Below, piece by piece: positions 1 through 64,000 of a stretch of 64,000 nt of DNA. The stretch's first letter is position 1. Every line of letters begins with the position of its first letter. Source of the stretch: Geoalkalibacter subterraneus. Lineage in GTDB: Bacteria; Desulfobacterota; Desulfuromonadia; Desulfuromonadales; Geoalkalibacteraceae. The DNA is taken from positions 806,001 through 870,000 of the forward strand of contig NZ_CP010311.1 in assembly GCF_000827125.1 (NCBI RefSeq), read 5' to 3'. A program made the translations under genes and the position numbers. The notes under the pieces are model-generated. The model was not told the DNA's origin. It searched no databases and was given only the letters and a program-made list of their open reading frames with translations.

Positions 1-2
1 TC

Positions 3-695
3 GACCAGATGATGGCCGCAGCTCGAATGGCCAAAAAGGCCGGGGCGTCCATGCTGCGCGGGGGGGCTTTCAAGCCGCGCACCGGGCCGCACTCCTTTCA
101 GGGCCTGGGAGAGAAAGGCCTGAAAATGCTGCGTCAGGCCGGCGACCAGGTGGGCCTGCCGGTCATTACCGAGGTGATGCGCATCGAGCAGCTCGACGCG
201 GTGTGCCAATATGCCGATGTCCTGCAGATCGGGGCACGCAACATGCAGAATTTTGATCTGCTCAAGGAAGTCGGCCGGCTCGACAGGCCGGTGCTGCTCA
301 AGCGCGGCATGAGTGCGACGGTCGAGGAGTTTCTGGCCGCGGCGGAATACATTGTGGCGGAAGGCAACGAGCGGGTTGTCCTGTGTGAGCGCGGAATCCG
401 GACTTTTGAACGTGCCACGCGCAATACTCTCGATCTTTCCGTTGTGCCCTTGATCCGGGAGATGAGCCATCTGCCGATTATTGTGGATCCCAGCCACGCG
501 ACCGGGCTGCGCTCGCTGGTGCCGGTGATGAGCAAGGCCGCTTTGGTTGCCGGAGCCCACGGCGTGATGGTGGAAGTGCATCCCGATCCCGCCAGGGCCC
601 TGTGCGACGGGGCCCAGAGCCTTGATGGCCCCGCCTTTGAATCACTTATGAGCGAGCTTCGAGGTCTGGCCGCTTACCTGGGACACGATCTCTGA
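3..695 (+). CDS. aroF: 3-deoxy-7-phosphoheptulonate synthase (5' truncated by window edge)
   Basis: Condenses phosphoenolpyruvate with erythrose 4-phosphate to DAHP, the first step of aromatic amino acid synthesis. The reading frame is open from base 3, so the N-terminus lies outside the window; 230 residues are visible, against about 340 for the family. Seen: the phosphate/PEP loop GGAFKPRTGPHSFQG, the KRGMSAT barrel strand, CERGIRTFE, VDPSHATG and the metal-side EVHPDP near the C-terminus, all in the order of the AroF I-beta (KDO8P synthase-like) family. The fragment contains no ACT domain; a regulatory N-terminal domain cannot be judged. The stop lies only 25 bases from the convergent phosphoesterase, with no obvious terminator between them. 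Confidence 0.95.
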   Translation, partial: DQMMAAARMAKKAGASMLRGGAFKPRTGPHSFQGLGEKGLKMLRQAGDQVGLPVITEVMRIEQLDAVCQYADVLQIGARNMQNFDLLKEVGRLDRPVLLKRGMSATVEEFLAAAEYIVAEGNERVVLCERGIRTFERATRNTLDLSVVPLIREMSHLPIIVDPSHATGLRSLVPVMSKAALVAGAHGVMVEVHPDPARALCDGAQSLDGPAFESLMSELRGLAAYLGHDL

Positions 696-720
696 CCGGA
701 AGCACATGATGGGATCGCCC

Positions 721-1593
721 TTATGGGCCGTGGAGTGTTATGCGGGTGATTTCCGGCGGGCAGAAGAGGCGCAACGGCACGGCGCTGGTTCCGACTCCAC
801 GCGTCACATAGAGGGGGATTCCTGGGCCGACACGGTAGAGCCCTTCCACAAACGGGTCCGAAAAGCGGGGGAGGTGCAAGGGGGGCAGCAGGGGCAGGCG
901 AATCTGGCCGCCGTGCGTATGTCCCGCCAGGATGAGGTCGATTCTGTCATCAAGCCTGTGATGTTCGAAGGCTGGGACGTGAGACATGAGAAGATTGAGT
1001 CTTGCCGGATCCATGTGTCGATGCAGGGCGGTCAACGTATCCGTTGCGCTGGGGTAGTCGAGGCCCGCGATGGACAGTGCCAGATCGCCAATCTGAATAT
1101 CGCGACGCTGGTTGATCAGCAGTTCGATTCCCCAGTTTGAAAAGGCTCTCTGCAGGTTTTCTCCTTCCACCCGGCCCCAGTATTCCCAATTGCCCTGCAC
1201 CGCAAAAATGCCGTGGCTTGCCTTGAGCTGCTGCAGGAATTCCCTGACCGCAGGAAGATTGCGTTGCTCACCGATAAAATCGCCGGTGATCAGGATGACC
1301 TCCGCCTGTGGCGTGTTGACCTTGCGGATCACGTCGTGGTGATAGGCACTGAATTTCTCGATGTGAAGGTCGGAGAGGTGGAGCAGGTTCAATTCCTGCC
1401 CGGTGCGCAGTTTTTTCATCGGCAGCGCCAGGGTTTCGGTGACAATGGAGCGCGGTTCCAGCAGCAGGCCATGGGCGCTCAGCAGGGTGAGCGCGCCTGC
1501 ACCGTTCAGCGCCAGGAATGCTCTCCTGGAGAGGCGTCGGTGGCTGGGCTCCTGATGGATGGTCTGTGTGTCTGGCGAGGATGTTTTTCCCAA
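721..1593 (-). CDS. Tat-exported metallophosphoesterase (YkuE/YaeI-like)
   Basis: A predicted calcineurin-like phosphoesterase acting outside the cytoplasmic membrane. The N-terminus carries a twin-arginine signal (SRRAFLAL) followed by a hydrophobic stretch. Metal-binding motifs follow in family order: DLHIEKF (D-x-H), GDFI, GNWEYW (GNWE in place of the common GNHE), MSHVP and GHTHGGQ. These match the YkuE/YaeI group, some of which cleave UDP-diacylglucosamine or other phospholipid head groups; the substrate here is unknown. The start is TTG, chosen for the GAGGG upstream. The gene is divergent from the flavodiiron gene and convergent with aroF. At 290 residues it is normal for the family. 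Confidence 0.85.
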   Translation of the reverse strand: MGKTSSPDTQTIHQEPSHRRLSRRAFLALNGAGALTLLSAHGLLLEPRSIVTETLALPMKKLRTGQELNLLHLSDLHIEKFSAYHHDVIRKVNTPQAEVILITGDFIGEQRNLPAVREFLQQLKASHGIFAVQGNWEYWGRVEGENLQRAFSNWGIELLINQRRDIQIGDLALSIAGLDYPSATDTLTALHRHMDPARLNLLMSHVPAFEHHRLDDRIDLILAGHTHGGQIRLPLLPPLHLPRFSDPFVEGLYRVGPGIPLYVTRGVGTSAVPLRLFCPPEITRITLHGP

Positions 1594-1620
1594 AAGTGTT
1601 CCCTCGGATCAGGCCCGGAC

Positions 1621-1649
1621 TTGTCAATCGAAGAATCGCCATTTATAGT
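1621..1649 (+). promoter_or_regulatory. sigma-70-type promoter for the flavodiiron gene
   Basis: TTGTCA (1621-1626) and TATAGT (1644-1649) are separated by exactly 17 bases, each one mismatch from consensus. They lie in the 150-base divergent intergenic region, about 95 bases before the flavodiiron start codon. Transcription would begin near 1656. Confidence 0.55.
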
Positions 1650-1743
1650 TTACTGAAATTGTCAACCATTGCCTATGCCTGATCATGGCATATCCGTTCT
1701 CCGATGGTGAATCTTTCCCCTCAGAATTGCAAGGAGTTGCGTT

Positions 1744-2934
1744 ATGTTCGATCCTACAGAAATTCGTTCCGATGTTCATTGGGTCGGTGTCCGTCATCCG
1801 GATCTGGAGATTTTTGACGAACTTTTCCCGACACGCAACGGAACAACCTATAATTCCTACCTGGTTCGCGGATCAGAAAAAACCGCTCTGATCGATACGG
1901 TTAAAGAAGCCTTTGCAGATGAATTTCTGGAGAGGCTCAGTCAGATTATGCCTCTTGAGGAGGTTGACATTCTGGTCGTCAATCACGCAGAGCCTGATCA
2001 TTCCGGTGCTCTCGGCCGAGTGCTGGAAATCAACCCGGATATTGAAATCTACTGCACGCGCGCCGGGCAGAATTTTCTCGGCCAGCTCTATGAGCAGAAC
2101 CTCAACATTCAAGCCGTAAAGGATGGCGAGGAAATCAGCCTGGGAGACAAGACTCTGCGGTTCTATCTTGCTCCCAATCTGCATTGGCCCGATACCATGT
2201 TCACCTATCTCCCGGAGCAGGAAATCCTGTTTTCCTGCGACGCATTCGGCGCTCACTATTGCGGCGATGGCCTCTTCAATGACCAGGTGGAGGATTTTTC
2301 CTACGAATTCCGCTTTTATTTCGACACCATCATGCGCCCGTTCAAATCCTATATCCGGGACGCGGTGGCCAAGATCGAGGATCTGCCCATCACCTTGGTA
2401 TGCCCCTCCCATGGGCCGCTGCTGCGCCGCGACCCCCGCAAGTCCATTGAAGCCTATCGTGAAATGGCCGCTTTGCCTGACGCTGGAGACCGGCCCCGTG
2501 TGCTGCTGTTGATTCTGTCGCCCCACGGCAATACCCGCCGCATGGCGACCGAAGTGCGCGAGGGGTTGCAGGAAGGGGGCGCGGAGGTTGTCGAAATCGA
2601 TATCGTCGATCTCACCGATGAGATGGTGCGCGACGAACTCGAAAGAACCCAGGCCCTCGTTGTGGGGACTGCGACGATCAATCATGATGCGCCGCCGCCG
2701 GTGTGGCGCGTGCTGTCTCTGCTCTCTTCGGTGACGCCGGGGGGCAAGATCGGTGCGGTGTTCGGCTCTTTCGGTTGGAGCGGCGAGGCGATCAAGCTGG
2801 TGGAAGAGCGTCTGCGCGGGTTGAAATACTCCCTGCCTGTAGAGGGGGTCTCCTTCCGTTTCAAACCGGGGCAGGAGGATCTTGACGCCTGTCGGGAATT
2901 TGGGCGGCAGGTGGCCCGAGAGGTTCAGAAATAA
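1744..2934 (+). CDS. fprA: flavodiiron protein (A-type flavoprotein, O2/NO reductase)
   Basis: A cytoplasmic enzyme that reduces oxygen to water and/or nitric oxide to N2O, protecting anaerobes. The N-terminal metallo-beta-lactamase-like domain (about residues 1-245) has the diiron ligand motif H-x-E-x-D-H (HAEPDH, near residue 82), a further Asp in CDAFGAH and His in CPSHGPLL. A flavodoxin domain follows from about residue 255, with the FMN loop SPHGNTRR and FGSFGWSG. At 396 residues this is the minimal two-domain class without fused rubredoxin, so electrons must come from a separate donor. AAGGAG at 1731-1736 fixes the ATG start. It is a single gene with its own promoter. Confidence 0.95.
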   Translation: MFDPTEIRSDVHWVGVRHPDLEIFDELFPTRNGTTYNSYLVRGSEKTALIDTVKEAFADEFLERLSQIMPLEEVDILVVNHAEPDHSGALGRVLEINPDIEIYCTRAGQNFLGQLYEQNLNIQAVKDGEEISLGDKTLRFYLAPNLHWPDTMFTYLPEQEILFSCDAFGAHYCGDGLFNDQVEDFSYEFRFYFDTIMRPFKSYIRDAVAKIEDLPITLVCPSHGPLLRRDPRKSIEAYREMAALPDAGDRPRVLLLILSPHGNTRRMATEVREGLQEGGAEVVEIDIVDLTDEMVRDELERTQALVVGTATINHDAPPPVWRVLSLLSSVTPGGKIGAVFGSFGWSGEAIKLVEERLRGLKYSLPVEGVSFRFKPGQEDLDACREFGRQVAREVQK

Positions 2935-3010
2935 ATCATTTTCGCCCGCATGATGACCTCATCTCGCGGGCGATTTTTTGTATTGAAGAAACAAATCGCG
3001 GAGGTTGTGC

Positions 3011-4351
3011 ATGAACCCGGATCAGGTCATGGCGACGATCAACAGCTTTGTGTGGGGACCCGTCATGTTGGCGCTGTTGGTGGGCACAGGGGTGTTTTTA
3101 ACCCTGCGCCTGGGTTTTTTACAGTTCTTTCAATTGCCGCGGGCGCTGCGGCTGGTGTTCCGGCGTTCGCCGAGCGATGCCGAGGGGGATATCAGCCCCT
3201 TTCAAGCCCTGACCACCGCTCTTTCGGCGACGATCGGCACGGGCAATATTGCCGGTGTGGCGACGGCTATTTTCCTGGGCGGGCCGGGCGCCATTTTCTG
3301 GATGTGGATCTGCGCAATTTTCGGGATGGCGACAAAATACGCTGAAGCAGTGCTGGCGGTCACCTATCGGCACCATCTGCCCGACGGCACCATGCAGGGC
3401 GGTCCGATGCGCTATATTGCCGAGGGGATGGGTTTAAAGTGGCTGGGGTGGCTTTTTGCGCTGATGGGCAGCATTGCCGCTTTCGGTATCGGGAGCATGG
3501 TGCAGTCCAATTCCGTGGCGGTGGCGCTGGAGCAGACCTGGGACATTTCGCCGGTCCTGACCGGCGTGGTATTGGCGATGCTGACCGGAGTGGTCATTAT
3601 CGGCGGGATTCGCCGTATCGGCAAGGTCACCGAGAAGCTGGTGCCCGTCATGGGAGTTTTTTACGTGTGCGGCGCCGCTGTCATCCTGATCATGCATATG
3701 GACAAGGTGCCTAGCGCACTGCAGCTGATTATAACGCACGCCTTTGCCCCGGCTTCCGCCGCAGGCGGTTTCGCCGGGGCGGCGGTTTCCGCGGCGATTC
3801 GCTTCGGTGTGGCGCGCGGGGTGTTTTCCAACGAGGCCGGGCTGGGCAGCGCTCCTATCGCGCATGCCGCCGCCCGCACCAACAGCCCGGTGCGACAGGG
3901 GCTGGTCGCTATGACCGGCGTGTTTTTCGACACCATCATCGTCTGTACCATGACCGCGCTGGTCATTCTCTCGACCGGTGCCTGGACCAGCGGTGAGACT
4001 TCGAGCGCACTGACCTACCTGGCTTTCCAGCAGGGGCTGCCGGGGCCCGGCGGCCTGATCGTCACCATCGGCATCGCCGTTTTCGCTTATTCCACCATGA
4101 TCGGCTGGGCTTATTACGGTGAGGAATGCATCGAGTATATCTTTGGGCTCAAAGCCCGCACGCCATACCGTTGGGTTTTCTGCCTGGCGATCGCTTTTGG
4201 GGCGTTTCAGAAAGTCGCCTTTGTCTGGGATTTCTCCGACACCATGAACGGTGCCATGGCGATTCCCAATCTCATCGGCCTGCTGGCGCTCTCGGGCGTG
4301 GTCGTAAAAGCCACCCGCGATGCCTTTGCCCGGCCGCAGGAAATGCTCTGA
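3011..4351 (+). CDS. sodium:alanine/glycine symporter (AGCS family)
   Basis: An inner-membrane sodium-coupled transporter of alanine or glycine. The protein (446 residues) is strongly hydrophobic with about ten membrane segments, and carries the AGCS core GDISPFQALTTALSATIGTGN near residue 60, followed by AGVATAIFLGGPG and later GLGSAPIAHAAA. I start it at the ATG at 3011, with GAGG at 3001-3004; a TTG two codons upstream is possible but poorly placed. Its stop lies 3 bases from the PriA start, so both may share a transcript although their functions are unrelated. Confidence 0.92.
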   Translation: MNPDQVMATINSFVWGPVMLALLVGTGVFLTLRLGFLQFFQLPRALRLVFRRSPSDAEGDISPFQALTTALSATIGTGNIAGVATAIFLGGPGAIFWMWICAIFGMATKYAEAVLAVTYRHHLPDGTMQGGPMRYIAEGMGLKWLGWLFALMGSIAAFGIGSMVQSNSVAVALEQTWDISPVLTGVVLAMLTGVVIIGGIRRIGKVTEKLVPVMGVFYVCGAAVILIMHMDKVPSALQLIITHAFAPASAAGGFAGAAVSAAIRFGVARGVFSNEAGLGSAPIAHAAARTNSPVRQGLVAMTGVFFDTIIVCTMTALVILSTGAWTSGETSSALTYLAFQQGLPGPGGLIVTIGIAVFAYSTMIGWAYYGEECIEYIFGLKARTPYRWVFCLAIAFGAFQKVAFVWDFSDTMNGAMAIPNLIGLLALSGVVVKATRDAFARPQEML

Positions 4352-4354
4352 TTT

Positions 4355-6571
4355 ATGGATTTTTTCCCCGGTTCATCCGATCATAAAACGGCTTCGGTCG
4401 CAGTGACGGCACCCATTGACAAGCTGCTCGACTATGCCATCCCTGCTTCGCTCAGCTCGTTCGTGCACATCGGAACCCGGGTCAAGGTTCCGCTGGGGCG
4501 GCGCATGGTGTGGGGATTTGTGCTCGGTGTGTCAACCGAAGAGAGGGAAGGGCTCAAGCCGATTGCCGAGGTCCCGGAGGATTCTCCTTTTTTCCCGCCG
4601 CACCTGGCCGCCTTCTATCAACGCGCCGCGGCCTATTATCATCATCCGCCGGGAGAGGTCCTGCGCACCGCCTTGCCCGCAGGAATAACGGGCAAGGTGC
4701 AGAGGGTCGGCGTTGTGCACGAAAAGAAATATCATGCCCTCGATGCCGCCGACCAGCCGAAGGGGGCGCGCCAGCAGGAGATTCTCTCCTGGCTGCGGGA
4801 GCGCAAAGAAGCTTTCGGTTCGGAGATCGGCGCGGTCTTCCCGTCTCCGACCCCTGTGCTCAAGCGCCTGGTTGAATTGGGCCTGGTCGGGGAAGAGGAA
4901 GTGGAACGCCGCCGCGATCCCTTCTTCGACCTGCCGGTCGATGCCGACCTGCGCCCCTCCGCGACGGAAGATCAGGGTCAGGCTCTGGCCGCATTGCAGC
5001 AGGCACTGGCGGCGGAGGAATTCGCCGGATTCCTGCTGCACGGCGTCACCGGTAGCGGCAAAACGGAAGTTTACCTCAAGGTGATTGCCGCAGCTCTTGA
5101 AGCCGGACGCCAGGCGCTGGTTCTGGTGCCTGAAATCGCGCAGACTCCCCAGCTCGTGGCGCGCTTCCGGGCGCGTTTCAAATCGGGCGAGCACTCCATC
5201 GCCGTGCTGCATTCAGGTTTGTCCGAGGGGGAACGCTATGATGCCTGGCGCGCCATCGCCCGCGGAGAGGTCCATATTGTCATCGGCGCTCGTTCCGCGG
5301 TTTTTGCACCGCTGGACCGGTTGGGTGTGATCGTTGTCGATGAAGAGCACGAAGCCAGTTACAAACAGGCCGAAGGCTTCCGCTACAACGCGCGGGATCT
5401 GGCTCTGATGCGCGGCCAGAGGGAAAAAGCGGTGGTGATTCTCGGCAGTGCGACCCCCTCTCTGGTCTCTTATCACCGAAGTCGCGAAGGGTTTCTTCAA
5501 TACCTCCGTCTTCATCATCGTGTGCTTGGCCGCCCCCTGCCCGAAGTTGAGCTTGTTGACCTCGCAGGTCGTTCAATGGAAGGAAGCCTGTCGCAGGAGA
5601 TGCTCGATGCCCTGGAGTCCAACCTGCAGGTGGGCGATCAATCCCTGCTGCTGCTTAACCGCCGGGGGTTTTCCCCTTATCTGCTCTGCCGGGAATGCGG
5701 TGCAACCTTCCATTGCCCCAATTGCGCGATTACTCTGACCTACTACCAGTCCCGCCGGCTGATGCGCTGCAACTACTGTGACTATGCGGTGGCGCCGCCG
5801 ACGGTCTGCCCTGAGTGTGGAGGCGGGCAGATCGAGCCGGAAGGGGCGGGGACCGAGCGCCTGGAGGAAGAACTGACGGCTTCCTTTCCAGAAGCACGCA
5901 TCGCCCGTATGGACCGTGATACCATGACGCGCAAGGGGGCGCATCAGAAGCTGGTGTCTGATATGGAGCAGGGGCGGATCGACATCCTGGTCGGGACTCA
6001 GATGGTGGCCAAGGGGCTTGACTTTCCGGGCGTCACATTGGTCGGAGTGGTCGGCGCCGATGCGATTCTGAATCTCCCCGATTTCCGCAGTGCCGAGCGC
6101 GCTTTTTCTCTCCTGACCCAGGTGGCGGGGCGCGCCGGACGCGGCGAGCGACCCGGGCGGGTTCTGATCCAGACCTATGCCCCGACGCACCACGCTTTGC
6201 AGCATGCCAGCCGGCATGACTATGACGGGTTCTACCTGGAGGAGATCGAATATCGCCGCGCCCTGGAGTACCCTCCCTTCGGGCATCTGGTCAATCTTGT
6301 CATCTCCGGTATTGAGGGCGAAAAGGTCGCAGAAGCCGCCGAGCGGTTCTGTGACAGCCTTCAGGCCTGCGCCGGGGAGGAAGTCGAAGTGTTGGGGCCC
6401 GCACCCTGTCCGTTGTTCAGGTTGCGCGGCAGAACCCGCTACCAGATCCTGCTCAAATCGGTCACAAGAGCACCTCTTCACCGGCTGCTTTCCCGTCTAC
6501 CGGCGTTGCGCTCCGCTCTGCCGCGTACCTTGAAGCTGACTCTGGATGTCGATCCCCTCGACATGCTCTAG
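4355..6571 (+). CDS. priA: primosomal protein N' (replication restart helicase PriA)
   Basis: A 3'-5' DNA helicase that reloads the replisome at stalled forks. It has 738 residues, normal for PriA. Seen in order: an N-terminal DNA-binding region, Walker A GVTGSGKTEVY (about residue 230), the helicase motif DEEHEASYK, GSATPS, then the two zinc-binding clusters CRECG/CPNC and CNYC/CPEC, and the helicase C-terminal motifs GTQMVAKGLDFP and QVAGRAGRGERPGRV. The ATG follows the symporter stop by 3 bases and lacks a clear Shine-Dalgarno site, which fits translational coupling. Confidence 0.97.
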   Translation: MDFFPGSSDHKTASVAVTAPIDKLLDYAIPASLSSFVHIGTRVKVPLGRRMVWGFVLGVSTEEREGLKPIAEVPEDSPFFPPHLAAFYQRAAAYYHHPPGEVLRTALPAGITGKVQRVGVVHEKKYHALDAADQPKGARQQEILSWLRERKEAFGSEIGAVFPSPTPVLKRLVELGLVGEEEVERRRDPFFDLPVDADLRPSATEDQGQALAALQQALAAEEFAGFLLHGVTGSGKTEVYLKVIAAALEAGRQALVLVPEIAQTPQLVARFRARFKSGEHSIAVLHSGLSEGERYDAWRAIARGEVHIVIGARSAVFAPLDRLGVIVVDEEHEASYKQAEGFRYNARDLALMRGQREKAVVILGSATPSLVSYHRSREGFLQYLRLHHRVLGRPLPEVELVDLAGRSMEGSLSQEMLDALESNLQVGDQSLLLLNRRGFSPYLLCRECGATFHCPNCAITLTYYQSRRLMRCNYCDYAVAPPTVCPECGGGQIEPEGAGTERLEEELTASFPEARIARMDRDTMTRKGAHQKLVSDMEQGRIDILVGTQMVAKGLDFPGVTLVGVVGADAILNLPDFRSAERAFSLLTQVAGRAGRGERPGRVLIQTYAPTHHALQHASRHDYDGFYLEEIEYRRALEYPPFGHLVNLVISGIEGEKVAEAAERFCDSLQACAGEEVEVLGPAPCPLFRLRGRTRYQILLKSVTRAPLHRLLSRLPALRSALPRTLKLTLDVDPLDML

Positions 6572-6650
6572 AAACCGCCTCGACCCTCCGTCCCTCTCGA
6601 GAATCTTTTCTCTGTACGTCTCCTGTCTGTGTACAATGAGTACTCAAAGT

Positions 6651-6664
6651 TTATGTATACATAA
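6651..6664. promoter_or_regulatory. 14-bp perfect palindrome upstream of gdhA
   Basis: TTATGTATACATAA is a perfect palindrome in the AT-rich leader, about 90 bases upstream of the sigma-54-like promoter. Its position suits an activator or enhancer-binding protein; the regulator is unknown. Confidence 0.35.
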
Positions 6665-6750
6665 TTAAGCTGCGGTTCGATTCAGTTTTGATAAGTTAAA
6701 AAAATGTTTTGTGACAGTTGTTTATGAACTTTGTGCTGATATTATTTTTT

Positions 6751-6767
6751 TTGGCCTGCTGTTTGCT
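6751..6767 (+). promoter_or_regulatory. sigma-54 (-24/-12) promoter of gdhA
   Basis: TTGGCCTGCTGTTTGCT places GG (6753-6754) and GC (6765-6766) twelve bases apart, the invariant spacing of RpoN promoters, with a good TTTGC at -12 and TGGC at -24. Transcription would begin near 6777, giving a leader of about 95 bases. Nitrogen-assimilation genes are classic RpoN targets. The rest of the 299-base priA-gdhA interval shows no gene. Confidence 0.6.
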
Positions 6768-6795
6768 TATTATAGTCCGGTTCCCGTTATTCTAA

Positions 6796-8220
<1,425 letters not shown>

Positions 8221-8250
8221 TCCCGCAGTTATTCCATCGACGATAAAACG

Positions 8251-8283
8251 AAAAAATCCCGGCTTTGCGGCCGGGATTTTTTC
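8251..8283 (+). terminator. rho-independent terminator, probably bidirectional
   Basis: An eight-pair GC-rich stem, ATCCCGGC/GCCGGGAT, with loop TTTGCG, flanked by an A-run on the left and a T-run on the right. It can stop gdhA on the + strand and the PEP-synthase-like gene on the - strand. Confidence 0.85.
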
Positions 8284-8300
8284 GTTTGAAGAGGAAGCTT

Positions 8301-10892
8301 TTACTCAGGCAGAGTACAGATCAGGCGCTGGCTGACCACGTCGGCCAGTAACCGGAATCCACCCTGTTTCAGGCGACAGACCTTGACCACGTTCCTGAAA
8401 CGGCTGCTGGCCGGCATCAGCCCTTCCAGGTTGTTGGGCTGGCGCTCAAGCCAGGCACGGTTGAACATGACCCGGGGAGATTCGGGGAACAGGGCCAGGT
8501 AAAAAATGTCCGCTTCCACCAGGTCCTGGAAGAAGTGAGAGCCGAAGCTCAATTCCGGCATCAGCCCTTCTGCGGAGAAAGCCACTTCGCTCAAAGCGGC
8601 CATGTTGTTGATTTCTGAAAAAGTAATGGGAACGCCCAGGGAAGGGGTGCTGGTGCCCCAGCGTCCCGGCCCCATCAGCAGGGTTGGTTCATTCTCGCGT
8701 TCGCCGATGCGGCGGTTGAGTCGTCCGATGAGGCGGGCGACTTCGTGTTTGTCGGAGAGGGACAAGCGGCTGTAAGCTTCGGGTTCGACCCAGATGATCT
8801 GAGAAAGTTCAAGGTTGATATTACCGCCCATGAAATTGCCCTTGCTGCGGAACAGGAGTCGTTCCTCGTCCACTTGTTCCGGAATATCCACCCGCTGCCT
8901 TTCGCCACGAGTCTGCAGGGGACGGCACTGTACCACGTTGATGCGCGGGGTGCCGTCTTCGGTGAAATTGACGGTAAATTCGGTGTCCACCGGGTAATCA
9001 TAGGCTTTTTCAAGGGTTTTGAGCAGCCGCTGCATGGTTTCGCAGAATGGGGTCTTTGACAGCAGGCCGTCAAAAGTCAGCAGCCAGGCTTTTTCCCCTT
9101 TGCGACCGCGCTCTTCCATTCTGCGGGTGACTTCGTCATCGCGGATGGCAAAAAGGTCGAGAGGGAGTCGGCTCTCGGAGTTGGCCAGCCGCAGCAGAGA
9201 CACGGTTTCGGGTGCATTGCGTGAAATATCGAGCACGTCCACATCGCGTTGAGTGAATCGGCGTGCATCTTCGACGCCGTGATGCGGCCTTTTCGAGGGG
9301 GCGTCGAGGGCGACCAGGCGCGGATAATCTCCTTCCACCCGATCCACTGCACGGGTTCCAAGCCCGAGAACCAGCCTCAGCATGCCGGCACGGGGGTCCA
9401 TCCCCTTGTCCCACACAAAGGTGTTGTAGGAGACGCCGACGCCTGCCAGTTCCGGAAAATACCAGTTTTCCCGATAGCCTCCCGAAACCCGCTGCACCAG
9501 CAGCGCCATCTGTTCATCGAGCTTCTCCAATCCCCGCTGGCGGCGGTAGGTGAGGGCGTCTTCACTCATGGCGCTGGCAAAAATGCGCCGCACGTTGTCT
9601 TCGAATTGTGTCAGCCGCTGCTCGGGGCTGCCCTGGTTGACGCAGAAGAAGCTGTCGTATTTGCCGGCAAAGGCATTACCGAAGCCGTCTTCGAGAAGCG
9701 AACTCGACCGTACAATGATCGGATACTGGCCGAAATATTCCAGCATCTGGCGAAAGCCGTCGCGGATGTCATCGGGGAACTGCCCTTCGAGCATTTTGCC
9801 GCGCAGTTTGGCTGCCGCTTCAAAATACCCCTCCGAGGTTTTCTGGCGCATATAGAGGGGCCACATGCCGTTATGCACGATGTAGGAGTAATACACATTC
9901 GACCCCACGAAAAACGAGTCGTGAGGTTCCAGGTGGGCGGCCCAGTCGAAGTCCGGATCATTCAGAAGGATATCGCGCGCCAGCAGCATGCCGACCGTTT
10001 TGCCGCCGATGAACCCGGTGCCGATCATGCGTGATTTGATCGTCAGAAGATCTTCCAGGCTGAAATATTTTGTCGCCAGTTTCAGCATACGCTCATCGCG
10101 CCCCATCAGGTGCCGACACAGATGACGGATCATCTCGCGCCTTTCATCCTCTGCGTCGTCGTCGGCCACCAGTTTCTCAGCCTGAAGGAAGAGCCGGTAC
10201 CAGTGATCGAGATGACGTCGCGCCGTGTCGGGATTGGAGGGGGAGAAGCGGCTAAGCAGCGAGGTCGCCTCATGGCTGTTGGCCAGGGGGATGACGTCAT
10301 CGTCCTTCATCAGGTGCGGCAGGAACATGGTCGGACTGTGCCGCTGCCAGACCTTGAGAGGATGAATATGGATTTTCCCGTCGGCGGTCAGAACATCGAG
10401 CAGGACTTGCGTCGTGTCGCGAATGCGTGCGATGGTTTTGAGTGAATGGCGGTCGCGAATCAGGGCGAAGTAAGCGACGGTATCGAGTTCGAAGAGGTAG
10501 GGGCAGGTGACCCAGAAAAAATTGCCGACCATCTGGTCGGTGGCCCAGGCGGAAAGCAGATCGGAGAGCGAATCGAAAATGTAGAAGGCGCCATGCCCGG
10601 CCTCGGTGATGATGGCGTGAATGCGGGCCGCAAAGGTTTCGAACCCCTGCCGGGGATCGAGTTCGTGGATGGTGAGCCCCTCCTGTGCCGTCAAAAGAGG
10701 GGGATGGCTGCCGAACCTCATGTAGATGACCGTGCGTTTTTCAGCCAGGGCGCTCTCTGCGAACGGCGTGACGAAGCGCTGATAATCTTCGATGTGGTCT
10801 ACGCTCCACACCACGTTGTCGCCCAGGCGCAGCCCGTCAAGGACCGTGTCGAGTCGTGGCAGGCCGGTGGGTATTTTTTCCGCGTCGGTCAT
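8301..10892 (-). CDS. PEP/pyruvate-binding (PPDK N-terminal) protein with KaiC-like N-terminus
   Basis: An 863-residue cytoplasmic protein. Residues 1-230 resemble a RecA/KaiC fold (GLPRLDTVLDGLRLGD near the start), but the Walker A P-loop is not preserved. A pyruvate phosphate dikinase ATP-grasp domain follows: GTGFIGGKTVGML, IVRSSSLLEDGFGNAFAGKYDSF split across the ATP site, LVLGLGTRAVDR and VVQCRPLQ. The swivelling phosphohistidine domain and the PEP/pyruvate barrel of full PPDK or PEP synthase are absent, so it cannot complete that reaction alone. I start at the ATG at 10892, preceded by AAGGGG, rather than at 10919, which lacks a ribosome site. Exact role unknown. Confidence 0.8.
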   Translation of the reverse strand: MTDAEKIPTGLPRLDTVLDGLRLGDNVVWSVDHIEDYQRFVTPFAESALAEKRTVIYMRFGSHPPLLTAQEGLTIHELDPRQGFETFAARIHAIITEAGHGAFYIFDSLSDLLSAWATDQMVGNFFWVTCPYLFELDTVAYFALIRDRHSLKTIARIRDTTQVLLDVLTADGKIHIHPLKVWQRHSPTMFLPHLMKDDDVIPLANSHEATSLLSRFSPSNPDTARRHLDHWYRLFLQAEKLVADDDAEDERREMIRHLCRHLMGRDERMLKLATKYFSLEDLLTIKSRMIGTGFIGGKTVGMLLARDILLNDPDFDWAAHLEPHDSFFVGSNVYYSYIVHNGMWPLYMRQKTSEGYFEAAAKLRGKMLEGQFPDDIRDGFRQMLEYFGQYPIIVRSSSLLEDGFGNAFAGKYDSFFCVNQGSPEQRLTQFEDNVRRIFASAMSEDALTYRRQRGLEKLDEQMALLVQRVSGGYRENWYFPELAGVGVSYNTFVWDKGMDPRAGMLRLVLGLGTRAVDRVEGDYPRLVALDAPSKRPHHGVEDARRFTQRDVDVLDISRNAPETVSLLRLANSESRLPLDLFAIRDDEVTRRMEERGRKGEKAWLLTFDGLLSKTPFCETMQRLLKTLEKAYDYPVDTEFTVNFTEDGTPRINVVQCRPLQTRGERQRVDIPEQVDEERLLFRSKGNFMGGNINLELSQIIWVEPEAYSRLSLSDKHEVARLIGRLNRRIGERENEPTLLMGPGRWGTSTPSLGVPITFSEINNMAALSEVAFSAEGLMPELSFGSHFFQDLVEADIFYLALFPESPRVMFNRAWLERQPNNLEGLMPASSRFRNVVKVCRLKQGGFRLLADVVSQRLICTLPE

Positions 10893-11063
10893 GTCAAATC
10901 CCCTTGCGAGGGCGGTCATGGTTCAAAAGTAAAAAATGGCGTGTGCCTGCTTCTTGTTGGGTCAATTTTTGTATTCTGAAACCACGAAGATGATACAATG
11001 GCAACCCCGTCGGCACAAGCTGTGCCTCGATTCATCCGTTTTCTGAAAGTGGAGAGTTGTTCA

Positions 11064-12218
11064 ATGAGGATTCTGCGTTTTTTCTCGGCCTTTTGTGTTC
11101 TTGTTCTCGCCGGATGCCTGGCTCCGGTGACTGAAAAACCGGTTGCTGAAAAGGGGCCGCGGGTTGCGACGACATACGATCGCATCAGCGGGTGGGCTGA
11201 AAGCGATCCCCGCCCAGGGTTTGACGTTTTTATGAAAAGCTGTCGTTCTCTTGCGCGGCGTGACGGCTGGCGCGATGTCTGTGAATCCGCCAAATGGGTC
11301 GATAGCGAAAACCGCACCGAGGTTCTGCGGTTTTTCCACGAATATTTTACCCCTTATCGGCTGCAGACCCCCGATGGGGAGTCGAGCGGCCTGATTACCG
11401 GTTACTATGTCCCCAATCTCAATGGCAGCCGCGAGCCGTCCGAACGGTTTTCCTGGCCCCTTTACGGGGTACCCGACGATCTGCTGGTGATCGATCTGCG
11501 CGAGGTTTATCCCGCGCTGGGCGATTATCGCCTGCGCGGGCGTCTCGAGGGGCGCCGGGTGGTGCCTTATCTGACCCGCGGCAAAATCGACGGCGAAGAA
11601 CAGCCGTTGCAGGGCAATGAGCTGTTGTGGGTTGACGACCCGGTGGAACTGTTTTTTCTTCATATCCAGGGGTCGGGACGAATCCAGTTCGAAGACGGCT
11701 CGGCGGCCATGGTGAATTATGCCGATCAGAATGGCCACCCCTACCGCTCTATCGGCAAGCTGCTTCTTGATCGCGGGGAGATGACCCGGCACCAGATGTC
11801 GATGCAGAACATCCGCGCCTGGGCGCGAGATAACCCTGACAAAACACGCGATCTTCTCGATGAAAACCCCAGTTATATCTTCTTCAGGGAGTTGGACACT
11901 GCCGACGGCAATCCGCCGGGAGCCATGGGGCTGCCTTTGACGCCCGGCTACAGCCTGGCTGTCGATCCGCGTTACGTGCCGCTGGGCGCGCCGGTATTCC
12001 TCGATACGCGCTGGCCTGGTGAAGAGCGTCCTCTGCAGCGCCTGATGGGCGCGCAGGATACCGGCGGCGCCATCAAGGGTGCGGTGCGCGGCGACTTTTA
12101 CTGGGGAGTAGGAGAGGAGGCCGGATCCTACGCCGGGCGCATGAAACAGCAGGGCGCCCTGTGGCTACTGCTCCCCCGGGAGCCTGAAAAACAGTCCCCT
12201 CCAACGGGGGAGGGTTAG
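11064..12218 (+). CDS. mltA: membrane-bound lytic murein transglycosylase A
   Basis: Cleaves peptidoglycan glycan strands to 1,6-anhydromuropeptides at the inner face of the outer membrane. The 384-residue precursor has a lipoprotein signal with lipobox LAGC (Cys18). The MltA domain contains GYYVPNLNG and FFLHIQGSGRI, and the C-terminal 3D domain has MGLPLTPGYSLAVDP, PLGAPVFLDT and the catalytic-Asp region GAQDTGGAIKG (about residue 331). The ATG at 11064 is chosen because GGAGAG precedes it and it begins the signal peptide; an in-frame start at 10998 would bury the signal. The last codons and stop lie inside a GC-rich repeat. Confidence 0.93.
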   Translation: MRILRFFSAFCVLVLAGCLAPVTEKPVAEKGPRVATTYDRISGWAESDPRPGFDVFMKSCRSLARRDGWRDVCESAKWVDSENRTEVLRFFHEYFTPYRLQTPDGESSGLITGYYVPNLNGSREPSERFSWPLYGVPDDLLVIDLREVYPALGDYRLRGRLEGRRVVPYLTRGKIDGEEQPLQGNELLWVDDPVELFFLHIQGSGRIQFEDGSAAMVNYADQNGHPYRSIGKLLLDRGEMTRHQMSMQNIRAWARDNPDKTRDLLDENPSYIFFRELDTADGNPPGAMGLPLTPGYSLAVDPRYVPLGAPVFLDTRWPGEERPLQRLMGAQDTGGAIKGAVRGDFYWGVGEEAGSYAGRMKQQGALWLLLPREPEKQSPPTGEG

Positions 12219-12302
12219 GGTGGGGGCTGTCAGGGCCGCAGCTCGGGCTTTCTCTTCTTTCAACAGCTCCCCCCTCCCGACCTCCCCCCGCTGGGGGGAG
12301 GA
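12185..12302. repeat. pair of inverted GC-rich interspersed repeats
   Basis: Two diverged copies of a roughly 36-base unit of the type TCCCCTCC..CGGGGGAGGG..GGGGGCTGT face each other (about 12186-12229 and 12263-12302). Each holds its own small G/C hairpin, and together they can form one large stem. The left copy contributes the MltA stop codon and the right copy ends at the shikimate-kinase-like stop. They could terminate both convergent genes, but there is no T-run. Confidence 0.6.
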
Positions 12303-12304
12303 GA

Positions 12305-12823
12305 TCAGCTTTGGAGGGCAGCCCAATGCTCTGCAATGCGCGTCGCAGTCTCCTCTACGTTGAGACCTTCCGTGTTGATGCGCAGGTCGGCATAGCGCAG
12401 GTAGAGCGGCCGGCGTTGACGATACAGGTCTGCAAGCGTCTCCCCGGGATCGATCACCAGCCCGCGACTGTCCATGTCGCTGATCCTCTGCTGTAGGTTC
12501 GCCAGCGGGACATCAAGGAAAACGACGGTGCCCCGGTCTTTCAGAGCCGTCATCCCTTTTTGGCTGTAGACCGCAGACCCGCCGGTGGAGATCACGCTTT
12601 CGTGCGTGCACAAGGTGAGCAGAACCTGCTCCTCGTGTTTTTTGAAGCTTTCAAGCCCTTCGTTGGCAATGATCTCCTGCAAGTGCCTGCCGGTACGGCG
12701 CTGAATGAGCAGATCGGTATCAATGAAATCGAAGCCAAGGCGCTTGGCCAGAACCACCCCGACGGTACTTTTGCCCGCGCCGGGCATGCCGATCAGAATA
12801 ACATTGTCCCGCTCTCCCTTCAT
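12305..12823 (-). CDS. shikimate kinase-like protein (AroK family, altered substrate site)
   Basis: A P-loop kinase of 172 residues, the normal shikimate kinase length. Walker A GMPGAGKST (12-20), the Asp pair DTD (35-37) and the LID/adenine region RQRRPLYLRYAD are visible. Residues that hold shikimate in characterised enzymes differ: the FRxxE arginine is Lys61 (FKKHE), the GGG motif is GGS (81-83), and the usual R-x-P-x-Y-x-E-x-A has Arg in place of Glu. It may still be AroK or may use another hydroxyl substrate. The ATG at 12823 has GGAAGG upstream; the longer frame from 12847 does not. Confidence 0.75.
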   Translation of the reverse strand: MKGERDNVILIGMPGAGKSTVGVVLAKRLGFDFIDTDLLIQRRTGRHLQEIIANEGLESFKKHEEQVLLTLCTHESVISTGGSAVYSQKGMTALKDRGTVVFLDVPLANLQQRISDMDSRGLVIDPGETLADLYRQRRPLYLRYADLRINTEGLNVEETATRIAEHWAALQS

Positions 12824-12917
12824 AGCGCTTCCTTCCCCAAAGCCCAAAGCCCAAAAAAGGGCGAAGCCGCAGCTCCACCCTTTTCATCATTCTCACTGTT
12901 TGCCTGTCATATTGCGG

Positions 12918-13910
12918 TCAGGCATCGGCGATCTTGAGCACGATCTTGCCGAAGTGCTTGTCCTCATCCATCATGCGGTGCGCCTCGGCGACCTGGTCGA
13001 GGGGGAAGACCTTCTCGATAATAGGCACGATAGAGCGATCGGCAAAGCGGGGCAGGGCGCGTCGGGCGAATTCGGCAATAATCTCGCCTTTTTCGGAGAC
13101 CGGACGCGAGCGCAGCACCGAACCGATGATCTGCTGGCGCTTGACCATCATCAGGGCCAGGTTGAGTTCGGCCTTGATACCGCTGATGACGCCGATGACG
13201 ACCAGGCGGCCGGTGTAGCCCAGCGATTTCATGTTGGGCTCCAGGTATTTTGCGCCGACATGGTCAAGGATCAGGTTGACCCCTTTTTTCTGGGTAAACT
13301 CCTTGATCATGTCGCTGAAGTCAGGGGTCTGAGTGTAATCGATGACGAGGTCGGCCCCCAGCTCCTTGACCCGCTCCATTTTGCTCGGGTGGGCGGTGAC
13401 GACCAGCTTGCTGTTGGGGGTCAGAGCCTTGCTCAGCTGAATGCCGGCCGTGTTCACGCCGCCGCCGCCGCCATGCAGGATGGCGGTCTGGCTGTCCTGG
13501 AACTCGCCGATCATAAAGACGTTGAGAAAGGCCGTGATGTAGGACTCGCACACGCAGGCGGCTTCCTCGAAGCTCATGCTGTCAGGGATACGCATCAGGT
13601 GATCGGCATAGGCCACGGCATATTCCGCATAGCCGCCGCCGCCGACCAGCGACATGACCCGCTCGCCTTTTTCCCACCCGCTGACGCCGGGACCGACTTC
13701 TTCGATGACCCCTGAGACTTCAAGGCCCAGAATCTCCGAGTCTCCCGGAGGCGGCGGATATTTTCCTTCGCGCTGAACCAGGTCGGGGCGGTTGATGGAC
13801 GTCGCCACAACTTTAACCAGCACCTCCCCCTCTTTGGGCGTGGGCTTGTCCGTCTCCCCTACCTTTAAAACATCGATTCCTCCAAAGCCGTCGAGCAATA
13901 CTGCTTTCAT
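12918..13910 (-). CDS. NADPH:quinone oxidoreductase, zinc-independent MDR family (PIG3-like)
   Basis: A medium-chain dehydrogenase/reductase of 330 residues. The N-terminal GroES-like domain has SINRPDLVQREGKYPPPPG and ILGLEVSGVIEEVG, typical of the PIG3/quinone reductase branch, and lacks the catalytic-zinc cysteines of alcohol dehydrogenases. The Rossmann fold contains HGGGGGVNTAGIQLSKAL and GRLVVIG. It probably reduces quinones or enones with NADPH in the cytoplasm; the physiological substrate is unknown. It stands apart from its neighbours. GAGGATTG (GGAGGATTG-like) lies just before the ATG. Confidence 0.88.
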   Translation of the reverse strand: MKAVLLDGFGGIDVLKVGETDKPTPKEGEVLVKVVATSINRPDLVQREGKYPPPPGDSEILGLEVSGVIEEVGPGVSGWEKGERVMSLVGGGGYAEYAVAYADHLMRIPDSMSFEEAACVCESYITAFLNVFMIGEFQDSQTAILHGGGGGVNTAGIQLSKALTPNSKLVVTAHPSKMERVKELGADLVIDYTQTPDFSDMIKEFTQKKGVNLILDHVGAKYLEPNMKSLGYTGRLVVIGVISGIKAELNLALMMVKRQQIIGSVLRSRPVSEKGEIIAEFARRALPRFADRSIVPIIEKVFPLDQVAEAHRMMDEDKHFGKIVLKIADA

Positions 13911-14122
13911 GCAATCCTCCTTGCAGCAGGCGGCACCTGCGCACTTGTCGTTTAAATTTCAGATAAAACGCTGTTGTTGATTATAGGGGATCCAGTGGCG
14001 CATGCAACCGGAAAACTATATTTCTGCGGTTTGAGGTTTTTTTCGGGTGAATCTGGATAATTCCTCCGTTCGTGGTATAAGTATTTGAAAAATACAAGAA
14101 AACTACTTTAAATGAGGATTGT

Positions 14123-14491
14123 GTGAAGAAGGTTCTGGTGGTTGACGATCAGGTAAGCGTGCGTCGGCTGATCGAGATAACCCTCGTCGACACTGGTGTC
14201 GAGGTGATTCAGGCCGACAGCGGCGAGCAGGCGGTGGAGCAGGTTCGCGCCGATGCTCCCGATCTGGTCATCATGGACGTGATGATGCCCGGCGGGATGG
14301 ACGGATATGCGACCATTGACGCCCTGCGCGACCTTTGCTGCGACTGCCCTGTTCTTATGCTCACCGCCAAGGACGAAAAATCAGAGCGGGACAGGGCCCG
14401 CGAAGCGGGGGTTGATGCCTACCTGCCCAAGCCGTTCAGACTGCATGAGTTGCTCGAGGCGGTGGAATCGCTGCTGGGCAGAACCACTTAA
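14123..14491 (+). CDS. stand-alone receiver-domain response regulator (CheY-like)
   Basis: A 122-residue receiver domain with no output domain. Seen: the acidic pair VVDDQ, the phospho-acceptor in VIMDVMMPGG (Asp near residue 52), the switch residue in LTAKDE and the conserved Lys in LPKPF. The start is GTG with GAGG upstream. It precedes the sulfite reductase gene by 145 bases on the same strand; no cognate kinase lies next to it on that strand, so its partner is unknown. Confidence 0.9.
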   Translation: MKKVLVVDDQVSVRRLIEITLVDTGVEVIQADSGEQAVEQVRADAPDLVIMDVMMPGGMDGYATIDALRDLCCDCPVLMLTAKDEKSERDRAREAGVDAYLPKPFRLHELLEAVESLLGRTT

Positions 14492-14636
14492 GGCGGATGG
14501 CACTGCAAAAAAAAGCATCAAGGTTGACAATTCTCCGGCGATTCTCAATAATTCCCTTTCTGATAAAGACCAATCCCTTTTGTCTGCATTGTCTGCATTG
14601 AGCCCGGTTTAAATACCCACGCAAGGAGATTTGTTC

Positions 14637-15299
14637 ATGAAGAAGGATATTCTGGAAAAAGGCGCGATTATTCAGCGCGATAAGCAGACTTATGCTGTTG
14701 CTCCCCATATTCCCGGCGGCATCACCAATTCCGATCAGTTGCGTAAAATCGCCGATGTTGCGGAGAAGTATCAGGCCCAGGCCCTCAAGATCACCAGCGC
14801 TCAGCGCATCGCCATCGTCGGTTTCGACGAGAAGCATATCGATGCCATGTGGGAGGATCTCGGCGAGAAGCCCGGCGCCGCCATCGGTCTCTGTGTGCGT
14901 TCGGTGAAAATCTGCCCCGGCACCACCTTCTGCAAGCGCGGCCAGCAGGATTCCGTTGCGGTTGGGCTGGAGATGGACGAAAAATACCACGGTCTGGAAC
15001 TGCCCTGGAAATTCAAAATGGGCGTTTCCGGGTGCATCAACGATTGCGCTGAAGGGTGCATCAAGGATGTTGCCCTGATCGGCACCCCCAAGGGGTGGAA
15101 CGTTATGGTCGGTGGCAATGGCGGTGCCCAGCCCCGGGTGTCGCAGAAACTGGTCGAGCATGTGCCGACCAACGAGGACGCCCTCGCCATTGTCGATAAC
15201 CTGGTGCAGTGGTTCAAGCAAAAGGATCGCCGCTGCCGCCTCGGCAAACTGGTCGAAGAGATGGGAATCGAGGAATTTCGCAAGGCAACCCTGGGATAA
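14637..15299 (+). CDS. small siroheme/[4Fe-4S] sulfite reductase-like protein (P590 type)
   Basis: A 220-residue protein of the nitrite/sulfite reductase family, far shorter than SirA/CysI (over 500 residues) and close to the low-molecular-weight assimilatory-type sulfite reductase known from Desulfovibrio and Desulfuromonas. The siroheme-coupled cluster motif is complete: C-x5-C in CPGTTFC and C-x3-C in CINDC. The N-terminal half carries the ferredoxin-like substrate domain with QRIAIVGFD. AAGGAG at 14623-14628 sets the ATG at 14637. It likely reduces sulfite or nitrite in the cytoplasm; which one cannot be told from sequence. Confidence 0.85.
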   Translation: MKKDILEKGAIIQRDKQTYAVAPHIPGGITNSDQLRKIADVAEKYQAQALKITSAQRIAIVGFDEKHIDAMWEDLGEKPGAAIGLCVRSVKICPGTTFCKRGQQDSVAVGLEMDEKYHGLELPWKFKMGVSGCINDCAEGCIKDVALIGTPKGWNVMVGGNGGAQPRVSQKLVEHVPTNEDALAIVDNLVQWFKQKDRRCRLGKLVEEMGIEEFRKATLG

Positions 15300-15303
15300 G
15301 CAG

Positions 15304-16017
15304 TTATCCCTGCTTTCTTACGAAACGATAACCCCGCCCGCGTACGGTTTGAATATGAACCGGCCGGGCGGGGTTTTTTTCAAAGTATTTACGCAGCCGC
15401 ACCACGAAATTGTCCAATGTCCGGGTTTCCGTGTCCGGAGTCACCCCCCACACCTCCTGCAGCAATTCGGCCCGGGAAACAACCTGTCCCGCTTTTTTGA
15501 TCAGCACCTTGAGCATCTTTATTTCCAGATCCGTCAGGTCGAAATCGCCGCGGGGCGTGTGGGCAAGGCCCTGCTCCAGGTCAACGCTGTTATCGCCGAA
15601 TCGATAGAAGCGGGGTGACGGTTTTGCCGCCGCTGCAGGGGCGCGTCTCAGCAGTGCTTTGACCCGCAGCAGAAACTCGTCGAGGTTGAAGGGTTTGGGA
15701 AGGTAGTCGTCTGCGCCCTGGGCAAGCCCGGCAATCCGGTCTTCATCCGTTCCGAGCGCGGTCAGCATCAGGATCAGAATGTCGGGAAAATAATCGCGCA
15801 CATGGCGGCAGATCTCCAGCCCGGAGATGTCCGGCAGCATCAGATCGAGAACCAGCAGGTCAAAATGCTCCTGATCCAGCAGATCGAAGGCGTCCCTTCC
15901 GTTCTCGACATGATGCACCGCGTAGCCTTCCTGCTCGAGGTTGAAAATCAATCCCCCGGCGATATGAACCTCATCTTCCACGATCAGGATGCGGCGAGGT
16001 GCGGCGTTTGAATTCAT
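15304..16017 (-). CDS. OmpR/PhoB-family response regulator
   Basis: A 237-residue DNA-binding response regulator. The receiver domain has VEDE, the phospho-acceptor in LLVLDLMLPDISG, LTALGTDED and LPKPF. The C-terminal winged helix contains DLTDLEIKMLKVL, RAELLQEVWG, TRTLDNFVVRLRKYF and TVRGRGYRF. The ATG at 16017 shares one base with the kinase stop (TGATG), showing translational coupling; an upstream in-frame start inside the kinase gene is less likely. Target genes are unknown. Confidence 0.95.
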   Translation of the reverse strand: MNSNAAPRRILIVEDEVHIAGGLIFNLEQEGYAVHHVENGRDAFDLLDQEHFDLLVLDLMLPDISGLEICRHVRDYFPDILILMLTALGTDEDRIAGLAQGADDYLPKPFNLDEFLLRVKALLRRAPAAAAKPSPRFYRFGDNSVDLEQGLAHTPRGDFDLTDLEIKMLKVLIKKAGQVVSRAELLQEVWGVTPDTETRTLDNFVVRLRKYFEKNPARPVHIQTVRGRGYRFVRKQG

Positions 16018-16973
16018 CAGGACTCCGTGACGCGGGGAAGGGTGATGTGAACGCTGCACCCCTGCCCGGGGCCGGCGCTCTCGATTCGGATCTTTCCCCG
16101 GTGGCGGGCAACGATGGCGCGGGAGATGAACAGTCCCAGTCCCGTGCCGGGGATGCGTTCATTGCCCCGCTCGGCGCGGTAGAACATGCGGAAAACTTTC
16201 TTGCGCTCCACCTCGTTGAGGCCGCGCCCCTGGTCCGTCACAACAAGATGGCATCGATGGTCGTCTGCGCTGAGGGAGACCCGGATGCGCGCCGGCCCGT
16301 CACTGTAGACGACCGCATTTTCGAGAATGTTGCGGAGGACGATTCCCAGGGACTCGGCTTCAAACCGGCTGTACAGATTCGGCTCGATATCCGTTTCCAG
16401 TTCAGTGCCATCCGGCAGTTTTTTGCCGTTCTCTTTAAAGTAGTGCTGCACAAAGTGCGAAAGGTTGCCTTTTTTGAGAATCAACCGAGGGCCTTTAAGC
16501 TCCAGGCGGTTGGCGGTCAGCATGTTGTTGATCAACCCATGCAGGCGCTGGGTGTCTGACAGCATGGTGTCGACGAACTCGTCAAGCTTTTCCGGCGAGG
16601 GCTTTCGCCGCTTGATGGTTTCCAGGTGCAGTTGCAGGGAGGCCAGGGGGGATTTGAGTTCGTGGGTCACCTGGGAGATGAATTTTTTCTGCTCCCGGTA
16701 AAGCGCCACCTGCCGCCGCCAGTACAGGAAGATGACATAGACGCCCACCAGAATCAGGATCAGCAGAAGGAGCCCTTCCGCCAGCAGAAACCAGTTAAGG
16801 TTGTTGTCGAGGAATTCCGGACTGTATCTCTCCGCGACGGCGCGCAGGGTCTGCTGGTTGCCGAGAAACCAGCGGATCCAGACCAGGACGACCAGCACCC
16901 AGGCGAGCTGAATGCCGATCAGGGCGATCAGTGGATTGATAATTCTGCCGAAAAGTTTCAAAGGCTTTCTCAT
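16017..16973 (-). CDS. sensor histidine kinase
   Basis: A 318-residue membrane kinase partnered with the overlapping OmpR-type regulator. Two membrane segments (about 13-35 and 62-85) enclose a short periplasmic loop of roughly 25 residues, too small for a sensor domain, so signal may be read within the membrane. The H-box is QVTHELKSPL (His104); the N-box NILENAVVYS, G1 DQGRGL and G2 GTGLGLFIS follow. It lacks HAMP and PAS domains. The intergenic region to the divergent nitronate monooxygenase gene at 17070 is only about 95 bases. Confidence 0.93.
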   Translation of the reverse strand: MRKPLKLFGRIINPLIALIGIQLAWVLVVLVWIRWFLGNQQTLRAVAERYSPEFLDNNLNWFLLAEGLLLLILILVGVYVIFLYWRRQVALYREQKKFISQVTHELKSPLASLQLHLETIKRRKPSPEKLDEFVDTMLSDTQRLHGLINNMLTANRLELKGPRLILKKGNLSHFVQHYFKENGKKLPDGTELETDIEPNLYSRFEAESLGIVLRNILENAVVYSDGPARIRVSLSADDHRCHLVVTDQGRGLNEVERKKVFRMFYRAERGNERIPGTGLGLFISRAIVARHRGKIRIESAGPGQGCSVHITLPRVTES

Positions 16974-17069
16974 GGCGCGAATGTTTTACGAAACTATTAC
17001 ATTTTTAAGCGAATACTTCTGCTAAGCTGTTAGAAATTATATCTTAACTCTTATCTGCGAGGATTCGCA

Positions 17070-18167
17070 ATGAACAAAAGCCTGACCATCGGCAAACACC
17101 GTGTTCCCTTTCCCCTGCTGCAAGGCGGCATGGGAGTCCGGGTATCCGGCGGGCGTCTCGCCGGGCATGTCGCTCTTTGCGGAGGTGTCGGCATTGTCGC
17201 CACTGCCGGGATCGGCCTTAACAGCCCGCACTACAGCGGCAAGAATTACTTCCCTGCCAACGAGCAGGCGTTGCGCGACGAAATCCGTCTCGCCTATGAA
17301 ATTGCGCCTGACGGCGTGATTGGCACCAACTGCATGGTGGCCGTCTCCGATTATGATGACCAGGTGCGCATCTCCTGCGAAGCGGGCGCCAAGCTTATCG
17401 TCAGCGGCGCGGGACTGCCCTTGAGCCTGCCGGGACTTACCGCGGATTTCCCGGACGTCGCGCTGGTTCCCATTGTTTCCTCGCTCAAAGCTGCCCAGCT
17501 GATTGCCCGCAAATGGAAAAAAAGCTTCAACCGCCTGCCTGACGCGGTCGTGGTTGAAGACCCTGATACCGCCGGCGGGCACCTCGGCGAAAAAATCGAA
17601 AATATCGGTTTCGGGGCCTACGATCAATATGCGACAGTGCGCGCCGTCAAAGCCTATTTCCGTGACGAACATGGCCTGGATATCCCGATCATCGCCGCCG
17701 GCGGCATCTGGGATCGCCAGGATGTCGAGCATGCGCTGCGCGAAGGGGCAGACGGCGTGCAGATGGCCAGCCGTTTCGTCTGCACCGAGGAGTGCGACGC
17801 GGAGCCTGCCTTCAAGAAGGCCTACCTCGATTGTCGTCAGGAAGATATCGGCTTGATCATGAGCCCCGCCGGTTTGCCGGGCCGCGCCATTAAAAAGAAT
17901 GTCGAACAGGTCCGTGAACGTGACCTGGGGGTCGATCTCTACTGCCCATCCGCATGCCTGAAAAAATGTTCCTATAAGGAAGGGCGCGAGCGCTTCTGCA
18001 TCGTCCACGCTCTGGACCGGGCTCAGCGCGGCGATGTGGACACCGGGCTGGTCTTCTGCGGCACCAATGCCTGGAAGGCCGACCGCATCACAACGGTACA
18101 GGCCATTTTCGACGAGCTTTTCGATCTGGCCGACGGGCTGCCCGTCAGCCAGGCGGCCAACGGTTGA
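17070..18167 (+). CDS. nitronate monooxygenase / NAD(P)H-dependent flavin oxidoreductase family
   Basis: An FMN TIM-barrel protein of the 2-nitropropane dioxygenase family, 365 residues. Seen: PLLQGGMGVRVSG at the N-terminus, GIVATAGIG, the phosphate-binding AAGGIWDRQDV and QMASRFVCTEECDA. Family members oxidise alkyl nitronates or reduce quinones/enoyl groups. The C-terminal third has a cysteine cluster (CPSACLKKCSY and a later Cys) that core nitronate monooxygenases lack but is common in anaerobe homologues, so the assigned reaction is uncertain. Divergent from the two-component system. Confidence 0.8.
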   Translation: MNKSLTIGKHRVPFPLLQGGMGVRVSGGRLAGHVALCGGVGIVATAGIGLNSPHYSGKNYFPANEQALRDEIRLAYEIAPDGVIGTNCMVAVSDYDDQVRISCEAGAKLIVSGAGLPLSLPGLTADFPDVALVPIVSSLKAAQLIARKWKKSFNRLPDAVVVEDPDTAGGHLGEKIENIGFGAYDQYATVRAVKAYFRDEHGLDIPIIAAGGIWDRQDVEHALREGADGVQMASRFVCTEECDAEPAFKKAYLDCRQEDIGLIMSPAGLPGRAIKKNVEQVRERDLGVDLYCPSACLKKCSYKEGRERFCIVHALDRAQRGDVDTGLVFCGTNAWKADRITTVQAIFDELFDLADGLPVSQAANG

Positions 18168-18235
18168 CGCCGCGATAACGTCGGTGTCGGTGAACACTGA
18201 CCTCATCCTGAATCGACACCATCCAGCCAAAACAG

Positions 18236-18267
18236 GGCGGACCTCTCCGGGGGTTCGCCTTTTTATT
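18236..18267 (+). terminator. rho-independent terminator
   Basis: GGCGGACC pairs with GGTTCGCC (one G-T pair) across a short loop, followed by TTTTTATTT. It ends the nitronate monooxygenase transcript. Confidence 0.7.
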
Positions 18268-18391
18268 TGAGGCCCCAGGGGGCGCCCGGCAACCTGAGAT
18301 CCCTTTCATTGTTGCCATAAAGAGCTGGGCTGGGTTAAGATGCGCGTTTATATGGATTTAGCGCTTGTTCCCACCGGCAGAAGGAGAAAGC

Positions 18392-19510
18392 ATGGCCGCT
18401 GAAAAATCGGATCAGAAGTTCATCCCCAAGTGGATTGCTTGGGAAACGACCCAGCGTTGCAACCTCAACTGTGTACATTGCCGCTGCTCATCGGACATGG
18501 ATGCGGCCGAAGGCGATTTTACCACTGAAGAAGCTTTCAAGCTGATCGATGATATCTGTGAAGTCTCCACACCGGTCTTGGTGCTCTCCGGCGGCGAGCC
18601 GCTGCTGCGCGAGGATATCTGGGATATCGCCGAATACGGCACCCGCAAGGGGCTGCGCATGTGCATGGCGACCAATGGCACCCTCATCACCGATGAGGTC
18701 TGCGCCCGCATGAAGGCGGCCGACATCAAGATGGTATCCCTTTCACTGGATGGCTCAACCGCAGAGATTCACGACAATTTCCGCAATTGCCCCGGTGCTT
18801 TCGAAGGCGTGGTGCGTGCCGCCGAGATCATGAAGCGCAACGGCATCAAATTCCTGATCAACTCCTCGTTCACCAAGCGCAACCAGCACGATATCGGCGA
18901 CACGTTCAAACTGGCGAAAAGTCTTGGTGCAACCGCATGGTATATGTTCATGATCGTGCCGACCGGCCGCGGTGAAGATATCATGTCGGAGCTGATCTCG
19001 AAAGAAGACTACGAAGAAATCCTCGAATGGCATTACAAGCAGGAGAGGCAGGAGGATGACATTCTCATGCGCCCCACCTGCGCGCCGCATTACTATCGCA
19101 TTGTACCGCAGATGGCCAAGGCCGAAGGCGTCGACTTCCAGCGCCGCTCCCTGACATTTTCCACCGGCGGGGGCAAAGGCTGCATCGCGGCTCAGACCAT
19201 CTGCCTGATCGATTGTTTCGGCAATCTCAAGCCCTGCTCCTATTTCCACTCCTCCGTCGGCAATGTCAAGCAGGTGCCTTTCAAGGACCTCTGGTTCAAC
19301 AGCCGGGTGTTCAACGAGCTGCGTGACGCCAGCCTCTTCAAGGGCAAGTGCGGCGAGTGCGAATTCGTCAATGTCTGCGGCGGCTGCCGCGCACGGGCCG
19401 ATGCGGTTTATGGCGACTATCTGCAGGAGGAACCGTTCTGCAGCTACATCCCGCCCCGTACGCGCAAGCGCATGGAGAGAGAATCGGCTGAATTGGCGTC
19501 CAAATCGTAG
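18392..19510 (+). CDS. radical SAM/SPASM protein, heme-biosynthesis type (NirJ/AhbD-like)
   Basis: A 372-residue radical SAM enzyme. The cluster motif is C-x3-C-x2-C (CNLNCVHC, Cys23/27/30), followed by [11 protein letters not shown]-terminal SPASM region holds further cysteines ([28 protein letters not shown]). The architecture matches NirJ and AhbD, which trim propionates of siroheme-derived tetrapyrroles, and it lies directly before hemE. Because hemE, hemH and hemY here give the protoporphyrin route, an AhbD role is not required, so its substrate is open. AAGGAG at 18381-18386 sets the ATG start. Confidence 0.8.
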
Positions 19511-19587
19511 AAGGAGGGTGCCAACACCGAGAGCACCCGAGGCACGTCCCTGCAAATGATGATGTTTTGTATTTATTCACATTTCGC

Positions 19588-19690
19588 GGGGTCGTAACTC
19601 CCATGACAAGGGTGTTTGGCGCCAGGGAGGGCGCCAATCAAACGGCCAGGGATGGCGAAAAGTGACCCTTGTCATGGGAGTTACGACCCC
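19588..19690. repeat. 103-bp palindromic element with 26-bp perfect terminal inverted repeats
   Basis: The arms 19588-19613 (beginning GGGGTCGTAA) and 19665-19690 (ending TTACGACCCC) are exact reverse complements over 26 bases. The 51-base centre holds a second hairpin, TTGGCGCC/GGCGCCAA. Partial relatives occur at 38644-38661 (18 bases of the arm) and 51962-52014 (the centre, inverted). No coding capacity. It resembles a MITE or REP-like unit and sits between the radical SAM gene and hemE, where it could form a strong transcript hairpin. Confidence 0.85.
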
Positions 19691-19731
19691 ATGCTGAACA
19701 GTTACGATTATTTTATAGGAGGCAATACCCA

Positions 19732-20760
19732 ATGTCCGATTACCGTTTCATCAAGGCCTGCTGGGGCCAGCCCGTCGACATGACCCCCGTTTGGCTGATG
19801 CGCCAGGCCGGCCGCTATCTGCCCCAGTACATGGAGGTGCGCCGCAACGTCAGCTTTCTCGAACTGTGCAAAACGCCTGAGCTGGCTGCCGAGGTCACCA
19901 TCCAGCCCATCGATTATCTCGGTGCCGACGCCGCCATCCTGTTTTCCGATATCCTCACGCCGGTTGAACCCATGGGCCTTAAGCTCGATTTCGCGCCCGG
20001 CCCGGTTTTCGAAAACCCGGTGCGGACCCAGGCCGACATCGACGCGCTGCGCATCCCCGAGATGGAAGAGGATGTTCCTTATGTGCTGGAGACGATCCGT
20101 ATTCTGCGCCGCGAGTTTGAAGGCCGGGTGCCGTTGATCGGTTTTGGCGGCGCGCCCTTTACGCTGGCCTGCTATATGGTCGAAGGCAAGGGCAGCAAGG
20201 ATTTCGCCCAGATCAAGCGCATGATGTACGCCGAGCCGCAGATGTACGCCGCCCTGATGGACAAGGTTACCGAGATGGACCGTCTCTATCTCAACGCCCA
20301 GATCGAGGCCGGAGCCCAGGCGATCCAGATTTTCGACACCTGGGGCGGCATCCTGTCGCCGGTGGATTACGAGCGCTACATTCTGCCTTACACCACCCGC
20401 CTGATCGATGGGCTGAACCGCCAGGGCGTGCCGGTCATCCATTTCGTCAAGGGCGCCGGGACCATGCTGGAGTTGGTCAAGCGGGCCGGCTCCGATGTCA
20501 TCGGTCTCGATTGGCACATCTCCCTCAACAAGGCGCGCACCCTGCTGGGAACCGAGGTCGCCGTCCAGGGCAATCTCGATCCCACTGTGCTTTACGCTCA
20601 GCCGGAATATATCGAGCAGGAAGTCAAGCGGATTCTCGACGAGAACGGCGATCGCCCCGGCCATATCTTCAACCTGGGCCACGGCATTCTGCCGACAGTG
20701 CCTCCCGAGCACGCCAAATTCATGGTTGAGTGCGTACACCGGCTCAGCGCCAAAGGATAA
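19732..20760 (+). CDS. hemE: uroporphyrinogen decarboxylase
   Basis: Decarboxylates the four acetate side chains of uroporphyrinogen III to coproporphyrinogen III in the cytoplasm. The 342 residues are full length. Signatures: PVWLMRQAGRYLPQY near the N-terminus, FSDILTPVEPMG (active-site Asp), GFGGAPFTLACYMVEG, FDTWGG, GLDWH and NLGHGILPTVPPEH. AGGAGG at 19717-19722 sets the ATG at 19732. It is followed after 9 bases by hemH and preceded by the palindromic element. Confidence 0.98.
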   Translation: MSDYRFIKACWGQPVDMTPVWLMRQAGRYLPQYMEVRRNVSFLELCKTPELAAEVTIQPIDYLGADAAILFSDILTPVEPMGLKLDFAPGPVFENPVRTQADIDALRIPEMEEDVPYVLETIRILRREFEGRVPLIGFGGAPFTLACYMVEGKGSKDFAQIKRMMYAEPQMYAALMDKVTEMDRLYLNAQIEAGAQAIQIFDTWGGILSPVDYERYILPYTTRLIDGLNRQGVPVIHFVKGAGTMLELVKRAGSDVIGLDWHISLNKARTLLGTEVAVQGNLDPTVLYAQPEYIEQEVKRILDENGDRPGHIFNLGHGILPTVPPEHAKFMVECVHRLSAKG

Positions 20761-20769
20761 GAACCCGTC

Positions 20770-21756
20770 ATGAAAGACGAAACCCCTCGAAGTCCCATCG
20801 GCCTCGTCCTGCTGAACATGGGCGGGCCCGATTCGCTGGAAGCGGTCGAGCCGTTTCTCTACAATCTGTTCTGCGACCGGGATCTGATTCAACTCCCGCT
20901 GGGTGGCCTGCTTCAGAAGCCGCTGGCGCGGCTGATCAGCCGCAAGAGAGCGCGTTCAGTGGTGGAAAACTATCGGGCCATCGGCGGTAAGTCTCCGCTG
21001 CTCGCTTGGACCCGGACGCAGGCCGAGGGGATCGCTGCCGCTCTCGGGGAGGAGGTTCGCCCCTATGTGATCATGCGTTACTGGTCGCCGCGCGCCGAGG
21101 AGGTTCTTGAACAGATGAAGGCCGACGGCATCACCCAGGCCATGGTTGTGTCCATGTACCCTCATTACACCGGCGCCACCACCGGCAGCAGCGTCAAGGA
21201 CTTCAAACGGAATGCCGCGCGGGTGTCTCCCGAACTGCGCTACCGGGTGATCGAGCAATGGTATGACTGGCCTGGCTACCTCGACGCCCTGGCGGCGCGG
21301 GTGCGCGAAGGGCTGGAAAAGTTTCCCGAAGAGTTGCGCTCACGCGTGCAGATTGTGTTCAGTGCTCATGCTCTGCCGCAGAAATTCATCGACCGCGGCG
21401 ACCCCTATCTTGAACACGTTCTCGATACCACCCGGGGCGTGATGAAAAGGGTTGGCAACAGATCCTGGCGGCTGGGCTTTCAGAGTCGCAGCGGTCCGGT
21501 CAAATGGATGGAGCCCGATACGGTCGATGTCCTCGACCAACTGGCCGAGGAGGGGCGCCCCGCGGTGTTGATGGTGCCGATCTCCTTTGTGTCGGACCAC
21601 ATCGAGACCCTGCACGAGATCGACATCGAGTACCGGGAGCATGCCCGCAATAAAGGGATCGAATATTTCGAGCGCACCCCCTCATTGAACGATCACCCGG
21701 ATTTTATCGAGGCAATGGCGGATCTGGTGCGAAAGGACTTGGAGCAGTGGCGATGA
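20770..21756 (+). CDS. hemH: ferrochelatase
   Basis: Inserts iron into protoporphyrin IX (or coproporphyrin III in some lineages). It has 328 residues. Seen: LVLLNMGGPDSLEAVEPFLYN at the N-terminus split by loops, MRYWSPRAEEVLEQM, YPHYTGATTGS, the catalytic His in VFSAHALPQKFIDRGDPY and the C-terminal Glu region SFVSDHIETLHEIDIEY. It follows hemE by 9 bases and shares an ATGA overlap with the small cysteine protein downstream. The presence of HemY in the window supports the protoporphyrin route. Confidence 0.97.
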   Translation: MKDETPRSPIGLVLLNMGGPDSLEAVEPFLYNLFCDRDLIQLPLGGLLQKPLARLISRKRARSVVENYRAIGGKSPLLAWTRTQAEGIAAALGEEVRPYVIMRYWSPRAEEVLEQMKADGITQAMVVSMYPHYTGATTGSSVKDFKRNAARVSPELRYRVIEQWYDWPGYLDALAARVREGLEKFPEELRSRVQIVFSAHALPQKFIDRGDPYLEHVLDTTRGVMKRVGNRSWRLGFQSRSGPVKWMEPDTVDVLDQLAEEGRPAVLMVPISFVSDHIETLHEIDIEYREHARNKGIEYFERTPSLNDHPDFIEAMADLVRKDLEQWR

Positions 21757-21944
21757 AAGAATGCAAGGTCTGCAAGGTCTGTGGCAAAGAGTTTGATCCT
21801 GACGCCCCCACGGACGACCCGGCGGTTCAGGCAGGGGCTTTCATGGCGACGCAGGAATGGAATGACGCGGGCGAAGTCTGCCCGCGCTGCCTCGAAAGCC
21901 GCGGCATTCTCGGCATGATGTACTGCCGGGAGTATGATGCGTAA
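21753..21944 (+). CDS. 63-residue double-CxxC protein coupled to hemH
   Basis: A small acidic protein with cysteines in CKVCKVCG near the N-terminus, CPRC in the middle and one more Cys near the end, suggesting a zinc-ribbon-like or metal-binding fold. The ATG overlaps the hemH stop (ATGA), and codon use resembles its neighbours, so translation is probably coupled to ferrochelatase. I do not recognise the family. A role in iron or heme handling is inference from position only. Confidence 0.7.
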   Translation: MKECKVCKVCGKEFDPDAPTDDPAVQAGAFMATQEWNDAGEVCPRCLESRGILGMMYCREYDA

Positions 21945-21957
21945 GCCGTAATTCACC

Positions 21958-22008
21958 GTAGGGGCGCGGCGCTGCCTCGCCCTGGGCGACCCACCGGGTC
22001 GCCCCTAC
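21958..22008. repeat. 51-bp interspersed palindromic repeat overlapping the DnaJ-like stop
   Basis: Bounded by GTAGGGGC and its complement GCCCCTAC. An inner hairpin has GGGCGACCC pairing with GGGTCGCCC over loop ACC (21984-22004). The same 21 bases recur exactly at 42524-42544, near another GTAGGGGCG at 42417. The stop codon of the minus-strand chaperone gene (22005-22007) lies inside the right end. Confidence 0.75.
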
Positions 22009-22907
22009 AACCCTTCTTTACGCAGTTTCTCCAACAGGCTCTTCTGCTTGTCCGTCAGGGTTTTCGGTACCTTGATCCCAACCACTGCATACAGATCGCC
22101 CTGCGGCCTTTTCTTGTGGGCCGGGACGCCGTAGCCCTTGAGGCGGATTCTGCCGCCGGATTTCATGCCGGCGGGCACCTTGACTTTCTTCGTTCCCTGC
22201 AGAGTGGGCACCTCGATGGTGGTGCCGAGGCAGGCACCGCTGAAGGGCACCTCGACCTGCACCAGCAGATTATTCCCCTCCCTTGAGAAAACAGGATCAG
22301 GGGCCACCTCGATCTCCAGAAACAGGTCTCCCGCCTGCCCGCCTGCCGGGGCCGGTCCGCCTTTGCCCGGCACCCTGAGGCGCGACCCCGTTTCAACGCC
22401 CGGCGGGACGCGCACCTTCAACGACTGCTGCTGCCCGTCGTGGCGATAGGTGACCTGCCGCTCTCCCCCTTGAACCGCTTCGCGCAGCGGCAGGGTCATG
22501 CGCAGGGTATAATCCTGCCCCTTGATTCTTCTTCCATGAGGCGTGCCGCCGTAGGTCGCACCGCGGGGGTGGGCGCCACCGCCACCGAACAGGTGACTGA
22601 AGATGTCCTCGGTGCCGAAGCCGAACTCGCGGAAAATATCCCCCACATCGAAGCCGCGAAAGATGTCTTCCTTGCTGTAGCGCTGGTGGAAGTCGCTCTC
22701 GCCGAACTGATCGTACTGCTTCTTCTTCTCCGGGTCGCTCAGAACGGCATAGGCTTCGGTGATCTCCTTGAAGCGGTCCTCCGCTTTCTTGTCGCCCGGA
22801 TTCTTGTCCGGGTGATATTTCAGGGCCAGCTTGCGGTAGGCCTTCTTGATCTGATCCGTCGAGGCGTCTTTGCTCAGGCCGAGCACGCCGTAATAGTCTT
22901 TCGCCAT
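22005..22907 (-). CDS. DnaJ-like co-chaperone, CbpA type (no zinc finger)
   Basis: A cytoplasmic Hsp40 of 300 residues that stimulates DnaK. The J domain (1-70) begins [10 protein letters not shown] and holds the HPD tripeptide in [10 protein letters not shown] Gly/Phe linker ([16 protein letters not shown]) follows, then the two beta-sandwich substrate domains. The four CxxCxGxG zinc repeats of DnaJ are absent, so it is CbpA/type II-like. The ATG at 22907 starts the J domain; the 21 upstream in-frame residues are untypical. It interrupts the + strand heme genes on the opposite strand. Confidence 0.93.
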
Positions 22908-23040
22908 AATATTGAATCTCCGGGATAAGTATTGTGTTGAAAATATAAATACCGCGTGGGGCAGCGTCAAGGTCGCAGCGCAAAAGGTTTGTCACATATG
23001 GGGTATACCTTGACCCGTGAATTTCACTCGGTTAAGATTC

Positions 23041-23138
23041 GTTGTCCGTTGTCCGTTGTCCGTTGTCCGTTGTCCGTTGTCCGTTGTCCGTTGTCCGTTG
23101 TCCGTTGTCCGTTGTCCGTTGTCCGTTGTCCGTTGTCT
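23041..23138. repeat. heptanucleotide tandem repeat, 14 copies, in the hemY leader
   Basis: GTTGTCC is repeated thirteen times without error, then once as GTTGTCT. The array ends 4 bases before the AAGGAG ribosome site of hemY. Such simple repeats change length by slipped-strand mispairing. Because the unit is 7 bases, each change shifts promoter or leader spacing by a non-helical amount. Confidence 0.97.
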
Positions 23139-23155
23139 AATCAAGGAGCCGTCTG

Positions 23156-24559
23156 ATGACCCGTGTTGCTGTTCTTGGAGCTGGAATTTCCGGTCTGTCC
23201 ACCGCTTACCTCCTGCAGCAGGCCGCTGCTGAAGCCGAGATCGACCTTGAAATCACCGTGCTGGAGAAAAAATCGCGCACCGGCGGCAAGATTCACAGCA
23301 TCAAGGATGAAGGCTTCCTGTGCGAGTGGGGCCCGAATGGATTTCTCGACAGCAAGCCCTGGACACTGGAGCTGTGCGACAGGATCGGCGCAAGGGATAA
23401 ACTGCTGCGCTCCAACGACAACGCACGTAAGCGCTTCATTTACAGCGACGGGATTCTGAACCAGCTGCCGGAAAACGGTCCGATGTTTCTCAAGTCCAAG
23501 CTCATCTCCTGGCCCGGCAAGCTGCGCCTGGCCTGTGAAATGGTCATCCCCCCCAAACGGGACGATGAGGATGAAACCCTCGCTGATTTCGGACGGCGCC
23601 GCCTCGGCCGCGAAGCGCTCAATAAACTGATTGCGCCCATGGTTTCCGGCATTTTTGCCGGCGACCCTGAAACCATGAGTCTCAAGAGCTGCTTCCCCCG
23701 CATCCACCAGTTGGAGCAGGAGTATGGCGGACTGCTCAAAGCGATGATCAAGCTCGCCAAAGAGAAGAAGGAGCAGCGCAAGCAGGGCAAAGAAGTGGCC
23801 AGCGCCGCAGGCCCCGGGGGCGTGTTGACCTCCTTTTCCGGGGGCATTCAGGAACTGACCGATTCAGTGGCCGCCGCATTTACCGGCAAGGTCGAGTGCG
23901 ACGCAGCGGTGACGCGCATCGACCGCAAGCAGGATGGGTATGACCTGAAGCTGGAGAACGGTAAGACCGTCGAGGCGGAAATCGTCGTTGGCGCAGTCCC
24001 TGCCCATGCCCTGTCGCAGATGGTCGATTCCCTGGATGACGAAATCCCCGATCTGCTGCGGGATATTCCCTATGCGCCCATGAATGTCATCTGCTTCGGT
24101 TATGAGCGCGAAAAGATCAGCCACGATCTGAACGGCTTCGGCTACCTGATCCCCCGGCGTGAGGGCTGCTCCACCCTTGGAACCCTGTGGGATTCCAGCA
24201 TCTTCCCGCATCGCGCCCCGGAAGGCAAGGTGCTGCTGCGCTCCATGATGGGGGGCGCCACCAACCCGACCGCCATCAATCTCTCCGACCGCGCGGTGCA
24301 GCAGCGCACCCAGGCCGATCTCAAAGCTTCCATGGGGATTACGGCCGATCCGGATTTTGTACGGATCTTCCGCCACCCCCGCGCTATTCCTCAGTACACC
24401 GTTGGTCATTCCCGGCGCCTTGCCGCCATCAATGACCGGCTTCAGCACTATCCGGGGCTGTTCCTGACCGGAAATGCCTTCTACGGGGTAGGCCTCAACG
24501 ATTGCGTCAATGCCTCTAACCAGGTGGTCGAGCGTGTGATGAAATTTCTGGCGCGCTGA
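23156..24559 (+). CDS. hemY: protoporphyrinogen oxidase (HemY/PPOX family)
   Basis: Flavin-dependent oxidation of protoporphyrinogen IX to protoporphyrin IX (or the copro form), normally membrane associated. It has 467 residues. The N-terminal FAD fold VAVLGAGISGLSTAYLL and LEKKSRTGGKIHSI are clear; WGPNGFLDSKP, PMVSGIFAGDP and the C-terminal FLTGNAFYGVGLNDCV match PPOX. HemY normally uses oxygen, so in an anaerobe it must use another acceptor or act when oxygen is present. AAGGAG at 23143-23148 sets the start, directly after the tandem array. Confidence 0.95.
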   Translation: MTRVAVLGAGISGLSTAYLLQQAAAEAEIDLEITVLEKKSRTGGKIHSIKDEGFLCEWGPNGFLDSKPWTLELCDRIGARDKLLRSNDNARKRFIYSDGILNQLPENGPMFLKSKLISWPGKLRLACEMVIPPKRDDEDETLADFGRRRLGREALNKLIAPMVSGIFAGDPETMSLKSCFPRIHQLEQEYGGLLKAMIKLAKEKKEQRKQGKEVASAAGPGGVLTSFSGGIQELTDSVAAAFTGKVECDAAVTRIDRKQDGYDLKLENGKTVEAEIVVGAVPAHALSQMVDSLDDEIPDLLRDIPYAPMNVICFGYEREKISHDLNGFGYLIPRREGCSTLGTLWDSSIFPHRAPEGKVLLRSMMGGATNPTAINLSDRAVQQRTQADLKASMGITADPDFVRIFRHPRAIPQYTVGHSRRLAAINDRLQHYPGLFLTGNAFYGVGLNDCVNASNQVVERVMKFLAR

Positions 24560-24592
24560 TTTGAGGTGAATAATAAAAAATCATATAGATGG

Positions 24593-24621
24593 TTGACAAA
24601 GGTGGGTCGAGGGGAGATTAT
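24593..24621 (+). promoter_or_regulatory. possible sigma-70 promoter for the TetR gene
   Basis: A perfect TTGACA (24593-24598) is followed after 17 bases by GATTAT (24616-24621), a four-of-six -10 element. It lies about 95 bases before the TetR start. The first 158 bases after hemY hold no other feature. Confidence 0.4.
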
Positions 24622-24717
24622 AGAATGGCAATTCTGGAGAAGGGAGAAAAATAAGCTTTTGTTGTCCGACTGAAACCCGCATTGATTCTGTGTGGGATGC
24701 CCCCAGGTTATAAGTGA

Positions 24718-25311
24718 ATGGAAGCCCAGAGACTGCGCAAAATTGATCCCCAGGAAAAGGTCCGGGCAGTGCTCACCACTGCACGCCGCCTTTTCGTTGA
24801 ACACGGTTACCATTCGGTTTCCATCCCCATGATTGTTCGGGAGTCCCGTGTCAGTACCGGAGCGATCTACCATCACTTCGGCAACAAGGAGCAACTGGCG
24901 CGCAGGATCTATGACGAGACGCTCTCCGAATTTCAGGAGATGCTCGAACAACGTCTCACAGGGCAGGCCGATGTCCTGTCACAATTGCGCGCTTTCGGGA
25001 AGCTGCTGGTGGATGTGGCCCAGAGTGACCCGGAAATGATGCGCTACATGCTGTTTCTCAATCACGGCGAATTTCTCAGCTCCTGTCCGCCCATCTGTTC
25101 TTCCGCTCCTTTCCGCTGGGTGCAGGAAACCATCCGCAACGGCGTTGCCGACGGCACCCTGCGATCCGACCATCCCTTTGTTGCCGCCGCTTCATTCATC
25201 GGCGCCATTCTGCGCACCATTGAACTCAACTACCAGGGGGTCATTATCGAACCCCTCGACACCCTGATCTCCCCCATTCTCGACCACGCCCTGCGTGCCG
25301 TGCGCGCATAA
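24718..25311 (+). CDS. TetR/AcrR-family transcriptional regulator
   Basis: A 197-residue repressor-type protein. The N-terminal helix-turn-helix (about 14-60) contains ARRLFVEHGYHSVSI and the recognition part VSTGAIYHHFGNKEQL, the family hallmark. The C-terminal ligand domain is family-variable; it has three cysteines near residues 122-128 (SSCPPICSSA), a possible thiol or metal sensor. It immediately precedes the ext respiratory operon on the same strand, with a palindrome near that operon's promoter, so it may control it. The start lacks a strong Shine-Dalgarno site. Confidence 0.88.
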   Translation: MEAQRLRKIDPQEKVRAVLTTARRLFVEHGYHSVSIPMIVRESRVSTGAIYHHFGNKEQLARRIYDETLSEFQEMLEQRLTGQADVLSQLRAFGKLLVDVAQSDPEMMRYMLFLNHGEFLSSCPPICSSAPFRWVQETIRNGVADGTLRSDHPFVAAASFIGAILRTIELNYQGVIIEPLDTLISPILDHALRAVRA

Positions 25312-25377
25312 TCTCCCCTCGACCCGATCCCGCAAGCCTCGTCTATCTCATTAAGAATGCGGGCCTTTCCTCTCAAT

Positions 25378-25437
25378 AAGAATTCTATCTCTGCGCCTCT
25401 CCATTCTCTCTGCGTCTCTCCGTTAAAAAATATTTGA
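25378..25437. repeat. interspersed CTCTGCGTCTCTCCGTTAAA-type repeat
   Basis: A pyrimidine-rich tract ending CTCTGCGTCTCTCCGTTAAA followed by A's. The inverted form TTTAACGGAGAGACACAAAG occurs at 30248 onward, beside another copy-like tract. It is non-coding and flanks the first four genes of the ext region on both sides. Confidence 0.5.
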
Positions 25438-25507
25438 ATCGGACAATTTTTTTAAATCTAAAAGTTCAGTCATTTCAATCCCTTAATTCTGCTTGTGGCT
25501 TGCCGAG

Positions 25508-25558
25508 ACCGAATCAACATTCGGTTTCTGTTGACACTAACAAAATTGTTTGTATATC
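25508..25558 (+). promoter_or_regulatory. operator-like palindrome and promoter upstream of the ext operon
   Basis: ACCGAAT and ATTCGGT form an exact inverted repeat with a 4-base spacer (25508-25525), ending 5 bases before TTGACA (25531-25536); TATATC (25553-25558) follows after 16 bases. The layout suits repression or activation by the adjacent TetR protein. The 496-base interval 25312-25807 also holds a short palindrome GACAATTGTC (25603-25612) and AGAATACTCGTTCT, and no gene. Confidence 0.45.
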
Positions 25559-25807
25559 TTGAAGGGCGTCTAATAACAGAAATCAAAAAAAATACTGATC
25601 CTGACAATTGTCCCGCTTTTTTGCGGGTAATTTAGTTTTAAGCCAAAGATTTTTTACCTGCCATGTAGAGAAAGAATACTCGTTCTAATGTTGGGAGATG
25701 GGAAAAGTATTTAAGGGAAGAAAATCAAGGAAAGGAGGTGCCAGAGAAAACATCATCTTGTTGAGAAGGTGAACTCGTTACGTTTTAAATTATCTTTTGG
25801 AGGCGAC

Positions 25808-27178
25808 ATGAACGTGAAGAAACTTTTCCGGCAACACCTTTTTGTTTTCCTGATTGGACTGGCCCTGATTGCGGCTGGTTGCGGCGGCGGGTCGTCGAGC
25901 TATGACGAACCTGATTCAATTGGTACTTCAAATGTCCTGATTGACGCACCCACTCTCAAATCCTGGGTTGACGCTGGCCTGGTCAATGGCGACGGCTATG
26001 AAAACGTTGTTATTCTTCATATTGGTAGTCCTAGAAGTGAGTATGCCGACGGTCACATTCCTGGTGCGTTGGAATGGAGCACTGTTGGGATTGACCGCAT
26101 TGACGGTCCCCTGTTGAGCGGCAACATGGTGCTTGATGGTGAAACGATGGACAAAATGCTCCAAGAATGTGGCATCCGTAAAGGGAGCACAATTGTTTTT
26201 ACCGGTGACAACAACCTGGCTCGCGTATATTTTACCTTCCGCTATTGGGGGTTTCCAAAGAAGCAGTTGAAGATACTTAACGGCAGTCTTCCTGCATGGA
26301 AAGCACATGGTTACCCAGTTACGACTGTCACCCCAAGAGTTGAGCCGTCCAACCTCAGCGTTCGTGATCTGGGGGGCCCCCAAACCCACCTGCGCGCTTC
26401 TTTGAGTGAAGCAATTATGTACGTTGAGCAGGGTTTGGTCACCCCATATAATACCTATTCAGCGACTTCAGATTTAACCGCCCCAAAAATTACAGAGACC
26501 CTTGACGGCACAGGTAGTTATGCTGCCGGAGCAGGAACCGGTGGCTATGTTCTTTTTCAGGGGGAGATGCGGGGCGCGGTTACTGATAATCTTGTAGCCG
26601 GTTTGAAAAAGACAGTAGACATTAATGGTCAACAGGTGACAGTTTTCAAGGATGCTGATGAAATGCGCGCGTTCCTTGAAAATGATCTCGAGGTTGACCT
26701 GTCCAAGCCGATTATGACCTATTGCCGCGCCGGCAATCTGGCATCCCAGGGTTTCGCACCCATTGATGCTGTGCTGGGTAACGAAGTCGAAGTCATGATG
26801 TACGATGGTTCCTGGAGCCAATGGGCCTCATTGACTGCAGATCCTTCGATTGTTCCTGAAGGCAAGCTTTGGGTTTTACCCGACGGCTCTGCAGGTTATG
26901 ATTTCTCTGATTGGGAAACCTATTCTTTGACGCATGATGGCCAAGGTGGCCTGCCTTTCGCGCTGAAAGACTTTAAGGGGACTATTTTGTGGGGAGGGGA
27001 AACTGTAACTTTTGACCCCGTAGATCACATTCAACCCCCTTATTTTTATGATACAGCACCCGATTCCCCTTATGATCCAGGCGCCAATACTATTGAAGAT
27101 GAGGACCGTGAATATTACAGGACTGGCCCCTCTGACAGCGCTCCTACTGCCGTGCAGGGCGCGGCTGGTGGATGCTAG
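25808..27178 (+). CDS. extH: rhodanese-like lipoprotein of ext operon (ExtH-like)
   Basis: A 456-residue lipoprotein (lipobox IAAGC, Cys25) with two rhodanese domains. The first (about 45-170) has the fold motif HIGSPRSEYADGHIPGA, but its active loop FTGDNNLAR lacks cysteine. The second, split by an insertion, carries the active loop TYCRAGN (Cys306). It matches the rhodanese-like ExtH of Geobacter selenite/tellurite and electron-conduit clusters, and the genes that follow are in the same order. The ATG at 25808 follows GGAGG; the upstream GTG at 25769 would lengthen the signal. Its role, sulfur or selenium handling at the envelope, is inferred. Confidence 0.85.
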   Translation: MNVKKLFRQHLFVFLIGLALIAAGCGGGSSSYDEPDSIGTSNVLIDAPTLKSWVDAGLVNGDGYENVVILHIGSPRSEYADGHIPGALEWSTVGIDRIDGPLLSGNMVLDGETMDKMLQECGIRKGSTIVFTGDNNLARVYFTFRYWGFPKKQLKILNGSLPAWKAHGYPVTTVTPRVEPSNLSVRDLGGPQTHLRASLSEAIMYVEQGLVTPYNTYSATSDLTAPKITETLDGTGSYAAGAGTGGYVLFQGEMRGAVTDNLVAGLKKTVDINGQQVTVFKDADEMRAFLENDLEVDLSKPIMTYCRAGNLASQGFAPIDAVLGNEVEVMMYDGSWSQWASLTADPSIVPEGKLWVLPDGSAGYDFSDWETYSLTHDGQGGLPFALKDFKGTILWGGETVTFDPVDHIQPPYFYDTAPDSPYDPGANTIEDEDREYYRTGPSDSAPTAVQGAAGGC

Positions 27179-27244
27179 CGGGTGACCACTCTCTCCATTT
27201 CTAGTTTGGTTAAAGGTTTTTCTTCTTTAAAAGGAGTGAATATC

Positions 27245-28432
27245 GTGAAAATGCGTACACTACTGACCGCCTGTGTAGGGATGGTGCTGATGGCCGCTCC
27301 GGCCTTTGCCGGGCCTGTATGGACCTTTGGTCCCAATGACGAAGGTGCCATGAAACTGGAGTACAAAGGCCAGTTTCAGCTCAACATGCGCGACACCGGC
27401 TCTGAAGCCGATGGCGAAGGCGACACCAAGGAATTCAACTTCCGCCGCAACCGCCTGGCGCTGATGGGCGCCTATGGGCCTCATTTCGGCCTCTATGTTC
27501 AGACCGAATTCGGCGAAGACCGTAACATTACCCCTTTTTTGGTGCGTGACGGAGACGAGTCGGATTTCGAGATTCTTGATGCCGTCCTGCGCTTCCGTTA
27601 TGACGACCGCTTCAATTTCTGGGTCGGTAAATTCAAGTACAGCTTTTCCCGTGAGAACCTCGAAGCCTGCGAAGCGCCTCTGACACTCGACCGTTCGGTG
27701 CTGATTCGCGCCCCTCTGGTTGACGAAGGCACTCGCGACAAGGGAATCTCCATCTGGGGCAACCTGCTCGAGCAGAAGTTCCAGTACCGCATCGACGCCA
27801 TGAACGGCCGCAACGATTCCAGTTCATCGCCCGAGTCCAACTTCCGCTATGGCGCCCGTGCCCACGTGACCCTGCTCGATCCTGAAGCAAACCACGGCTA
27901 CAAGGGCACCTACATGGGCGAGAAGAAGGTGCTGACCATCGGTGCCGCTTATCAGATGGAAAATGATGTGGCCTATGCCAATACGGTCACGGAAGATGCC
28001 GTGGATTACCAGGCCTGGACGGCTGACCTGTTCTTCGAGTATCCCGTTGAAGAGGTTGGCACCTTCACCTTCTCCGCTGCTTATGCCGACTACGATCTGG
28101 ACGATGCCTACAAGGGCGCGAATTTTGAGGATGATGTCGTTGGCATCTACGGTGAAAAAAACGGCGGCTATGTTAAGATTGGTTACATGCTGCCCAACAC
28201 TCCTCTGCAGTTCTTTGCCCGCAGCGAAAACTGGTCTCTGGCCGAGTACAGAGGGATTGTTGACCAGGAGATCGACTGGTACGGCGGCGGCTTCAACTAC
28301 TACTTCCGCGGTCAGAACATGAAGCTGACCATGGAACTGTCGAAAGCTGATTTCGATAAGGAAGGAATCTTCGGCGGCGAAAAAACCGAAGACTTCACCA
28401 CCTTCACCACGCAGCTCCAGGTGATGTTCTAA
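27245..28432 (+). CDS. extI: outer-membrane porin of ext operon (ExtI-like)
   Basis: A 395-residue beta-barrel protein with an N-terminal signal peptide ending APAFA. Alternating strands, many aromatic and acidic residues, and a C-terminal aromatic (ending LQVMF) mark an OprO/P-like outer-membrane porin. In Geobacter the homologous ExtI is reported as needed for selenite/tellurite reduction and is proposed as the barrel of an electron conduit. AAGGAG at 27231-27236 sits 8 bases from the GTG at 27245, which I prefer to the ATG two codons later. Its stop is 51 bases before the next gene. Confidence 0.88.
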   Translation: MKMRTLLTACVGMVLMAAPAFAGPVWTFGPNDEGAMKLEYKGQFQLNMRDTGSEADGEGDTKEFNFRRNRLALMGAYGPHFGLYVQTEFGEDRNITPFLVRDGDESDFEILDAVLRFRYDDRFNFWVGKFKYSFSRENLEACEAPLTLDRSVLIRAPLVDEGTRDKGISIWGNLLEQKFQYRIDAMNGRNDSSSSPESNFRYGARAHVTLLDPEANHGYKGTYMGEKKVLTIGAAYQMENDVAYANTVTEDAVDYQAWTADLFFEYPVEEVGTFTFSAAYADYDLDDAYKGANFEDDVVGIYGEKNGGYVKIGYMLPNTPLQFFARSENWSLAEYRGIVDQEIDWYGGGFNYYFRGQNMKLTMELSKADFDKEGIFGGEKTEDFTTFTTQLQVMF

Positions 28433-28483
28433 TCGCCGGTTCATGCTGAATCGGTCAACTACCATGTTGAAGGAGAAAAGACC

Positions 28484-28717
28484 ATGAAGAAGATGATTGT
28501 ACTGCTGGCAGCCATGATGATGATCGTGTCCACCTCCGGCCTGGCTCTTGCCAATGACGTCAAGGGCAAAGTGACTTCGATCAAGGGCGACACCATCACC
28601 ATCGAAGTTGAAAAAGGCAAAGCGTCCTCTTTTTCTGAAGGCGACACCGTAGAAGTGGAAGCCAAAGAGAAGAAGAAAGCCCCCAAAAAGGGCGGCGCCA
28701 TGCTGATGGGCTGCTAA
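28484..28717 (+). CDS. extJ: small exported protein of ext operon (ExtJ-like)
   Basis: A 77-residue protein with a clear signal peptide (cleavage after GLALA). The mature part is a short beta-rich segment (DVKGKVTSIKGDTITIEV) like a small OB-type fold, then a lysine-rich tail ending GGAMLMGC. Position between porin and cytochrome matches ExtJ. AAGGAG precedes the ATG. Function unknown; the single terminal cysteine could anchor or bind a ligand. Confidence 0.8.
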   Translation: MKKMIVLLAAMMMIVSTSGLALANDVKGKVTSIKGDTITIEVEKGKASSFSEGDTVEVEAKEKKKAPKKGGAMLMGC

Positions 28718-28798
28718 TTTAAGCCTGTGACTGGCCGGGAGGGCTCTGCCAGGGCCTTCCCGGCCGATTATTTTTTGAACCAAGGAGGCAAGGTAATC

Positions 28799-30133
28799 AT
28801 GTCGAAAAGAAGATTGAATGTTCTTTCTTTTTCGGCGATGGTTCTGGTTCTGTTCTCGCTGCTGTTGCTGGGTGCCTTTACCAGCACAACACTGGCGGCG
28901 GGAATCGGCAAGGATGGCACCATTGCCGCCAAGCGCGGCAAGGCGACCACCCTTGATGAACTGATCGCCATGTACGACTCGAGCTCCTGCTTCGAGTGTC
29001 ACCAGGATATCCACGAAGAGTGGTCGCAATCCGTTCATGCCCGCTCCGTTTACGGAACCGGCCGTACTGCCGCGACCTTCCGCACTGCATTCACCAACGG
29101 TTTCATGAACTGGGCTTATTCAGGTGTTGAAAAACCTGAAGATGTTGAAGTTGAACACCTGATGGGCTGTGCCAAGTGCCATCTCCCCCAGCTGGCCGAC
29201 GCCACCGACGATGTGGCCAAGGAGCTGGTGGTGACCATCTTCGACTGGATGGACGCCTATCAGAACGATGATATGGCCACCTTCGAGAAGCATCAGGAAA
29301 CGCTTCTCGATCTCAACATCAACTGCCTGGTTTGCCACAACCGCATGGCGATTACCCACAAGTGGACCGACGGTTATCCGCAGGATGGCGTTGTCTATGG
29401 CAAGAATGCGGGTGAGCACTATGATCCGAACTTCCCCATCGTGCGCCAAGGCCCGAACATGGAAGCATCCATCCTGTGCGGCCAGTGCCATGGTCTGGGC
29501 CCCAACCTTGAGCTTGACAACCCGACCCAGTGCGCCACCGGCTACGGCAGCTACCTGTTCAGTTACATCACCAACGGCGGCGACAAGACCTGCCAGGAAT
29601 GCCACATGCTGGAGTCCGGACTTGGGCATAACATCCAGAGCTATCGCTCTGAGGTGATGGCTGAGAAAGCTGTTGAATGGCATGTCACCGCGCGCCCCAT
29701 GGTATGGCGCGATGGACGCAACGTGCGGCCCAAGGTTATGGTCGATGTCGCCATGACCAACAAGGCCGGCCACGGCATCCCTGATGGCTGACCGACCCCC
29801 AACCGACTGGTTCTGTCGGTAAGTGCTACAGATGAAGAGGGTGACGAAGTCTACAGTGATGAAGTGATCTACATGCCGGTTCCCCAGCAGTTCGCCCGTG
29901 GCGACGTGATGGGACGCGGCCCCTACGAAAAGAGCGGATTGGTGGCGGATACCGCCCTGCATCCTCTCAAGAAAACCAAGGAACATTTTGAAATTTTCTT
30001 CCCAGTCGAGGAAGGTGACGAAAGCAGCACGCTGGACGTAAAGGTTCAGCTCTGGTACCTGCCTTACGGGACCATGGACAGCGACCCCTTCCTGTGGAAA
30101 GAATTCACAGAGACCGTCAAGGTCGAGCTGTAA
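28799..30133 (+). CDS. extKL: pentaheme cytochrome c, selenocysteine-containing (ExtK/ExtL-like)
   Basis: A periplasmic cytochrome with a signal peptide (cleavage near TSTTLA). Five heme motifs are visible: CFECH, CAKCH, CLVCH, CGQCH, CQECH. The frame meets TGA at 29789-29791 (residue 331) in GHGIPDG-U-PTPNR and then stays open in the same frame for 113 more codons to TAA, with no loss of coding character. Immediately after the TGA lies a SECIS-like hairpin, so I read it as a 444-residue selenoprotein. The downstream part is a beta-rich domain without hemes. AGGAGG at 28782-28787 supports the ATG at 28799. The split extK/extL naming elsewhere may reflect this codon (inference). Confidence 0.85.
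29791..29820 (+). promoter_or_regulatory. SECIS-like hairpin after in-frame UGA
   Basis: ACCGAC (29791-29796) pairs with GTCGGT (29815-29820). After an asymmetric internal loop, AACC (29801-29804) pairs with GGTT (29809-29812), closing a four-base loop GACT that begins with G. The start overlaps the last base of the UGA, as in the E. coli fdhF element. Size, position and the leading G fit the bacterial SECIS pattern, though the loop starts 14 bases after the codon, at the short end. Confidence 0.7.
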
Positions 30134-30166
30134 TTACTCGTAAGACCTCATAGCGGAATTCCGCGG

Positions 30167-30203
30167 GCCGGCTGCTTCTACCATGAGGCAGCCGGCTTTT
30201 TTT
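30167..30203 (+). terminator. rho-independent terminator after the ext pentaheme gene
   Basis: GCCGGCTGC pairs with GCAGCCGGC over a 12-base loop and is followed by seven T's. It splits the ext genes into two transcription units or attenuates the downstream cytochrome genes. Confidence 0.9.
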
Positions 30204-30245
30204 ATGGCGTAAAGGGGGAGGGGTTCGTTATCATGGGGAGAAATT

Positions 30246-30356
30246 TTTAACGGAGAGACACAAAGAAGGGAGAGGTGGAGAGAAAATGATTAAAAACTTC
30301 CTCTTTGCGCCTCTCCGAATTTGCTTTACTGCGTCTCTGCGTTGAATGTTTTAATA
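30246..30356. repeat. interspersed repeat upstream of the second ext unit
   Basis: TAACGGAGAGACACAAAGAA at the left and a pyrimidine-rich tract CTCTTTGCGCCTCTCCGAAT to TGCGTCTCTGCGTTGAAT at the right form an imperfect inverted pair, related to the tract at 25378-25437. It fills most of the 250-base gap before the 12-heme gene; no convincing promoter is seen. Confidence 0.5.
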
Positions 30357-30383
30357 AGGGCTCTATTCGAAACCACGGTGTTC

Positions 30384-32234
30384 ATGAAGTCGATTTTTCT
30401 CCTTTTCCTCCTCGTTTTAGTTTTTCTCGGCGGCTGTGACTGGCTGCGTTCGCACGGGTCCACCTGTGTGGAATGCCATCAGGGGCTTGAGCTGGTTTCC
30501 GAGACTCACGGTGATTGTGTTTCCTGTCACGGCGGTGACCCGGAAGCCGAGGACAAGGAGGTCTCTCACCGGGGGATGCATGGCAAGAAAAATCCCGGCG
30601 CGCCCGAGGTGTGGGAGAAAACCTGCGGTGAATGCCACGCGTACCAACTGGGTCGGGTGCGCTCCACCCTGATGACCACCAACACCGGCATGATCAAAAA
30701 TATTCAGATGACCTGGGAAGGGGAGGACGGGCAACTGTATGCGACCCGGCCTGTGGAGACCTTCGCCGAGGATGGCACCCCGCTCGAATTGAACACCGTG
30801 GTTGATCTGGGTAACCTCGCCGGGGAGCTCTACCGTAAATTCTGCTCCCTGTGCCATGTGGCCAACGAGTCCAACCAGGTCTGGACCGGAAGCCACGGGG
30901 CAGGGTGCACCGCCTGCCACTTTCCCTACAACGACAACGCCACCTACGAGGGGGGCGATGAGACGGTGCAGGGCAAGTGGCCCTATTCCAAGACCCACAA
31001 GATGGAGCCGTTGCCCGACAATACGGTCTGTTTTCGCTGCCACAATCGCAGTGGCCGCATCGCCTTGACCTATCAGGGCAAAAACGACGGTAACAACGGA
31101 CTGGTGCCCACCGACGGAATTTATCCCGGGCCGGAACTGATCAGCGGGCTGCGCAACGCGACCTCCATTACCCCCGATATCCATCACGAAAAGGGGATGG
31201 AGTGCATCGACTGCCACACCTCGCGCGATCTGATGGGCGACGGCTATGCGTATGAGAATATGTACCTGCAGGTGGAAATCACCTGCGAGGACTGCCACGG
31301 CAGCGCTACCGAACCTCCGCGCTACGAGCCGGTGACGCGCGAAAATGATGAGGCGGTGCGGGAATCACGCAATTACCAGCGCCAGGTGAAACTCGGCGAT
31401 CAGATGGTGCTCACCGCCAAGGGGCGCAAATACTCCAATGTGTTTTACGAGGAGGATAAGATCTGGGTGGTCGACAAGCGCGACGGCCAGCGCCATGAAA
31501 GCAAGGTCATCACCGATACGCCGGAACACACGATTGTGGGACACGAGCGCATGGAATGCTATTCCTGCCACTCCACCAGCGTGCCGCAGTGCTACGGCTG
31601 CCACACCCAGTATGACTTGCGCGAGAAGGGGCGCGATTTCATCAAGCAGCGTGAAACACCCGGTGCTTTCAGTGAATCCGAAGACTACCGCATGCTCAAC
31701 CCCTTTCCGCTGGCCCTGAATCAACGCGGGCGTATTTCGCCGGTGACGCCGGGCTGTCAGACGTTCGTGACGGTGATCGACCAGCGCGGCCGACGTCTCA
31801 AGGATGAATACGTGGCGCGCTTCGATGGCGAGCACCGGTTGCGTTTTGCCCCTTTCTACAGTCACAATACGACCAAAAAGGCGATCGGATGCGCCGAATG
31901 TCACAGTAACCCGGCTTTTGCCGGCTTCGGACAGCATGTGGTGGAGGGTGACAGTCTGCATGCCACCCTGATCTGCGAAAAATCCGAAGACAAGCCCCTC
32001 GACGGGTTCGTGACCCTGCGTGACGGCCAGGTCAAAGCCTTCTCCGCCATCACACGGGAGAACTCGCGCCCTTTGAATGCCCGTGAAATCCAGCGACTGT
32101 GGGCGGCCAACCAGTGCCTGATCTGTCACCCCGATCCCAAGGATCCCATCTATCAGAAGGAACTCGATTATCGTGCCCTTGATCGTTGTCTTACTCGCCC
32201 TGCTCCTGCCGATCGCGACGCCCTCCAGCGCTGA
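30384..32234 (+). CDS. extM: dodecaheme cytochrome c lipoprotein of ext operon
   Basis: A 616-residue lipoprotein (lipobox LGGC, Cys18) with twelve CXXCH motifs: CVECH, CVSCH, CGECH, CSLCH, CTACH, CFRCH, CIDCH, CEDCH, CYSCH, CYGCH, CAECH, CLICH. It probably faces the periplasm or, with the porin, the cell surface and carries electrons. The symbol follows gene order relative to published extHIJKLMNOPQS clusters and is less certain than the family. I start at the ATG at 30384, which opens the lipoprotein signal; no strong ribosome site precedes it. Its 3' end overlaps the next gene by 62 bases. Confidence 0.85.
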   Translation: MKSIFLLFLLVLVFLGGCDWLRSHGSTCVECHQGLELVSETHGDCVSCHGGDPEAEDKEVSHRGMHGKKNPGAPEVWEKTCGECHAYQLGRVRSTLMTTNTGMIKNIQMTWEGEDGQLYATRPVETFAEDGTPLELNTVVDLGNLAGELYRKFCSLCHVANESNQVWTGSHGAGCTACHFPYNDNATYEGGDETVQGKWPYSKTHKMEPLPDNTVCFRCHNRSGRIALTYQGKNDGNNGLVPTDGIYPGPELISGLRNATSITPDIHHEKGMECIDCHTSRDLMGDGYAYENMYLQVEITCEDCHGSATEPPRYEPVTRENDEAVRESRNYQRQVKLGDQMVLTAKGRKYSNVFYEEDKIWVVDKRDGQRHESKVITDTPEHTIVGHERMECYSCHSTSVPQCYGCHTQYDLREKGRDFIKQRETPGAFSESEDYRMLNPFPLALNQRGRISPVTPGCQTFVTVIDQRGRRLKDEYVARFDGEHRLRFAPFYSHNTTKKAIGCAECHSNPAFAGFGQHVVEGDSLHATLICEKSEDKPLDGFVTLRDGQVKAFSAITRENSRPLNAREIQRLWAANQCLICHPDPKDPIYQKELDYRALDRCLTRPAPADRDALQR

Positions 32235-33423
32235 GGACGACTGCCGCATCTGTCACCGGGTGGATGTGCGCGGGACTCATGCGGATCTGGCCTGCGCCGA
32301 CTGCCACGGTGAGGATGCCGGGCAGCGCCCGCCGGGTGCGGCTCTGAGCGCTACTGCGATCTATTGCCAGCAGTGTCATCCCGATACCCTCGGGGTTCTG
32401 CACGGCCCCATGGCGCACCGCCAGGCGGAGCAGGATTTCGTGGAGCGCTCCTGGGGGCAGGCCGATCCGGATTTCTATCAGAACAACTGTGCCCAGTGCC
32501 ACGTCAGCAATTGTATGGATTGTCACGGCCTGGACGGACATGAGATCGCACGCCCGGCCAAGGAAGACTGTCATGCCTGTCATCGCGGTTATTATGTCGG
32601 GGCCGATTACTATGGCTACGCCCCGCGCGAGGATGCCCAGCGCTATCAGCGCGGCCTGAACTACGGGGGTGAACACTATCTGAAAATGCGCCCCGATGTT
32701 CACGGGCGCGCCGGAATGGAATGCGGCGACTGCCATGATATGAGCAGCCTGGCGCAGGGGCAGGTCGCCTCCCATACCTGCCGCGATTGCCATGAGCCGG
32801 ACCTGGAGGTCATCGAACACGGCATCGCTGCTCATATGCAGAAGCTCGAATGCTATGCCTGCCACTCCGGCTGGGCGCCGCAGGAATACGCGACTTTTTT
32901 CATCCGTTTCACCGAAGGGGAGGTTCCTGACTACTTTGTCCTGAGACGCGACCAGACCGCGCCCGATTATGTGCGCAGCGCCTATCTGCGTTTCCAGAAT
33001 CTGCCGCCGCTGGGCATTAATGAACGTGGAATGGTCAGCCCGATCCGGCCGCAGTTTCAGGCCTATTTCAGCGAAATCTCTCCCGAGGGGCCGGTGGGCG
33101 AGCCCAACCGCAAGCTGGCGGCGCAGTGGAAGGCGTTTTTTCCTCACACCATTCAGCGAGGTACGCCCATGTGCGATGAGTGCCATGACAACCCGCAGCG
33201 CTTTCTGCTGCAGAACCCGGAAGATCGCATTTACCGCACAGATGAGGATGGGTTGGGACTGGAATCCTTCTGGATGCAGGAGGGGCAGACAGTCGTCAAT
33301 GGCTCTTTTTATGACGCGGCGCGTTTTGAGCGCATGAGCCGTCGTGACAGTGAATACGTAAAGGCCTATGTGGAAAAATGGAAGAATCTGGCAGAAGGCG
33401 TCGACGCCTCATCGCAGCCCTGA
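32173..33423 (+). CDS. extN: decaheme cytochrome c of ext operon
   Basis: A 416-residue exported protein (signal peptide ending TPSSA) with ten heme motifs: CRICH, CADCH, CQQCH, CAQCH, CMDCH, CHACH, CGDCH, CRDCH, CYACH, CDECH. The GTG start lies inside the preceding gene; moving it downstream would remove the signal peptide. It likely passes electrons in the periplasm between the Rieske/cytochrome b module and the lipoprotein cytochrome. Symbol by gene order only. Its own 3' end overlaps the Rieske gene by 46 bases. Confidence 0.85.
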   Translation: MPLIVVLLALLLPIATPSSAEDDCRICHRVDVRGTHADLACADCHGEDAGQRPPGAALSATAIYCQQCHPDTLGVLHGPMAHRQAEQDFVERSWGQADPDFYQNNCAQCHVSNCMDCHGLDGHEIARPAKEDCHACHRGYYVGADYYGYAPREDAQRYQRGLNYGGEHYLKMRPDVHGRAGMECGDCHDMSSLAQGQVASHTCRDCHEPDLEVIEHGIAAHMQKLECYACHSGWAPQEYATFFIRFTEGEVPDYFVLRRDQTAPDYVRSAYLRFQNLPPLGINERGMVSPIRPQFQAYFSEISPEGPVGEPNRKLAAQWKAFFPHTIQRGTPMCDECHDNPQRFLLQNPEDRIYRTDEDGLGLESFWMQEGQTVVNGSFYDAARFERMSRRDSEYVKAYVEKWKNLAEGVDASSQP

Positions 33424-33770
33424 TCGCCGCCGCAGGTGCAGTGTTTTTTCTTGGGCGCTTTTTTCGTCCCCTGACTCGCACGGCCGAGGTGCGTCTTGAC
33501 GTGCCGCGCGAGCCGGTGCCGGCGGACGGTGCCCTGGTTTACGCCCGCGCGCGGGTGGCGCTGGTGCGTGACGGTGATCGGATTCAGGCCCTCGACCTGA
33601 CCTGTACTCATCTCGGTTGTACCGTGACGGTGACACCCACCGAGCTGGTGTGCCCCTGCCACGGCAGTCGCTTCGACCGCAAGGGGAAGGTGCTGGAAGG
33701 CCCGGCGCAGCGCCCCCTGAAGCAATTGAGGCTGGAGGAGCGGGAAGACCGCTGGGTGGTGACGGTATGA
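33378..33770 (+). CDS. extO: membrane-anchored Rieske [2Fe-2S] protein of ext operon
   Basis: A 130-residue protein with an arginine-rich N-terminus (GRRRRR), one hydrophobic anchor (about 10-26) and a Rieske domain whose cluster ligands are CTHLGC and CPCHGS, both complete. It is the high-potential iron-sulfur subunit of a bc-like complex with the two cytochrome b genes that follow. The ATG at 33378 lies within the preceding gene, and the stop overlaps the next start (ATGA). Confidence 0.92.
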   Translation: MEESGRRRRRLIAALIAAAGAVFFLGRFFRPLTRTAEVRLDVPREPVPADGALVYARARVALVRDGDRIQALDLTCTHLGCTVTVTPTELVCPCHGSRFDRKGKVLEGPAQRPLKQLRLEEREDRWVVTV

Positions 33771-34393
33771 GTTTTGTGCGGGAATTTATTGCTCATCTTT
33801 TTCCGCGTGTGGTGCGCCGCAACGATCTGAAGTTGACCTACACTTTCTGCCTTGGAGGGCTTGCGTTCACCGCCTTCCTGCTGCTGATGGCCAGCGGCCT
33901 GCTGTTGCTGTTCTATTATCAGCCGACCGCCGAAGGCGCGTTTGCTTCGATCCTTTTTCTCGAGGAGCAGGTGGCCGGCGGCAAGTACCTGCGCAGCCTG
34001 CATCGGTTGAGTTCGCACGCGTTGCTGATTCTGCTTTTCCTGCACACCCTGCGGGTGATCTGGACCGGGGCCTACCGCCCACCGCGCCAACTCAACTGGC
34101 TGATCGGCTTTGCCTTGCTGTGCCTGGCCCTGTTTGCCGGTTACACCGGATACCTGCTGCCGATGGATCAGCTTGCGCTGTGGGCGACCCAGACCGGTAT
34201 GGAGCTGCTCCACACCTTGCCGGGTGGGGGGATTCTGCACGCCTTCCTGGTTCCGGACGGCATCGGCGGGTCCCTGTCGCTGTTACGCTTTTATGCCCTG
34301 CATATTGTCGTACTGCCTGCCGCCATGCTGATCCTTATCTCTCTGCATTTCTATCGCGTGCGCAAGGACAAGGGAGTGCTGCCCTACCTATGA
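33767..34393 (+). CDS. extP: cytochrome b, N-terminal (b6-like) subunit of ext operon
   Basis: A 208-residue four-helix membrane protein like cytochrome b6. The heme-ligand histidines are visible as pairs: two in the second helix (LHRLSSHALL, then FLHTLR) and two in the fourth (ALHIVVLP and SLHFYR). Glycines typical of the first helix are present. It would hold two b hemes and, with the Rieske protein, oxidise quinol. Starts and stops overlap its neighbours by ATGA junctions, so synthesis of the complex is tightly coupled. Confidence 0.92.
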   Translation: MSFVREFIAHLFPRVVRRNDLKLTYTFCLGGLAFTAFLLLMASGLLLLFYYQPTAEGAFASILFLEEQVAGGKYLRSLHRLSSHALLILLFLHTLRVIWTGAYRPPRQLNWLIGFALLCLALFAGYTGYLLPMDQLALWATQTGMELLHTLPGGGILHAFLVPDGIGGSLSLLRFYALHIVVLPAAMLILISLHFYRVRKDKGVLPYL

Positions 34394-34803
34394 TTGATTA
34401 CGTCAAGAGTTCGCCTCATTTTTTCCGTCTGATCAAGCGGGCTTTTGTCGCGGTGTGCCTCATCCTGCTTGTGCTTGCCGCGGTGATTCCCGCGCCGCTG
34501 CAGGAGGCCGCCGACTTCGGCCGTGTGCCCAACCCGTCCAAGTCGGCCTGGTTTCTGCTGTGGACGCAGGAACTGGTCAGCTACTCCAACTATTTTGTCT
34601 ATCTGATCGTGGTGATGGGGCTGTTTTTTGCCCTGCTGCCCTGGCTGCCCCGCACCCGCCCCGCTGAGCGGGCCTGCTGGTTTCCCCGTGAGCAGCGGGT
34701 CGTGAACCTGCTGACCCTCGCCTCTTTTGTTCTGATCGTCACTCTGACCATCATCGCAGTTTTCTTTCGGGGGGAGAATTGGTCTTTCGTTCTGCCTTTC
34801 TGA
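34390..34803 (+). CDS. extQ: cytochrome b C-terminal (subunit IV-like) protein of ext operon
   Basis: A 137-residue protein with three membrane helices, matching the C-terminal part of split cytochrome b. The quinol-site region reads PNPSKSAWFLLWTQEL, close to the PNPxxxPEWYF loop of subunit IV but with the PEWY glutamate region altered to AWFL. The ATG overlaps the preceding stop. Downstream, the tetraheme gene begins 24 bases before this stop. Confidence 0.88.
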   Translation: MIDYVKSSPHFFRLIKRAFVAVCLILLVLAAVIPAPLQEAADFGRVPNPSKSAWFLLWTQELVSYSNYFVYLIVVMGLFFALLPWLPRTRPAERACWFPREQRVVNLLTLASFVLIVTLTIIAVFFRGENWSFVLPF

Positions 34804-35609
34804 TTATTGCTGTTTTAGTCTGCTGGTGCCTGCCGGCGGTGGCCGATGAATCTGTGAGCTGCCTGCGCTGTCATCCGGTCCATTATGCCGAGCGGGGAAG
34901 CTGCGTCGATTGCCATCGGGGTGATCCTCGCTCGTCGCGCCCGGTCATCGCACACTTTGGGCTGATACCCGCGGACTACTCTGATTTCACTCTGCCTGAG
35001 AGCGCTGTGGTCAAAAACGGCAATAAACTCCTCGACGAAATGGCCTGCCGCCGCTGCCATGTGATCGGTGGTCGCGGCAACCGTCTGGCCACCAGCCTCG
35101 ATCAGAGCGTCAACCTCTCCGATCCCCTCAGGCTCGCCGAGGCGATCCGGGAGCCGGTCCTGTTCATGCCTGATTTTCACCTTCCCGATCCGCTGCTGGT
35201 TGAAGTGGTCAATGCCCTCTATGCCGCCGGTGTCGGACGTGAAGTCCCTGCTGAGCAGACTCCGCAGGTGGTCCACTTCGAGGAGAGCGACGAAAATGAG
35301 GACAACGCATTTATCAAAAACTGCGGGGCCTGCCATCGTACCCTGACCACTGCCCTGGGCGGCCTCGGCAGTGGCGAGGTTGCGCCCAATCTCTCCGGTT
35401 TGCTGACTCCCTTCTTCCCCCCCACCTATAAAGACGATTCTGACGACCCCTGGAACCGCGACCGTCTCAAAAAATGGATTGATAATCCCCGCAAAAGTCG
35501 CCCCCTGGTCCGCATGGCGCCGGTGCGACTGGAAGAAGAGGATTTCAGTCGGTTGATGGACATCCTTTCCGAGGATGTCACGGTTGAAGGGGATTCTCAG
35601 GAAAAGTAA
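34779..35609 (+). CDS. extS: tetraheme cytochrome c of ext operon
   Basis: A 276-residue exported protein with four heme motifs: CLRCH and CVDCH near the N-terminus, CRRCH, and CGACH in a C-terminal mono-heme cytochrome c-like domain with distal NPRKSRPLVRM. It probably accepts electrons from the Rieske/cytochrome b subunits. The signal peptide begins at a TTG (34779), with GGGGAG unusually close; no better start keeps the signal. Symbol by gene order. It ends the operon; no clear hairpin follows within the 155-base gap. Confidence 0.85.
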   Translation: MVFRSAFLIIAVLVCWCLPAVADESVSCLRCHPVHYAERGSCVDCHRGDPRSSRPVIAHFGLIPADYSDFTLPESAVVKNGNKLLDEMACRRCHVIGGRGNRLATSLDQSVNLSDPLRLAEAIREPVLFMPDFHLPDPLLVEVVNALYAAGVGREVPAEQTPQVVHFEESDENEDNAFIKNCGACHRTLTTALGGLGSGEVAPNLSGLLTPFFPPTYKDDSDDPWNRDRLKKWIDNPRKSRPLVRMAPVRLEEEDFSRLMDILSEDVTVEGDSQEK

Positions 35610-35764
35610 GCAAATTTTCATTTTACTCCTTTACATGAAGATTTGGTGGTGTTAATCTCGTGACGTTATTTCCGGGTTAATCACTTCAGGGTTTTCACGT
35701 TTTCCCCTGTAGTAAACATTCCCGGGGATTCTGCCACATTGATCTCACGTGGAAGGGAGTCAGG

Positions 35765-37867
35765 ATGTTCAATCGAATGAAGATCGGCCCCAAATTGCTG
35801 GCGGCTTTCGGAGTGGTGCTGCTTCTGACCGCACTCGTCGGCCTGGTTGGTTATGTCGGTATGAACAAGATCATGACGCGGGTCGAAATCTCGGAAAATG
35901 TCTCTGAAATGCTGCACCAGCTTGAGGAGGCGCAGAGTGCCGAGAAACGTTTTGCCCTGATGGGTGAAGAGGCCTATGCGGAATCCGTGCGGTCGCACAT
36001 CGGGCGGGTGGAGGAGATTGCGCAAAGTCTTTCCGCCAATGAATCCGCCCAGGGGGTCTGGGGCCAGCTTGACGGAGTGCGCGCCGCCGCGGAAGTCTAC
36101 CTTGAAAACTTCGACCAGTATGTCGCTTCCGAGCAGCAGCGGGTCAAAGCGACCGAAGAAATGATGGCCAGTTCCAACGTGGTTCTGAACGCCCTGATGC
36201 AGGTGCGCGAAGACCAGATGAGCCAGGTGGCGGATCTGCGTGACAATCAGGATGAATACCACCTGTGGCAATATGACGAACAGCTGGTGGCGCGCTATGA
36301 CCGGGTGGAAATGACCGACCGCATGATGCTTTTTTTCACCAACGCGCGCAAATTCGAGAAGGAATATTTCCTCTCCGGCGAACAGAAATACATTGACCGC
36401 ACCTGGCAGACGCTGGAGGCGGTGCAGAACCTCGGTGCGGGGCTGATCGACAGCCTGGATGACACCGACAGTGTTGCGCTGCTGGAGCAGATGCAGCAGG
36501 CCCTCTCCGATTTTATCGGGCAGCTTGAGCATGTCGTTGATCTGATGGCGCGCCAGCAGGCGCTGGCCGAAACAATGGGGCAGCGGGCCGAGGCGACGGT
36601 CGCGGCCTGCAACCAGGCCGTTGCCATCCAGAAAGCCGGCATGACGGATCTGATGACCCAGGCGACCCGCGGCGTGTTGATCGGGCTGGGTGTGGCGCTG
36701 CTGATTGGTGCGGTGCTTGCGGTCCGGATTTCGCTGGGGATTCAGCGTCCCCTGGCAAAGGCGGTGGACCTGCTGGGCGACCTTGAAGCCGGGCGGCTGG
36801 ACTCGCGCCTTGATCTCAATCGTGGTGACGAGGTCGGCATTCTGGCGCGCACCATGGATTCTTTTGCCGAAAGTCTGGAAAACGAAATTGTGCAGCCGCT
36901 CAAGCGTCTGGCCGACGGCGATCTTGATTTTGAAGTCCACCCCCGGGGCGCGGACGATGCCATTCGCCACGCGCTGGCCAAGGTGCGTCAGGATCTCAAC
37001 GAACTGCTGAGCGAAGTTCGGGCGGTTGGCGACCAGATCGCATCGGGCAGCAGCCAGGTCGCCGATTCAAGCCAGTCCCTGTCACAGGGGGCGACTGAGC
37101 AGGCCAGCTCTCTGCAGGAGATCAGCGCTTCCATGAACGAGCTGGCTTCGCAGACCAAGAGCAACACGGATAATGCCCAACAGGCTAGCCGTAATTCTGA
37201 CGAAACCAAAGTTTCGGCCGAGAAGTGCAATGATCAGATGCGTCACATGGTTGCGGCCATGGACGAGATCCGCACGGCAGGTTCGGATATTTCCCGGATC
37301 ATAAAAACCATTGACGAGATTGCTTTCCAGACCAATCTGCTGGCTCTCAATGCCGCTGTCGAAGCGGCACGCGCCGGGCAGCACGGCAAGGGCTTTGCCG
37401 TGGTGGCGGAAGAGGTGCGCAACCTGGCCGCACGCAGTGCCAAAGCCGCCCGGGAGACCGCTGAGTTGATCGAGGGGACCGTTAATAAAACGGAAAACGG
37501 ATCAAAGCTGGCCAATGAAACAGCCGGGGCGTTGGAGCGTATCGTCGCCCAGACGGCGGAGGTGTCCGACCTGATCAGCTCCATTGCCGGGGCATCCAAC
37601 GAGCAGGCGGCCGGCATCTCCGAAGTGAATCAGGGCTTGAGCCAGATCGACCAGGTCACCCAGCAGAACACCGCCAACGCAGAGGAAACCGCGGCAGCAG
37701 CCGAACAGCTTTCCAGTCAGGTGGCACACATGAAACAGATGCTGGGTCGCTTCCATCTGGCAGCTGACGGGGCCGGGAGCGGCATGCTTTCACTGCCTCC
37801 AGCCGAGGATTTCGGCGCTGAAGATCAGGCCGACCCGTCAGATGTGGATGAATTCTGGGCGAGTTAA
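35765..37867 (+). CDS. methyl-accepting chemotaxis protein with helical sensor domain
   Basis: A 700-residue chemoreceptor. Membrane segments lie at about 10-33 and 298-322, enclosing a 265-residue all-helical periplasmic domain with the repeated AEKRF/EKEYF pattern of HBM-type (TorS-like) sensors. HAMP follows, then a methyl-accepting coiled coil whose hairpin tip is [19 protein letters not shown] and then [17 protein letters not shown]. The protein ends with an acidic tail without a CheR pentapeptide. It is a single gene placed directly after the respiratory operon, so an energy- or acceptor-taxis role is plausible but not shown. Confidence 0.93.
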
Positions 37868-37925
37868 TCGCCCATCCGGAAAGTCCGCGAGTGGTTTTTT
37901 AACTGAGCTGGCGGGGAGTCATAAA

Positions 37926-37960
37926 AAAGGCGTCATCCATTGCGGATGGCGCCTTTTTTA
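37926..37960 (+). terminator. rho-independent terminator after the chemoreceptor
   Basis: AAAAAAGGCGTCATCC pairs with GGATGGCGCCTTTTTT across a short loop (one mismatch). The flanking A and T runs make it usable from both strands, including the toxin gene on the minus strand. Confidence 0.9.
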
Positions 37961-37998
37961 TGGTGAATGGATGTTACGAGCACTTTTTAACCGGGCCG

Positions 37999-38385
37999 TT
38001 AGTCGCGAGGATTACGGGTTCGCACATTGTACCGCGGAATATTTTCGTCGGCGGTGACAAGGATCAGACCTTCAGCCTGTGCCTGGGCAATCAGCATTCG
38101 GTCAAACGGATCTCGATGCAATGTCGGGAGGTGACCGGCCAACTGACCGTGGTAAAGACTGATGGGGAGTTTGCTGAAGCCTTCATCTTCCACCACAGAG
38201 TCCATGTCCTGCGGGGCTTCGAGTTTGCCGAGCGACATCTTTATGGAAATTTCCCAAGTTGTGGCCGCGCTTATGAAAACCTGATTGCGCCTGTCGCTGA
38301 TCACCTCCCTGCAGCGCGGACCCAGCTGCGGAAGATCACCAAGCCACCAGAGCAGGGCGTGGGTGTCGAGCAGAAAGCGCTGCAC
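37999..38385 (-). CDS. PIN-domain toxin (VapC-like)
   Basis: A 128-residue PIN ribonuclease. The acidic metal-binding residues are present: LLDTHALLWW at the N-terminus, the Glu in TTWEISIK, the Asp in DPFDRMLIAQA and TADENI near the end. The GTG start shares one base with the antitoxin stop (TAGTG), the usual coupled toxin-antitoxin order. The likely target is tRNA or mRNA, unknown here. Confidence 0.9.
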   Translation of the reverse strand: MQRFLLDTHALLWWLGDLPQLGPRCREVISDRRNQVFISAATTWEISIKMSLGKLEAPQDMDSVVEDEGFSKLPISLYHGQLAGHLPTLHRDPFDRMLIAQAQAEGLILVTADENIPRYNVRTRNPRD

Positions 38386-38618
38386 TAGTTATCTCCCTCA
38401 AAGGCGCTGATAATTTCCTCCGGCGTCTCGTCAAAATCATCGGCAATGCGGATCTGCCCCTTGAAGCGTCCAGGCTGGCGCGGAGTACTGTTTTCCCTGT
38501 GCGGAAGAATATCCAGATAAGGCTTTCCCGCCTTGGCGATAACCACGGTTTCTCCCTGCCAGACTTTTTCAGCCAGGGCGGACAACTTGCTCTTGGCTTC
38601 GTGCATATTGACCTGCAT
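38385..38618 (-). CDS. Phd/YefM-family antitoxin
   Basis: A 77-residue antitoxin that should bind its own promoter and neutralise the adjacent PIN toxin. The N-terminal Phd fold is seen in NMHEAKSKLSALAEKV and GETVVIAKAGKPYLDI; the C-terminal half is acidic and probably wraps the toxin. A good AAGGAGAAAG site lies upstream of the ATG. A fragment of the palindromic repeat lies 26 bases upstream of the start. Confidence 0.9.
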   Translation of the reverse strand: MQVNMHEAKSKLSALAEKVWQGETVVIAKAGKPYLDILPHRENSTPRQPGRFKGQIRIADDFDETPEEIISAFEGDN

Positions 38619-38643
38619 GACTTTCTCCTTTGCAACTTTTCAG

Positions 38644-38661
38644 CATGGGAGTTACGACCCC
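38644..38661. repeat. 18-base fragment of the palindromic element arm
   Basis: CATGGGAGTTACGACCCC is identical to part of the terminal arm of the 103-bp element upstream of hemE (19673-19690). Only one arm is recognisable here, in the promoter region of the toxin-antitoxin pair. Confidence 0.7.
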
Positions 38662-38775
38662 GCGGGGCGAATAGGTCATTCGCTTTTTTAAGAGAAAGGT
38701 CTAGCTAAGCTTAGTTCGTTTATAAGGGTAAGCGATTAATCCTGCTTATGTCAATACCTGGAATGGGTGGGAATC

Positions 38776-39279
38776 TCAGGAACCCTTGCGCCGGAAAACA
38801 TCCGCTTTGCGGTCGGCGACCCGGTCGAGGAACAGCAGACCGTCGAGGTGGTCGATCTCGTGCTGGATGGCTACCGCTTCAAAGCCGTCGGCTTCGATGA
38901 CCCTTTCGGTGCCCTGGCGGTCGGTAAACTGTACGACGATACTCTCCGCGCGCACGACATTGCCGGTGTAATCCGGCACGCTCATGCATCCCTCCCGCAT
39001 GCGTTTCTTCCCCTCGTGCTCGAGGATTTCCGGATTGATCATGACCAGCAGGCCGTGATTGTTGTCGCGCCCCATCTTGCTGTGGGAAACGTCGACCACC
39101 ACGACGCGCTTGGTCGCTCCGATCTGGGGGGCGGCTACGCCGACAGAGTGTCCCGCGTCGTACATGGTGTCGACCAGATCCTGAACCAGTGCGTCGGTTT
39201 CCGGGGATAATGCGTCAACGGGAGCGCAGACCTGCTTCAGAATGGGGTCCGGGTAGCAGAGGATTTCCTTGACGGCCAT
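38776..39279 (-). CDS. def: peptide deformylase
   Basis: Removes the formyl group from nascent proteins; normally essential. The 167 residues show the three motifs: GVAAPQIG (near 47-54), EGCMSVP and the metal site HEIDHLDG (HExxH). The start is 6 bases after the stop of an ACT-domain gene on the same strand and has no strong ribosome site, which suggests the two were co-transcribed and translationally coupled before an IS element split the first gene. Confidence 0.96.
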   Translation of the reverse strand: MAVKEILCYPDPILKQVCAPVDALSPETDALVQDLVDTMYDAGHSVGVAAPQIGATKRVVVVDVSHSKMGRDNNHGLLVMINPEILEHEGKKRMREGCMSVPDYTGNVVRAESIVVQFTDRQGTERVIEADGFEAVAIQHEIDHLDGLLFLDRVADRKADVFRRKGS

Positions 39280-39285
39280 GAAAGT

Positions 39286-39384
39286 CTAAAGTTCCACTGG
39301 AGTGATGGAGCGCAGGGTAATGTCGACCTGCATCTCGGTTTTAAGGCTCTGCAGAATTTTGTCAAGCTCTTCATAGGTCAGATC
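39286..39384 (-). pseudogene. 3' part of ACT-domain (GcvR-like) gene, separated by IS insertion
   Basis: On the minus strand the frame reads DLTYEELDKILQS and continues to TAG at 39286. It is the C-terminal ACT helix and strand that the 5' part at 41309-41759 lacks. The two parts join exactly through the 10-base target duplication, giving a 179-residue ancestral protein. This piece now has no start of its own. Confidence 0.85.
39375..39384. repeat. left target-site duplication of the IS
   Basis: AGGTCAGATC, repeated exactly at 41309-41318 on the other side of the element. Ten bases is within the usual 8-10 for ISAs1-family insertions. Confidence 0.85.
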
Positions 39385-41308
39385 CAGGGCGAATTTGTTC
39401 CCTCCCGGGAACACGCTCTAAGCCTTGCCCCAGCATAAAGTTCTGGTCATTTGTTCTCCGATGGGGTATAAAGGGTTCGTCCTTTGCCCTTGGAGACCCT
39501 GTCGTGAATCTGAAAGAAATCCATGTACGACCCGTTTCAGCCCTCGAGGAGGACCGATATCGGGAGACAATGCAAGCGCATCATTATCTGGGAGATCTGC
39601 CCAAGATCGGCGAAACCCTCTGGTACGTTGCCATATTGCGCCAGCAGTGGGTCGCTTTGCTGAGCTTTTCCGCTGCGGCCTTGAAGTGCGCCGTTCGCGA
39701 CCAGTGGATTGGCTGGGATCATCGGCGCCAATATGACCGCTTGAAGCTGGTTGCCAACAATAGCCGTTTTCTGATCCTGCCGCAGTGGCATTTGCCCAAT
39801 CTGGGCTCGCGCGTCTTGGCGCTGTGCGAACAAAGAATCCAGCGCGACTGGCTGGAGCGCTTTGGCCATCCGCTTGTGCTGATGGAGACCTTTGTCGATC
39901 CGCAGCGCTATCAAGGCACGGTTTACAAGGCGGCCAATTGGCTATGCCTGGGTCAGACCAAGGGATTTCGCCGAACCCGTCAAGGTTATAGCAACCTCGC
40001 ACAGTCCCCGAAGATGGTGTTTGTTCGTGCGCTGCAGTCCAATGCCCAATCGCTCTTGTCCCGCCCCCTGCTTGGGGCGCCCTATTGTCCAGGAGACGTG
40101 AAAATGTTGTTGACAGCCGATCAAATGCGATCCTTGCCAGAGTTTTTCACCGACATCCCCGACCCGCGCCGCGCCGCAGGGAAACGCCACCGGCTGTCCA
40201 CCGTTTTGGCCATTGCCGCCGGGGCGACGCTTTGCGGGATGCGCGGGTACAAGGCGATTTCCGATTGGGCCAAAAGTCTTGGCCCCAAGGCGCGCGAGCG
40301 CTTCGGATGCCGTAAAAAACAAGGGCAGTACCTTGTCCCGAGCGAATACATCATCCGCGATATCCTCATCAGGGTCGATCCGGATCATCTCGACCGCAGC
40401 TTTCAACGTTGGAACGAGGCTTACGCAGGCGCGGATGAAAGCCTCGCCATCGACGGCAAGACCATGTGCAACGCCACCGACGAGCAAGGCCGCAAGACGC
40501 ATATCATGAGCGCGATCGGCCACGAGACCAAAACCTGCCACACCCAAAAAAAGTCGGCCTCCTGCCGATAGACGATGGCAGCGACGAGGTCAAGCAAACG
40601 AACGAAATCAAAATGGCCATCCCCTTGCTCGAGGCGATCAGCATCGAAGGCAAGACCATCAGCGCCGACGCCCTATTGACGCAACGCCGATTGGCCCGCT
40701 ACCTGGTCGAAGACAGGCAGGCCCATTACCATTTCACCGTCAAAGGCAATCAGCCCCGGCTCCTCGAAGACCTCACCCTGTATTTTCATGGCCGCCAAGA
40801 ACCTCACGCTGTCACCGTCGACTCCGACCATGGCCGAATCGAGACGCGGAGGATCTGGGTCACCGCCGAGCTCAACGACTATCTCGACTTTCCTCACGTC
40901 GGTCAGGCTTTCATGGTCGAACGCGAAAGGGTCAACAAAAAGAGCGGGAAAGTCTCAACCGAAACCGTTTACGGAATCACCAGCCACACACCGCAGCAGG
41001 CCGACGCCCAGCGCATCCTCAAGACTAATCGCAACCACTGGTGCATAGAAAACAGCTGCCACTACATCATTGACTGGAATTACGACGAAGACCGAAGCCG
41101 GATACGCACCGGCCATGGGCCGGAAAACATCACCCGGCTCCGACGCTTCGCGGTCGGTCTGATTAAATCAAAAAGCGTCGGCAGCGTTGCGCAGAAAATG
41201 AGGATGCTCGCCATGAACCCCCGCGCCGTCTTCGACTACCTGCGAATGACCGATAATACAAGAAGCAGGCGCTCGGCTGCTGGATGCAATTAGAACAAAT
41301 TTGCCTTG
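39385..41308 (+). mobile_element. ISAs1-family insertion sequence, 1924 bp
   Basis: Terminal inverted repeats CAGGGCGAATTTGTTC (left) and CAAGGCAAATTTGTTC (right, read inward) match at 14 of 16 positions, and the CAGGG-type end is characteristic of the family. The element is bounded by 10-base direct repeats and holds one transposase gene in two frames. The clean target duplication and intact target codons show a simple, probably recent insertion. Confidence 0.92.
39504..41293 (+). CDS. ISAs1-family transposase with N-terminal DUF4338 (DruA-like) domain, in two frames
   Basis: The first frame (39504-40571) encodes a DUF4338/DruA-like domain (HYLGDLPKIGETLWY, RDQWIGWD, RFLILPQWHLPNL, LMETFVDP, about residues 1-190), then the DDE domain start with DIPDPRRAAGKRHRL and the first Asp in AIDGKTM. 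The second frame (-1) continues from about 40553 with KVGLLPI, SADALLTQ (second Asp) and RNHWCIENSCHY (Glu). The frames meet at A AAA AAG (40547-40553), so the roughly 595-residue protein is made by -1 frameshifting, or the gene is broken by a one-base loss. The GTG start is tentative. Confidence 0.85.
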
Positions 41309-41759
41309 AGGTCAGATCTGCCGGCAGAACCGCCTCGATCATCATCACATACACCGGCCGTGATTCCTTGCCCACCAGCTTGGTGTGCAGGTCGGTGATG
41401 TTGACATTGCGGTCACCGAGGGTTTTGGCGACCTTGTAGACGATGCCGGGCTTGTCCGAGCCGTAGACCGAAATCATGCACAGCTCGCCATCGAAGTGAG
41501 GTGATTTTTCGCCGCCGGGTTTGAGGGTACGTAGAAAGACGGACAGATTGCCCTCTTCCAGGGGGGCGAACGCGTCACCGAAACTGTCACGGTCAGTGAA
41601 GTCGGGGTGGGCGATAATCAGAATCATGGCAAACTGCCCGCCGAGAATGGAGCAGCTTGAATCGGCGATGTTGCAGCCGAGACGGTAGAGTATTTCGGTG
41701 ACCTGAGACACAATGCCGGGGCGATCGCGGCCGATGATAGTCAGGGCGAAATGGGCCAT
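41309..41759 (-). pseudogene. 5' part of ACT-domain regulator gene (GcvR-like), disrupted by IS
   Basis: Encodes two ACT domains (from MAHFALTIIGRDRPGIVSQV and CMISVYGSDKPGIVYKV), the second cut near residue 150 at VLPADLT. The family (glycine cleavage repressor/ACT proteins) binds amino acids and modulates metabolism. Past the insertion, the frame runs into IS sequence and adds about 50 unrelated residues, so a truncated product might still be made. Rejoining with 39286-39384 restores a normal 179-residue protein that ended 6 bases before def. Confidence 0.88.
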
Positions 41760-41951
41760 AGAGATCTCTGCCTCCCTTGAAATAGTCCTGCGTAACGTAT
41801 CGGGTAAGTGGATATTCTTTTTAACACTCTCGACGGCAAAATGCCACCCTTCTCAACTGGATTGATTTGGAGCTTCCCTGGTGTTGTTGACTCCCGTCCA
41901 GTGTTTGATATCGTTATAGAAATGCGTAGCGGCTTTTCCCGGAGGTCGAGG

Positions 41952-42419
41952 ATGCAAAAGGATCGCCACCTGAAAATTGAAAAGATCGGTCATCATATCC
42001 CGGAGTTTCCCGGATACCGTGCGGTGAATTTCAATGAAACCGACCGGCAACTTCGCCATTTTCTGCACCGGCGTCTGGATGAGATCCGTGATGACCTGCG
42101 GGAATCCATCGAAGGACTGCCTAGCGGAGGGGCGCCGCGTCAGGCTCTTGCCGATTGCCTGAAGCGCCTGGAGGAGATCGGCAAGCGTCTTGAAGAGCCC
42201 CTTTCCAGTCAGGCAGAGGCTTCAGCGACCCGTGACCAGGAAGAGGCGCTCCTTGACTTCGACCTCAACCTCCTCGACAAAACCGCCGCACTCTCGACCG
42301 CGGTCGGCGATATCTCCCGCCAGGGCGGTGGCCCTGCAACCCAGACCCTGCTGACCTCTCTTATCGAAGACCTCGGAGACCTTCTACAGCGCCGCGCCCA
42401 GATGCTAGAGGGGCTGTAG
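41952..42419 (+). CDS. conserved-looking helical protein of unknown function
   Basis: A 155-residue soluble, mostly helical protein (charged residues about one third), with PEFPGYRAVNFNETDRQLRH near the N-terminus and an acidic LLDFDLNLLDKTAAL segment. Leucine spacing suggests a coiled coil or helical bundle. GGAGG at 41941-41945 supports the ATG at 41952. I do not recognise the family. The preceding 190 bases contain the promoter region shared with the divergent ACT gene. Confidence 0.6.
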   Translation: MQKDRHLKIEKIGHHIPEFPGYRAVNFNETDRQLRHFLHRRLDEIRDDLRESIEGLPSGGAPRQALADCLKRLEEIGKRLEEPLSSQAEASATRDQEEALLDFDLNLLDKTAALSTAVGDISRQGGGPATQTLLTSLIEDLGDLLQRRAQMLEGL

Positions 42420-42546
42420 GGGCGCTGCATGCTGCGCCCTGTTTCCGTCTTATATCCTGTTTCGACGGGGGGCCTGTCCGTGCGGGTATTCACCCTCATC
42501 CACCGTGGTACGGGGTTTCACCAGGGCGACCCACCGGGTCGCCCTC
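42415..42546. repeat. copies of the GTAGGGGCG / GGGCGACCC interspersed repeat
   Basis: GTAGGGGCG at 42417 and the 21-base hairpin GGGCGACCC-ACC-GGGTCGCCC at 42524-42544 correspond to the two halves of the 51-base unit at 21958-22008, here pushed apart by about 100 bases. This fills most of the 257-base gap before the rhodanese gene; nothing else is seen there. Confidence 0.65.
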
Positions 42547-42676
42547 CCTCCCATCCCATTGCCCCTCCCATTCATCTTGCAATTGCGGCCGCTTCGGTGT
42601 TCTGGTAGCATAAGTGCTTGAAATCGGAATCGGTTGATCCTGTCAGGGGCAATCCGGATATCAAAGGCCTGGTGCA

Positions 42677-43174
42677 ATGACCTGGAAGTATAAACGAATC
42701 ATTATTGAAGCCGTCGTGATCTTCTGCCTTGGCGTGGTGGTGGGGCTGTCGGTGAATCATCGCATGGTCATCGATGCCTTTGCGGGCAAGGTGGCCTCGA
42801 AAGCTGCTCCGCCTGCAGATTCAGCCTCTGTTGCCCAGTATCCGGTGCCGACCTTTCTTGAAGAAGTTCTTGCTGAACGGGAAGAAGGCGCTTTGCTGGT
42901 CGATGCCCGGGTTGGCGAGCTTTACCGCGAAGGTCATATTGCAGGGGCGGTTTCTCTACCACTGGCTGATTACGAGACGCAGCTGGAGCAATTTAAACAG
43001 GACATCGATCCGGATCGAACCCTGATTCTTTACTGCAGCGGCTACGGCTGCCCCGACTCCTTCGATCTCGGTCAGGTCCTTCTTGAAGAGGGCTTCCGCG
43101 ATGTGCGCGTTTATGAAGGGGGGATGCCCGAATGGCGCGATCAGGGCCTGCCCGTTGAAAAGGGGGCGCCATGA
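42677..43174 (+). CDS. membrane-anchored rhodanese-domain protein
   Basis: A 165-residue protein with one N-terminal membrane segment (about 8-25) and a periplasmic single rhodanese domain: LLVDARVGELYREGHIAGAV, the active loop YCSGYGC (Cys120) and YEGGMPEWRDQGLPV. It may transfer sulfane sulfur or act in thiol chemistry. The stop overlaps the next start (ATGA), tying it to the MauE-like membrane protein. That pair resembles thiol/sulfur redox modules, but no substrate can be named. Confidence 0.88.
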   Translation: MTWKYKRIIIEAVVIFCLGVVVGLSVNHRMVIDAFAGKVASKAAPPADSASVAQYPVPTFLEEVLAEREEGALLVDARVGELYREGHIAGAVSLPLADYETQLEQFKQDIDPDRTLILYCSGYGCPDSFDLGQVLLEEGFRDVRVYEGGMPEWRDQGLPVEKGAP

Positions 43175-43611
43175 ACCGTCTTGTCTCCATCGTCCTTCAT
43201 GGTGCGCGTATCGCCCTGGGGGTGACCTTTTTCTACGCCGGCTGGATCAAGGCTCAGGAACCGATCGATTTTGCACGCGCAGTAGCCAATTACCAGGTTC
43301 TGCCTTATTCCTGGAATTATCTGGTTGCGGCGACCCTGCCATATGTCGAGCTGCTGGCCGGCACGCTTCTGGTGCTCAATCGCCGTGTGCGCCCGGCCGC
43401 ACTGGTGATCGGCGTTCTCAACTTCGTTTTTATCCTTGCCCTGATTTCGGTCATGGCCCGCGGGCTCGATATCGACTGCGGCTGCTTTGCTCCTAGCGGC
43501 CAGGGGCACACCACCGCTCTGGAGGCGCTGCTGCGCGACCTCGGCCTGATGGTGCTTGTGGTTCTGGCCTGGCTCTCCCGGGAGCGGCGTTCTGTCGCGT
43601 CCTCATCCTGA
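43171..43611 (+). CDS. MauE/DoxX-like integral membrane protein
   Basis: A 146-residue protein with four membrane helices. The DoxX/MauE pattern is seen in GVTFFYAGWIKAQEP, PYVELLAGTLLVL and GLDIDCGCF, whose Cys-Gly-Cys is the MauE-type motif linked to disulfide formation or quinone-coupled thiol chemistry. It is translationally coupled to the membrane rhodanese. Together they may process periplasmic sulfur compounds (inference). The epmB gene begins 17 bases later. Confidence 0.85.
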   Translation: MNRLVSIVLHGARIALGVTFFYAGWIKAQEPIDFARAVANYQVLPYSWNYLVAATLPYVELLAGTLLVLNRRVRPAALVIGVLNFVFILALISVMARGLDIDCGCFAPSGQGHTTALEALLRDLGLMVLVVLAWLSRERRSVASSS

Positions 43612-43628
43612 ATGAAAGTTTTTTTTCG

Positions 43629-44666
43629 ATGGAATTCTGGCAAAAGCGGCTGCGTGAGAGTGTCACGACAGCCGCGCAGCTGTCCCGGCATTTTGCAATT
43701 GATGTCGATGCCCTTGATCGCGTTGCCGCCCGCTATCCACTGGCAATCACCCCCCATTACCTGTCATTGATCGAGCATCCCGGCGATCCCATCTGGAAGC
43801 AGTGCGTTCCCGATCTTCGCGAGCTGGAGGACGGTGCGACCGATGCCGACCCCCTGCATGAAGAGCGCCTCGCCACTGCGCCGCAGGTGGTACACCGCTA
43901 CCCGGATCGTGCTTTGCTGCTGGTGGCGGGAAGCTGTGCCGCCTACTGCCGTTTCTGCACCCGCAAACGCCGGGTCGGGTGTGCAGAGGCGCGTGTCACG
44001 CTGGGTGAAGTGATGGAGGGGATCGAGTACATTGCCCGCACCCCGGCGATCAAGGATGTGGTGATTTCCGGCGGCGAGCCGCTGCTCATGTCCGATCTGC
44101 TGCTCAAGCAGATTTTCGAGCGGTTGGGGCGCATCCCTCATGTGGAGATTTTGCGTATCGGCACCCGCGCCCCGGTTGTTCTGCCCGAGCGGATTACCGA
44201 AAGCCTGTGTAATCTTCTGCGCCGCTGCCATCCGTTGTTTGTCAATACCCATTTCAACCATCCCCGCGAGTTGACCCCGGAGTCGCGCGAAGCCTGTCTG
44301 CGTCTGGCCGACGCGGGCATCCCGGTGGGCAACCAGACCGTGCTGCTGCGGGGCGTCAATGACGATGCCGCGACGCTGGAGGCCTTGTTTCGCGGCCTGC
44401 TGCGGATGCGCGTGAGGCCGTACTACCTGCACCACATGGACCTGGTGCGCGGCACCGACCATTTTCGGACCCCTTTGGAAACGGGCATCGAAATCATGGA
44501 CAGGCTGCGCGGCACCCTGTCCGGGCTGGCGATCCCCCAGTACGTGGTGGACCTTCCCGGTGGTCGCGGCAAAGTCCCCATTACTCCGCAATATGTGGAC
44601 AAGCTGGGTGCTCAGGCGGTGCTACGCGCGCCGGACGGCGAGCGGATCTCTTTCCCCAATCTATAA
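43629..44666 (+). CDS. epmB: EF-P lysine 2,3-aminomutase-type enzyme (EpmB)
   Basis: A radical SAM/PLP enzyme that converts L-lysine to (R)-beta-lysine for EF-P modification. It has 345 residues; the cluster motif is C-x3-C-x2-C (CAAYCRFC, Cys103/107/110), followed by SGGEPLL and, near the C-terminus, VVDLPGGRGK (PLP lysine region is more C-terminal in KamA). The short length and location facing epmA and efp favour EpmB over catabolic KamA. It overlaps the convergent epmA by 6 bases at their stops. Confidence 0.88.
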   Translation: MEFWQKRLRESVTTAAQLSRHFAIDVDALDRVAARYPLAITPHYLSLIEHPGDPIWKQCVPDLRELEDGATDADPLHEERLATAPQVVHRYPDRALLLVAGSCAAYCRFCTRKRRVGCAEARVTLGEVMEGIEYIARTPAIKDVVISGGEPLLMSDLLLKQIFERLGRIPHVEILRIGTRAPVVLPERITESLCNLLRRCHPLFVNTHFNHPRELTPESREACLRLADAGIPVGNQTVLLRGVNDDAATLEALFRGLLRMRVRPYYLHHMDLVRGTDHFRTPLETGIEIMDRLRGTLSGLAIPQYVVDLPGGRGKVPITPQYVDKLGAQAVLRAPDGERISFPNL

Positions 44667-45575
44667 ATCTTCCGGGGTGAAGGCGACGACCTCGTCGATT
44701 TCTGCAGCACCGGTCAGCAGCATGATAAGGCGGTCGACGCCCAGTGCGATCCCGGCCGCAGGCGGCATGTAAACCATTTCGTTGAGGAATTTTTCCGGTG
44801 AGGGGTAGGGGGGGTGACCGCTGCTGCGGCGCTGCTCATCTTCGCGGGCGAAACGGGCGCGCTGTTCTTCGACATCGGTGAGTTCCGAAAAGGCGTTGGC
44901 GATTTCCAGCCCTGCAATGTAGAGTTCAAAGCGCTCGGCGACCCGATGGTTGTCGGGCTTTTTTCGTGCCAGGGCTGCAAGTTCGGCAGGGTATTCAATA
45001 AGAAACACCGGTGTGTCGAACCCCAGCCGGGGTTCGATTTCGTCGCTGATGACTTCGTCGAAACGGTCGTCGCTCAGTGCCCGGTGGGGAGTCGTGTCCG
45101 TGTAGCGTTGGAAGGCTTCGGCCACGGTCAATCGCTCCCACGGCGGGGTGATGTCGATGGTGTGCCCCTGCCGGGTCAGGCTGCCGGAGGGGACGAGGCC
45201 GGTGAGCAGCTGTTCGCATTCCGTCATTAATGCCGTGTAGTCCACTTGGGCGCGGTACCATTCCAGCAGGGTGAATTCGGGCAGGTGGCGGCGGCCGCGC
45301 TCCGCCGAGCGCCAGCAGCGGCAGATCTGAAACAGGCGTTCATATCCGGCGGCCAGCAGGCGTTTCATGGCCAGTTCGGGGGAGGTGTGCAGAAACCAGT
45401 TGCCGCTGGTTTCCGGTTCGATATAGGCTTCGGGGGCATTGCCCGGCACGCGGTGAGGGGTTTCCACCTCCAGGTAGCCGTGATCGATGAAAAAAGCCCG
45501 GATCATCTGCATGATCCGGGCCCTTTCGATCAGTTTGGCGCGCTTGCCGGCAAGTCGCCAGTTGGGCTCCGCCAT
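44661..45575 (-). CDS. epmA: EF-P--(R)-beta-lysine ligase (EpmA/PoxA/GenX)
   Basis: A truncated lysyl-tRNA synthetase-like enzyme of 304 residues without the anticodon-binding domain; it attaches beta-lysine to a lysine of EF-P. Class II synthetase motifs are present: motif 2 in FQICRCWRSAERG then HLPEFTLLEWYR, and motif 3 GIALGVDRLIML near the end. It ends 6 bases inside convergent epmB and is preceded, on the same strand, by efp after only 7 bases, so substrate and ligase are co-expressed. Confidence 0.95.
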   Translation of the reverse strand: MAEPNWRLAGKRAKLIERARIMQMIRAFFIDHGYLEVETPHRVPGNAPEAYIEPETSGNWFLHTSPELAMKRLLAAGYERLFQICRCWRSAERGRRHLPEFTLLEWYRAQVDYTALMTECEQLLTGLVPSGSLTRQGHTIDITPPWERLTVAEAFQRYTDTTPHRALSDDRFDEVISDEIEPRLGFDTPVFLIEYPAELAALARKKPDNHRVAERFELYIAGLEIANAFSELTDVEEQRARFAREDEQRRSSGHPPYPSPEKFLNEMVYMPPAAGIALGVDRLIMLLTGAAEIDEVVAFTPEDL

Positions 45576-45582
45576 CGGCCGG

Positions 45583-46146
45583 TTATTCCTTGACCCGGGT
45601 GTTGTAAGCGCCGGTGCGGGTGTCGATCTGAATCAGGTCGCCCTCTTCGACAAAGCTCGGCACCTGCAGGCTGTAGCCGGTCTCCACGGTGGCCGGTTTG
45701 TTGTTGCCGGCGGCGGTGTCGCCCTTGACCCAGGGATCGGTCTGGGTGACCTTGAGGTTGACGAAGTTGGGCAGGGTGATTCCGATGGCCCGGTCGCCGA
45801 ACATGAGAACCTTCACGTCCATGTTGTCGATCAGAAAGTACTTGTCGTCGCCCAGGGTTTCCTCGGTGAGCGTGACCTGCTCGAAGGTCTTCTGATCCAT
45901 GAAGACGTAGCCGGTTTCGTCCTGGTAGAGGTACTGCATGTCGCGGTCTTCCAGGCTGGCCGGCTCAAAGGATTCGCCCGAACGGTAGGTGCGATCGAAC
46001 AACGATCCGGTGATCATGTTGCGCAGCTTGCATTTATAAAGGGCCTGGCCTTTGCCGGGTTTGGTGAAATCGAAGGCGACAATGACGTGCGGTTCGCCGT
46101 CGACCATGAGTTTGAGGCCCTTTTTGAGATCGGAACAACTGTACAT
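45583..46146 (-). CDS. efp: translation elongation factor P
   Basis: Relieves ribosome stalling at polyproline. The 187 residues show the three beta-barrel domains; the modification loop reads KPGKGQA with Lys32 as the probable beta-lysylation site, and the C-terminal domain has PATVETGYSLQVP and VEEGDLIQIDTRTG. I start at the ATG at 46146, preceded by AGGAG; 22 upstream in-frame residues have no counterpart in EF-P. Adjacent epmA and epmB complete the modification pathway. Confidence 0.97.
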   Translation of the reverse strand: MYSCSDLKKGLKLMVDGEPHVIVAFDFTKPGKGQALYKCKLRNMITGSLFDRTYRSGESFEPASLEDRDMQYLYQDETGYVFMDQKTFEQVTLTEETLGDDKYFLIDNMDVKVLMFGDRAIGITLPNFVNLKVTQTDPWVKGDTAAGNNKPATVETGYSLQVPSFVEEGDLIQIDTRTGAYNTRVKE

Positions 46147-46417
46147 GGGGAAGTTCTCCTTGCTATGGTTTTCAATTCGTGAATCCGGGAAGTTGTGTTG
46201 GGAACCACGCATTTAAACACATAAAGGTGAGTTTTTCCAATGGAAATTTGATTGAAGAGTCGCCCTGGTCCATGCTTCGGTGAGAAGCGGCGGCATGCGA
46301 CAATTGCCTTGAGGGGGCGCCCTGTGCTAATTTTTCGCGGTTATTTTCAGGTTTTCGGTCTCACTGGGCTGTCCCCGGGGGCTGAGCCGTTATTACAATT
46401 CAAGGAGATTTCTGAAT

Positions 46418-46590
46418 ATGATTCTCGCCAACGATCTCAAGCGTGGCATGGTCATCCAGCTTGACCAGGCGCCCTGCCTGGTGCTCGACGTCAGCTTCCA
46501 GTCGCCCTCCGCGCGCGGCGGCAGCACGCTGGTCAAAACCAAATACCGCAACCTGCTGACCGGGCAGGTGCTGGAAAAGCCTTTCAAGGC
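46418..46590 (+). pseudogene. truncated EF-P paralogue (YeiP/EfpL-like), N-terminal domain only
   Basis: The first 56 residues (ILANDLKRGMVIQLDQAP, SFQSPSARGGSTL, TKYRNLLTGQVLEKPFK) match the N-terminal KOW-like domain of EF-P-like YeiP/EfpL, with the tip SARGG in place of the modified lysine loop. After KPFKA the match stops: the next bases, GGCCGTCCTTTCAGGGCGGC, look like the stem of a terminator and the frame runs on for about 45 unrelated residues. The rest of the gene (about 130 residues) has been deleted. AAGGAG precedes the ATG, so a fragment could be translated. Confidence 0.8.
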
Positions 46591-46647
46591 CGTCCTTTCA
46601 GGGCGGCTTTGCTGTTTTAAAATGAAATTCTCAGAATCAATTTTTCA

Positions 46648-46696
46648 TTCGCACAATTGCGAAAAAGCCCTTTTTGCCTGTTTGCAATCTTGCAAA
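46648..46696 (+). promoter_or_regulatory. two tandem palindromes, probable enhancer-binding-protein sites
   Basis: TTCGCACAATTGCGAA (46648-46663) and TTTGCAATCTTGCAAA (46681-46696) share the pattern TTYGCA-N4-TGCRAA with centres 33 bases apart, about three helical turns. The same arrangement occurs upstream of the acetate transporter at 53631-53678. They lie about 240 bases before a sigma-54 promoter, a normal distance for activators of that polymerase. Confidence 0.65.
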
Positions 46697-46930
46697 ACCT
46701 TGTTTGAAAAGCCCGCTTGGAGGTAGAACCCCTGAAAAACAGGGCTTTTCAGTTATTTCCAGGCAGGGGTGAGTTTTTCCCCTTTCTTTGTTCACCTCCC
46801 GTATCCCGGCCGGCTTATTTGCAGTTGTGCGAATCCACCCGCCTTCCTCGCCAAAGCCATCCCTTTTTCTGCCCGTATACAAGTCGTTGAAAATAAACAA
46901 GTAAAACTCTTTTTTTTAAAAATCGACACG

Positions 46931-46947
46931 TTGGTATGCACGTTGCT
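46931..46947 (+). promoter_or_regulatory. sigma-54 promoter of the OFA transporter gene
   Basis: TTGGTATGCACGTTGCT has GG (46933-46934) and GC (46945-46946) twelve bases apart, with TGG at -24 and TTGC at -12. Transcription would start near 46958, leaving a leader of about 250 bases. The 620-base interval after the EF-P remnant otherwise holds a hairpin CTGAAAA/TTTTCAG (about 46732-46752) and no gene. Confidence 0.7.
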
Positions 46948-47209
46948 CATAATTAAAGTCAAGCGCGGATACCCCCGCCCCTTTTCAACAACGGAGAGAC
47001 GGATGAAACAGCAGGGCGAAAACATTTTGCATAAAGCTGACACGGCTGCACCGTCTCCCGATCAGATCGTCGCGGCAGGCAGCCATAGCCGTCGGGCGGC
47101 GCGCCCGGTGGTCAAGCCCTTCAAGGGCAAGTGGCCGCTGGCCTTCCAGGTTCGTTATGTGACAAGTCATTGTTCGCTCAACCCCACATTGTCTAAGGAG
47201 GACAACACC

Positions 47210-48550
47210 ATGAACGCAAATCAGACTTCCAACGCACGCGGATGGACCGTCGTTCTGGCGGGTACCGGTATCAACCTGGCCCTCGGTATTCTCTATACCT
47301 GGAGTATTTTCAAGGGTGCAATCTCCGAATCGATCCAGGCTGGAGGCGCCGGAGCCTTTAACTGGAACATGGCGTCGATCAACGACCCCTACGCCGTCTG
47401 CTGCCTGATGTTCGCGTTTTCGATGATCATCGCCGGCAAGCTTCAGGATGCTCTCGGTCCCCGCATCACCGCAATTATCGGCGGCCTGATGGTCGGTATC
47501 GGCTTCGTGCTGGTTTCCCAGTCCACCAATTACTGGGCATGGATCCTCGGTTTTGGTGTCTTGGCCGGCATGGGAATCGGTTTCGGCTACTCCGCTGCGA
47601 CGCCTCCGGCGCTCAAGTGGTTCCCTCCCGCTAAAACAGGTCTGATTGCAGGTATCGTAGTTTCCGGCTTCGGTCTGGCTTCGGTTTATATCGCTCCCCT
47701 GGCCAACTATATGCTCACTGTTGCCGGCCTGCAGAAATCCATGATGATTTTCGGCATTGCCTTTGCCATCGTGGTTTCGTTGCTGGCTCTGCTGCTCAGC
47801 AATCCTCCTGCCGGTTATGTTGCCGGTGGCGCGCCCAAGCCCGGTGCAGCTCAAAAAGCTGCTGATTCTCCTGAACTGAGCCCCAAGCAGATGCTCTCCA
47901 GCGGCAAGTTCTACACCCTGTGGCTGGCCTATTTCATCGGCGCCGGCGCCGGTCTGATGGTTATCGGCAGCGCCAAGGGTATGGCTGCTGCCAGCCTCGG
48001 TGAGATGGCATTTCTGGTTGTCGCCATCATGGCAGTGGGCAACGCCGCTGGTCGCCTGGTGGCCGGTGTGGTTTCTGACAAGATCGGCCGCGCCAACACC
48101 CTGATCATCATGCTGGTGTTCCAGGCCTCCCTGATGTTTGCAGCCATCCCGGTGCTCGGCGGACAGGGCAATCCCGTACTGGTGACCCTGCTGGTGACCT
48201 TCCTGGTGTTCAACTACGGCACCAACCTGGCCCTGTTCCCTGCCTTCACCAAGGATTTCTTCGGCATGAAGAACTTTGGGATGAACTACGGCATTCTCTT
48301 CTCTGCCTGGGGTATCGGCGCCTTTGTCCTGGTCCGCGTTGCCGAAATGCTTAAAGTGCAGACCGGCGGCTACACCGCTTCCTTCGCCGCAGCCGGCATC
48401 ATGCTGCTGGTCGGAGCCATGATGAGCCTGTCCCTGCGCACCAAGAAGGTTGCTGCAGAAGCTCATGTCACCGTCGGTGCGGAAAGCTCCGCGATCATGG
48501 AAGAAGAGTTCGAAGAGCAGGAACTGGCCACTCAGAAAACCAACCGCTGA
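47210..48550 (+). CDS. MFS transporter, OFA (oxalate/formate antiporter) family
   Basis: A 446-residue inner-membrane transporter with about twelve helices. The first helix GWTVVLAGTGINLALGILYTWS and the GFGLASVYIAPLANYML segment are typical of the OFA family; substrates in related anaerobes are monocarboxylates such as formate, acetate or lactate, and this one is unassigned. AAGGAGG at 47195-47201 supports the ATG at 47210. An in-frame ATG at 47003 with GGAGAG nearby would add 69 polar residues and cannot be excluded. Shared regulation with the acetate transporter suggests carboxylate uptake. Confidence 0.9.
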   Translation: MNANQTSNARGWTVVLAGTGINLALGILYTWSIFKGAISESIQAGGAGAFNWNMASINDPYAVCCLMFAFSMIIAGKLQDALGPRITAIIGGLMVGIGFVLVSQSTNYWAWILGFGVLAGMGIGFGYSAATPPALKWFPPAKTGLIAGIVVSGFGLASVYIAPLANYMLTVAGLQKSMMIFGIAFAIVVSLLALLLSNPPAGYVAGGAPKPGAAQKAADSPELSPKQMLSSGKFYTLWLAYFIGAGAGLMVIGSAKGMAAASLGEMAFLVVAIMAVGNAAGRLVAGVVSDKIGRANTLIIMLVFQASLMFAAIPVLGGQGNPVLVTLLVTFLVFNYGTNLALFPAFTKDFFGMKNFGMNYGILFSAWGIGAFVLVRVAEMLKVQTGGYTASFAAAGIMLLVGAMMSLSLRTKKVAAEAHVTVGAESSAIMEEEFEEQELATQKTNR

Positions 48551-48584
48551 TTCCTTATCCTAAATTCCATATGGCATGAACATG

Positions 48585-48612
48585 GGCCCCGCTTCGGCGG
48601 GGCCATTTTTTT
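48585..48612 (+). terminator. rho-independent terminator after the OFA transporter
   Basis: GGCCCCGC-TTCG-GCGGGGCC is a perfect eight-pair stem with a stable tetraloop, followed by a run of seven T's. Confidence 0.95.
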
Positions 48613-48761
48613 AAGTCTCGCCTCTTTGCGCACGCAGTCCATCCTGCCTGGATTCCACCTCGTTAAAATTGTTGAGAATTACGGTTGCACTTCGGGGCGA
48701 TCTTTGACATATTGTCAGGTCGATCACGTGTATAAGTATTTATGCTCACCAGGAGGAATTC

Positions 48762-51700
48762 ATGCCGCGACGCGATGATGTGAAAAAAGTCCTTATCATT
48801 GGTTCGGGTCCGATTATCATCGGCCAGGCCTGCGAATTTGACTATTCCGGAACCCAGGCCTGCAAGGCGTTGCGGCAGCTCGGCTACCAGATCGTGCTGG
48901 TCAACTCAAATCCCGCCACTATCATGACCGACCCCGGCATGGCCGATGCCACCTATATCGAACCTCTCAATATCGCCAGCCTGACGGAAATCATTAAAAA
49001 GGAGCGCCCCGACGCGCTGCTGCCGAATCTCGGCGGGCAGACCGCGCTCAATCTGTCCAGCGAGTTGGCGCGCCTCGGCATTCTCGACCAGTACGGCGTG
49101 CGGGTTATCGGCGTTAACCTTGATGCCATCAAGCGCGGTGAAGACCGCGAAACTTTCAAGGAAACCATGGCCCACCTCGGTATTGAGACGCCGCGCAGCG
49201 AAATCGCCACCAGTATGGAGCAGGCCCGCGAAATCATCTCGCGCATCGGGCTGCCGGTCGTCATCCGTCCCGCCTATACCATGGGCGGCACCGGCGGCGG
49301 CTTCGCCTATAACCTTGAAGAGTTTGAGACCATCGTCAGTCGCGGCCTCGCGGCCAGCCCGGTGAGCCAGGTCCTGATCGAGGAATCGATCCTGGGTTGG
49401 GAGGAGTTGGAGCTGGAAGTGGTGCGTGACTCAAAGAATCAGAAGATCACCGTCTGCTTCATCGAGAACGTGGATGCCGTCGGCGTGCATACCGGAGATT
49501 CCTTCTGCACAGCCCCGATGCTGACTATCGATGCAGACCTGCAAGCCCGCCTGCAGGATTATGCTTACCGCATCGTCGACGCCATCGAGGTGATCGGCGG
49601 CACCAATGTGCAGTTTGCCTACGATCCGTCCAGCGGACGGGTGGTGGTTATCGAAATCAATCCACGCACCTCGCGCTCCTCGGCGCTGGCTTCCAAGGCG
49701 ACCGGCTTTCCCATTGCACTGGTCTCGGCGCAGCTGGCTGCCGGTGTGACTCTTGACGAGATCCCTTACTGGCGCGACGGCACCCTCGATCGCTACACCC
49801 CCTCTGGGGATTACGTGGTGGTCAAGTTCGCCCGCTGGGCGTTTGAGAAATTCAAGGGCGTGCATGACAAGCTCGGCACCCAGATGCGGGCCGTAGGCGA
49901 GGTCATGAGCATCGGAAAGAACTACAAGGAGGCCTTCCAGAAAGCGATTCGCTCCCTGGAGATCGGCCGCTACGGACTGGGGTTCGCCCGTGATTTCCAC
50001 CAGAGATCTCTTGAAGAGTTGCTCGAAAGGTTGGCCGAACCGTCCAGTGAACGCCAGTTTCTGCTGTATGAAGCGCTGCGCAAGGGGGCCGATCTTGATC
50101 TCCTCTACCGCAAAACCTATATCAAGCCCTGGTTCCTGCAGCAGATGAAAGAACTGGTCGAACTGGAGGAGAAGGTTCTGCGTTACAAAGGTTCACTCCC
50201 CCCCGATGATCTGCTGCTTCAGGCCAAGAAAGATGGTTTCGCCGACCGCTACCTGGCCGAGATCCTGGGGGTGCCGGAAAAAGATGTGCGCGAAAAGCGC
50301 ATTGCACTCGGTCTCGAGGAAGCCTGGGAGGCGGTTCCCGTCAGCGGGGTGGAAGACGCGGCCTATTATTATTCGTCCTACAACGCCCCCGACTCGGTTT
50401 CGGTCTCGGGCCGCAAGAAAATCATGGTGCTCGGCGGCGGTCCCAACCGCATCGGTCAGGGGATCGAGTTCGACTACTGCTGCGTGCACACGGCGCTGGC
50501 CCTGCGGGAGGCGGGCTACGAGACCATTATGGTCAACTGCAACCCGGAAACCGTCTCCACCGATTACGATACGTCGGACAAGCTTTATTTCGAGCCGCTG
50601 ACGGTCGAGGATGTCCTTTCCATCTACAACAAGGAAAAGCCCGAGGGAGTCGTCGTGCAGTTCGGCGGGCAGACTCCCCTGAACATTGCCCGGGAGCTGG
50701 AAGAGGCTGGCGTGCCCATCCTCGGCACCAGCCCTGCCACGATCGACAAGGCCGAAGACCGGGATCTTTTCAACCAGATCATGGTCAAGCTCGGCATTCC
50801 CCAGCCGGAATCGGGCATGGCCTATACGGAAGACGAAGCCATCGAGATCGCCTCCCGCATCGGCTACCCCCTGATTGTGCGCCCCTCCTATGTTCTGGGC
50901 GGGCGCGCCATGGAAATTGTGCATGATGAAGCGATGCTGCGCGAGTATCTGCTCAAGGCGGTCGAGGTTTCTCCCGAGCGGCCGATCCTCATCGACCGTT
51001 TCCTGCAGGACGCTATCGAAGCGGAGGCCGATGCCATTGCCGATGGTCGCGACGCCTTTGTCCCTGCAGTTATGGAACATATCGAACTGGCGGGGGTCCA
51101 CTCGGGGGATTCGGCCTGCGTGATTCCGCCGGTCAGCATCGCCCAGCGCCACATTGATACCATCGAGGAATATACCCGCCGCATTGCAATTGAGATGGGT
51201 GTGGTGGGTTTGATGAATATTCAGTACGCCATAGCGGACGACCGGGTTTATATCCTGGAAGCGAACCCCCGCGCCAGCCGGACCGTGCCGCTGGTCTCCA
51301 AGGTCTGCGCCCTGGCCATGCCGCGTGTTGCGGTTGCGGCCATGTTGGGAGAAAAGCTTGCCGATATGGGGTTGAAGCGCGGCCGTTTCGCTCACTTTGG
51401 CGTGAAAGAGGCTGTTTTCCCATTCGGCATGTTTCCGGAAGTCGACCCGGTTCTCGGTCCGGAGATGCGCTCAACCGGCGAAGTGCTGGGGCTTGCCGGC
51501 AACTACGGCCTGGCCTATTTCAAGGCGCAGGAGGGGGCGAATTCTCCTCTGCCTCTGGAGGGCACCGTACTGATCACCGTGGCCGAGCAGGATCGCGACA
51601 GCGTTCTGGAGGCAGCCCGCCTGTTTGCCGCGCTCGGTTTTTCGATCCGGGCGACAAAGGGCTCACAGGCGTTTCTGGCCGAGCATGGAATCGAGGCCGA

Positions 51701-51962
51701 GGTGATTCGCAAAATGCACGAAGGGCGTCCCAATATCGCCGATGCCATCAAAAACGGCGAGATCCACCTGGTGGTCAACACCCCGATCGGGCGGCTCAGC
51801 GCGCACGATGATTCCTACATCCGCAAAACGGCGATCCGGTACAAGGTTCCCTACATTACAACGACAGCGGCCGCACTTGCCGCCGCCAAGGGGATTGCAG
51901 CGCGCCGCGAAGGGCAGGAGGCGGTGCTCAGCCTGCAGGAGTACCACCAGGGCATCAGCTAA
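48762..51962 (+). CDS. carB: carbamoyl-phosphate synthase large subunit
   Basis: Forms carbamoyl phosphate from ammonia, bicarbonate and two ATP for arginine and pyrimidine synthesis. The 1066 residues hold two homologous ATP-grasp halves: the first with KKVLIIGSGPIIIGQACEFDYSG and TYTMGGTGGG-type loop, the second from about residue 552 with KIMVLGGGPNRIGQGIEFDYC and PSYVLGGRAMEIV. The C-terminal allosteric domain (about 940-1066) has VNTPIG. AGGAGG lies 6 bases before the ATG. No carA lies next to it. A copy of the palindromic element begins at its stop. Confidence 0.98.
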   Translation: MPRRDDVKKVLIIGSGPIIIGQACEFDYSGTQACKALRQLGYQIVLVNSNPATIMTDPGMADATYIEPLNIASLTEIIKKERPDALLPNLGGQTALNLSSELARLGILDQYGVRVIGVNLDAIKRGEDRETFKETMAHLGIETPRSEIATSMEQAREIISRIGLPVVIRPAYTMGGTGGGFAYNLEEFETIVSRGLAASPVSQVLIEESILGWEELELEVVRDSKNQKITVCFIENVDAVGVHTGDSFCTAPMLTIDADLQARLQDYAYRIVDAIEVIGGTNVQFAYDPSSGRVVVIEINPRTSRSSALASKATGFPIALVSAQLAAGVTLDEIPYWRDGTLDRYTPSGDYVVVKFARWAFEKFKGVHDKLGTQMRAVGEVMSIGKNYKEAFQKAIRSLEIGRYGLGFARDFHQRSLEELLERLAEPSSERQFLLYEALRKGADLDLLYRKTYIKPWFLQQMKELVELEEKVLRYKGSLPPDDLLLQAKKDGFADRYLAEILGVPEKDVREKRIALGLEEAWEAVPVSGVEDAAYYYSSYNAPDSVSVSGRKKIMVLGGGPNRIGQGIEFDYCCVHTALALREAGYETIMVNCNPETVSTDYDTSDKLYFEPLTVEDVLSIYNKEKPEGVVVQFGGQTPLNIARELEEAGVPILGTSPATIDKAEDRDLFNQIMVKLGIPQPESGMAYTEDEAIEIASRIGYPLIVRPSYVLGGRAMEIVHDEAMLREYLLKAVEVSPERPILIDRFLQDAIEAEADAIADGRDAFVPAVMEHIELAGVHSGDSACVIPPVSIAQRHIDTIEEYTRRIAIEMGVVGLMNIQYAIADDRVYILEANPRASRTVPLVSKVCALAMPRVAVAAMLGEKLADMGLKRGRFAHFGVKEAVFPFGMFPEVDPVLGPEMRSTGEVLGLAGNYGLAYFKAQEGANSPLPLEGTVLITVAEQDRDSVLEAARLFAALGFSIRATKGSQAFLAEHGIEAEVIRKMHEGRPNIADAIKNGEIHLVVNTPIGRLSAHDDSYIRKTAIRYKVPYITTTAAALAAAKGIAARREGQEAVLSLQEYHQGIS

Positions 51963-52016
51963 ACTTTACGCCATCCCCGGCCGTTTGATTGGCGCCCTCC
52001 CTGGCGTCAAACACGC
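51962..52016. repeat. second copy of the palindromic element core, inverted
   Basis: The 36 bases 51979-52014 match the reverse complement of 19612-19647 with a single difference, and similarity extends left to the carB stop. The hairpin TTGGCGCC/GGCGTCAA is preserved. The outer arm is diverged but still recognisable on the right (CTTGaCA, GAG, CGA, CCC in register). Confidence 0.8.
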
Positions 52017-52063
52017 TTGACAGTAGAGATGCGAACCCATGAGGCGAATAGATAATCTGCAAT

Positions 52064-52096
52064 AAAAAAGGCCCGCATTTCAGCGGGCCTTTTTTA
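52064..52096 (+). terminator. bidirectional rho-independent terminator
   Basis: AAAAAAGGCCCGC and GCGGGCCTTTTTT form a perfect stem over loop ATTTCA. It serves carB on the + strand and the small membrane protein gene on the - strand. Confidence 0.95.
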
Positions 52097-52114
52097 TTGA
52101 ACTGTCCATTTGGA

Positions 52115-52513
52115 TCAGGGGATATGCTCTGAGAAAAAATGGTCGTCGGAGATGTCCGCGGAAGAGAAGGCATCCGACCAGGAGAGTCCGATTGGTTTCA
52201 TGAGGAAGATGGCCATAGCTCCCACCACCAGCAGAGCCGCAGTCCAGTTGAGAAGTTGTGTCAGAAAGGGCCAATCGGCATCAATCGGTTTCGATTTGCG
52301 CGTTTTTTCCTCTTCCTGCTCTTCCTCGCTGTCGCGGGCCATCATGCGCGCCGCCCGGCGCATGATGCGCCCGGAGGTCAGAAAGATTGCGGCGGAAACC
52401 ACGAACTGAGGCATGACATCGATGGAAAGTTTTCCCGATGCGAGCATTGCGCCATAAAAGGCCATGGCACATATTCCGAGCAACGTCATGTGCTGACCGA
52501 TTTTGGCATTCAT
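52115..52513 (-). CDS. small membrane protein of unknown function
   Basis: A 132-residue protein with hydrophobic segments at about 9-28, 34-50 and 88-110, separated by a very acidic, basic-ended linker (SEEEQEEEKTRKSK). AGAGGAG precedes the ATG at 52513. It follows the acetate transporter on the same strand after about 200 bases and may be co-transcribed. I do not recognise a family. Confidence 0.7.
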   Translation of the reverse strand: MNAKIGQHMTLLGICAMAFYGAMLASGKLSIDVMPQFVVSAAIFLTSGRIMRRAARMMARDSEEEQEEEKTRKSKPIDADWPFLTQLLNWTAALLVVGAMAIFLMKPIGLSWSDAFSSADISDDHFFSEHIP

Positions 52514-52718
52514 GCGCGTTCTCCTCTTGCCGGATGGGATGTCGTTTATTGTTTGTGGTAAAAAATAAACGATCGGTTTGCAAGTTGCTGATTCGTCAAA
52601 CAAAAATGGTAAAAAACTGTTCTAAATCTACTTCGGTTTGAACGAATTGTCAACCACTACTGCAGAGGAGTCAGGGCAAAATTACAGCATCGGGGAACGC
52701 CGCCGGGCGTGCATCAGG

Positions 52719-53321
52719 TCAACGCGCGGCCTGGTAATGTTGAGCCGACTTCTCCCGCGCGTACTTCCGAATCAAAGCCAGGCCGCGGAACACGCTCAAG
52801 GCACCGCAGGCCAGGCCGGCTGCGCAGGTCAGCTGCGACAGTTGCGGGTGCGGCCAGGCCAGGTTGGCTGCGGTCAAAACTATCAGCAGAGAGGTCGCCA
52901 TGAAAATAATGCCGGTAAGTTTGTGGCTGGAGAAGCTGCCGTAGCCGAGGATCAGGCAGAACATGCCCCACATGAGGAGATAGGGGGCCGATGCGCTGAT
53001 TTCCGGAACTTTTCCGAGGCCGGCCTGAGGAAGGATGAGAACCGGAAGAAGAGACAGCCACATCAGGCCGCAGGAAGTTAGAGAAACCGCCCCGAAGGCA
53101 TTGCCGCGCCGCCATTCATTGAGGCCTGTCAGGGCCTGGCAGCTGCCGCCGTAAAGGAATACGGCTGAAACAAGATACGGAAAATCCATCCATCCGGCCT
53201 GTTGAAGGCCGAGCAGAACGGCGCACATGCCCAGAGTCAGAAAACCTGAGGGGCTTTGAGGTACAGTCAGGCGATCCAGTCCGGAAATATGAGTTTTTTG
53301 CGTTTGTGTTTGAGTCATCAT
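52719..53321 (-). CDS. acetate/succinate transporter, GPR1/FUN34/YaaH (SatP) family
   Basis: A 200-residue membrane protein with six helices. Family marks are NPSG-like SPSGFLTLGMCAVLLGL at the N-terminus and NEWRRGNAFGAVSLTSCGLMWLS in the centre (EWRRGNTFGxxAFxSYGxFW in YaaH). Members take up acetate with protons. GAGGAG lies 8 bases before the ATG at 53321, favoured over the GTG three codons earlier. It has a sigma-54 promoter, an unusual leader hairpin and paired upstream palindromes shared with the OFA transporter gene. Confidence 0.88.
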   Translation of the reverse strand: MMTQTQTQKTHISGLDRLTVPQSPSGFLTLGMCAVLLGLQQAGWMDFPYLVSAVFLYGGSCQALTGLNEWRRGNAFGAVSLTSCGLMWLSLLPVLILPQAGLGKVPEISASAPYLLMWGMFCLILGYGSFSSHKLTGIIFMATSLLIVLTAANLAWPHPQLSQLTCAAGLACGALSVFRGLALIRKYAREKSAQHYQAAR

Positions 53322-53353
53322 GCTGAACACTCCTCGGACGGATGGGGCACGCT

Positions 53354-53395
53354 GGTGAGAGGCCGGACGTCCCTCAACGTCCGACGCCTCTCACC
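53354..53395 (-). promoter_or_regulatory. long stem-loop in the leader of the acetate transporter mRNA
   Basis: On the minus strand GGTGAGAGGC...CGGACGT pairs with ACGTCCG..CCTCTCACC, 17 base pairs interrupted only by a 2-base bulge, with loop TGAGGG. It lies between the predicted transcription start (about 53424) and the ribosome site (about 53330). No T-run follows, so it is not a simple terminator; it could stabilise or regulate the message. Confidence 0.7.
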
Positions 53396-53433
53396 CCGTA
53401 CCTTCAGAGAAAAAGTAACGCTGTTCTGTGATT

Positions 53434-53451
53434 AAGCAAGACGTGTACCAG
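53434..53451 (-). promoter_or_regulatory. sigma-54 promoter of the acetate transporter gene
   Basis: Read on the minus strand, CTGGTACACGTCTTGCTT has GG and GC twelve bases apart (core TGGTACACGTCTTGC at 53450-53436), a near-consensus RpoN site. It predicts transcription from about 53424 toward the gene. Confidence 0.75.
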
Positions 53452-53630
53452 AGTTGATTTTATTTTTTCAAAACGATAAAGGTGCGAAGTTTCAGTGGGT
53501 TGTAAATGGGGGGGAGGCGTTTTGAGATTGCCGGTTGATAGGATGGCCTTTCGCAGCGTTGCGAAACACAGAGACCTGGAGACCTGACTGAGAACAGCAA
53601 TCCCCTTAAAATAGTCGATTTGCAGCCTTT

Positions 53631-53678
53631 TTTGCCGATTTGCAAAAAGATTGAGGAGCCGTTTTGCATTTTTGCGAC
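53631..53678 (-). promoter_or_regulatory. two tandem palindromes upstream of the acetate transporter
   Basis: TTTGCCGATTTGCAAA (53631-53646) and TTTGCATTTTTGCGAC (53663-53678) follow the same TTYGCA-N4-TGCRAA pattern as the sites before the OFA gene, with centres 32 bases apart, and lie about 190 bases upstream of the sigma-54 promoter. The 53322-53739 interval has no gene; weak ORFs there lack coding character. Confidence 0.6.
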
Positions 53679-53739
53679 AGGCAAGGCGGAGAAAAAATAG
53701 CGGTCCTGCGGAGATTTATCAGAAGCGCGCCCATGCCAG

Positions 53740-54861
53740 TCATCGTCGTTTGGACAGACCGGCGGCTTCACCGATACTGAAGGTTCGCCGGTAGTGGTGT
53801 ATTTCAAGGATGGCGATTTTAAGAATACTTGCCACGGGGACACCGATAATCATGCCGAGCACGCCGTAGAGCTTGCCCCCCATGATGATGGCCAGAATCA
53901 CCACCAGCGGGTGCAGGTTGGAAACGCGCGAGATGAGAATGGGGATCAGGATGAAATTGTCGACGATGACCTGCGAGATGAGGATATAAACGATAACGAT
54001 CCACCAGAACTGGCCGCCGAAGCCGAGGTCGACCATGGCGATCAGGATGCCGGGAATCATGCCGACGACAGGGCCGATGTAGGGCACCAGGTTGGAGACA
54101 CCGGCAAAAATTCCGAGCAGCGGTGCATAGCGGATGTCGGTGAACGAAAGGCCGACCATAACGACGACGCCGATGATAACGGCCTCCAGAATGCGGCCGC
54201 GAATAAAGTGTGCCATCTGCCGGCTGATGTAATAGTAGAGGTCGAGGGCCATCTCGAAGTGGCGATTGGGCGCCAGCGAAATAAAAGAGCGCATCAGGCG
54301 GTTGCCGTCTTTGAGAAAAAAGAATGAAAACAGCGGCACCAGGACCATGAGGCTGCCGATGCGCAGGGCCGATTTGGGGGTGCCCGCCAGGATGGTGGCG
54401 AGAATGGCCTCTCCCCAGAGGCGGGTTTTGGTGGAAAGGTCGAAGGTCTCCACCACGGGAAAATGACTTTGCAGGTTATCCTGCCAGTCGCGGATTAAGC
54501 CGACCGCGCGGGTGATGTAGCGCGGCAGGTCCGCGCGCAGCGCCAGCCACATGGTCTCCCAGTGCGGGGCGATCCAGGCCACGAAAAGGAAAAGCAGCAT
54601 GGCGACCAGCACATAAACCACGAAAATGGCAAAGGTGCGGCTGATCTCCTCACGCTCGATAAACTGCACCACCGGTTCCAGCAGAAAGGTCAGGATCAGT
54701 GATAGCAGGATAGGGAGGAAGAGACCGCTCGAGGCCCGCTGCAAAAGGCTGATCAGGTTGCTGGCGGAAGAAAAGAGAGCCAGGCCGGTGGCGATGGCAG
54801 CGGTAAAAACCAGGTAGATCAGGAGAACCTGGGCGCGGGTCAGACCGGGGCGGTTTTCCAT
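53740..54861 (-). CDS. AI-2E family (PerM-like) membrane exporter
   Basis: A 373-residue protein with about seven or eight membrane helices, in the pattern of the AI-2E/PerM family: two N-terminal helices, LLEPVVQFIEREEISRTFA, a large central extracytoplasmic segment (about 95-210) and the C-terminal block with VSNLVPYIGPVVGMIPG and HPLVVILAIIMGGKLYGVLGMI. Members export signalling molecules or ions; the substrate is unknown. The stop of the upstream cNMP-binding gene is 4 bases away on the same strand, suggesting an operon. Confidence 0.88.
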   Translation of the reverse strand: MENRPGLTRAQVLLIYLVFTAAIATGLALFSSASNLISLLQRASSGLFLPILLSLILTFLLEPVVQFIEREEISRTFAIFVVYVLVAMLLFLFVAWIAPHWETMWLALRADLPRYITRAVGLIRDWQDNLQSHFPVVETFDLSTKTRLWGEAILATILAGTPKSALRIGSLMVLVPLFSFFFLKDGNRLMRSFISLAPNRHFEMALDLYYYISRQMAHFIRGRILEAVIIGVVVMVGLSFTDIRYAPLLGIFAGVSNLVPYIGPVVGMIPGILIAMVDLGFGGQFWWIVIVYILISQVIVDNFILIPILISRVSNLHPLVVILAIIMGGKLYGVLGMIIGVPVASILKIAILEIHHYRRTFSIGEAAGLSKRR

Positions 54862-54865
54862 GTAG

Positions 54866-55408
54866 CTATTCCTTGATCTGGGATGCAGAAGGAGGAGGCG
54901 CCTCGGAGCCCTGAACCCCTTTGAGCCGATAGATTTCCAGGGCGGCGGTTTGCAGACGCTCGCTCAGAATCCGGGTCAGCCCGAGGAGGATTTTGGAGGC
55001 GATCATCGGATGCTTCTGCACGGTTTCCATCAGATCAGCGCGAAAAAGGCCGACCAGTTCGCAATTGTCGATGGCAACCGCGGAAGCGGAACGACTGCTC
55101 GGTGAGGTGAGGGTAGACTCTCCGAAAAAATCACCCGCCTCCAGCAGGGCGAGTTCTTCTTCTCCCCCGTCGGGCAGATGACGGTGGATACGCACCCGAC
55201 CTGCACGAATGGCATACATGCCCGACCCCACGTCGCCTTCGGCAAAAACAAGTTCACCCGCTGCGTAGTGGCGGACATGCACCATCGTTTCCAGGTATCT
55301 GAGATCACGCCCTTTAAGTTCACTGAAGGCGGGAATAGTGCCGAGAAAGTAGGCGACCGAATCTTTTTCCGGTTTTTGGCGAAAGATATTGCTCCAGATC
55401 GGATTCAT
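54866..55408 (-). CDS. cyclic nucleotide-binding domain protein
   Basis: A 180-residue protein with a single cNMP-binding beta-barrel (about 20-140): FSELKGRDLRYLETMV, VFAEGDVGSGMYAIRAGRVRIHR and the phosphate cassette region GDFFGESTLTSPSSRSASAVA. No helix-turn-helix follows, so it is not a CRP-type regulator; the C-terminal helix may act on a partner. It lies 4 bases before the PerM-like gene. I chose the ATG at 55408; the in-frame ATG at 55489 would add a 27-residue untypical extension. Confidence 0.82.
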   Translation of the reverse strand: MNPIWSNIFRQKPEKDSVAYFLGTIPAFSELKGRDLRYLETMVHVRHYAAGELVFAEGDVGSGMYAIRAGRVRIHRHLPDGGEEELALLEAGDFFGESTLTSPSSRSASAVAIDNCELVGLFRADLMETVQKHPMIASKILLGLTRILSERLQTAALEIYRLKGVQGSEAPPPSASQIKE

Positions 55409-55612
55409 CCCGTGCAAGATTCCTTTTTGCGAAGATTTGCTCAGCGTCGGCACTGCGGGCGAAAACCCGTGTCGACGCTGAAAATTCATGGCGCATTATA
55501 TCAGGGTCTTGATTGAAGTCCAAAGAATTTGCGGACTTCGGGCCCCGCGTTTGTTTTGCGGCGGGATTGTTGTGATAGGATGAGCTGTGTATTGCCTCCA
55601 AGGAGTGGTTTG

Positions 55613-57457
55613 ATGGCGGAAATCGAGATTGACCTCAAGCGGTTCCCGACGGCCAGCGGCGTATATCTGATGCGCGGCGAAGACGAGACCGTGCTTTATG
55701 TGGGAAAGGCCAAAAACCTGCGGGCGCGTTTGCGCAGCTACTTCAATGCTGCAGGCGATGGTCGCGGGCAGATCCCCTTTCTTATGAATCGCGTGCATCG
55801 CATCGATACGATGGTGACCGATACGGAAAAAGAAGCACTGATTCTGGAAAACACCCTGATCAAGAAATACCGTCCCCGCTACAATATCAACCTGCGTGAC
55901 GACAAGACTTACCTTTCCATCCGTCTCGATCCGCGTGAGGATTTCCCCGCCCTGCAGACCGTGCGCCGAGTGCGCCGGGACGGGGCGCTTTATTTCGGCC
56001 CCTACGCCTCCGGGTCTGCCGTGCGTGAAACGCTCAAGGAAATTTACCGGATTTTTCCTCTTCGGCACTATCCCATGGCCACCTGCCGTCGAAGGGGGCG
56101 CCCTTGCCTCTTTCATCAGATCGGCCAGTGCAGCGCGCCCTGCCATGGCAGAATCAGCCGTGAGGAGTACCGTCACCTGGTCGATGGCGTTGTTGCTCTG
56201 CTTTCAGGGCGTGAAAGTGAAGTTGTCGGCATTCTAACGGAGCGCATGCGGCAGGCCAGTGAGCAGATGCGCTTTGAGGAGGCCGCCCGCCTGCGCGACC
56301 AGATCCAGGCCATCAGCGCGACCGTTGAGAAGCAGAAAGTGGTCGAGGCCGGAGGCGGAGATCAGGATGTGGTCGGTCTGCACCGTGAAGGGGGCGAGGT
56401 GGAAATCGTCCTGATGTTTATCCGCGAGGGGAAATTGATCGGACGCAGAAGCTTTCCCCTTGAATGGCGTCTTGACGAGGATGAACTCCTGGCTGCGTTT
56501 TTAAAGCAGTACTACAGCAGGGATGTCGTCATTCCCGATCAGATTCTGGTCCCTTTCGCGCCTGACGATACCGACTCGCTGGCGGTGTGGCTCTCAGAAA
56601 AACGCGGCAGAAAAGTCCATATCCTGGCTCCACAGCGGGGTGACAAGGTCAGGCTTGTGGAACTGGCGGCGCGCAATGCCGAACAGTCGTTTCGTGAGCG
56701 CGGCAGCCGACGGGAGGCGCGGCGGGAAGTGCTTGAGGAAATCAGGCAGCGTCTGAATCTGTCCCGCATCCCCCGGCGCATGGAATGCTTTGATATCTCC
56801 CATGTTCAGGGCAGCCAGACGGTCGGCAGCATGGTCGTTCTCATCGACGGGGAGCCTGCATCGTCTGAATACCGCCGGTTCAAAATTGCAACGGTCGACG
56901 GCAACGATGATTTCGCCTCGATGCGCGAGGTGCTTGGCAGGCGCTTGCGACGCGGGCTCAGGGAGGAAGATCTTCCTGATTTCATTTTGATTGACGGCGG
57001 TAAGGGGCAGCTGGCAGTGGTGACTGCGGTTCTCGATGAATTGGACCTGCTGGGCAGAGTCGATGTTGCGGGGATGGCCAAAAGCCGGGTGATTTCCAAT
57101 ATGAAAGGGCGGGTGGTCGAGCGCAGCGAGGAGAGGTTTTTTCTGCCGGGGCGCAAAAATCCTGTGGTGCTGCGGCAGGGCAGCGCGGCTCTTTTCATGC
57201 TTGAACGCTTGCGTGACGAAGCGCACCGTTTCGCCATTTCCTATCATCGTAACCTGCGGGGGAAAAATGCCTTGAGTTCAGCCCTGGAAGCGATACCCGG
57301 AGTCGGTGCGGCGCGGCGTAAGCTGCTCCTGAAATATTTCGGCAGCGTTAAGAATATCCGCGCCGCAACCCGTGACGAGTTGGCTGCCGTTGAGGGTTTG
57401 CCGGCCAGGACAGCTGATGCCGTCTATCGGTATTTTCACGAAGACGGGCATTCCTGA
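55613..57457 (+). CDS. uvrC: excinuclease ABC subunit C
   Basis: Makes both incisions in nucleotide excision repair. The 614 residues show the GIY-YIG nuclease at the N-terminus (SGVYLMRGEDETVLYVGKAKNL as parts of it), the UVR helical domain near 205-240 (RMRQASEQMRFEEAARLRDQI), the RNase H-like C-terminal nuclease (MECFDISHVQGSQTVGSMV, LIDGGKGQL) and the helix-hairpin-helix tail (AIPGVGAARRKLLLKYFGS). AAGGAG precedes the ATG at 55613, and the 28 upstream in-frame residues are not part of the family. Confidence 0.97.
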   Translation: MAEIEIDLKRFPTASGVYLMRGEDETVLYVGKAKNLRARLRSYFNAAGDGRGQIPFLMNRVHRIDTMVTDTEKEALILENTLIKKYRPRYNINLRDDKTYLSIRLDPREDFPALQTVRRVRRDGALYFGPYASGSAVRETLKEIYRIFPLRHYPMATCRRRGRPCLFHQIGQCSAPCHGRISREEYRHLVDGVVALLSGRESEVVGILTERMRQASEQMRFEEAARLRDQIQAISATVEKQKVVEAGGGDQDVVGLHREGGEVEIVLMFIREGKLIGRRSFPLEWRLDEDELLAAFLKQYYSRDVVIPDQILVPFAPDDTDSLAVWLSEKRGRKVHILAPQRGDKVRLVELAARNAEQSFRERGSRREARREVLEEIRQRLNLSRIPRRMECFDISHVQGSQTVGSMVVLIDGEPASSEYRRFKIATVDGNDDFASMREVLGRRLRRGLREEDLPDFILIDGGKGQLAVVTAVLDELDLLGRVDVAGMAKSRVISNMKGRVVERSEERFFLPGRKNPVVLRQGSAALFMLERLRDEAHRFAISYHRNLRGKNALSSALEAIPGVGAARRKLLLKYFGSVKNIRAATRDELAAVEGLPARTADAVYRYFHEDGHS

Positions 57458-57486
57458 GTCGACCCACTTTGGAGCGCGCACGAAAA

Positions 57487-57517
57487 AGCCCCCGGCAGTT
57501 TGTGCTGCCGGGGGCTT
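57487..57517 (-). terminator. rho-independent terminator of the OB-fold lipoprotein gene
   Basis: AGCCCCCGGCAG pairs perfectly with CTGCCGGGGGCT over TTTGTG. The A-run on the left becomes a U-run on the minus-strand transcript, so it mainly serves the minus-strand gene; it may also stop uvrC. Confidence 0.85.
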
Positions 57518-57544
57518 GAGAAGAACAATAACCGTTCGGGGGGC

Positions 57545-58336
57545 TTATTCCACCACAACCTCGGCGTCTTCAACGATAATCTCATATACCGTGCCGTGTG
57601 CAATGTCCTTGTCGGTTTCGAGTTTGCCCGAAATTAACACGGTGTCGCCCACTTCAGCGCTTGCTGTAGTGGTGACGGTCAGGTCGGCATTACCTTCTTC
57701 GTCGCCGGTCCCGTCCTGCAGGTGAATCCAGTTCTTACCCATGATCTGGGGGCTGAAACGTACGACCTTGCCGCGCACCTGGATTTCTTCGCCGGCCAGT
57801 TCATCTTTGCGGGTATAGATCTCGGCCACGGTTACGCCGCCTTCTGCTTTGGTCAGGCCGCTGAAGTCTACCTCGACGCTTTTTTCTGCGTTGATGTCGG
57901 GGTGCCCCTGCGGCATCTGTCCGGCACTCATGCCGTTAGCGTCGGCGGCGGCACTTTCTCCGCCAACCATGATCCCGTTGACGAAAAGAATCATGTCGAA
58001 GGTGCGGTCCAGCGAATCGCTGCGGAAATTGTGCATTTGCTGTCCGGGAGCGAGGGCGACGCTGTCGCCGACGGCGACCTTGGTTTCAGGACCGGCAGCC
58101 CAGATCTGCTCTTCCCCGGTGTCGACCAGGACATAGGTGTAGCCGGCGGTATTCATGGTTTCAACGACGATGCCGCTGATTCCGGTGGCTTCAGCCGGCT
58201 TAGCGTTCATCCCGGAAGAAGAGGCGGGCGGATGTCCTTCAGGTTTTTGTGCGGGTTTGGGCGCCTCTTCCTTGCAGGCGGACAGCAGCAGGGCGGTCGT
58301 CAGGGCGGCAGTCAGGAGTAGAAGTGCTCTTTTCAC
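57545..58336 (-). CDS. OB-fold lipoprotein of unknown function
   Basis: A 263-residue lipoprotein (lipobox LLSAC) with a proline-rich linker, then two beta-rich modules. The second has IQVRGKVVRFSPQIMGKNWIHLQDGTG and GDTVLISGKLETDKDIAHG, the pattern of periplasmic OB-fold proteins related to NrfJ. Such proteins are found near cytochrome or metal systems, but no such neighbour occurs here. The GTG at 58336 is chosen for the GGAGG 8 bases upstream and because it opens the signal peptide. Confidence 0.8.
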   Translation of the reverse strand: MKRALLLLTAALTTALLLSACKEEAPKPAQKPEGHPPASSSGMNAKPAEATGISGIVVETMNTAGYTYVLVDTGEEQIWAAGPETKVAVGDSVALAPGQQMHNFRSDSLDRTFDMILFVNGIMVGGESAAADANGMSAGQMPQGHPDINAEKSVEVDFSGLTKAEGGVTVAEIYTRKDELAGEEIQVRGKVVRFSPQIMGKNWIHLQDGTGDEEGNADLTVTTTASAEVGDTVLISGKLETDKDIAHGTVYEIIVEDAEVVVE

Positions 58337-58423
58337 GTATGGATCCTCCATGGTTCTAAAGATGGATGTGCTCAAGTTGTCTTGCGATCAAGCCGGAAGC
58401 GTAGCACAGGCCGCTTGAGAAAC

Positions 58424-59938
58424 TCAAGAGCCTGAAGCATCATTTTCCGTAAAACGACCGTAGAGCATGGTCATTTCCTTGAGTGTCTCCGTCCGGGATT
58501 GAGTCAGCTGATCCCGGCTGAAGCGCCAGTCCCAGTTGCCGCTGCCCTGTCCCGGGCGGTTCATGCGCCCGTCGTTGTCGAGTTCGAGAATGTCCTGCAT
58601 GGGAATGATGCACAGGTTGGCGACGCTGCTCATGGCCGTGCGGATCAGATCCCAGGGCATGTGGTGCAGCCCGTGTCCGAGGTAGGTGCGAACTGCGTCT
58701 TTTTCTTTCTTGTTGCGGGAATTCCACCAGCCCAGAGTGGTGTCGTTATCATGGGTTCCGGTGTAGGCAACGCTGTTGCGTTCGATGTTGTGCGGCAGGT
58801 AGGGATTATTCGGACCTCCGTCAAAAGCGAAATGCAGAACCTTCATGCCGGGGAAGGCGAACCGGTCGCGCAGCTGTTCCACTTCCGGCGTAATCAGCCC
58901 GAGATCTTCCGCAACGATGGGGACTTCGCCGAGTGTGGCCGCAAGCGCTTCGAACAGGCCGCCGCCGGGGCCTTTCATCCATTCTCCGTTGACGGCGGTT
59001 TTCTCGTCGGCCGGGATGGCCCAACAGGCCTCGAATCCGCGAAAATGATCGATGCGCACAATGTCTGCTTGCGCCAGGTTCCAGCGAAACCGTGCAATCC
59101 ACCAGGAATAGCCCTGCGCGGCCATGCGGTCCCAGTGGTAGAGGGGGTTGCCCCAGCGCTGACCATCCTCGCTGAAGTAGTCGGGAGGAACGCCTGCCAC
59201 CAGTGTCGACTCGCCCTCCTCGTCGAGGTGGAACAACTTCTGGTTGGCCCAGACATCCACCGAATCGTAAGCGACAAAAATGGGGAGGTCGCCAAAGATT
59301 CGAATCCCCTTGTTGTTGGCGTACTCCTTCAGGGCGAACCATTGGCTGAAGAAAATGTGCTGCGCGTAGAGTCTCCAGAAGATTTCATCGGCCAACTGCT
59401 CATCCCACCGGGCCAGCGCCTGGGGGTCGCGGTGGCGCAGTTCGGAGGGCCATCGGTTCCAGCTGGTCCCGCCGAAATGATCACGCAGGGCACGAAATCG
59501 GGCGTAATCCCAGAGCCAGTACCCCTGGTGTTCGCGAAAATTTTCAAACTCCTGCCGTCGTTGCGCCGTGGCATTGGCTTTGAAATTGGCCGCCGCTTTG
59601 CGCAGAAGATTTTCCTTATGGTGAGTTGCCCATCCGTAATCGGCCCGGTGCGGATCTGCCGGCTCCATCAATGCGATATCGCACTGATCCAGGTCGCCCC
59701 GGCCGACCAACTCATGCAGATCTATCAGCAGTGGGTTGCCGGCAAAGGCCGAAAAGGCGTTGTAGGGGGAATCGCCGTAGCCGGTGGGATTAAGCGGCAG
59801 AATCTGCCAGACGCTCTGGCCGGTTTCGGTCAGAAAATCCACGAATCGATAGGCTTCTTCCCCAAGGGATCCGATCCCGTGTGGGCCGGGCAGGCTGGTG
59901 GGGTGTAGCAGAATGCCGTTGCAGCGGGTGATCTTCAT
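58424..59938 (-). CDS. malQ: 4-alpha-glucanotransferase (amylomaltase)
   Basis: Transfers alpha-1,4-glucan chains in glycogen or maltodextrin metabolism. The 504 residues match family GH77: GILLHPTSLPGPHGIGSLG, SPYNAFSAFAGNPLLIDL, IRIFGDLPIFVAYDSVDVWAN in parts, the catalytic Asp in VRIDHFRGFE, the Glu in PIVAEDLG and the third acid in YTGTHDNDTT. AGGAG precedes the ATG at 59938; an 18-residue in-frame extension to a GTG is unlikely. It is a single gene with no glycogen genes adjacent. Confidence 0.96.
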   Translation of the reverse strand: MKITRCNGILLHPTSLPGPHGIGSLGEEAYRFVDFLTETGQSVWQILPLNPTGYGDSPYNAFSAFAGNPLLIDLHELVGRGDLDQCDIALMEPADPHRADYGWATHHKENLLRKAAANFKANATAQRRQEFENFREHQGYWLWDYARFRALRDHFGGTSWNRWPSELRHRDPQALARWDEQLADEIFWRLYAQHIFFSQWFALKEYANNKGIRIFGDLPIFVAYDSVDVWANQKLFHLDEEGESTLVAGVPPDYFSEDGQRWGNPLYHWDRMAAQGYSWWIARFRWNLAQADIVRIDHFRGFEACWAIPADEKTAVNGEWMKGPGGGLFEALAATLGEVPIVAEDLGLITPEVEQLRDRFAFPGMKVLHFAFDGGPNNPYLPHNIERNSVAYTGTHDNDTTLGWWNSRNKKEKDAVRTYLGHGLHHMPWDLIRTAMSSVANLCIIPMQDILELDNDGRMNRPGQGSGNWDWRFSRDQLTQSRTETLKEMTMLYGRFTENDASGS

Positions 59939-60079
59939 AAATTTTCTCCTGAAAACGACCATTTCCCCCCTGCAGAGATCAGCAGTGGCCACAGAATGGA
60001 GCGGGGACGTGGTCCGGATGTATGAAAAACAAAGATTTCCTGCACATTATGCCAGAGACACAGGCAATTTAAAGGAGAT

Positions 60080-60865
60080 TCAGGTCTTGGGGCTGTAATG
60101 GCGTTTGAGCCAGTGAGATAATCCGTCGAGGCCGGGAAACAGAACGCGTTCGGTGATGTTGGCCTGATCCAGCTTGTCGCGGATTTCCCATTTGAGTTCA
60201 GCGGGAATGATGATGCGACGCCACAGATCAGGATGCTCGCTGAGCCAATGGTGCAGGATGGAGGTCGGTTTCGACATCACCGAGAAAAACGCGAACTGGT
60301 TGATGATGCGATCATCGATGGATGGCGGCTCGAAGAAGATGACGAATTCGCGATGCGAGAGTTCGTTCAGCTCTTCCAGGCTGCGTACCGCTTCAGAGAG
60401 CATCTCCACCGTAAAGACATTCGCACCCTCTTCGCTCAGTTTCAGGCGCAGCCTCTCCGGCAGCAGGCGGTGCACTTTGAGGTAGTTAACCGCCCAGATG
60501 ACTCCGTCCGTGTCATAACGTTCAAAATTGGCGGTGGCAAAATGCAGGGCGATGAAGGGAGAGTAGGTCCAGTCCAGCAGGCGGGTAGGCAACCCATAAT
60601 GCTGGGCCACACTGAGCCAGTGCCAGAGAGAATCGCGTTCAACGACGGTGCGGTGCGCATATTTCTTGAAATTGCGCAGCAGATGGCGTTCCAGGGTGTC
60701 GAAAGGACCGCCCAGGCGCATGAGGGTGGTTTCGAGGCCGTAGCTCGCATCGGACAGCCCTCGAAAAGCATACCTTGAACGGAAGCGCCCGATGTCGGCG
60801 CTCCAGGAGTCCTCGAAGAGTTGATCCTGCAGCTCGTTCCAGCTCTCGATGCGTATCTCGTTCAC
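60080..60865 (-). CDS. FRG-domain protein
   Basis: A 261-residue cytoplasmic protein of the FRG family, named for its Phe-Arg-Gly motif (YAFRGLSD near residue 37). The second signature QHYGLPTRLLDWTYSPFIALHFA follows. FRG proteins occur in many bacteria, often in defence or mobile contexts; biochemical function is unknown. The GTG at 60865 lies 7 bases after the stop of a small membrane protein and lacks a good ribosome site, suggesting coupled translation. Confidence 0.82.
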   Translation of the reverse strand: MNEIRIESWNELQDQLFEDSWSADIGRFRSRYAFRGLSDASYGLETTLMRLGGPFDTLERHLLRNFKKYAHRTVVERDSLWHWLSVAQHYGLPTRLLDWTYSPFIALHFATANFERYDTDGVIWAVNYLKVHRLLPERLRLKLSEEGANVFTVEMLSEAVRSLEELNELSHREFVIFFEPPSIDDRIINQFAFFSVMSKPTSILHHWLSEHPDLWRRIIIPAELKWEIRDKLDQANITERVLFPGLDGLSHWLKRHYSPKT

Positions 60866-60872
60866 GGGAGCA

Positions 60873-61046
60873 TCAGATTTTGCTGGCGAGGAGATAGGAG
60901 AACCAGGCCGAACCGATGCCGGTGAACAGGGCCAGCATTCCCAGCAGGCCGAATACCAGGGCATGCGCCTGATATTGGCTGCGTACGCACAGAACGCCGA
61001 TGGTCAGAAAAAGGATTCCCAGCGGAATGGAGAGGATGATAACCAC
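60873..61046 (-). CDS. 57-residue small membrane protein
   Basis: A short gene: GTG at 61046 with AGGAG 6 bases upstream, ending TGA at 60873. The product has two hydrophobic helices (starting VVIILSIPLGILFLTIGVLC and ALVFGLLGMLALFTGIG) with a short polar turn (RSQYQ). It lies directly before the FRG-domain gene. The strong ribosome site and hydrophobicity pattern support it as real; the family is not recognised. Confidence 0.65.
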   Translation of the reverse strand: MVIILSIPLGILFLTIGVLCVRSQYQAHALVFGLLGMLALFTGIGSAWFSYLLASKI

Positions 61047-61097
61047 GATGCTCCTCCCGAAAGAGCGGATGGTTGAAAAACAGCGTTGTGAAACACT

Positions 61098-61403
61098 TCA
61101 GAAAAGCTGCATTATTCTAACAAATCCAAGGGGGGGTGTCCATGCCGCAAGTTGTTCAATTTGGCGTTGCATTTGAAGGGCCTTCTGCGTTTGGTAGAAT
61201 TCAGCAGGCGTGAGTCGTGTTAATGCTGATATTTTACAATGAGTTAAGCGTGGGCCGCAGGGCGTGACGGCATCTTCTCCGGTGATGAGCGCACCTGCGC
61301 TCAAACCGTCACCTCGTAATGCGGCCTGGGCAAGCAAATCTAGTGAGTCGTTACTTTTTTGACCTGCGGTGCGCATTCCGGTTGACAATCCCTTTTTCAA
61401 CAT
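61098..61403 (-). CDS. hypothetical protein, doubtful
   Basis: A possible 101-residue product starting at ATG 61403 with AAGGGA upstream. The sequence (MLKKGLSTGMRTAGQKSND onward) has no recognised motif, and composition is not clearly coding. It occupies the otherwise featureless 61047-61472 interval, divergent from the YitT gene. It may be spurious. Confidence 0.3.
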   Translation of the reverse strand: MLKKGLSTGMRTAGQKSNDSLDLLAQAALRGDGLSAGALITGEDAVTPCGPRLTHCKISALTRLTPAEFYQTQKALQMQRQIEQLAAWTPPLGFVRIMQLF

Positions 61404-61472
61404 GTATTCCCTTGCGGTTTCAAAGGTTTTCACCTTTGATACAGGCTGCTTTTTTCAACGGAGGTTCTGTTC

Positions 61473-62330
61473 ATGGGTAGAAGAGATTGGAGCTATTCAG
61501 TCTGTTGGAATCTGTTCCTGGTGATTTCCGGATCCATTCTGCAGGCTTTTGCATTCAAGGGGCTGGCGACCGCGCACGGTTTCGTGCCCAGCGGCATGTT
61601 CGGCCTCGCGGCCCTGCTGCAGTATGTGACCGGTTTTTCCAATGCGGGCATCATTTACCTGATTCTGAATATTCCCATGTTCATTTTCGGGTATCTGATG
61701 ATCAGCAAGCGCTTTCTGGGGTACAGTTTTGTCTCCATGATTGTGACCACCCTGGCATTCATGGTCGTCAACGTGGACTTCGGCATCGAAAATCAGCTCT
61801 ATGCCGCCGTCTGCTTTGGTGTCATGGTCGGTGCCGGGGCGGGGATCGTGCTGCGCTCCCTCGGTTCCAACGGCGGACTCGACGTGATCGCGGTCTACCT
61901 GACCCAGCGCTACAATATCGGCGTCGGCAAAACCTATTTTGCCTTCAACTTCGTCCTGTTCTCATTCAGTTTCGCAAGTCTGGACAACGATCTGGTTATC
62001 GCTTCGCTGATTGCCGCCTTTGTCTGCTCGGTGACCATCGAGTACTGCCTTTCCATGTTCAACCAGCGCAAAGTGTGCTTTATCATCTCGGACAGGAACC
62101 AGGAGATCGCCGACAAGGTGATGGATCATCTCAAGATCGGCGCGACATTCCTGCAGGGTTCCGGTGCCTACAAGAAGTCGGAAAAGCGTATGCTGATGGT
62201 TGTTATCAACAATATTCAGCTCAAGCGCCTGGAAGAGCTGGTTTTCACCACGGATGACTACGCCCTGTTCATTGTCGAGAATACCTTTGCGGTCATCGGT
62301 TCCACCTTCTCGCGGCGCAAGATTTATTGA
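61473..62330 (+). CDS. YitT family membrane protein (DUF161/DUF2179)
   Basis: A 285-residue protein with five or six membrane helices carrying two internal repeats of the DUF161 type ([14 protein letters not shown] and [20 protein letters not shown]), then a C-terminal cytoplasmic DUF2179 domain (about 205-280, with [20 protein letters not shown]). Its function is not established; related proteins may transport or sense small molecules. GGAGG at about 61459 sets the ATG. It is a single gene ended by a strong hairpin. Confidence 0.9.
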
Positions 62331-62389
62331 TAAAATTCGGGTGTACGCTTGACCAGGCCGGCCCCGGCACAGTAGAATCCCACAGCTTG

Positions 62390-62418
62390 CGGGCCGGTTT
62401 TTCCGGCCCGTTGCTTTT
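62390..62418 (+). terminator. rho-independent terminator after the YitT gene
   Basis: CGGGCCGG-TTTTT-CCGGCCCG is a perfect eight-pair stem followed by TTGCTTTT. Confidence 0.8.
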
Positions 62419-62467
62419 GCGACGCCATCAACTTTATATCTGGATTCATACTGACAGGACGTTGAAC

Positions 62468-64000
62468 GTGAAGAAACACAATCAGAAAGAAATCGATCGC
62501 CGCCGCACTTTCGGCATCATCAGCCACCCCGATGCCGGTAAGACCACCCTGACCGAGAAGCTGCTGCTGTTCGGCGGCGCCATCCAGATGGCCGGCGCCG
62601 TCAAGGCACGCAAGGCCTCGCGCCACGCCACCAGCGACTGGATGTCGGTGGAGCAGGAGCGCGGCATTTCGGTGACCAGCTCGGTGATGAAATTCAATTA
62701 CCGCGACTTCGACATCAATCTGCTCGACACCCCCGGTCACCAGGATTTCTCCGAGGATACCTACCGGGTGCTGACAGCGGTAGACAGCGCCGTTATGGTG
62801 ATCGACAACGCAAAAGGCGTCGAGACCCAGACCCGCAAGCTGATGGAAGTCTGCCGCATGCGCAATACGCCCATTCTGACCTTCATCAACAAGCTCGACC
62901 GCGAAGGTCTTGACCCGCTGGACATCCTGGCTGACATTGAGGAGACGCTGCAGATCGAATGTGCACCTCTCTCCTGGCCCATCGGCATGGGCAAGCGCTT
63001 CAAGGGAACCTACAACCTCTATCGCAAGGAACTCAACCTGTTTGCTGCCGGCGCTGACCGTGTGCAGGATGAAGGGGTGACCATCCGCGATCTCTCCGAC
63101 CCGCGCCTCGATGAACTGCTGGGAATTCAGGCCGATGACCTGCGCGCCGATGTCGAGTTGCTCGAAGGGGCGGCCAATCCCTTTGACCTTGAGGAATACC
63201 TCAAGGGAAACCAGACGCCGGTCTTTTTCGGCAGCGCGGTCAATAATTTCGGCGTGCGCGAGATGCTTGACGCCTTTGTCGAAGTAGCGCCCGCTCCCGC
63301 CCCGCGTGCCACGGAAACGCGCGAAGTTTCCCCTTACGAAGATGCTTTCAGCGGCTTTGTCTTTAAAATCCAGGCCAACATGGACCCGGCCCACCGTGAC
63401 CGGATCGCCTTTCTACGCATCTGCTCGGGGAAGTTCACCCGCGGCATGAAGGTGCGCCATCACCGCATCGGCAAGGATATCTCGCTGGCCAACGCCACCA
63501 TATTCATGGCGCAGGACCGCGCCAATGTGGAGGAAGCCTACCCGGGCGATATCATCGGCCTGCACAATCACGGCACCATCAAGGTGGGCGATACCTTTAC
63601 CGAGAAAGAGCCTCTTAAATTCACCGGCATCCCCAGCTTCGCCCCCGACCATTTCCGCCGCGTGCGGTTGAAGAATCCCCTTAAAGCCAAGCAGCTGCAG
63701 AAAGGGCTGGTACAGCTTTCGGAGGAGGGCGCGGTCCAGGTGTTTCGGCCCCTGTTCGGCAGTGATTACATCCTTGGGGCGGTCGGTGTGCTGCAGTTTG
63801 ATGTGACGATGGCGCGACTCAAGGATGAATACGGTGTAGATGCCACCTATGAGGGGATCGATTATGCCACCGCCCGCTGGGTGGAGTGCGACGATCGCGC
63901 CAAGCTGGAGGAGTTCGAGAAGAGGAACCAGGGCAACTTGGCGCTCGATGCCGAAGAGAACCTGACCTACCTGGCCTCAAGCGAGTGGCGTCTCAACCAT
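62468..64000 (+). CDS. prfC: peptide chain release factor 3 (3' truncated by window edge)
   Basis: A translational GTPase that recycles RF1/RF2. The frame is open from GTG at 62468 to the last base, giving 511 residues; the family has about 530, so only the last 20 or so are missing. G motifs: [11 protein letters not shown] (G1), [13 protein letters not shown] (G2 region), [14 protein letters not shown] (G3), NKLDREG (G4) and GSAVNNFG. The C-terminal domain has [23 protein letters not shown] in parts. The GTG start follows AGGA at about 62457. Confidence 0.97.

Follow-up and report, generated by a model that had tools for sequence, protein, structure and literature searches.

In this study, we provide evidence that palindromic sites of the form TTYGCA-N4-TGCRAA in Geoalkalibacter subterraneus very probably bind a small and apparently undescribed switch that activates lactate/acetate uptake across a large group of anaerobes. 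Judging from sequence comparison, these palindromes are in all likelihood upstream activating sequences for an NtrC-family regulator encoded at C1:398538-399911, the partner of a dCache_2-HAMP-HisKA kinase. The window is the whole stretch of 64,000 nucleotides that was analysed (contig NZ_CP010311.1, positions 806,001 to 870,000).

Palindromes and promoters in the window

The first-pass annotation had assigned GG-N10-GC promoters to an OFA-family gene and to a YaaH-type acetate transporter (AceTr) gene, and exact elements were located at both (Table 1), among the top scores for GG-N10-GC sites in the 64-kb window. It had also described two palindromes at each promoter, 33 and 32 bp apart and at a common 190-240 bases upstream. 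The spacings were reproduced, but both members of the AceTr distal pair (TTTGCATTTTTGCGAC, TTTGCCGATTTGCAAA) carry one mismatch to TTYGCA-N4-TGCRAA, and each promoter has three palindromes, the exact proximal third having been overlooked at both. The common distance did not hold either: the distal pairs lie at 235-268 bp (OFA) versus 180-212 bp (AceTr), and therefore the proximal palindrome, not the distal pair, is the fixed promoter element. The position of the OFA proximal palindrome is kept in relatives. No Rfam match to a structured RNA was found in the window.

Table 1. Features at the regulon promoters, the regulator locus and associated genes (window positions unless a contig or locus is given).
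Feature	Position	Strand	Remarks
Sigma-54 -24/-12 promoter of OFA gene	46932-46947	+	TGGTATGCACGTTGCT, exact GG-N10-GC
OFA distal palindrome 1	46648-46663	+	TTCGCACAATTGCGAA, exact
OFA distal palindrome 2	46681-46696	+	TTTGCAATCTTGCAAA, exact; 33 bp from palindrome 1
OFA proximal palindrome	46818-46833	+	TTTGCAGTTGTGCGAA, exact; ends 98 bp before TGG (-24 element)
IHF-like site, OFA promoter	46880-46892	+	CAAGTCGTTGAAA, YAA-N4-YTGWAW; 52 bp before TGG
OFA-family MFS transporter, long form	47003-48550	+	515 codons; SfMCT L-lactate transporter equivalog
Internal Shine-Dalgarno AAGGAGG	47195-47201	+	in frame, before ATG 47210 (MFS core start)
Terminator-like hairpin	48585-48604	+	3' of OFA gene
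Sigma-54 -24/-12 promoter of AceTr gene	53450-53435	-	TGGTACACGTCTTGCT, exact GG-N10-GC
AceTr distal palindrome 1	53663-53678	-	one mismatch; GTCGCAAAAATGCAAA on - strand
AceTr distal palindrome 2	53631-53646	-	one mismatch; 32 bp from palindrome 1
AceTr proximal palindrome	53550-53565	-	TTCGCAACGCTGCGAA, exact; ends 99 bp before TGG (-24 element)
IHF-like site, AceTr promoter	53490-53502	-	CAACCCACTGAAA; 52 bp before TGG
AceTr (GPR1/FUN34/YaaH) acetate uptake transporter	52719-53321	-	200 aa, without Cys-module
Sites of second AceTr gene	C1:399938, 399970, 400100		two exact, third with one mismatch; 32 bp within the pair, 130 bp from there to the single site
Sites of alpha/beta hydrolase gene	C1:1955321, 1955443		one exact and one-mismatch partner, upstream of gene
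NtrC-type response regulator	C1:398538-399911 (L016:4539-5912; gene to 5915)		receiver, Sigma54_activat (GAFTGA), Fis-type HTH (HTH_8)
dCache histidine kinase	L016:2555-4531		dCache_2, HAMP, HisKA, HATPase
Membrane protein of about 350 aa, copies	L083:7532-8578, L078:7496-8563, L084:7129-8343, L087:6475-7638, L093:7948-9033

A four-promoter set in the genome

With at most one mismatch, the motif occurs 6 times in the window, whereas dinucleotide shuffles average 0.73 and 0 of 100 reached 6. In the whole genome (3.72 Mb), exact matches occupy 7 places versus 0 for the reversed control, and matches with at most one mismatch number 33 versus 13. All 7 exact sites fall at four sigma-54 promoters, those of the window OFA gene, the window AceTr gene, a second AceTr gene and an alpha/beta hydrolase gene; the genome scan, which had been suggested as a check, thus favours the original observation, and the earlier judgement that the pattern was unlikely to arise by chance is borne out by these counts. 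The sites of the second AceTr gene sit between that gene and the gene of the NtrC-type response regulator, with a good GG-N10-GC promoter (TGGAATGCCTCTTGCT, L016:6203) 86 bp below the proximal site, and another one (TGGTACAGCTATTGCT, L017:6551) lies 91 bp below the site of the alpha/beta hydrolase gene.

Isolated one-mismatch sites elsewhere were rejected as extra targets: a promoter-like site within 40-180 bp accompanies only 2 of 20, about one being expected by chance at the 5.7% rate of control windows, and both distances (126 and 173 bp) lie beyond those seen for conserved sites. Also excluded from the regulon was a pair beside clpB (C1:3013716/3013745), whose members each carry one mismatch; it has no recognised sigma-54 site, and its second member resembles a terminator stem.

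A candidate regulator and its distribution

For the enhancer-binding protein (EBP) that had been proposed, the strongest candidate is the NtrC-type regulator encoded beside the second AceTr gene. It has the make-up of an NtrC-family two-component regulator (receiver, Sigma54_activat with GAFTGA, Fis HTH and an adjacent histidine kinase); the kinase gene stops 7 bp before the regulator gene, and about 25 bp separate the end of the regulator gene from the palindromes in front of the second AceTr gene. The HTH is conserved (A..N..T.YRK.K.Y). AtoSC are the nearest NCBIfam families, the regulator matching AtoC at 461.6 bits (cutoff 714) and the kinase core AtoS at 256.9 bits (cutoff 646); both scores lie far below the equivalog cutoffs, which rules out an assignment as AtoSC, and the sensor domain here is dCache_2. 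This sensor matches chemoreceptor (MCP) Cache domains of solved structure (2qhk, 4exo, 4k08, 5g4y), several of which were reportedly solved with small carboxylates bound.

Best-match identities to the regulator have a bimodal distribution over 58 relatives, with 63-100% in 42 genomes and at most 48% in 16. At least two exact palindromes were present in 41 of the 42 genomes with an ortholog versus 2 of the 16 without, the mean per genome being 4.6 versus 0.94 (Fisher 1.7e-10, Mann-Whitney 1.7e-7; the sample of the order consists mostly of ortholog-bearing genomes, and, the 58 genomes being related, these values and those for phasing overstate independence, so that P values are indicative). The reversed-control motif averaged about 0.3 in both groups, and G042 has neither ortholog nor palindromes while two congeners have both. 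A control EBP of the same genome does not follow the palindromes, its close ortholog being absent from about 12 genomes that have palindromes, while most genomes without palindromes possess it. In a fragmented MAG (G056), 8 palindromes and the Cys-module described below were found, and no regulator ortholog. Outside the order, an ortholog (57-69% identity) is present in each of the 15 genomes examined that carry the module, compared with 1 of 15 controls (G065), which has palindromes beside that gene.

The kinase gene lies upstream of the regulator gene in Geobacter sp. OR-1, Geobacter sp. H2geo and Desulfuromonadales MAGs as well, and in many relatives palindromes lie just past the 3' end of the regulator gene. 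In several of these they start 10-60 bp beyond its stop and lead on to a sigma-54 promoter with a gene for AceTr, OFA or a small protein; at several ortholog-bearing loci, including those of Oryzomonas and Trichlorobacter, the stretch examined around the regulator gene showed no palindrome. Palindrome regions in further genomes have OFA (59-72% identity), AceTr and alpha/beta hydrolase genes as targets, the last two occurring together at one region among relatives. Given their shared presence and absence across the phylum, the regulator, the sites and the Cys-module behave as a single inherited unit. Together with the four promoters found here, the tracking of palindromes by regulator orthologs supports the first-pass proposal that one EBP may govern a small regulon for monocarboxylate uptake.

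Helical phasing of sites and promoters

A correctly oriented sigma-54 site (score of at least 17) follows 73 of the 88 palindrome clusters with enough flank at a distance of 40-180 bp, versus 5.7% of control windows, and pair spacings across clusters are mostly 29-33 bp. Spacings between palindrome and promoter are quantised by about 11 bp: distances from the proximal palindrome to TGG peak at 74-79, 84-89, 95-100 and 107-111 bp, and 0 of 5000 smoothed nulls were as strongly periodic, loci being counted as independent.

The E. coli IHF consensus had no exact match in 29 spacers and was dropped as such, although with one mismatch it occurred in 10 of 29 spacers versus 4 in shuffles. A looser IHF-like motif, YAA-N4-YTGWAW, was therefore adopted, and it is exact in 19 of 44 spacers versus 0.5 in shuffles, a comparison in AT-rich DNA for a motif derived from 29 of those same 44 spacers; in 16 spacers added after the motif had been defined, 7 were exact. 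By its sequence and place in the spacer, this motif is putatively an IHF site. It stands around 33-36, 43-47 or 55 bp from the palindrome and 40-43 or 51-54 bp from TGG, both halves shifting by about one turn (~11 bp) largely independently, and the window promoters are typical (98/46/52 bp for OFA, 99/47/52 bp for AceTr). The sites of the putative activator are in helical phase with sigma-54 promoters, the intervening bend site is IHF-like, and about 80 spacers show a strict helical register of enhancer, bend and promoter.

Target transporters and the five-cysteine module

The window OFA protein reaches 406.3 bits with the SfMCT model NCBIfam NF049980 (cutoff 320) and matches a solved L-lactate transporter (PDB 6g9x), and the two AceTr genes reach 109.5 and 199.4 bits with NCBIfam NF038013, AceTr_1 (cutoff 50). 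From such family matches, the substrate of the regulon would be lactate/acetate. The OFA gene is likely a single-gene transcript because of the terminator-like hairpin behind it. A Shine-Dalgarno-like sequence precedes an in-frame internal ATG in 8 of 9 distinct OFA genes examined (the ninth, L164, gave no clear reading), and this in-frame AAGGAGG-like sequence before an internal Met points to a probable second start of translation in OFA genes, by which a short transporter would be made besides the long form.

Two features of the neighbourhood were noted by eye. Just upstream of the OFA distal palindromes, 46418-46610 resembles a truncated elongation factor P-like gene reduced to its N-terminal portion, and an apparently intact efp (45583-46212, minus strand) adjoins apparent EF-P modification genes (43629-45575). 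At 39504-41293, a transposase-like ORF extends over two overlapping frames and is probably what is left of an insertion element; an ACT-domain-type protein gene (41163-41759, minus strand) seems to be truncated by it. An EF-P-like gene (MYTCSDLKKGLKLM...) in the relative G044 is preceded, at about 450 bp, by a sigma-54 promoter that has a palindrome at 98 bp spacing (TGGCATATCCCCTGCA; L165:2612-2155, minus strand).

While SfMCT and AceTr/SatP-YaaH are known families whose cutoffs are exceeded here, relatives add to both an N-terminal module of about 50 residues with five Cys, of consensus CP[FY][FY]xxxEDxCDVGCGYISxxDVxxIIxYCx6Cx(K)YxELAxRFP. This module is common to most target transporters, in two unrelated folds (OFA/MFS and AceTr), and in Geobacter-type genomes it forms a separate protein of about 63 aa encoded by the first gene of the operon. 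In our genome the second AceTr (AceTr1) carries it (L016:6303-6470 = C1:400302-400469) and the window AceTr (AceTr2) does not, while the window OFA, read from ATG 47003, keeps the linker PVVKPFKGKWPLAFQVRY... that follows the module in relatives, the module itself being gone; it is decayed in the OFA genes of sister genomes. It is present in all 42 regulator-bearing genomes among the 58 relatives and in G056, in 0 of the 15 others, and in 18 of 297 genomes across the phylum. No match was found in Pfam, NCBIfam or PDB sequences, and an AlphaFold model from five sequences was of low confidence (pLDDT 51). In Geobacter-type operons the separate Cys protein (for example L083:6819-7007) is followed by a membrane protein of about 350 aa, which sometimes also stands ahead of OFA; two copies scanned had no Pfam match.

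The Cys-module is probably cytosolic and may regulate transport in a metal- or redox-dependent way. We raise it as a tentative possibility that it is a new regulatory domain through which one signal (metal, Fe-S/thiol redox or partner contact) sets the activity of carboxylate transporters; if true, transcriptional and post-translational control would be combined within one regulon.

Discussion

We propose that the dCache domain of the kinase would sense an external small monocarboxylate, putatively lactate, acetate or a relative, upon which the regulator would be phosphorylated. Its dimers would then occupy the proximal palindrome and the two distal ones, which are spaced by 29-33 bp (about three turns), and the AAA+ domains of the bound regulator would assemble. 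With the DNA bent by an IHF-type protein at the IHF-like site halfway to the promoter, the assembly would remodel and activate RpoN polymerase at the -24/-12 element, presumably as positive regulation, and the regulon products would import lactate/acetate; the targets here would be a lactate-type MFS (OFA), two AceTr acetate transporters and the alpha/beta hydrolase.

That the palindromes arose by chance or as dispersed repeats or terminators is hardly credible, and for the four promoter loci such an origin is already refuted. The clpB-side pair, with its terminator-like second member and no sigma-54 site, would fit it; on the other hand, the reversed control gave 0 exact sites, shuffles of the window never reached 6 matches, and the positions are conserved over the phylum while the N4 and flanks are not conserved across relatives, unlike those of a repeat. 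It is also improbable that another EBP, or a dimeric regulator outside the EBP class such as a repressor, binds the palindromes and that the two-component system merely adjoins them. Palindromic sites of 16 bp are common to many regulator families and EBPs are abundant, with at least 28 candidate EBP matches in this genome, but it is the ortholog of the candidate regulator that tracks the palindromes in the 58 genomes and beyond, which the control EBP does not, and the sites stand at enhancer distance, phased to sigma-54 promoters rather than over the promoter as for a repressor.

A less remote, though still rather unlikely, alternative is that sites and regulator are rightly paired and the signal is not a monocarboxylate but, for example, the state of the envelope, energy or redox, with the transporters as part of the response. 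The alpha/beta hydrolase, a conserved target without obvious link, would agree with this, as would the Cys-module, which suggests redox or metal input, and the membrane protein of about 350 aa after the small Cys protein in Geobacter-type operons. Against it, lactate-type MFS and AceTr acetate transporters recur as the core targets, and the dCache_2 sensor domain is related to MCP Cache domains. Thus, we favour monocarboxylate sensing by the NtrC-family regulator and its kinase.

The known system closest in logic is LurSR, whose regulator LurR (DVU3023) controls the lactate regulon of Desulfovibrio vulgaris; both systems are two-component, with a sigma-54-dependent EBP controlling lactate permeases and conservation over an order (PMC6456213, PMC3333781). 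The layout is similar too, LurR having three 16-bp sites above a sigma-54 promoter, two about 39 bp apart and one about 100 bp further down. However, LurR sites are GTCCGCTTTTCAAGAC-like (GTC...GAC type) in place of TTYGCA-N4-TGCRAA, LurR targets are the lactate oxidation operon (por) and permeases, which differ from those found here, and no Cys-module is mentioned in the text consulted (PMC6456213, PMC3333781). As it differs in the defining motif and in the target operon, the regulon was not classed as LurSR. CrbSR is likewise a two-component control of acetate use, but compared by kinase architecture, CrbS has its own SLC5 transporter and STAC domain, unlike the kinase here (PMC5715377).

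In a 2015 survey of sigma-54 in D. vulgaris, sigma-54 control of lactate/pyruvate genes is given as not described outside Desulfovibrio (PMC4641369), and the G. sulfurreducens RpoN study, in the passages searched, assigns the OFA gene GSU2490 to RpoD and contains no such regulon (PMC2725144). Term look-ups in parts of papers on G. sulfurreducens RpoN, G. metallireducens, P. carbinolicus, D. vulgaris and Desulfobacteraceae gave no mention of the site or regulon, and no published description of the site, the regulon or the Cys-module was found in the literature searched, subscription papers and RegPrecise lying outside the search.

For the control of lactate/acetate uptake in Geobacter-/Desulfuromonas-type anaerobes, the putative regulon would supply a regulator with its DNA site, the layout of the promoters and a list of targets; in these organisms, the uptake of electron donors matters for metal reduction and bioelectrochemistry. 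In addition, the Cys-module, common to two unrelated transporter folds, comes with a clear genetic handle.
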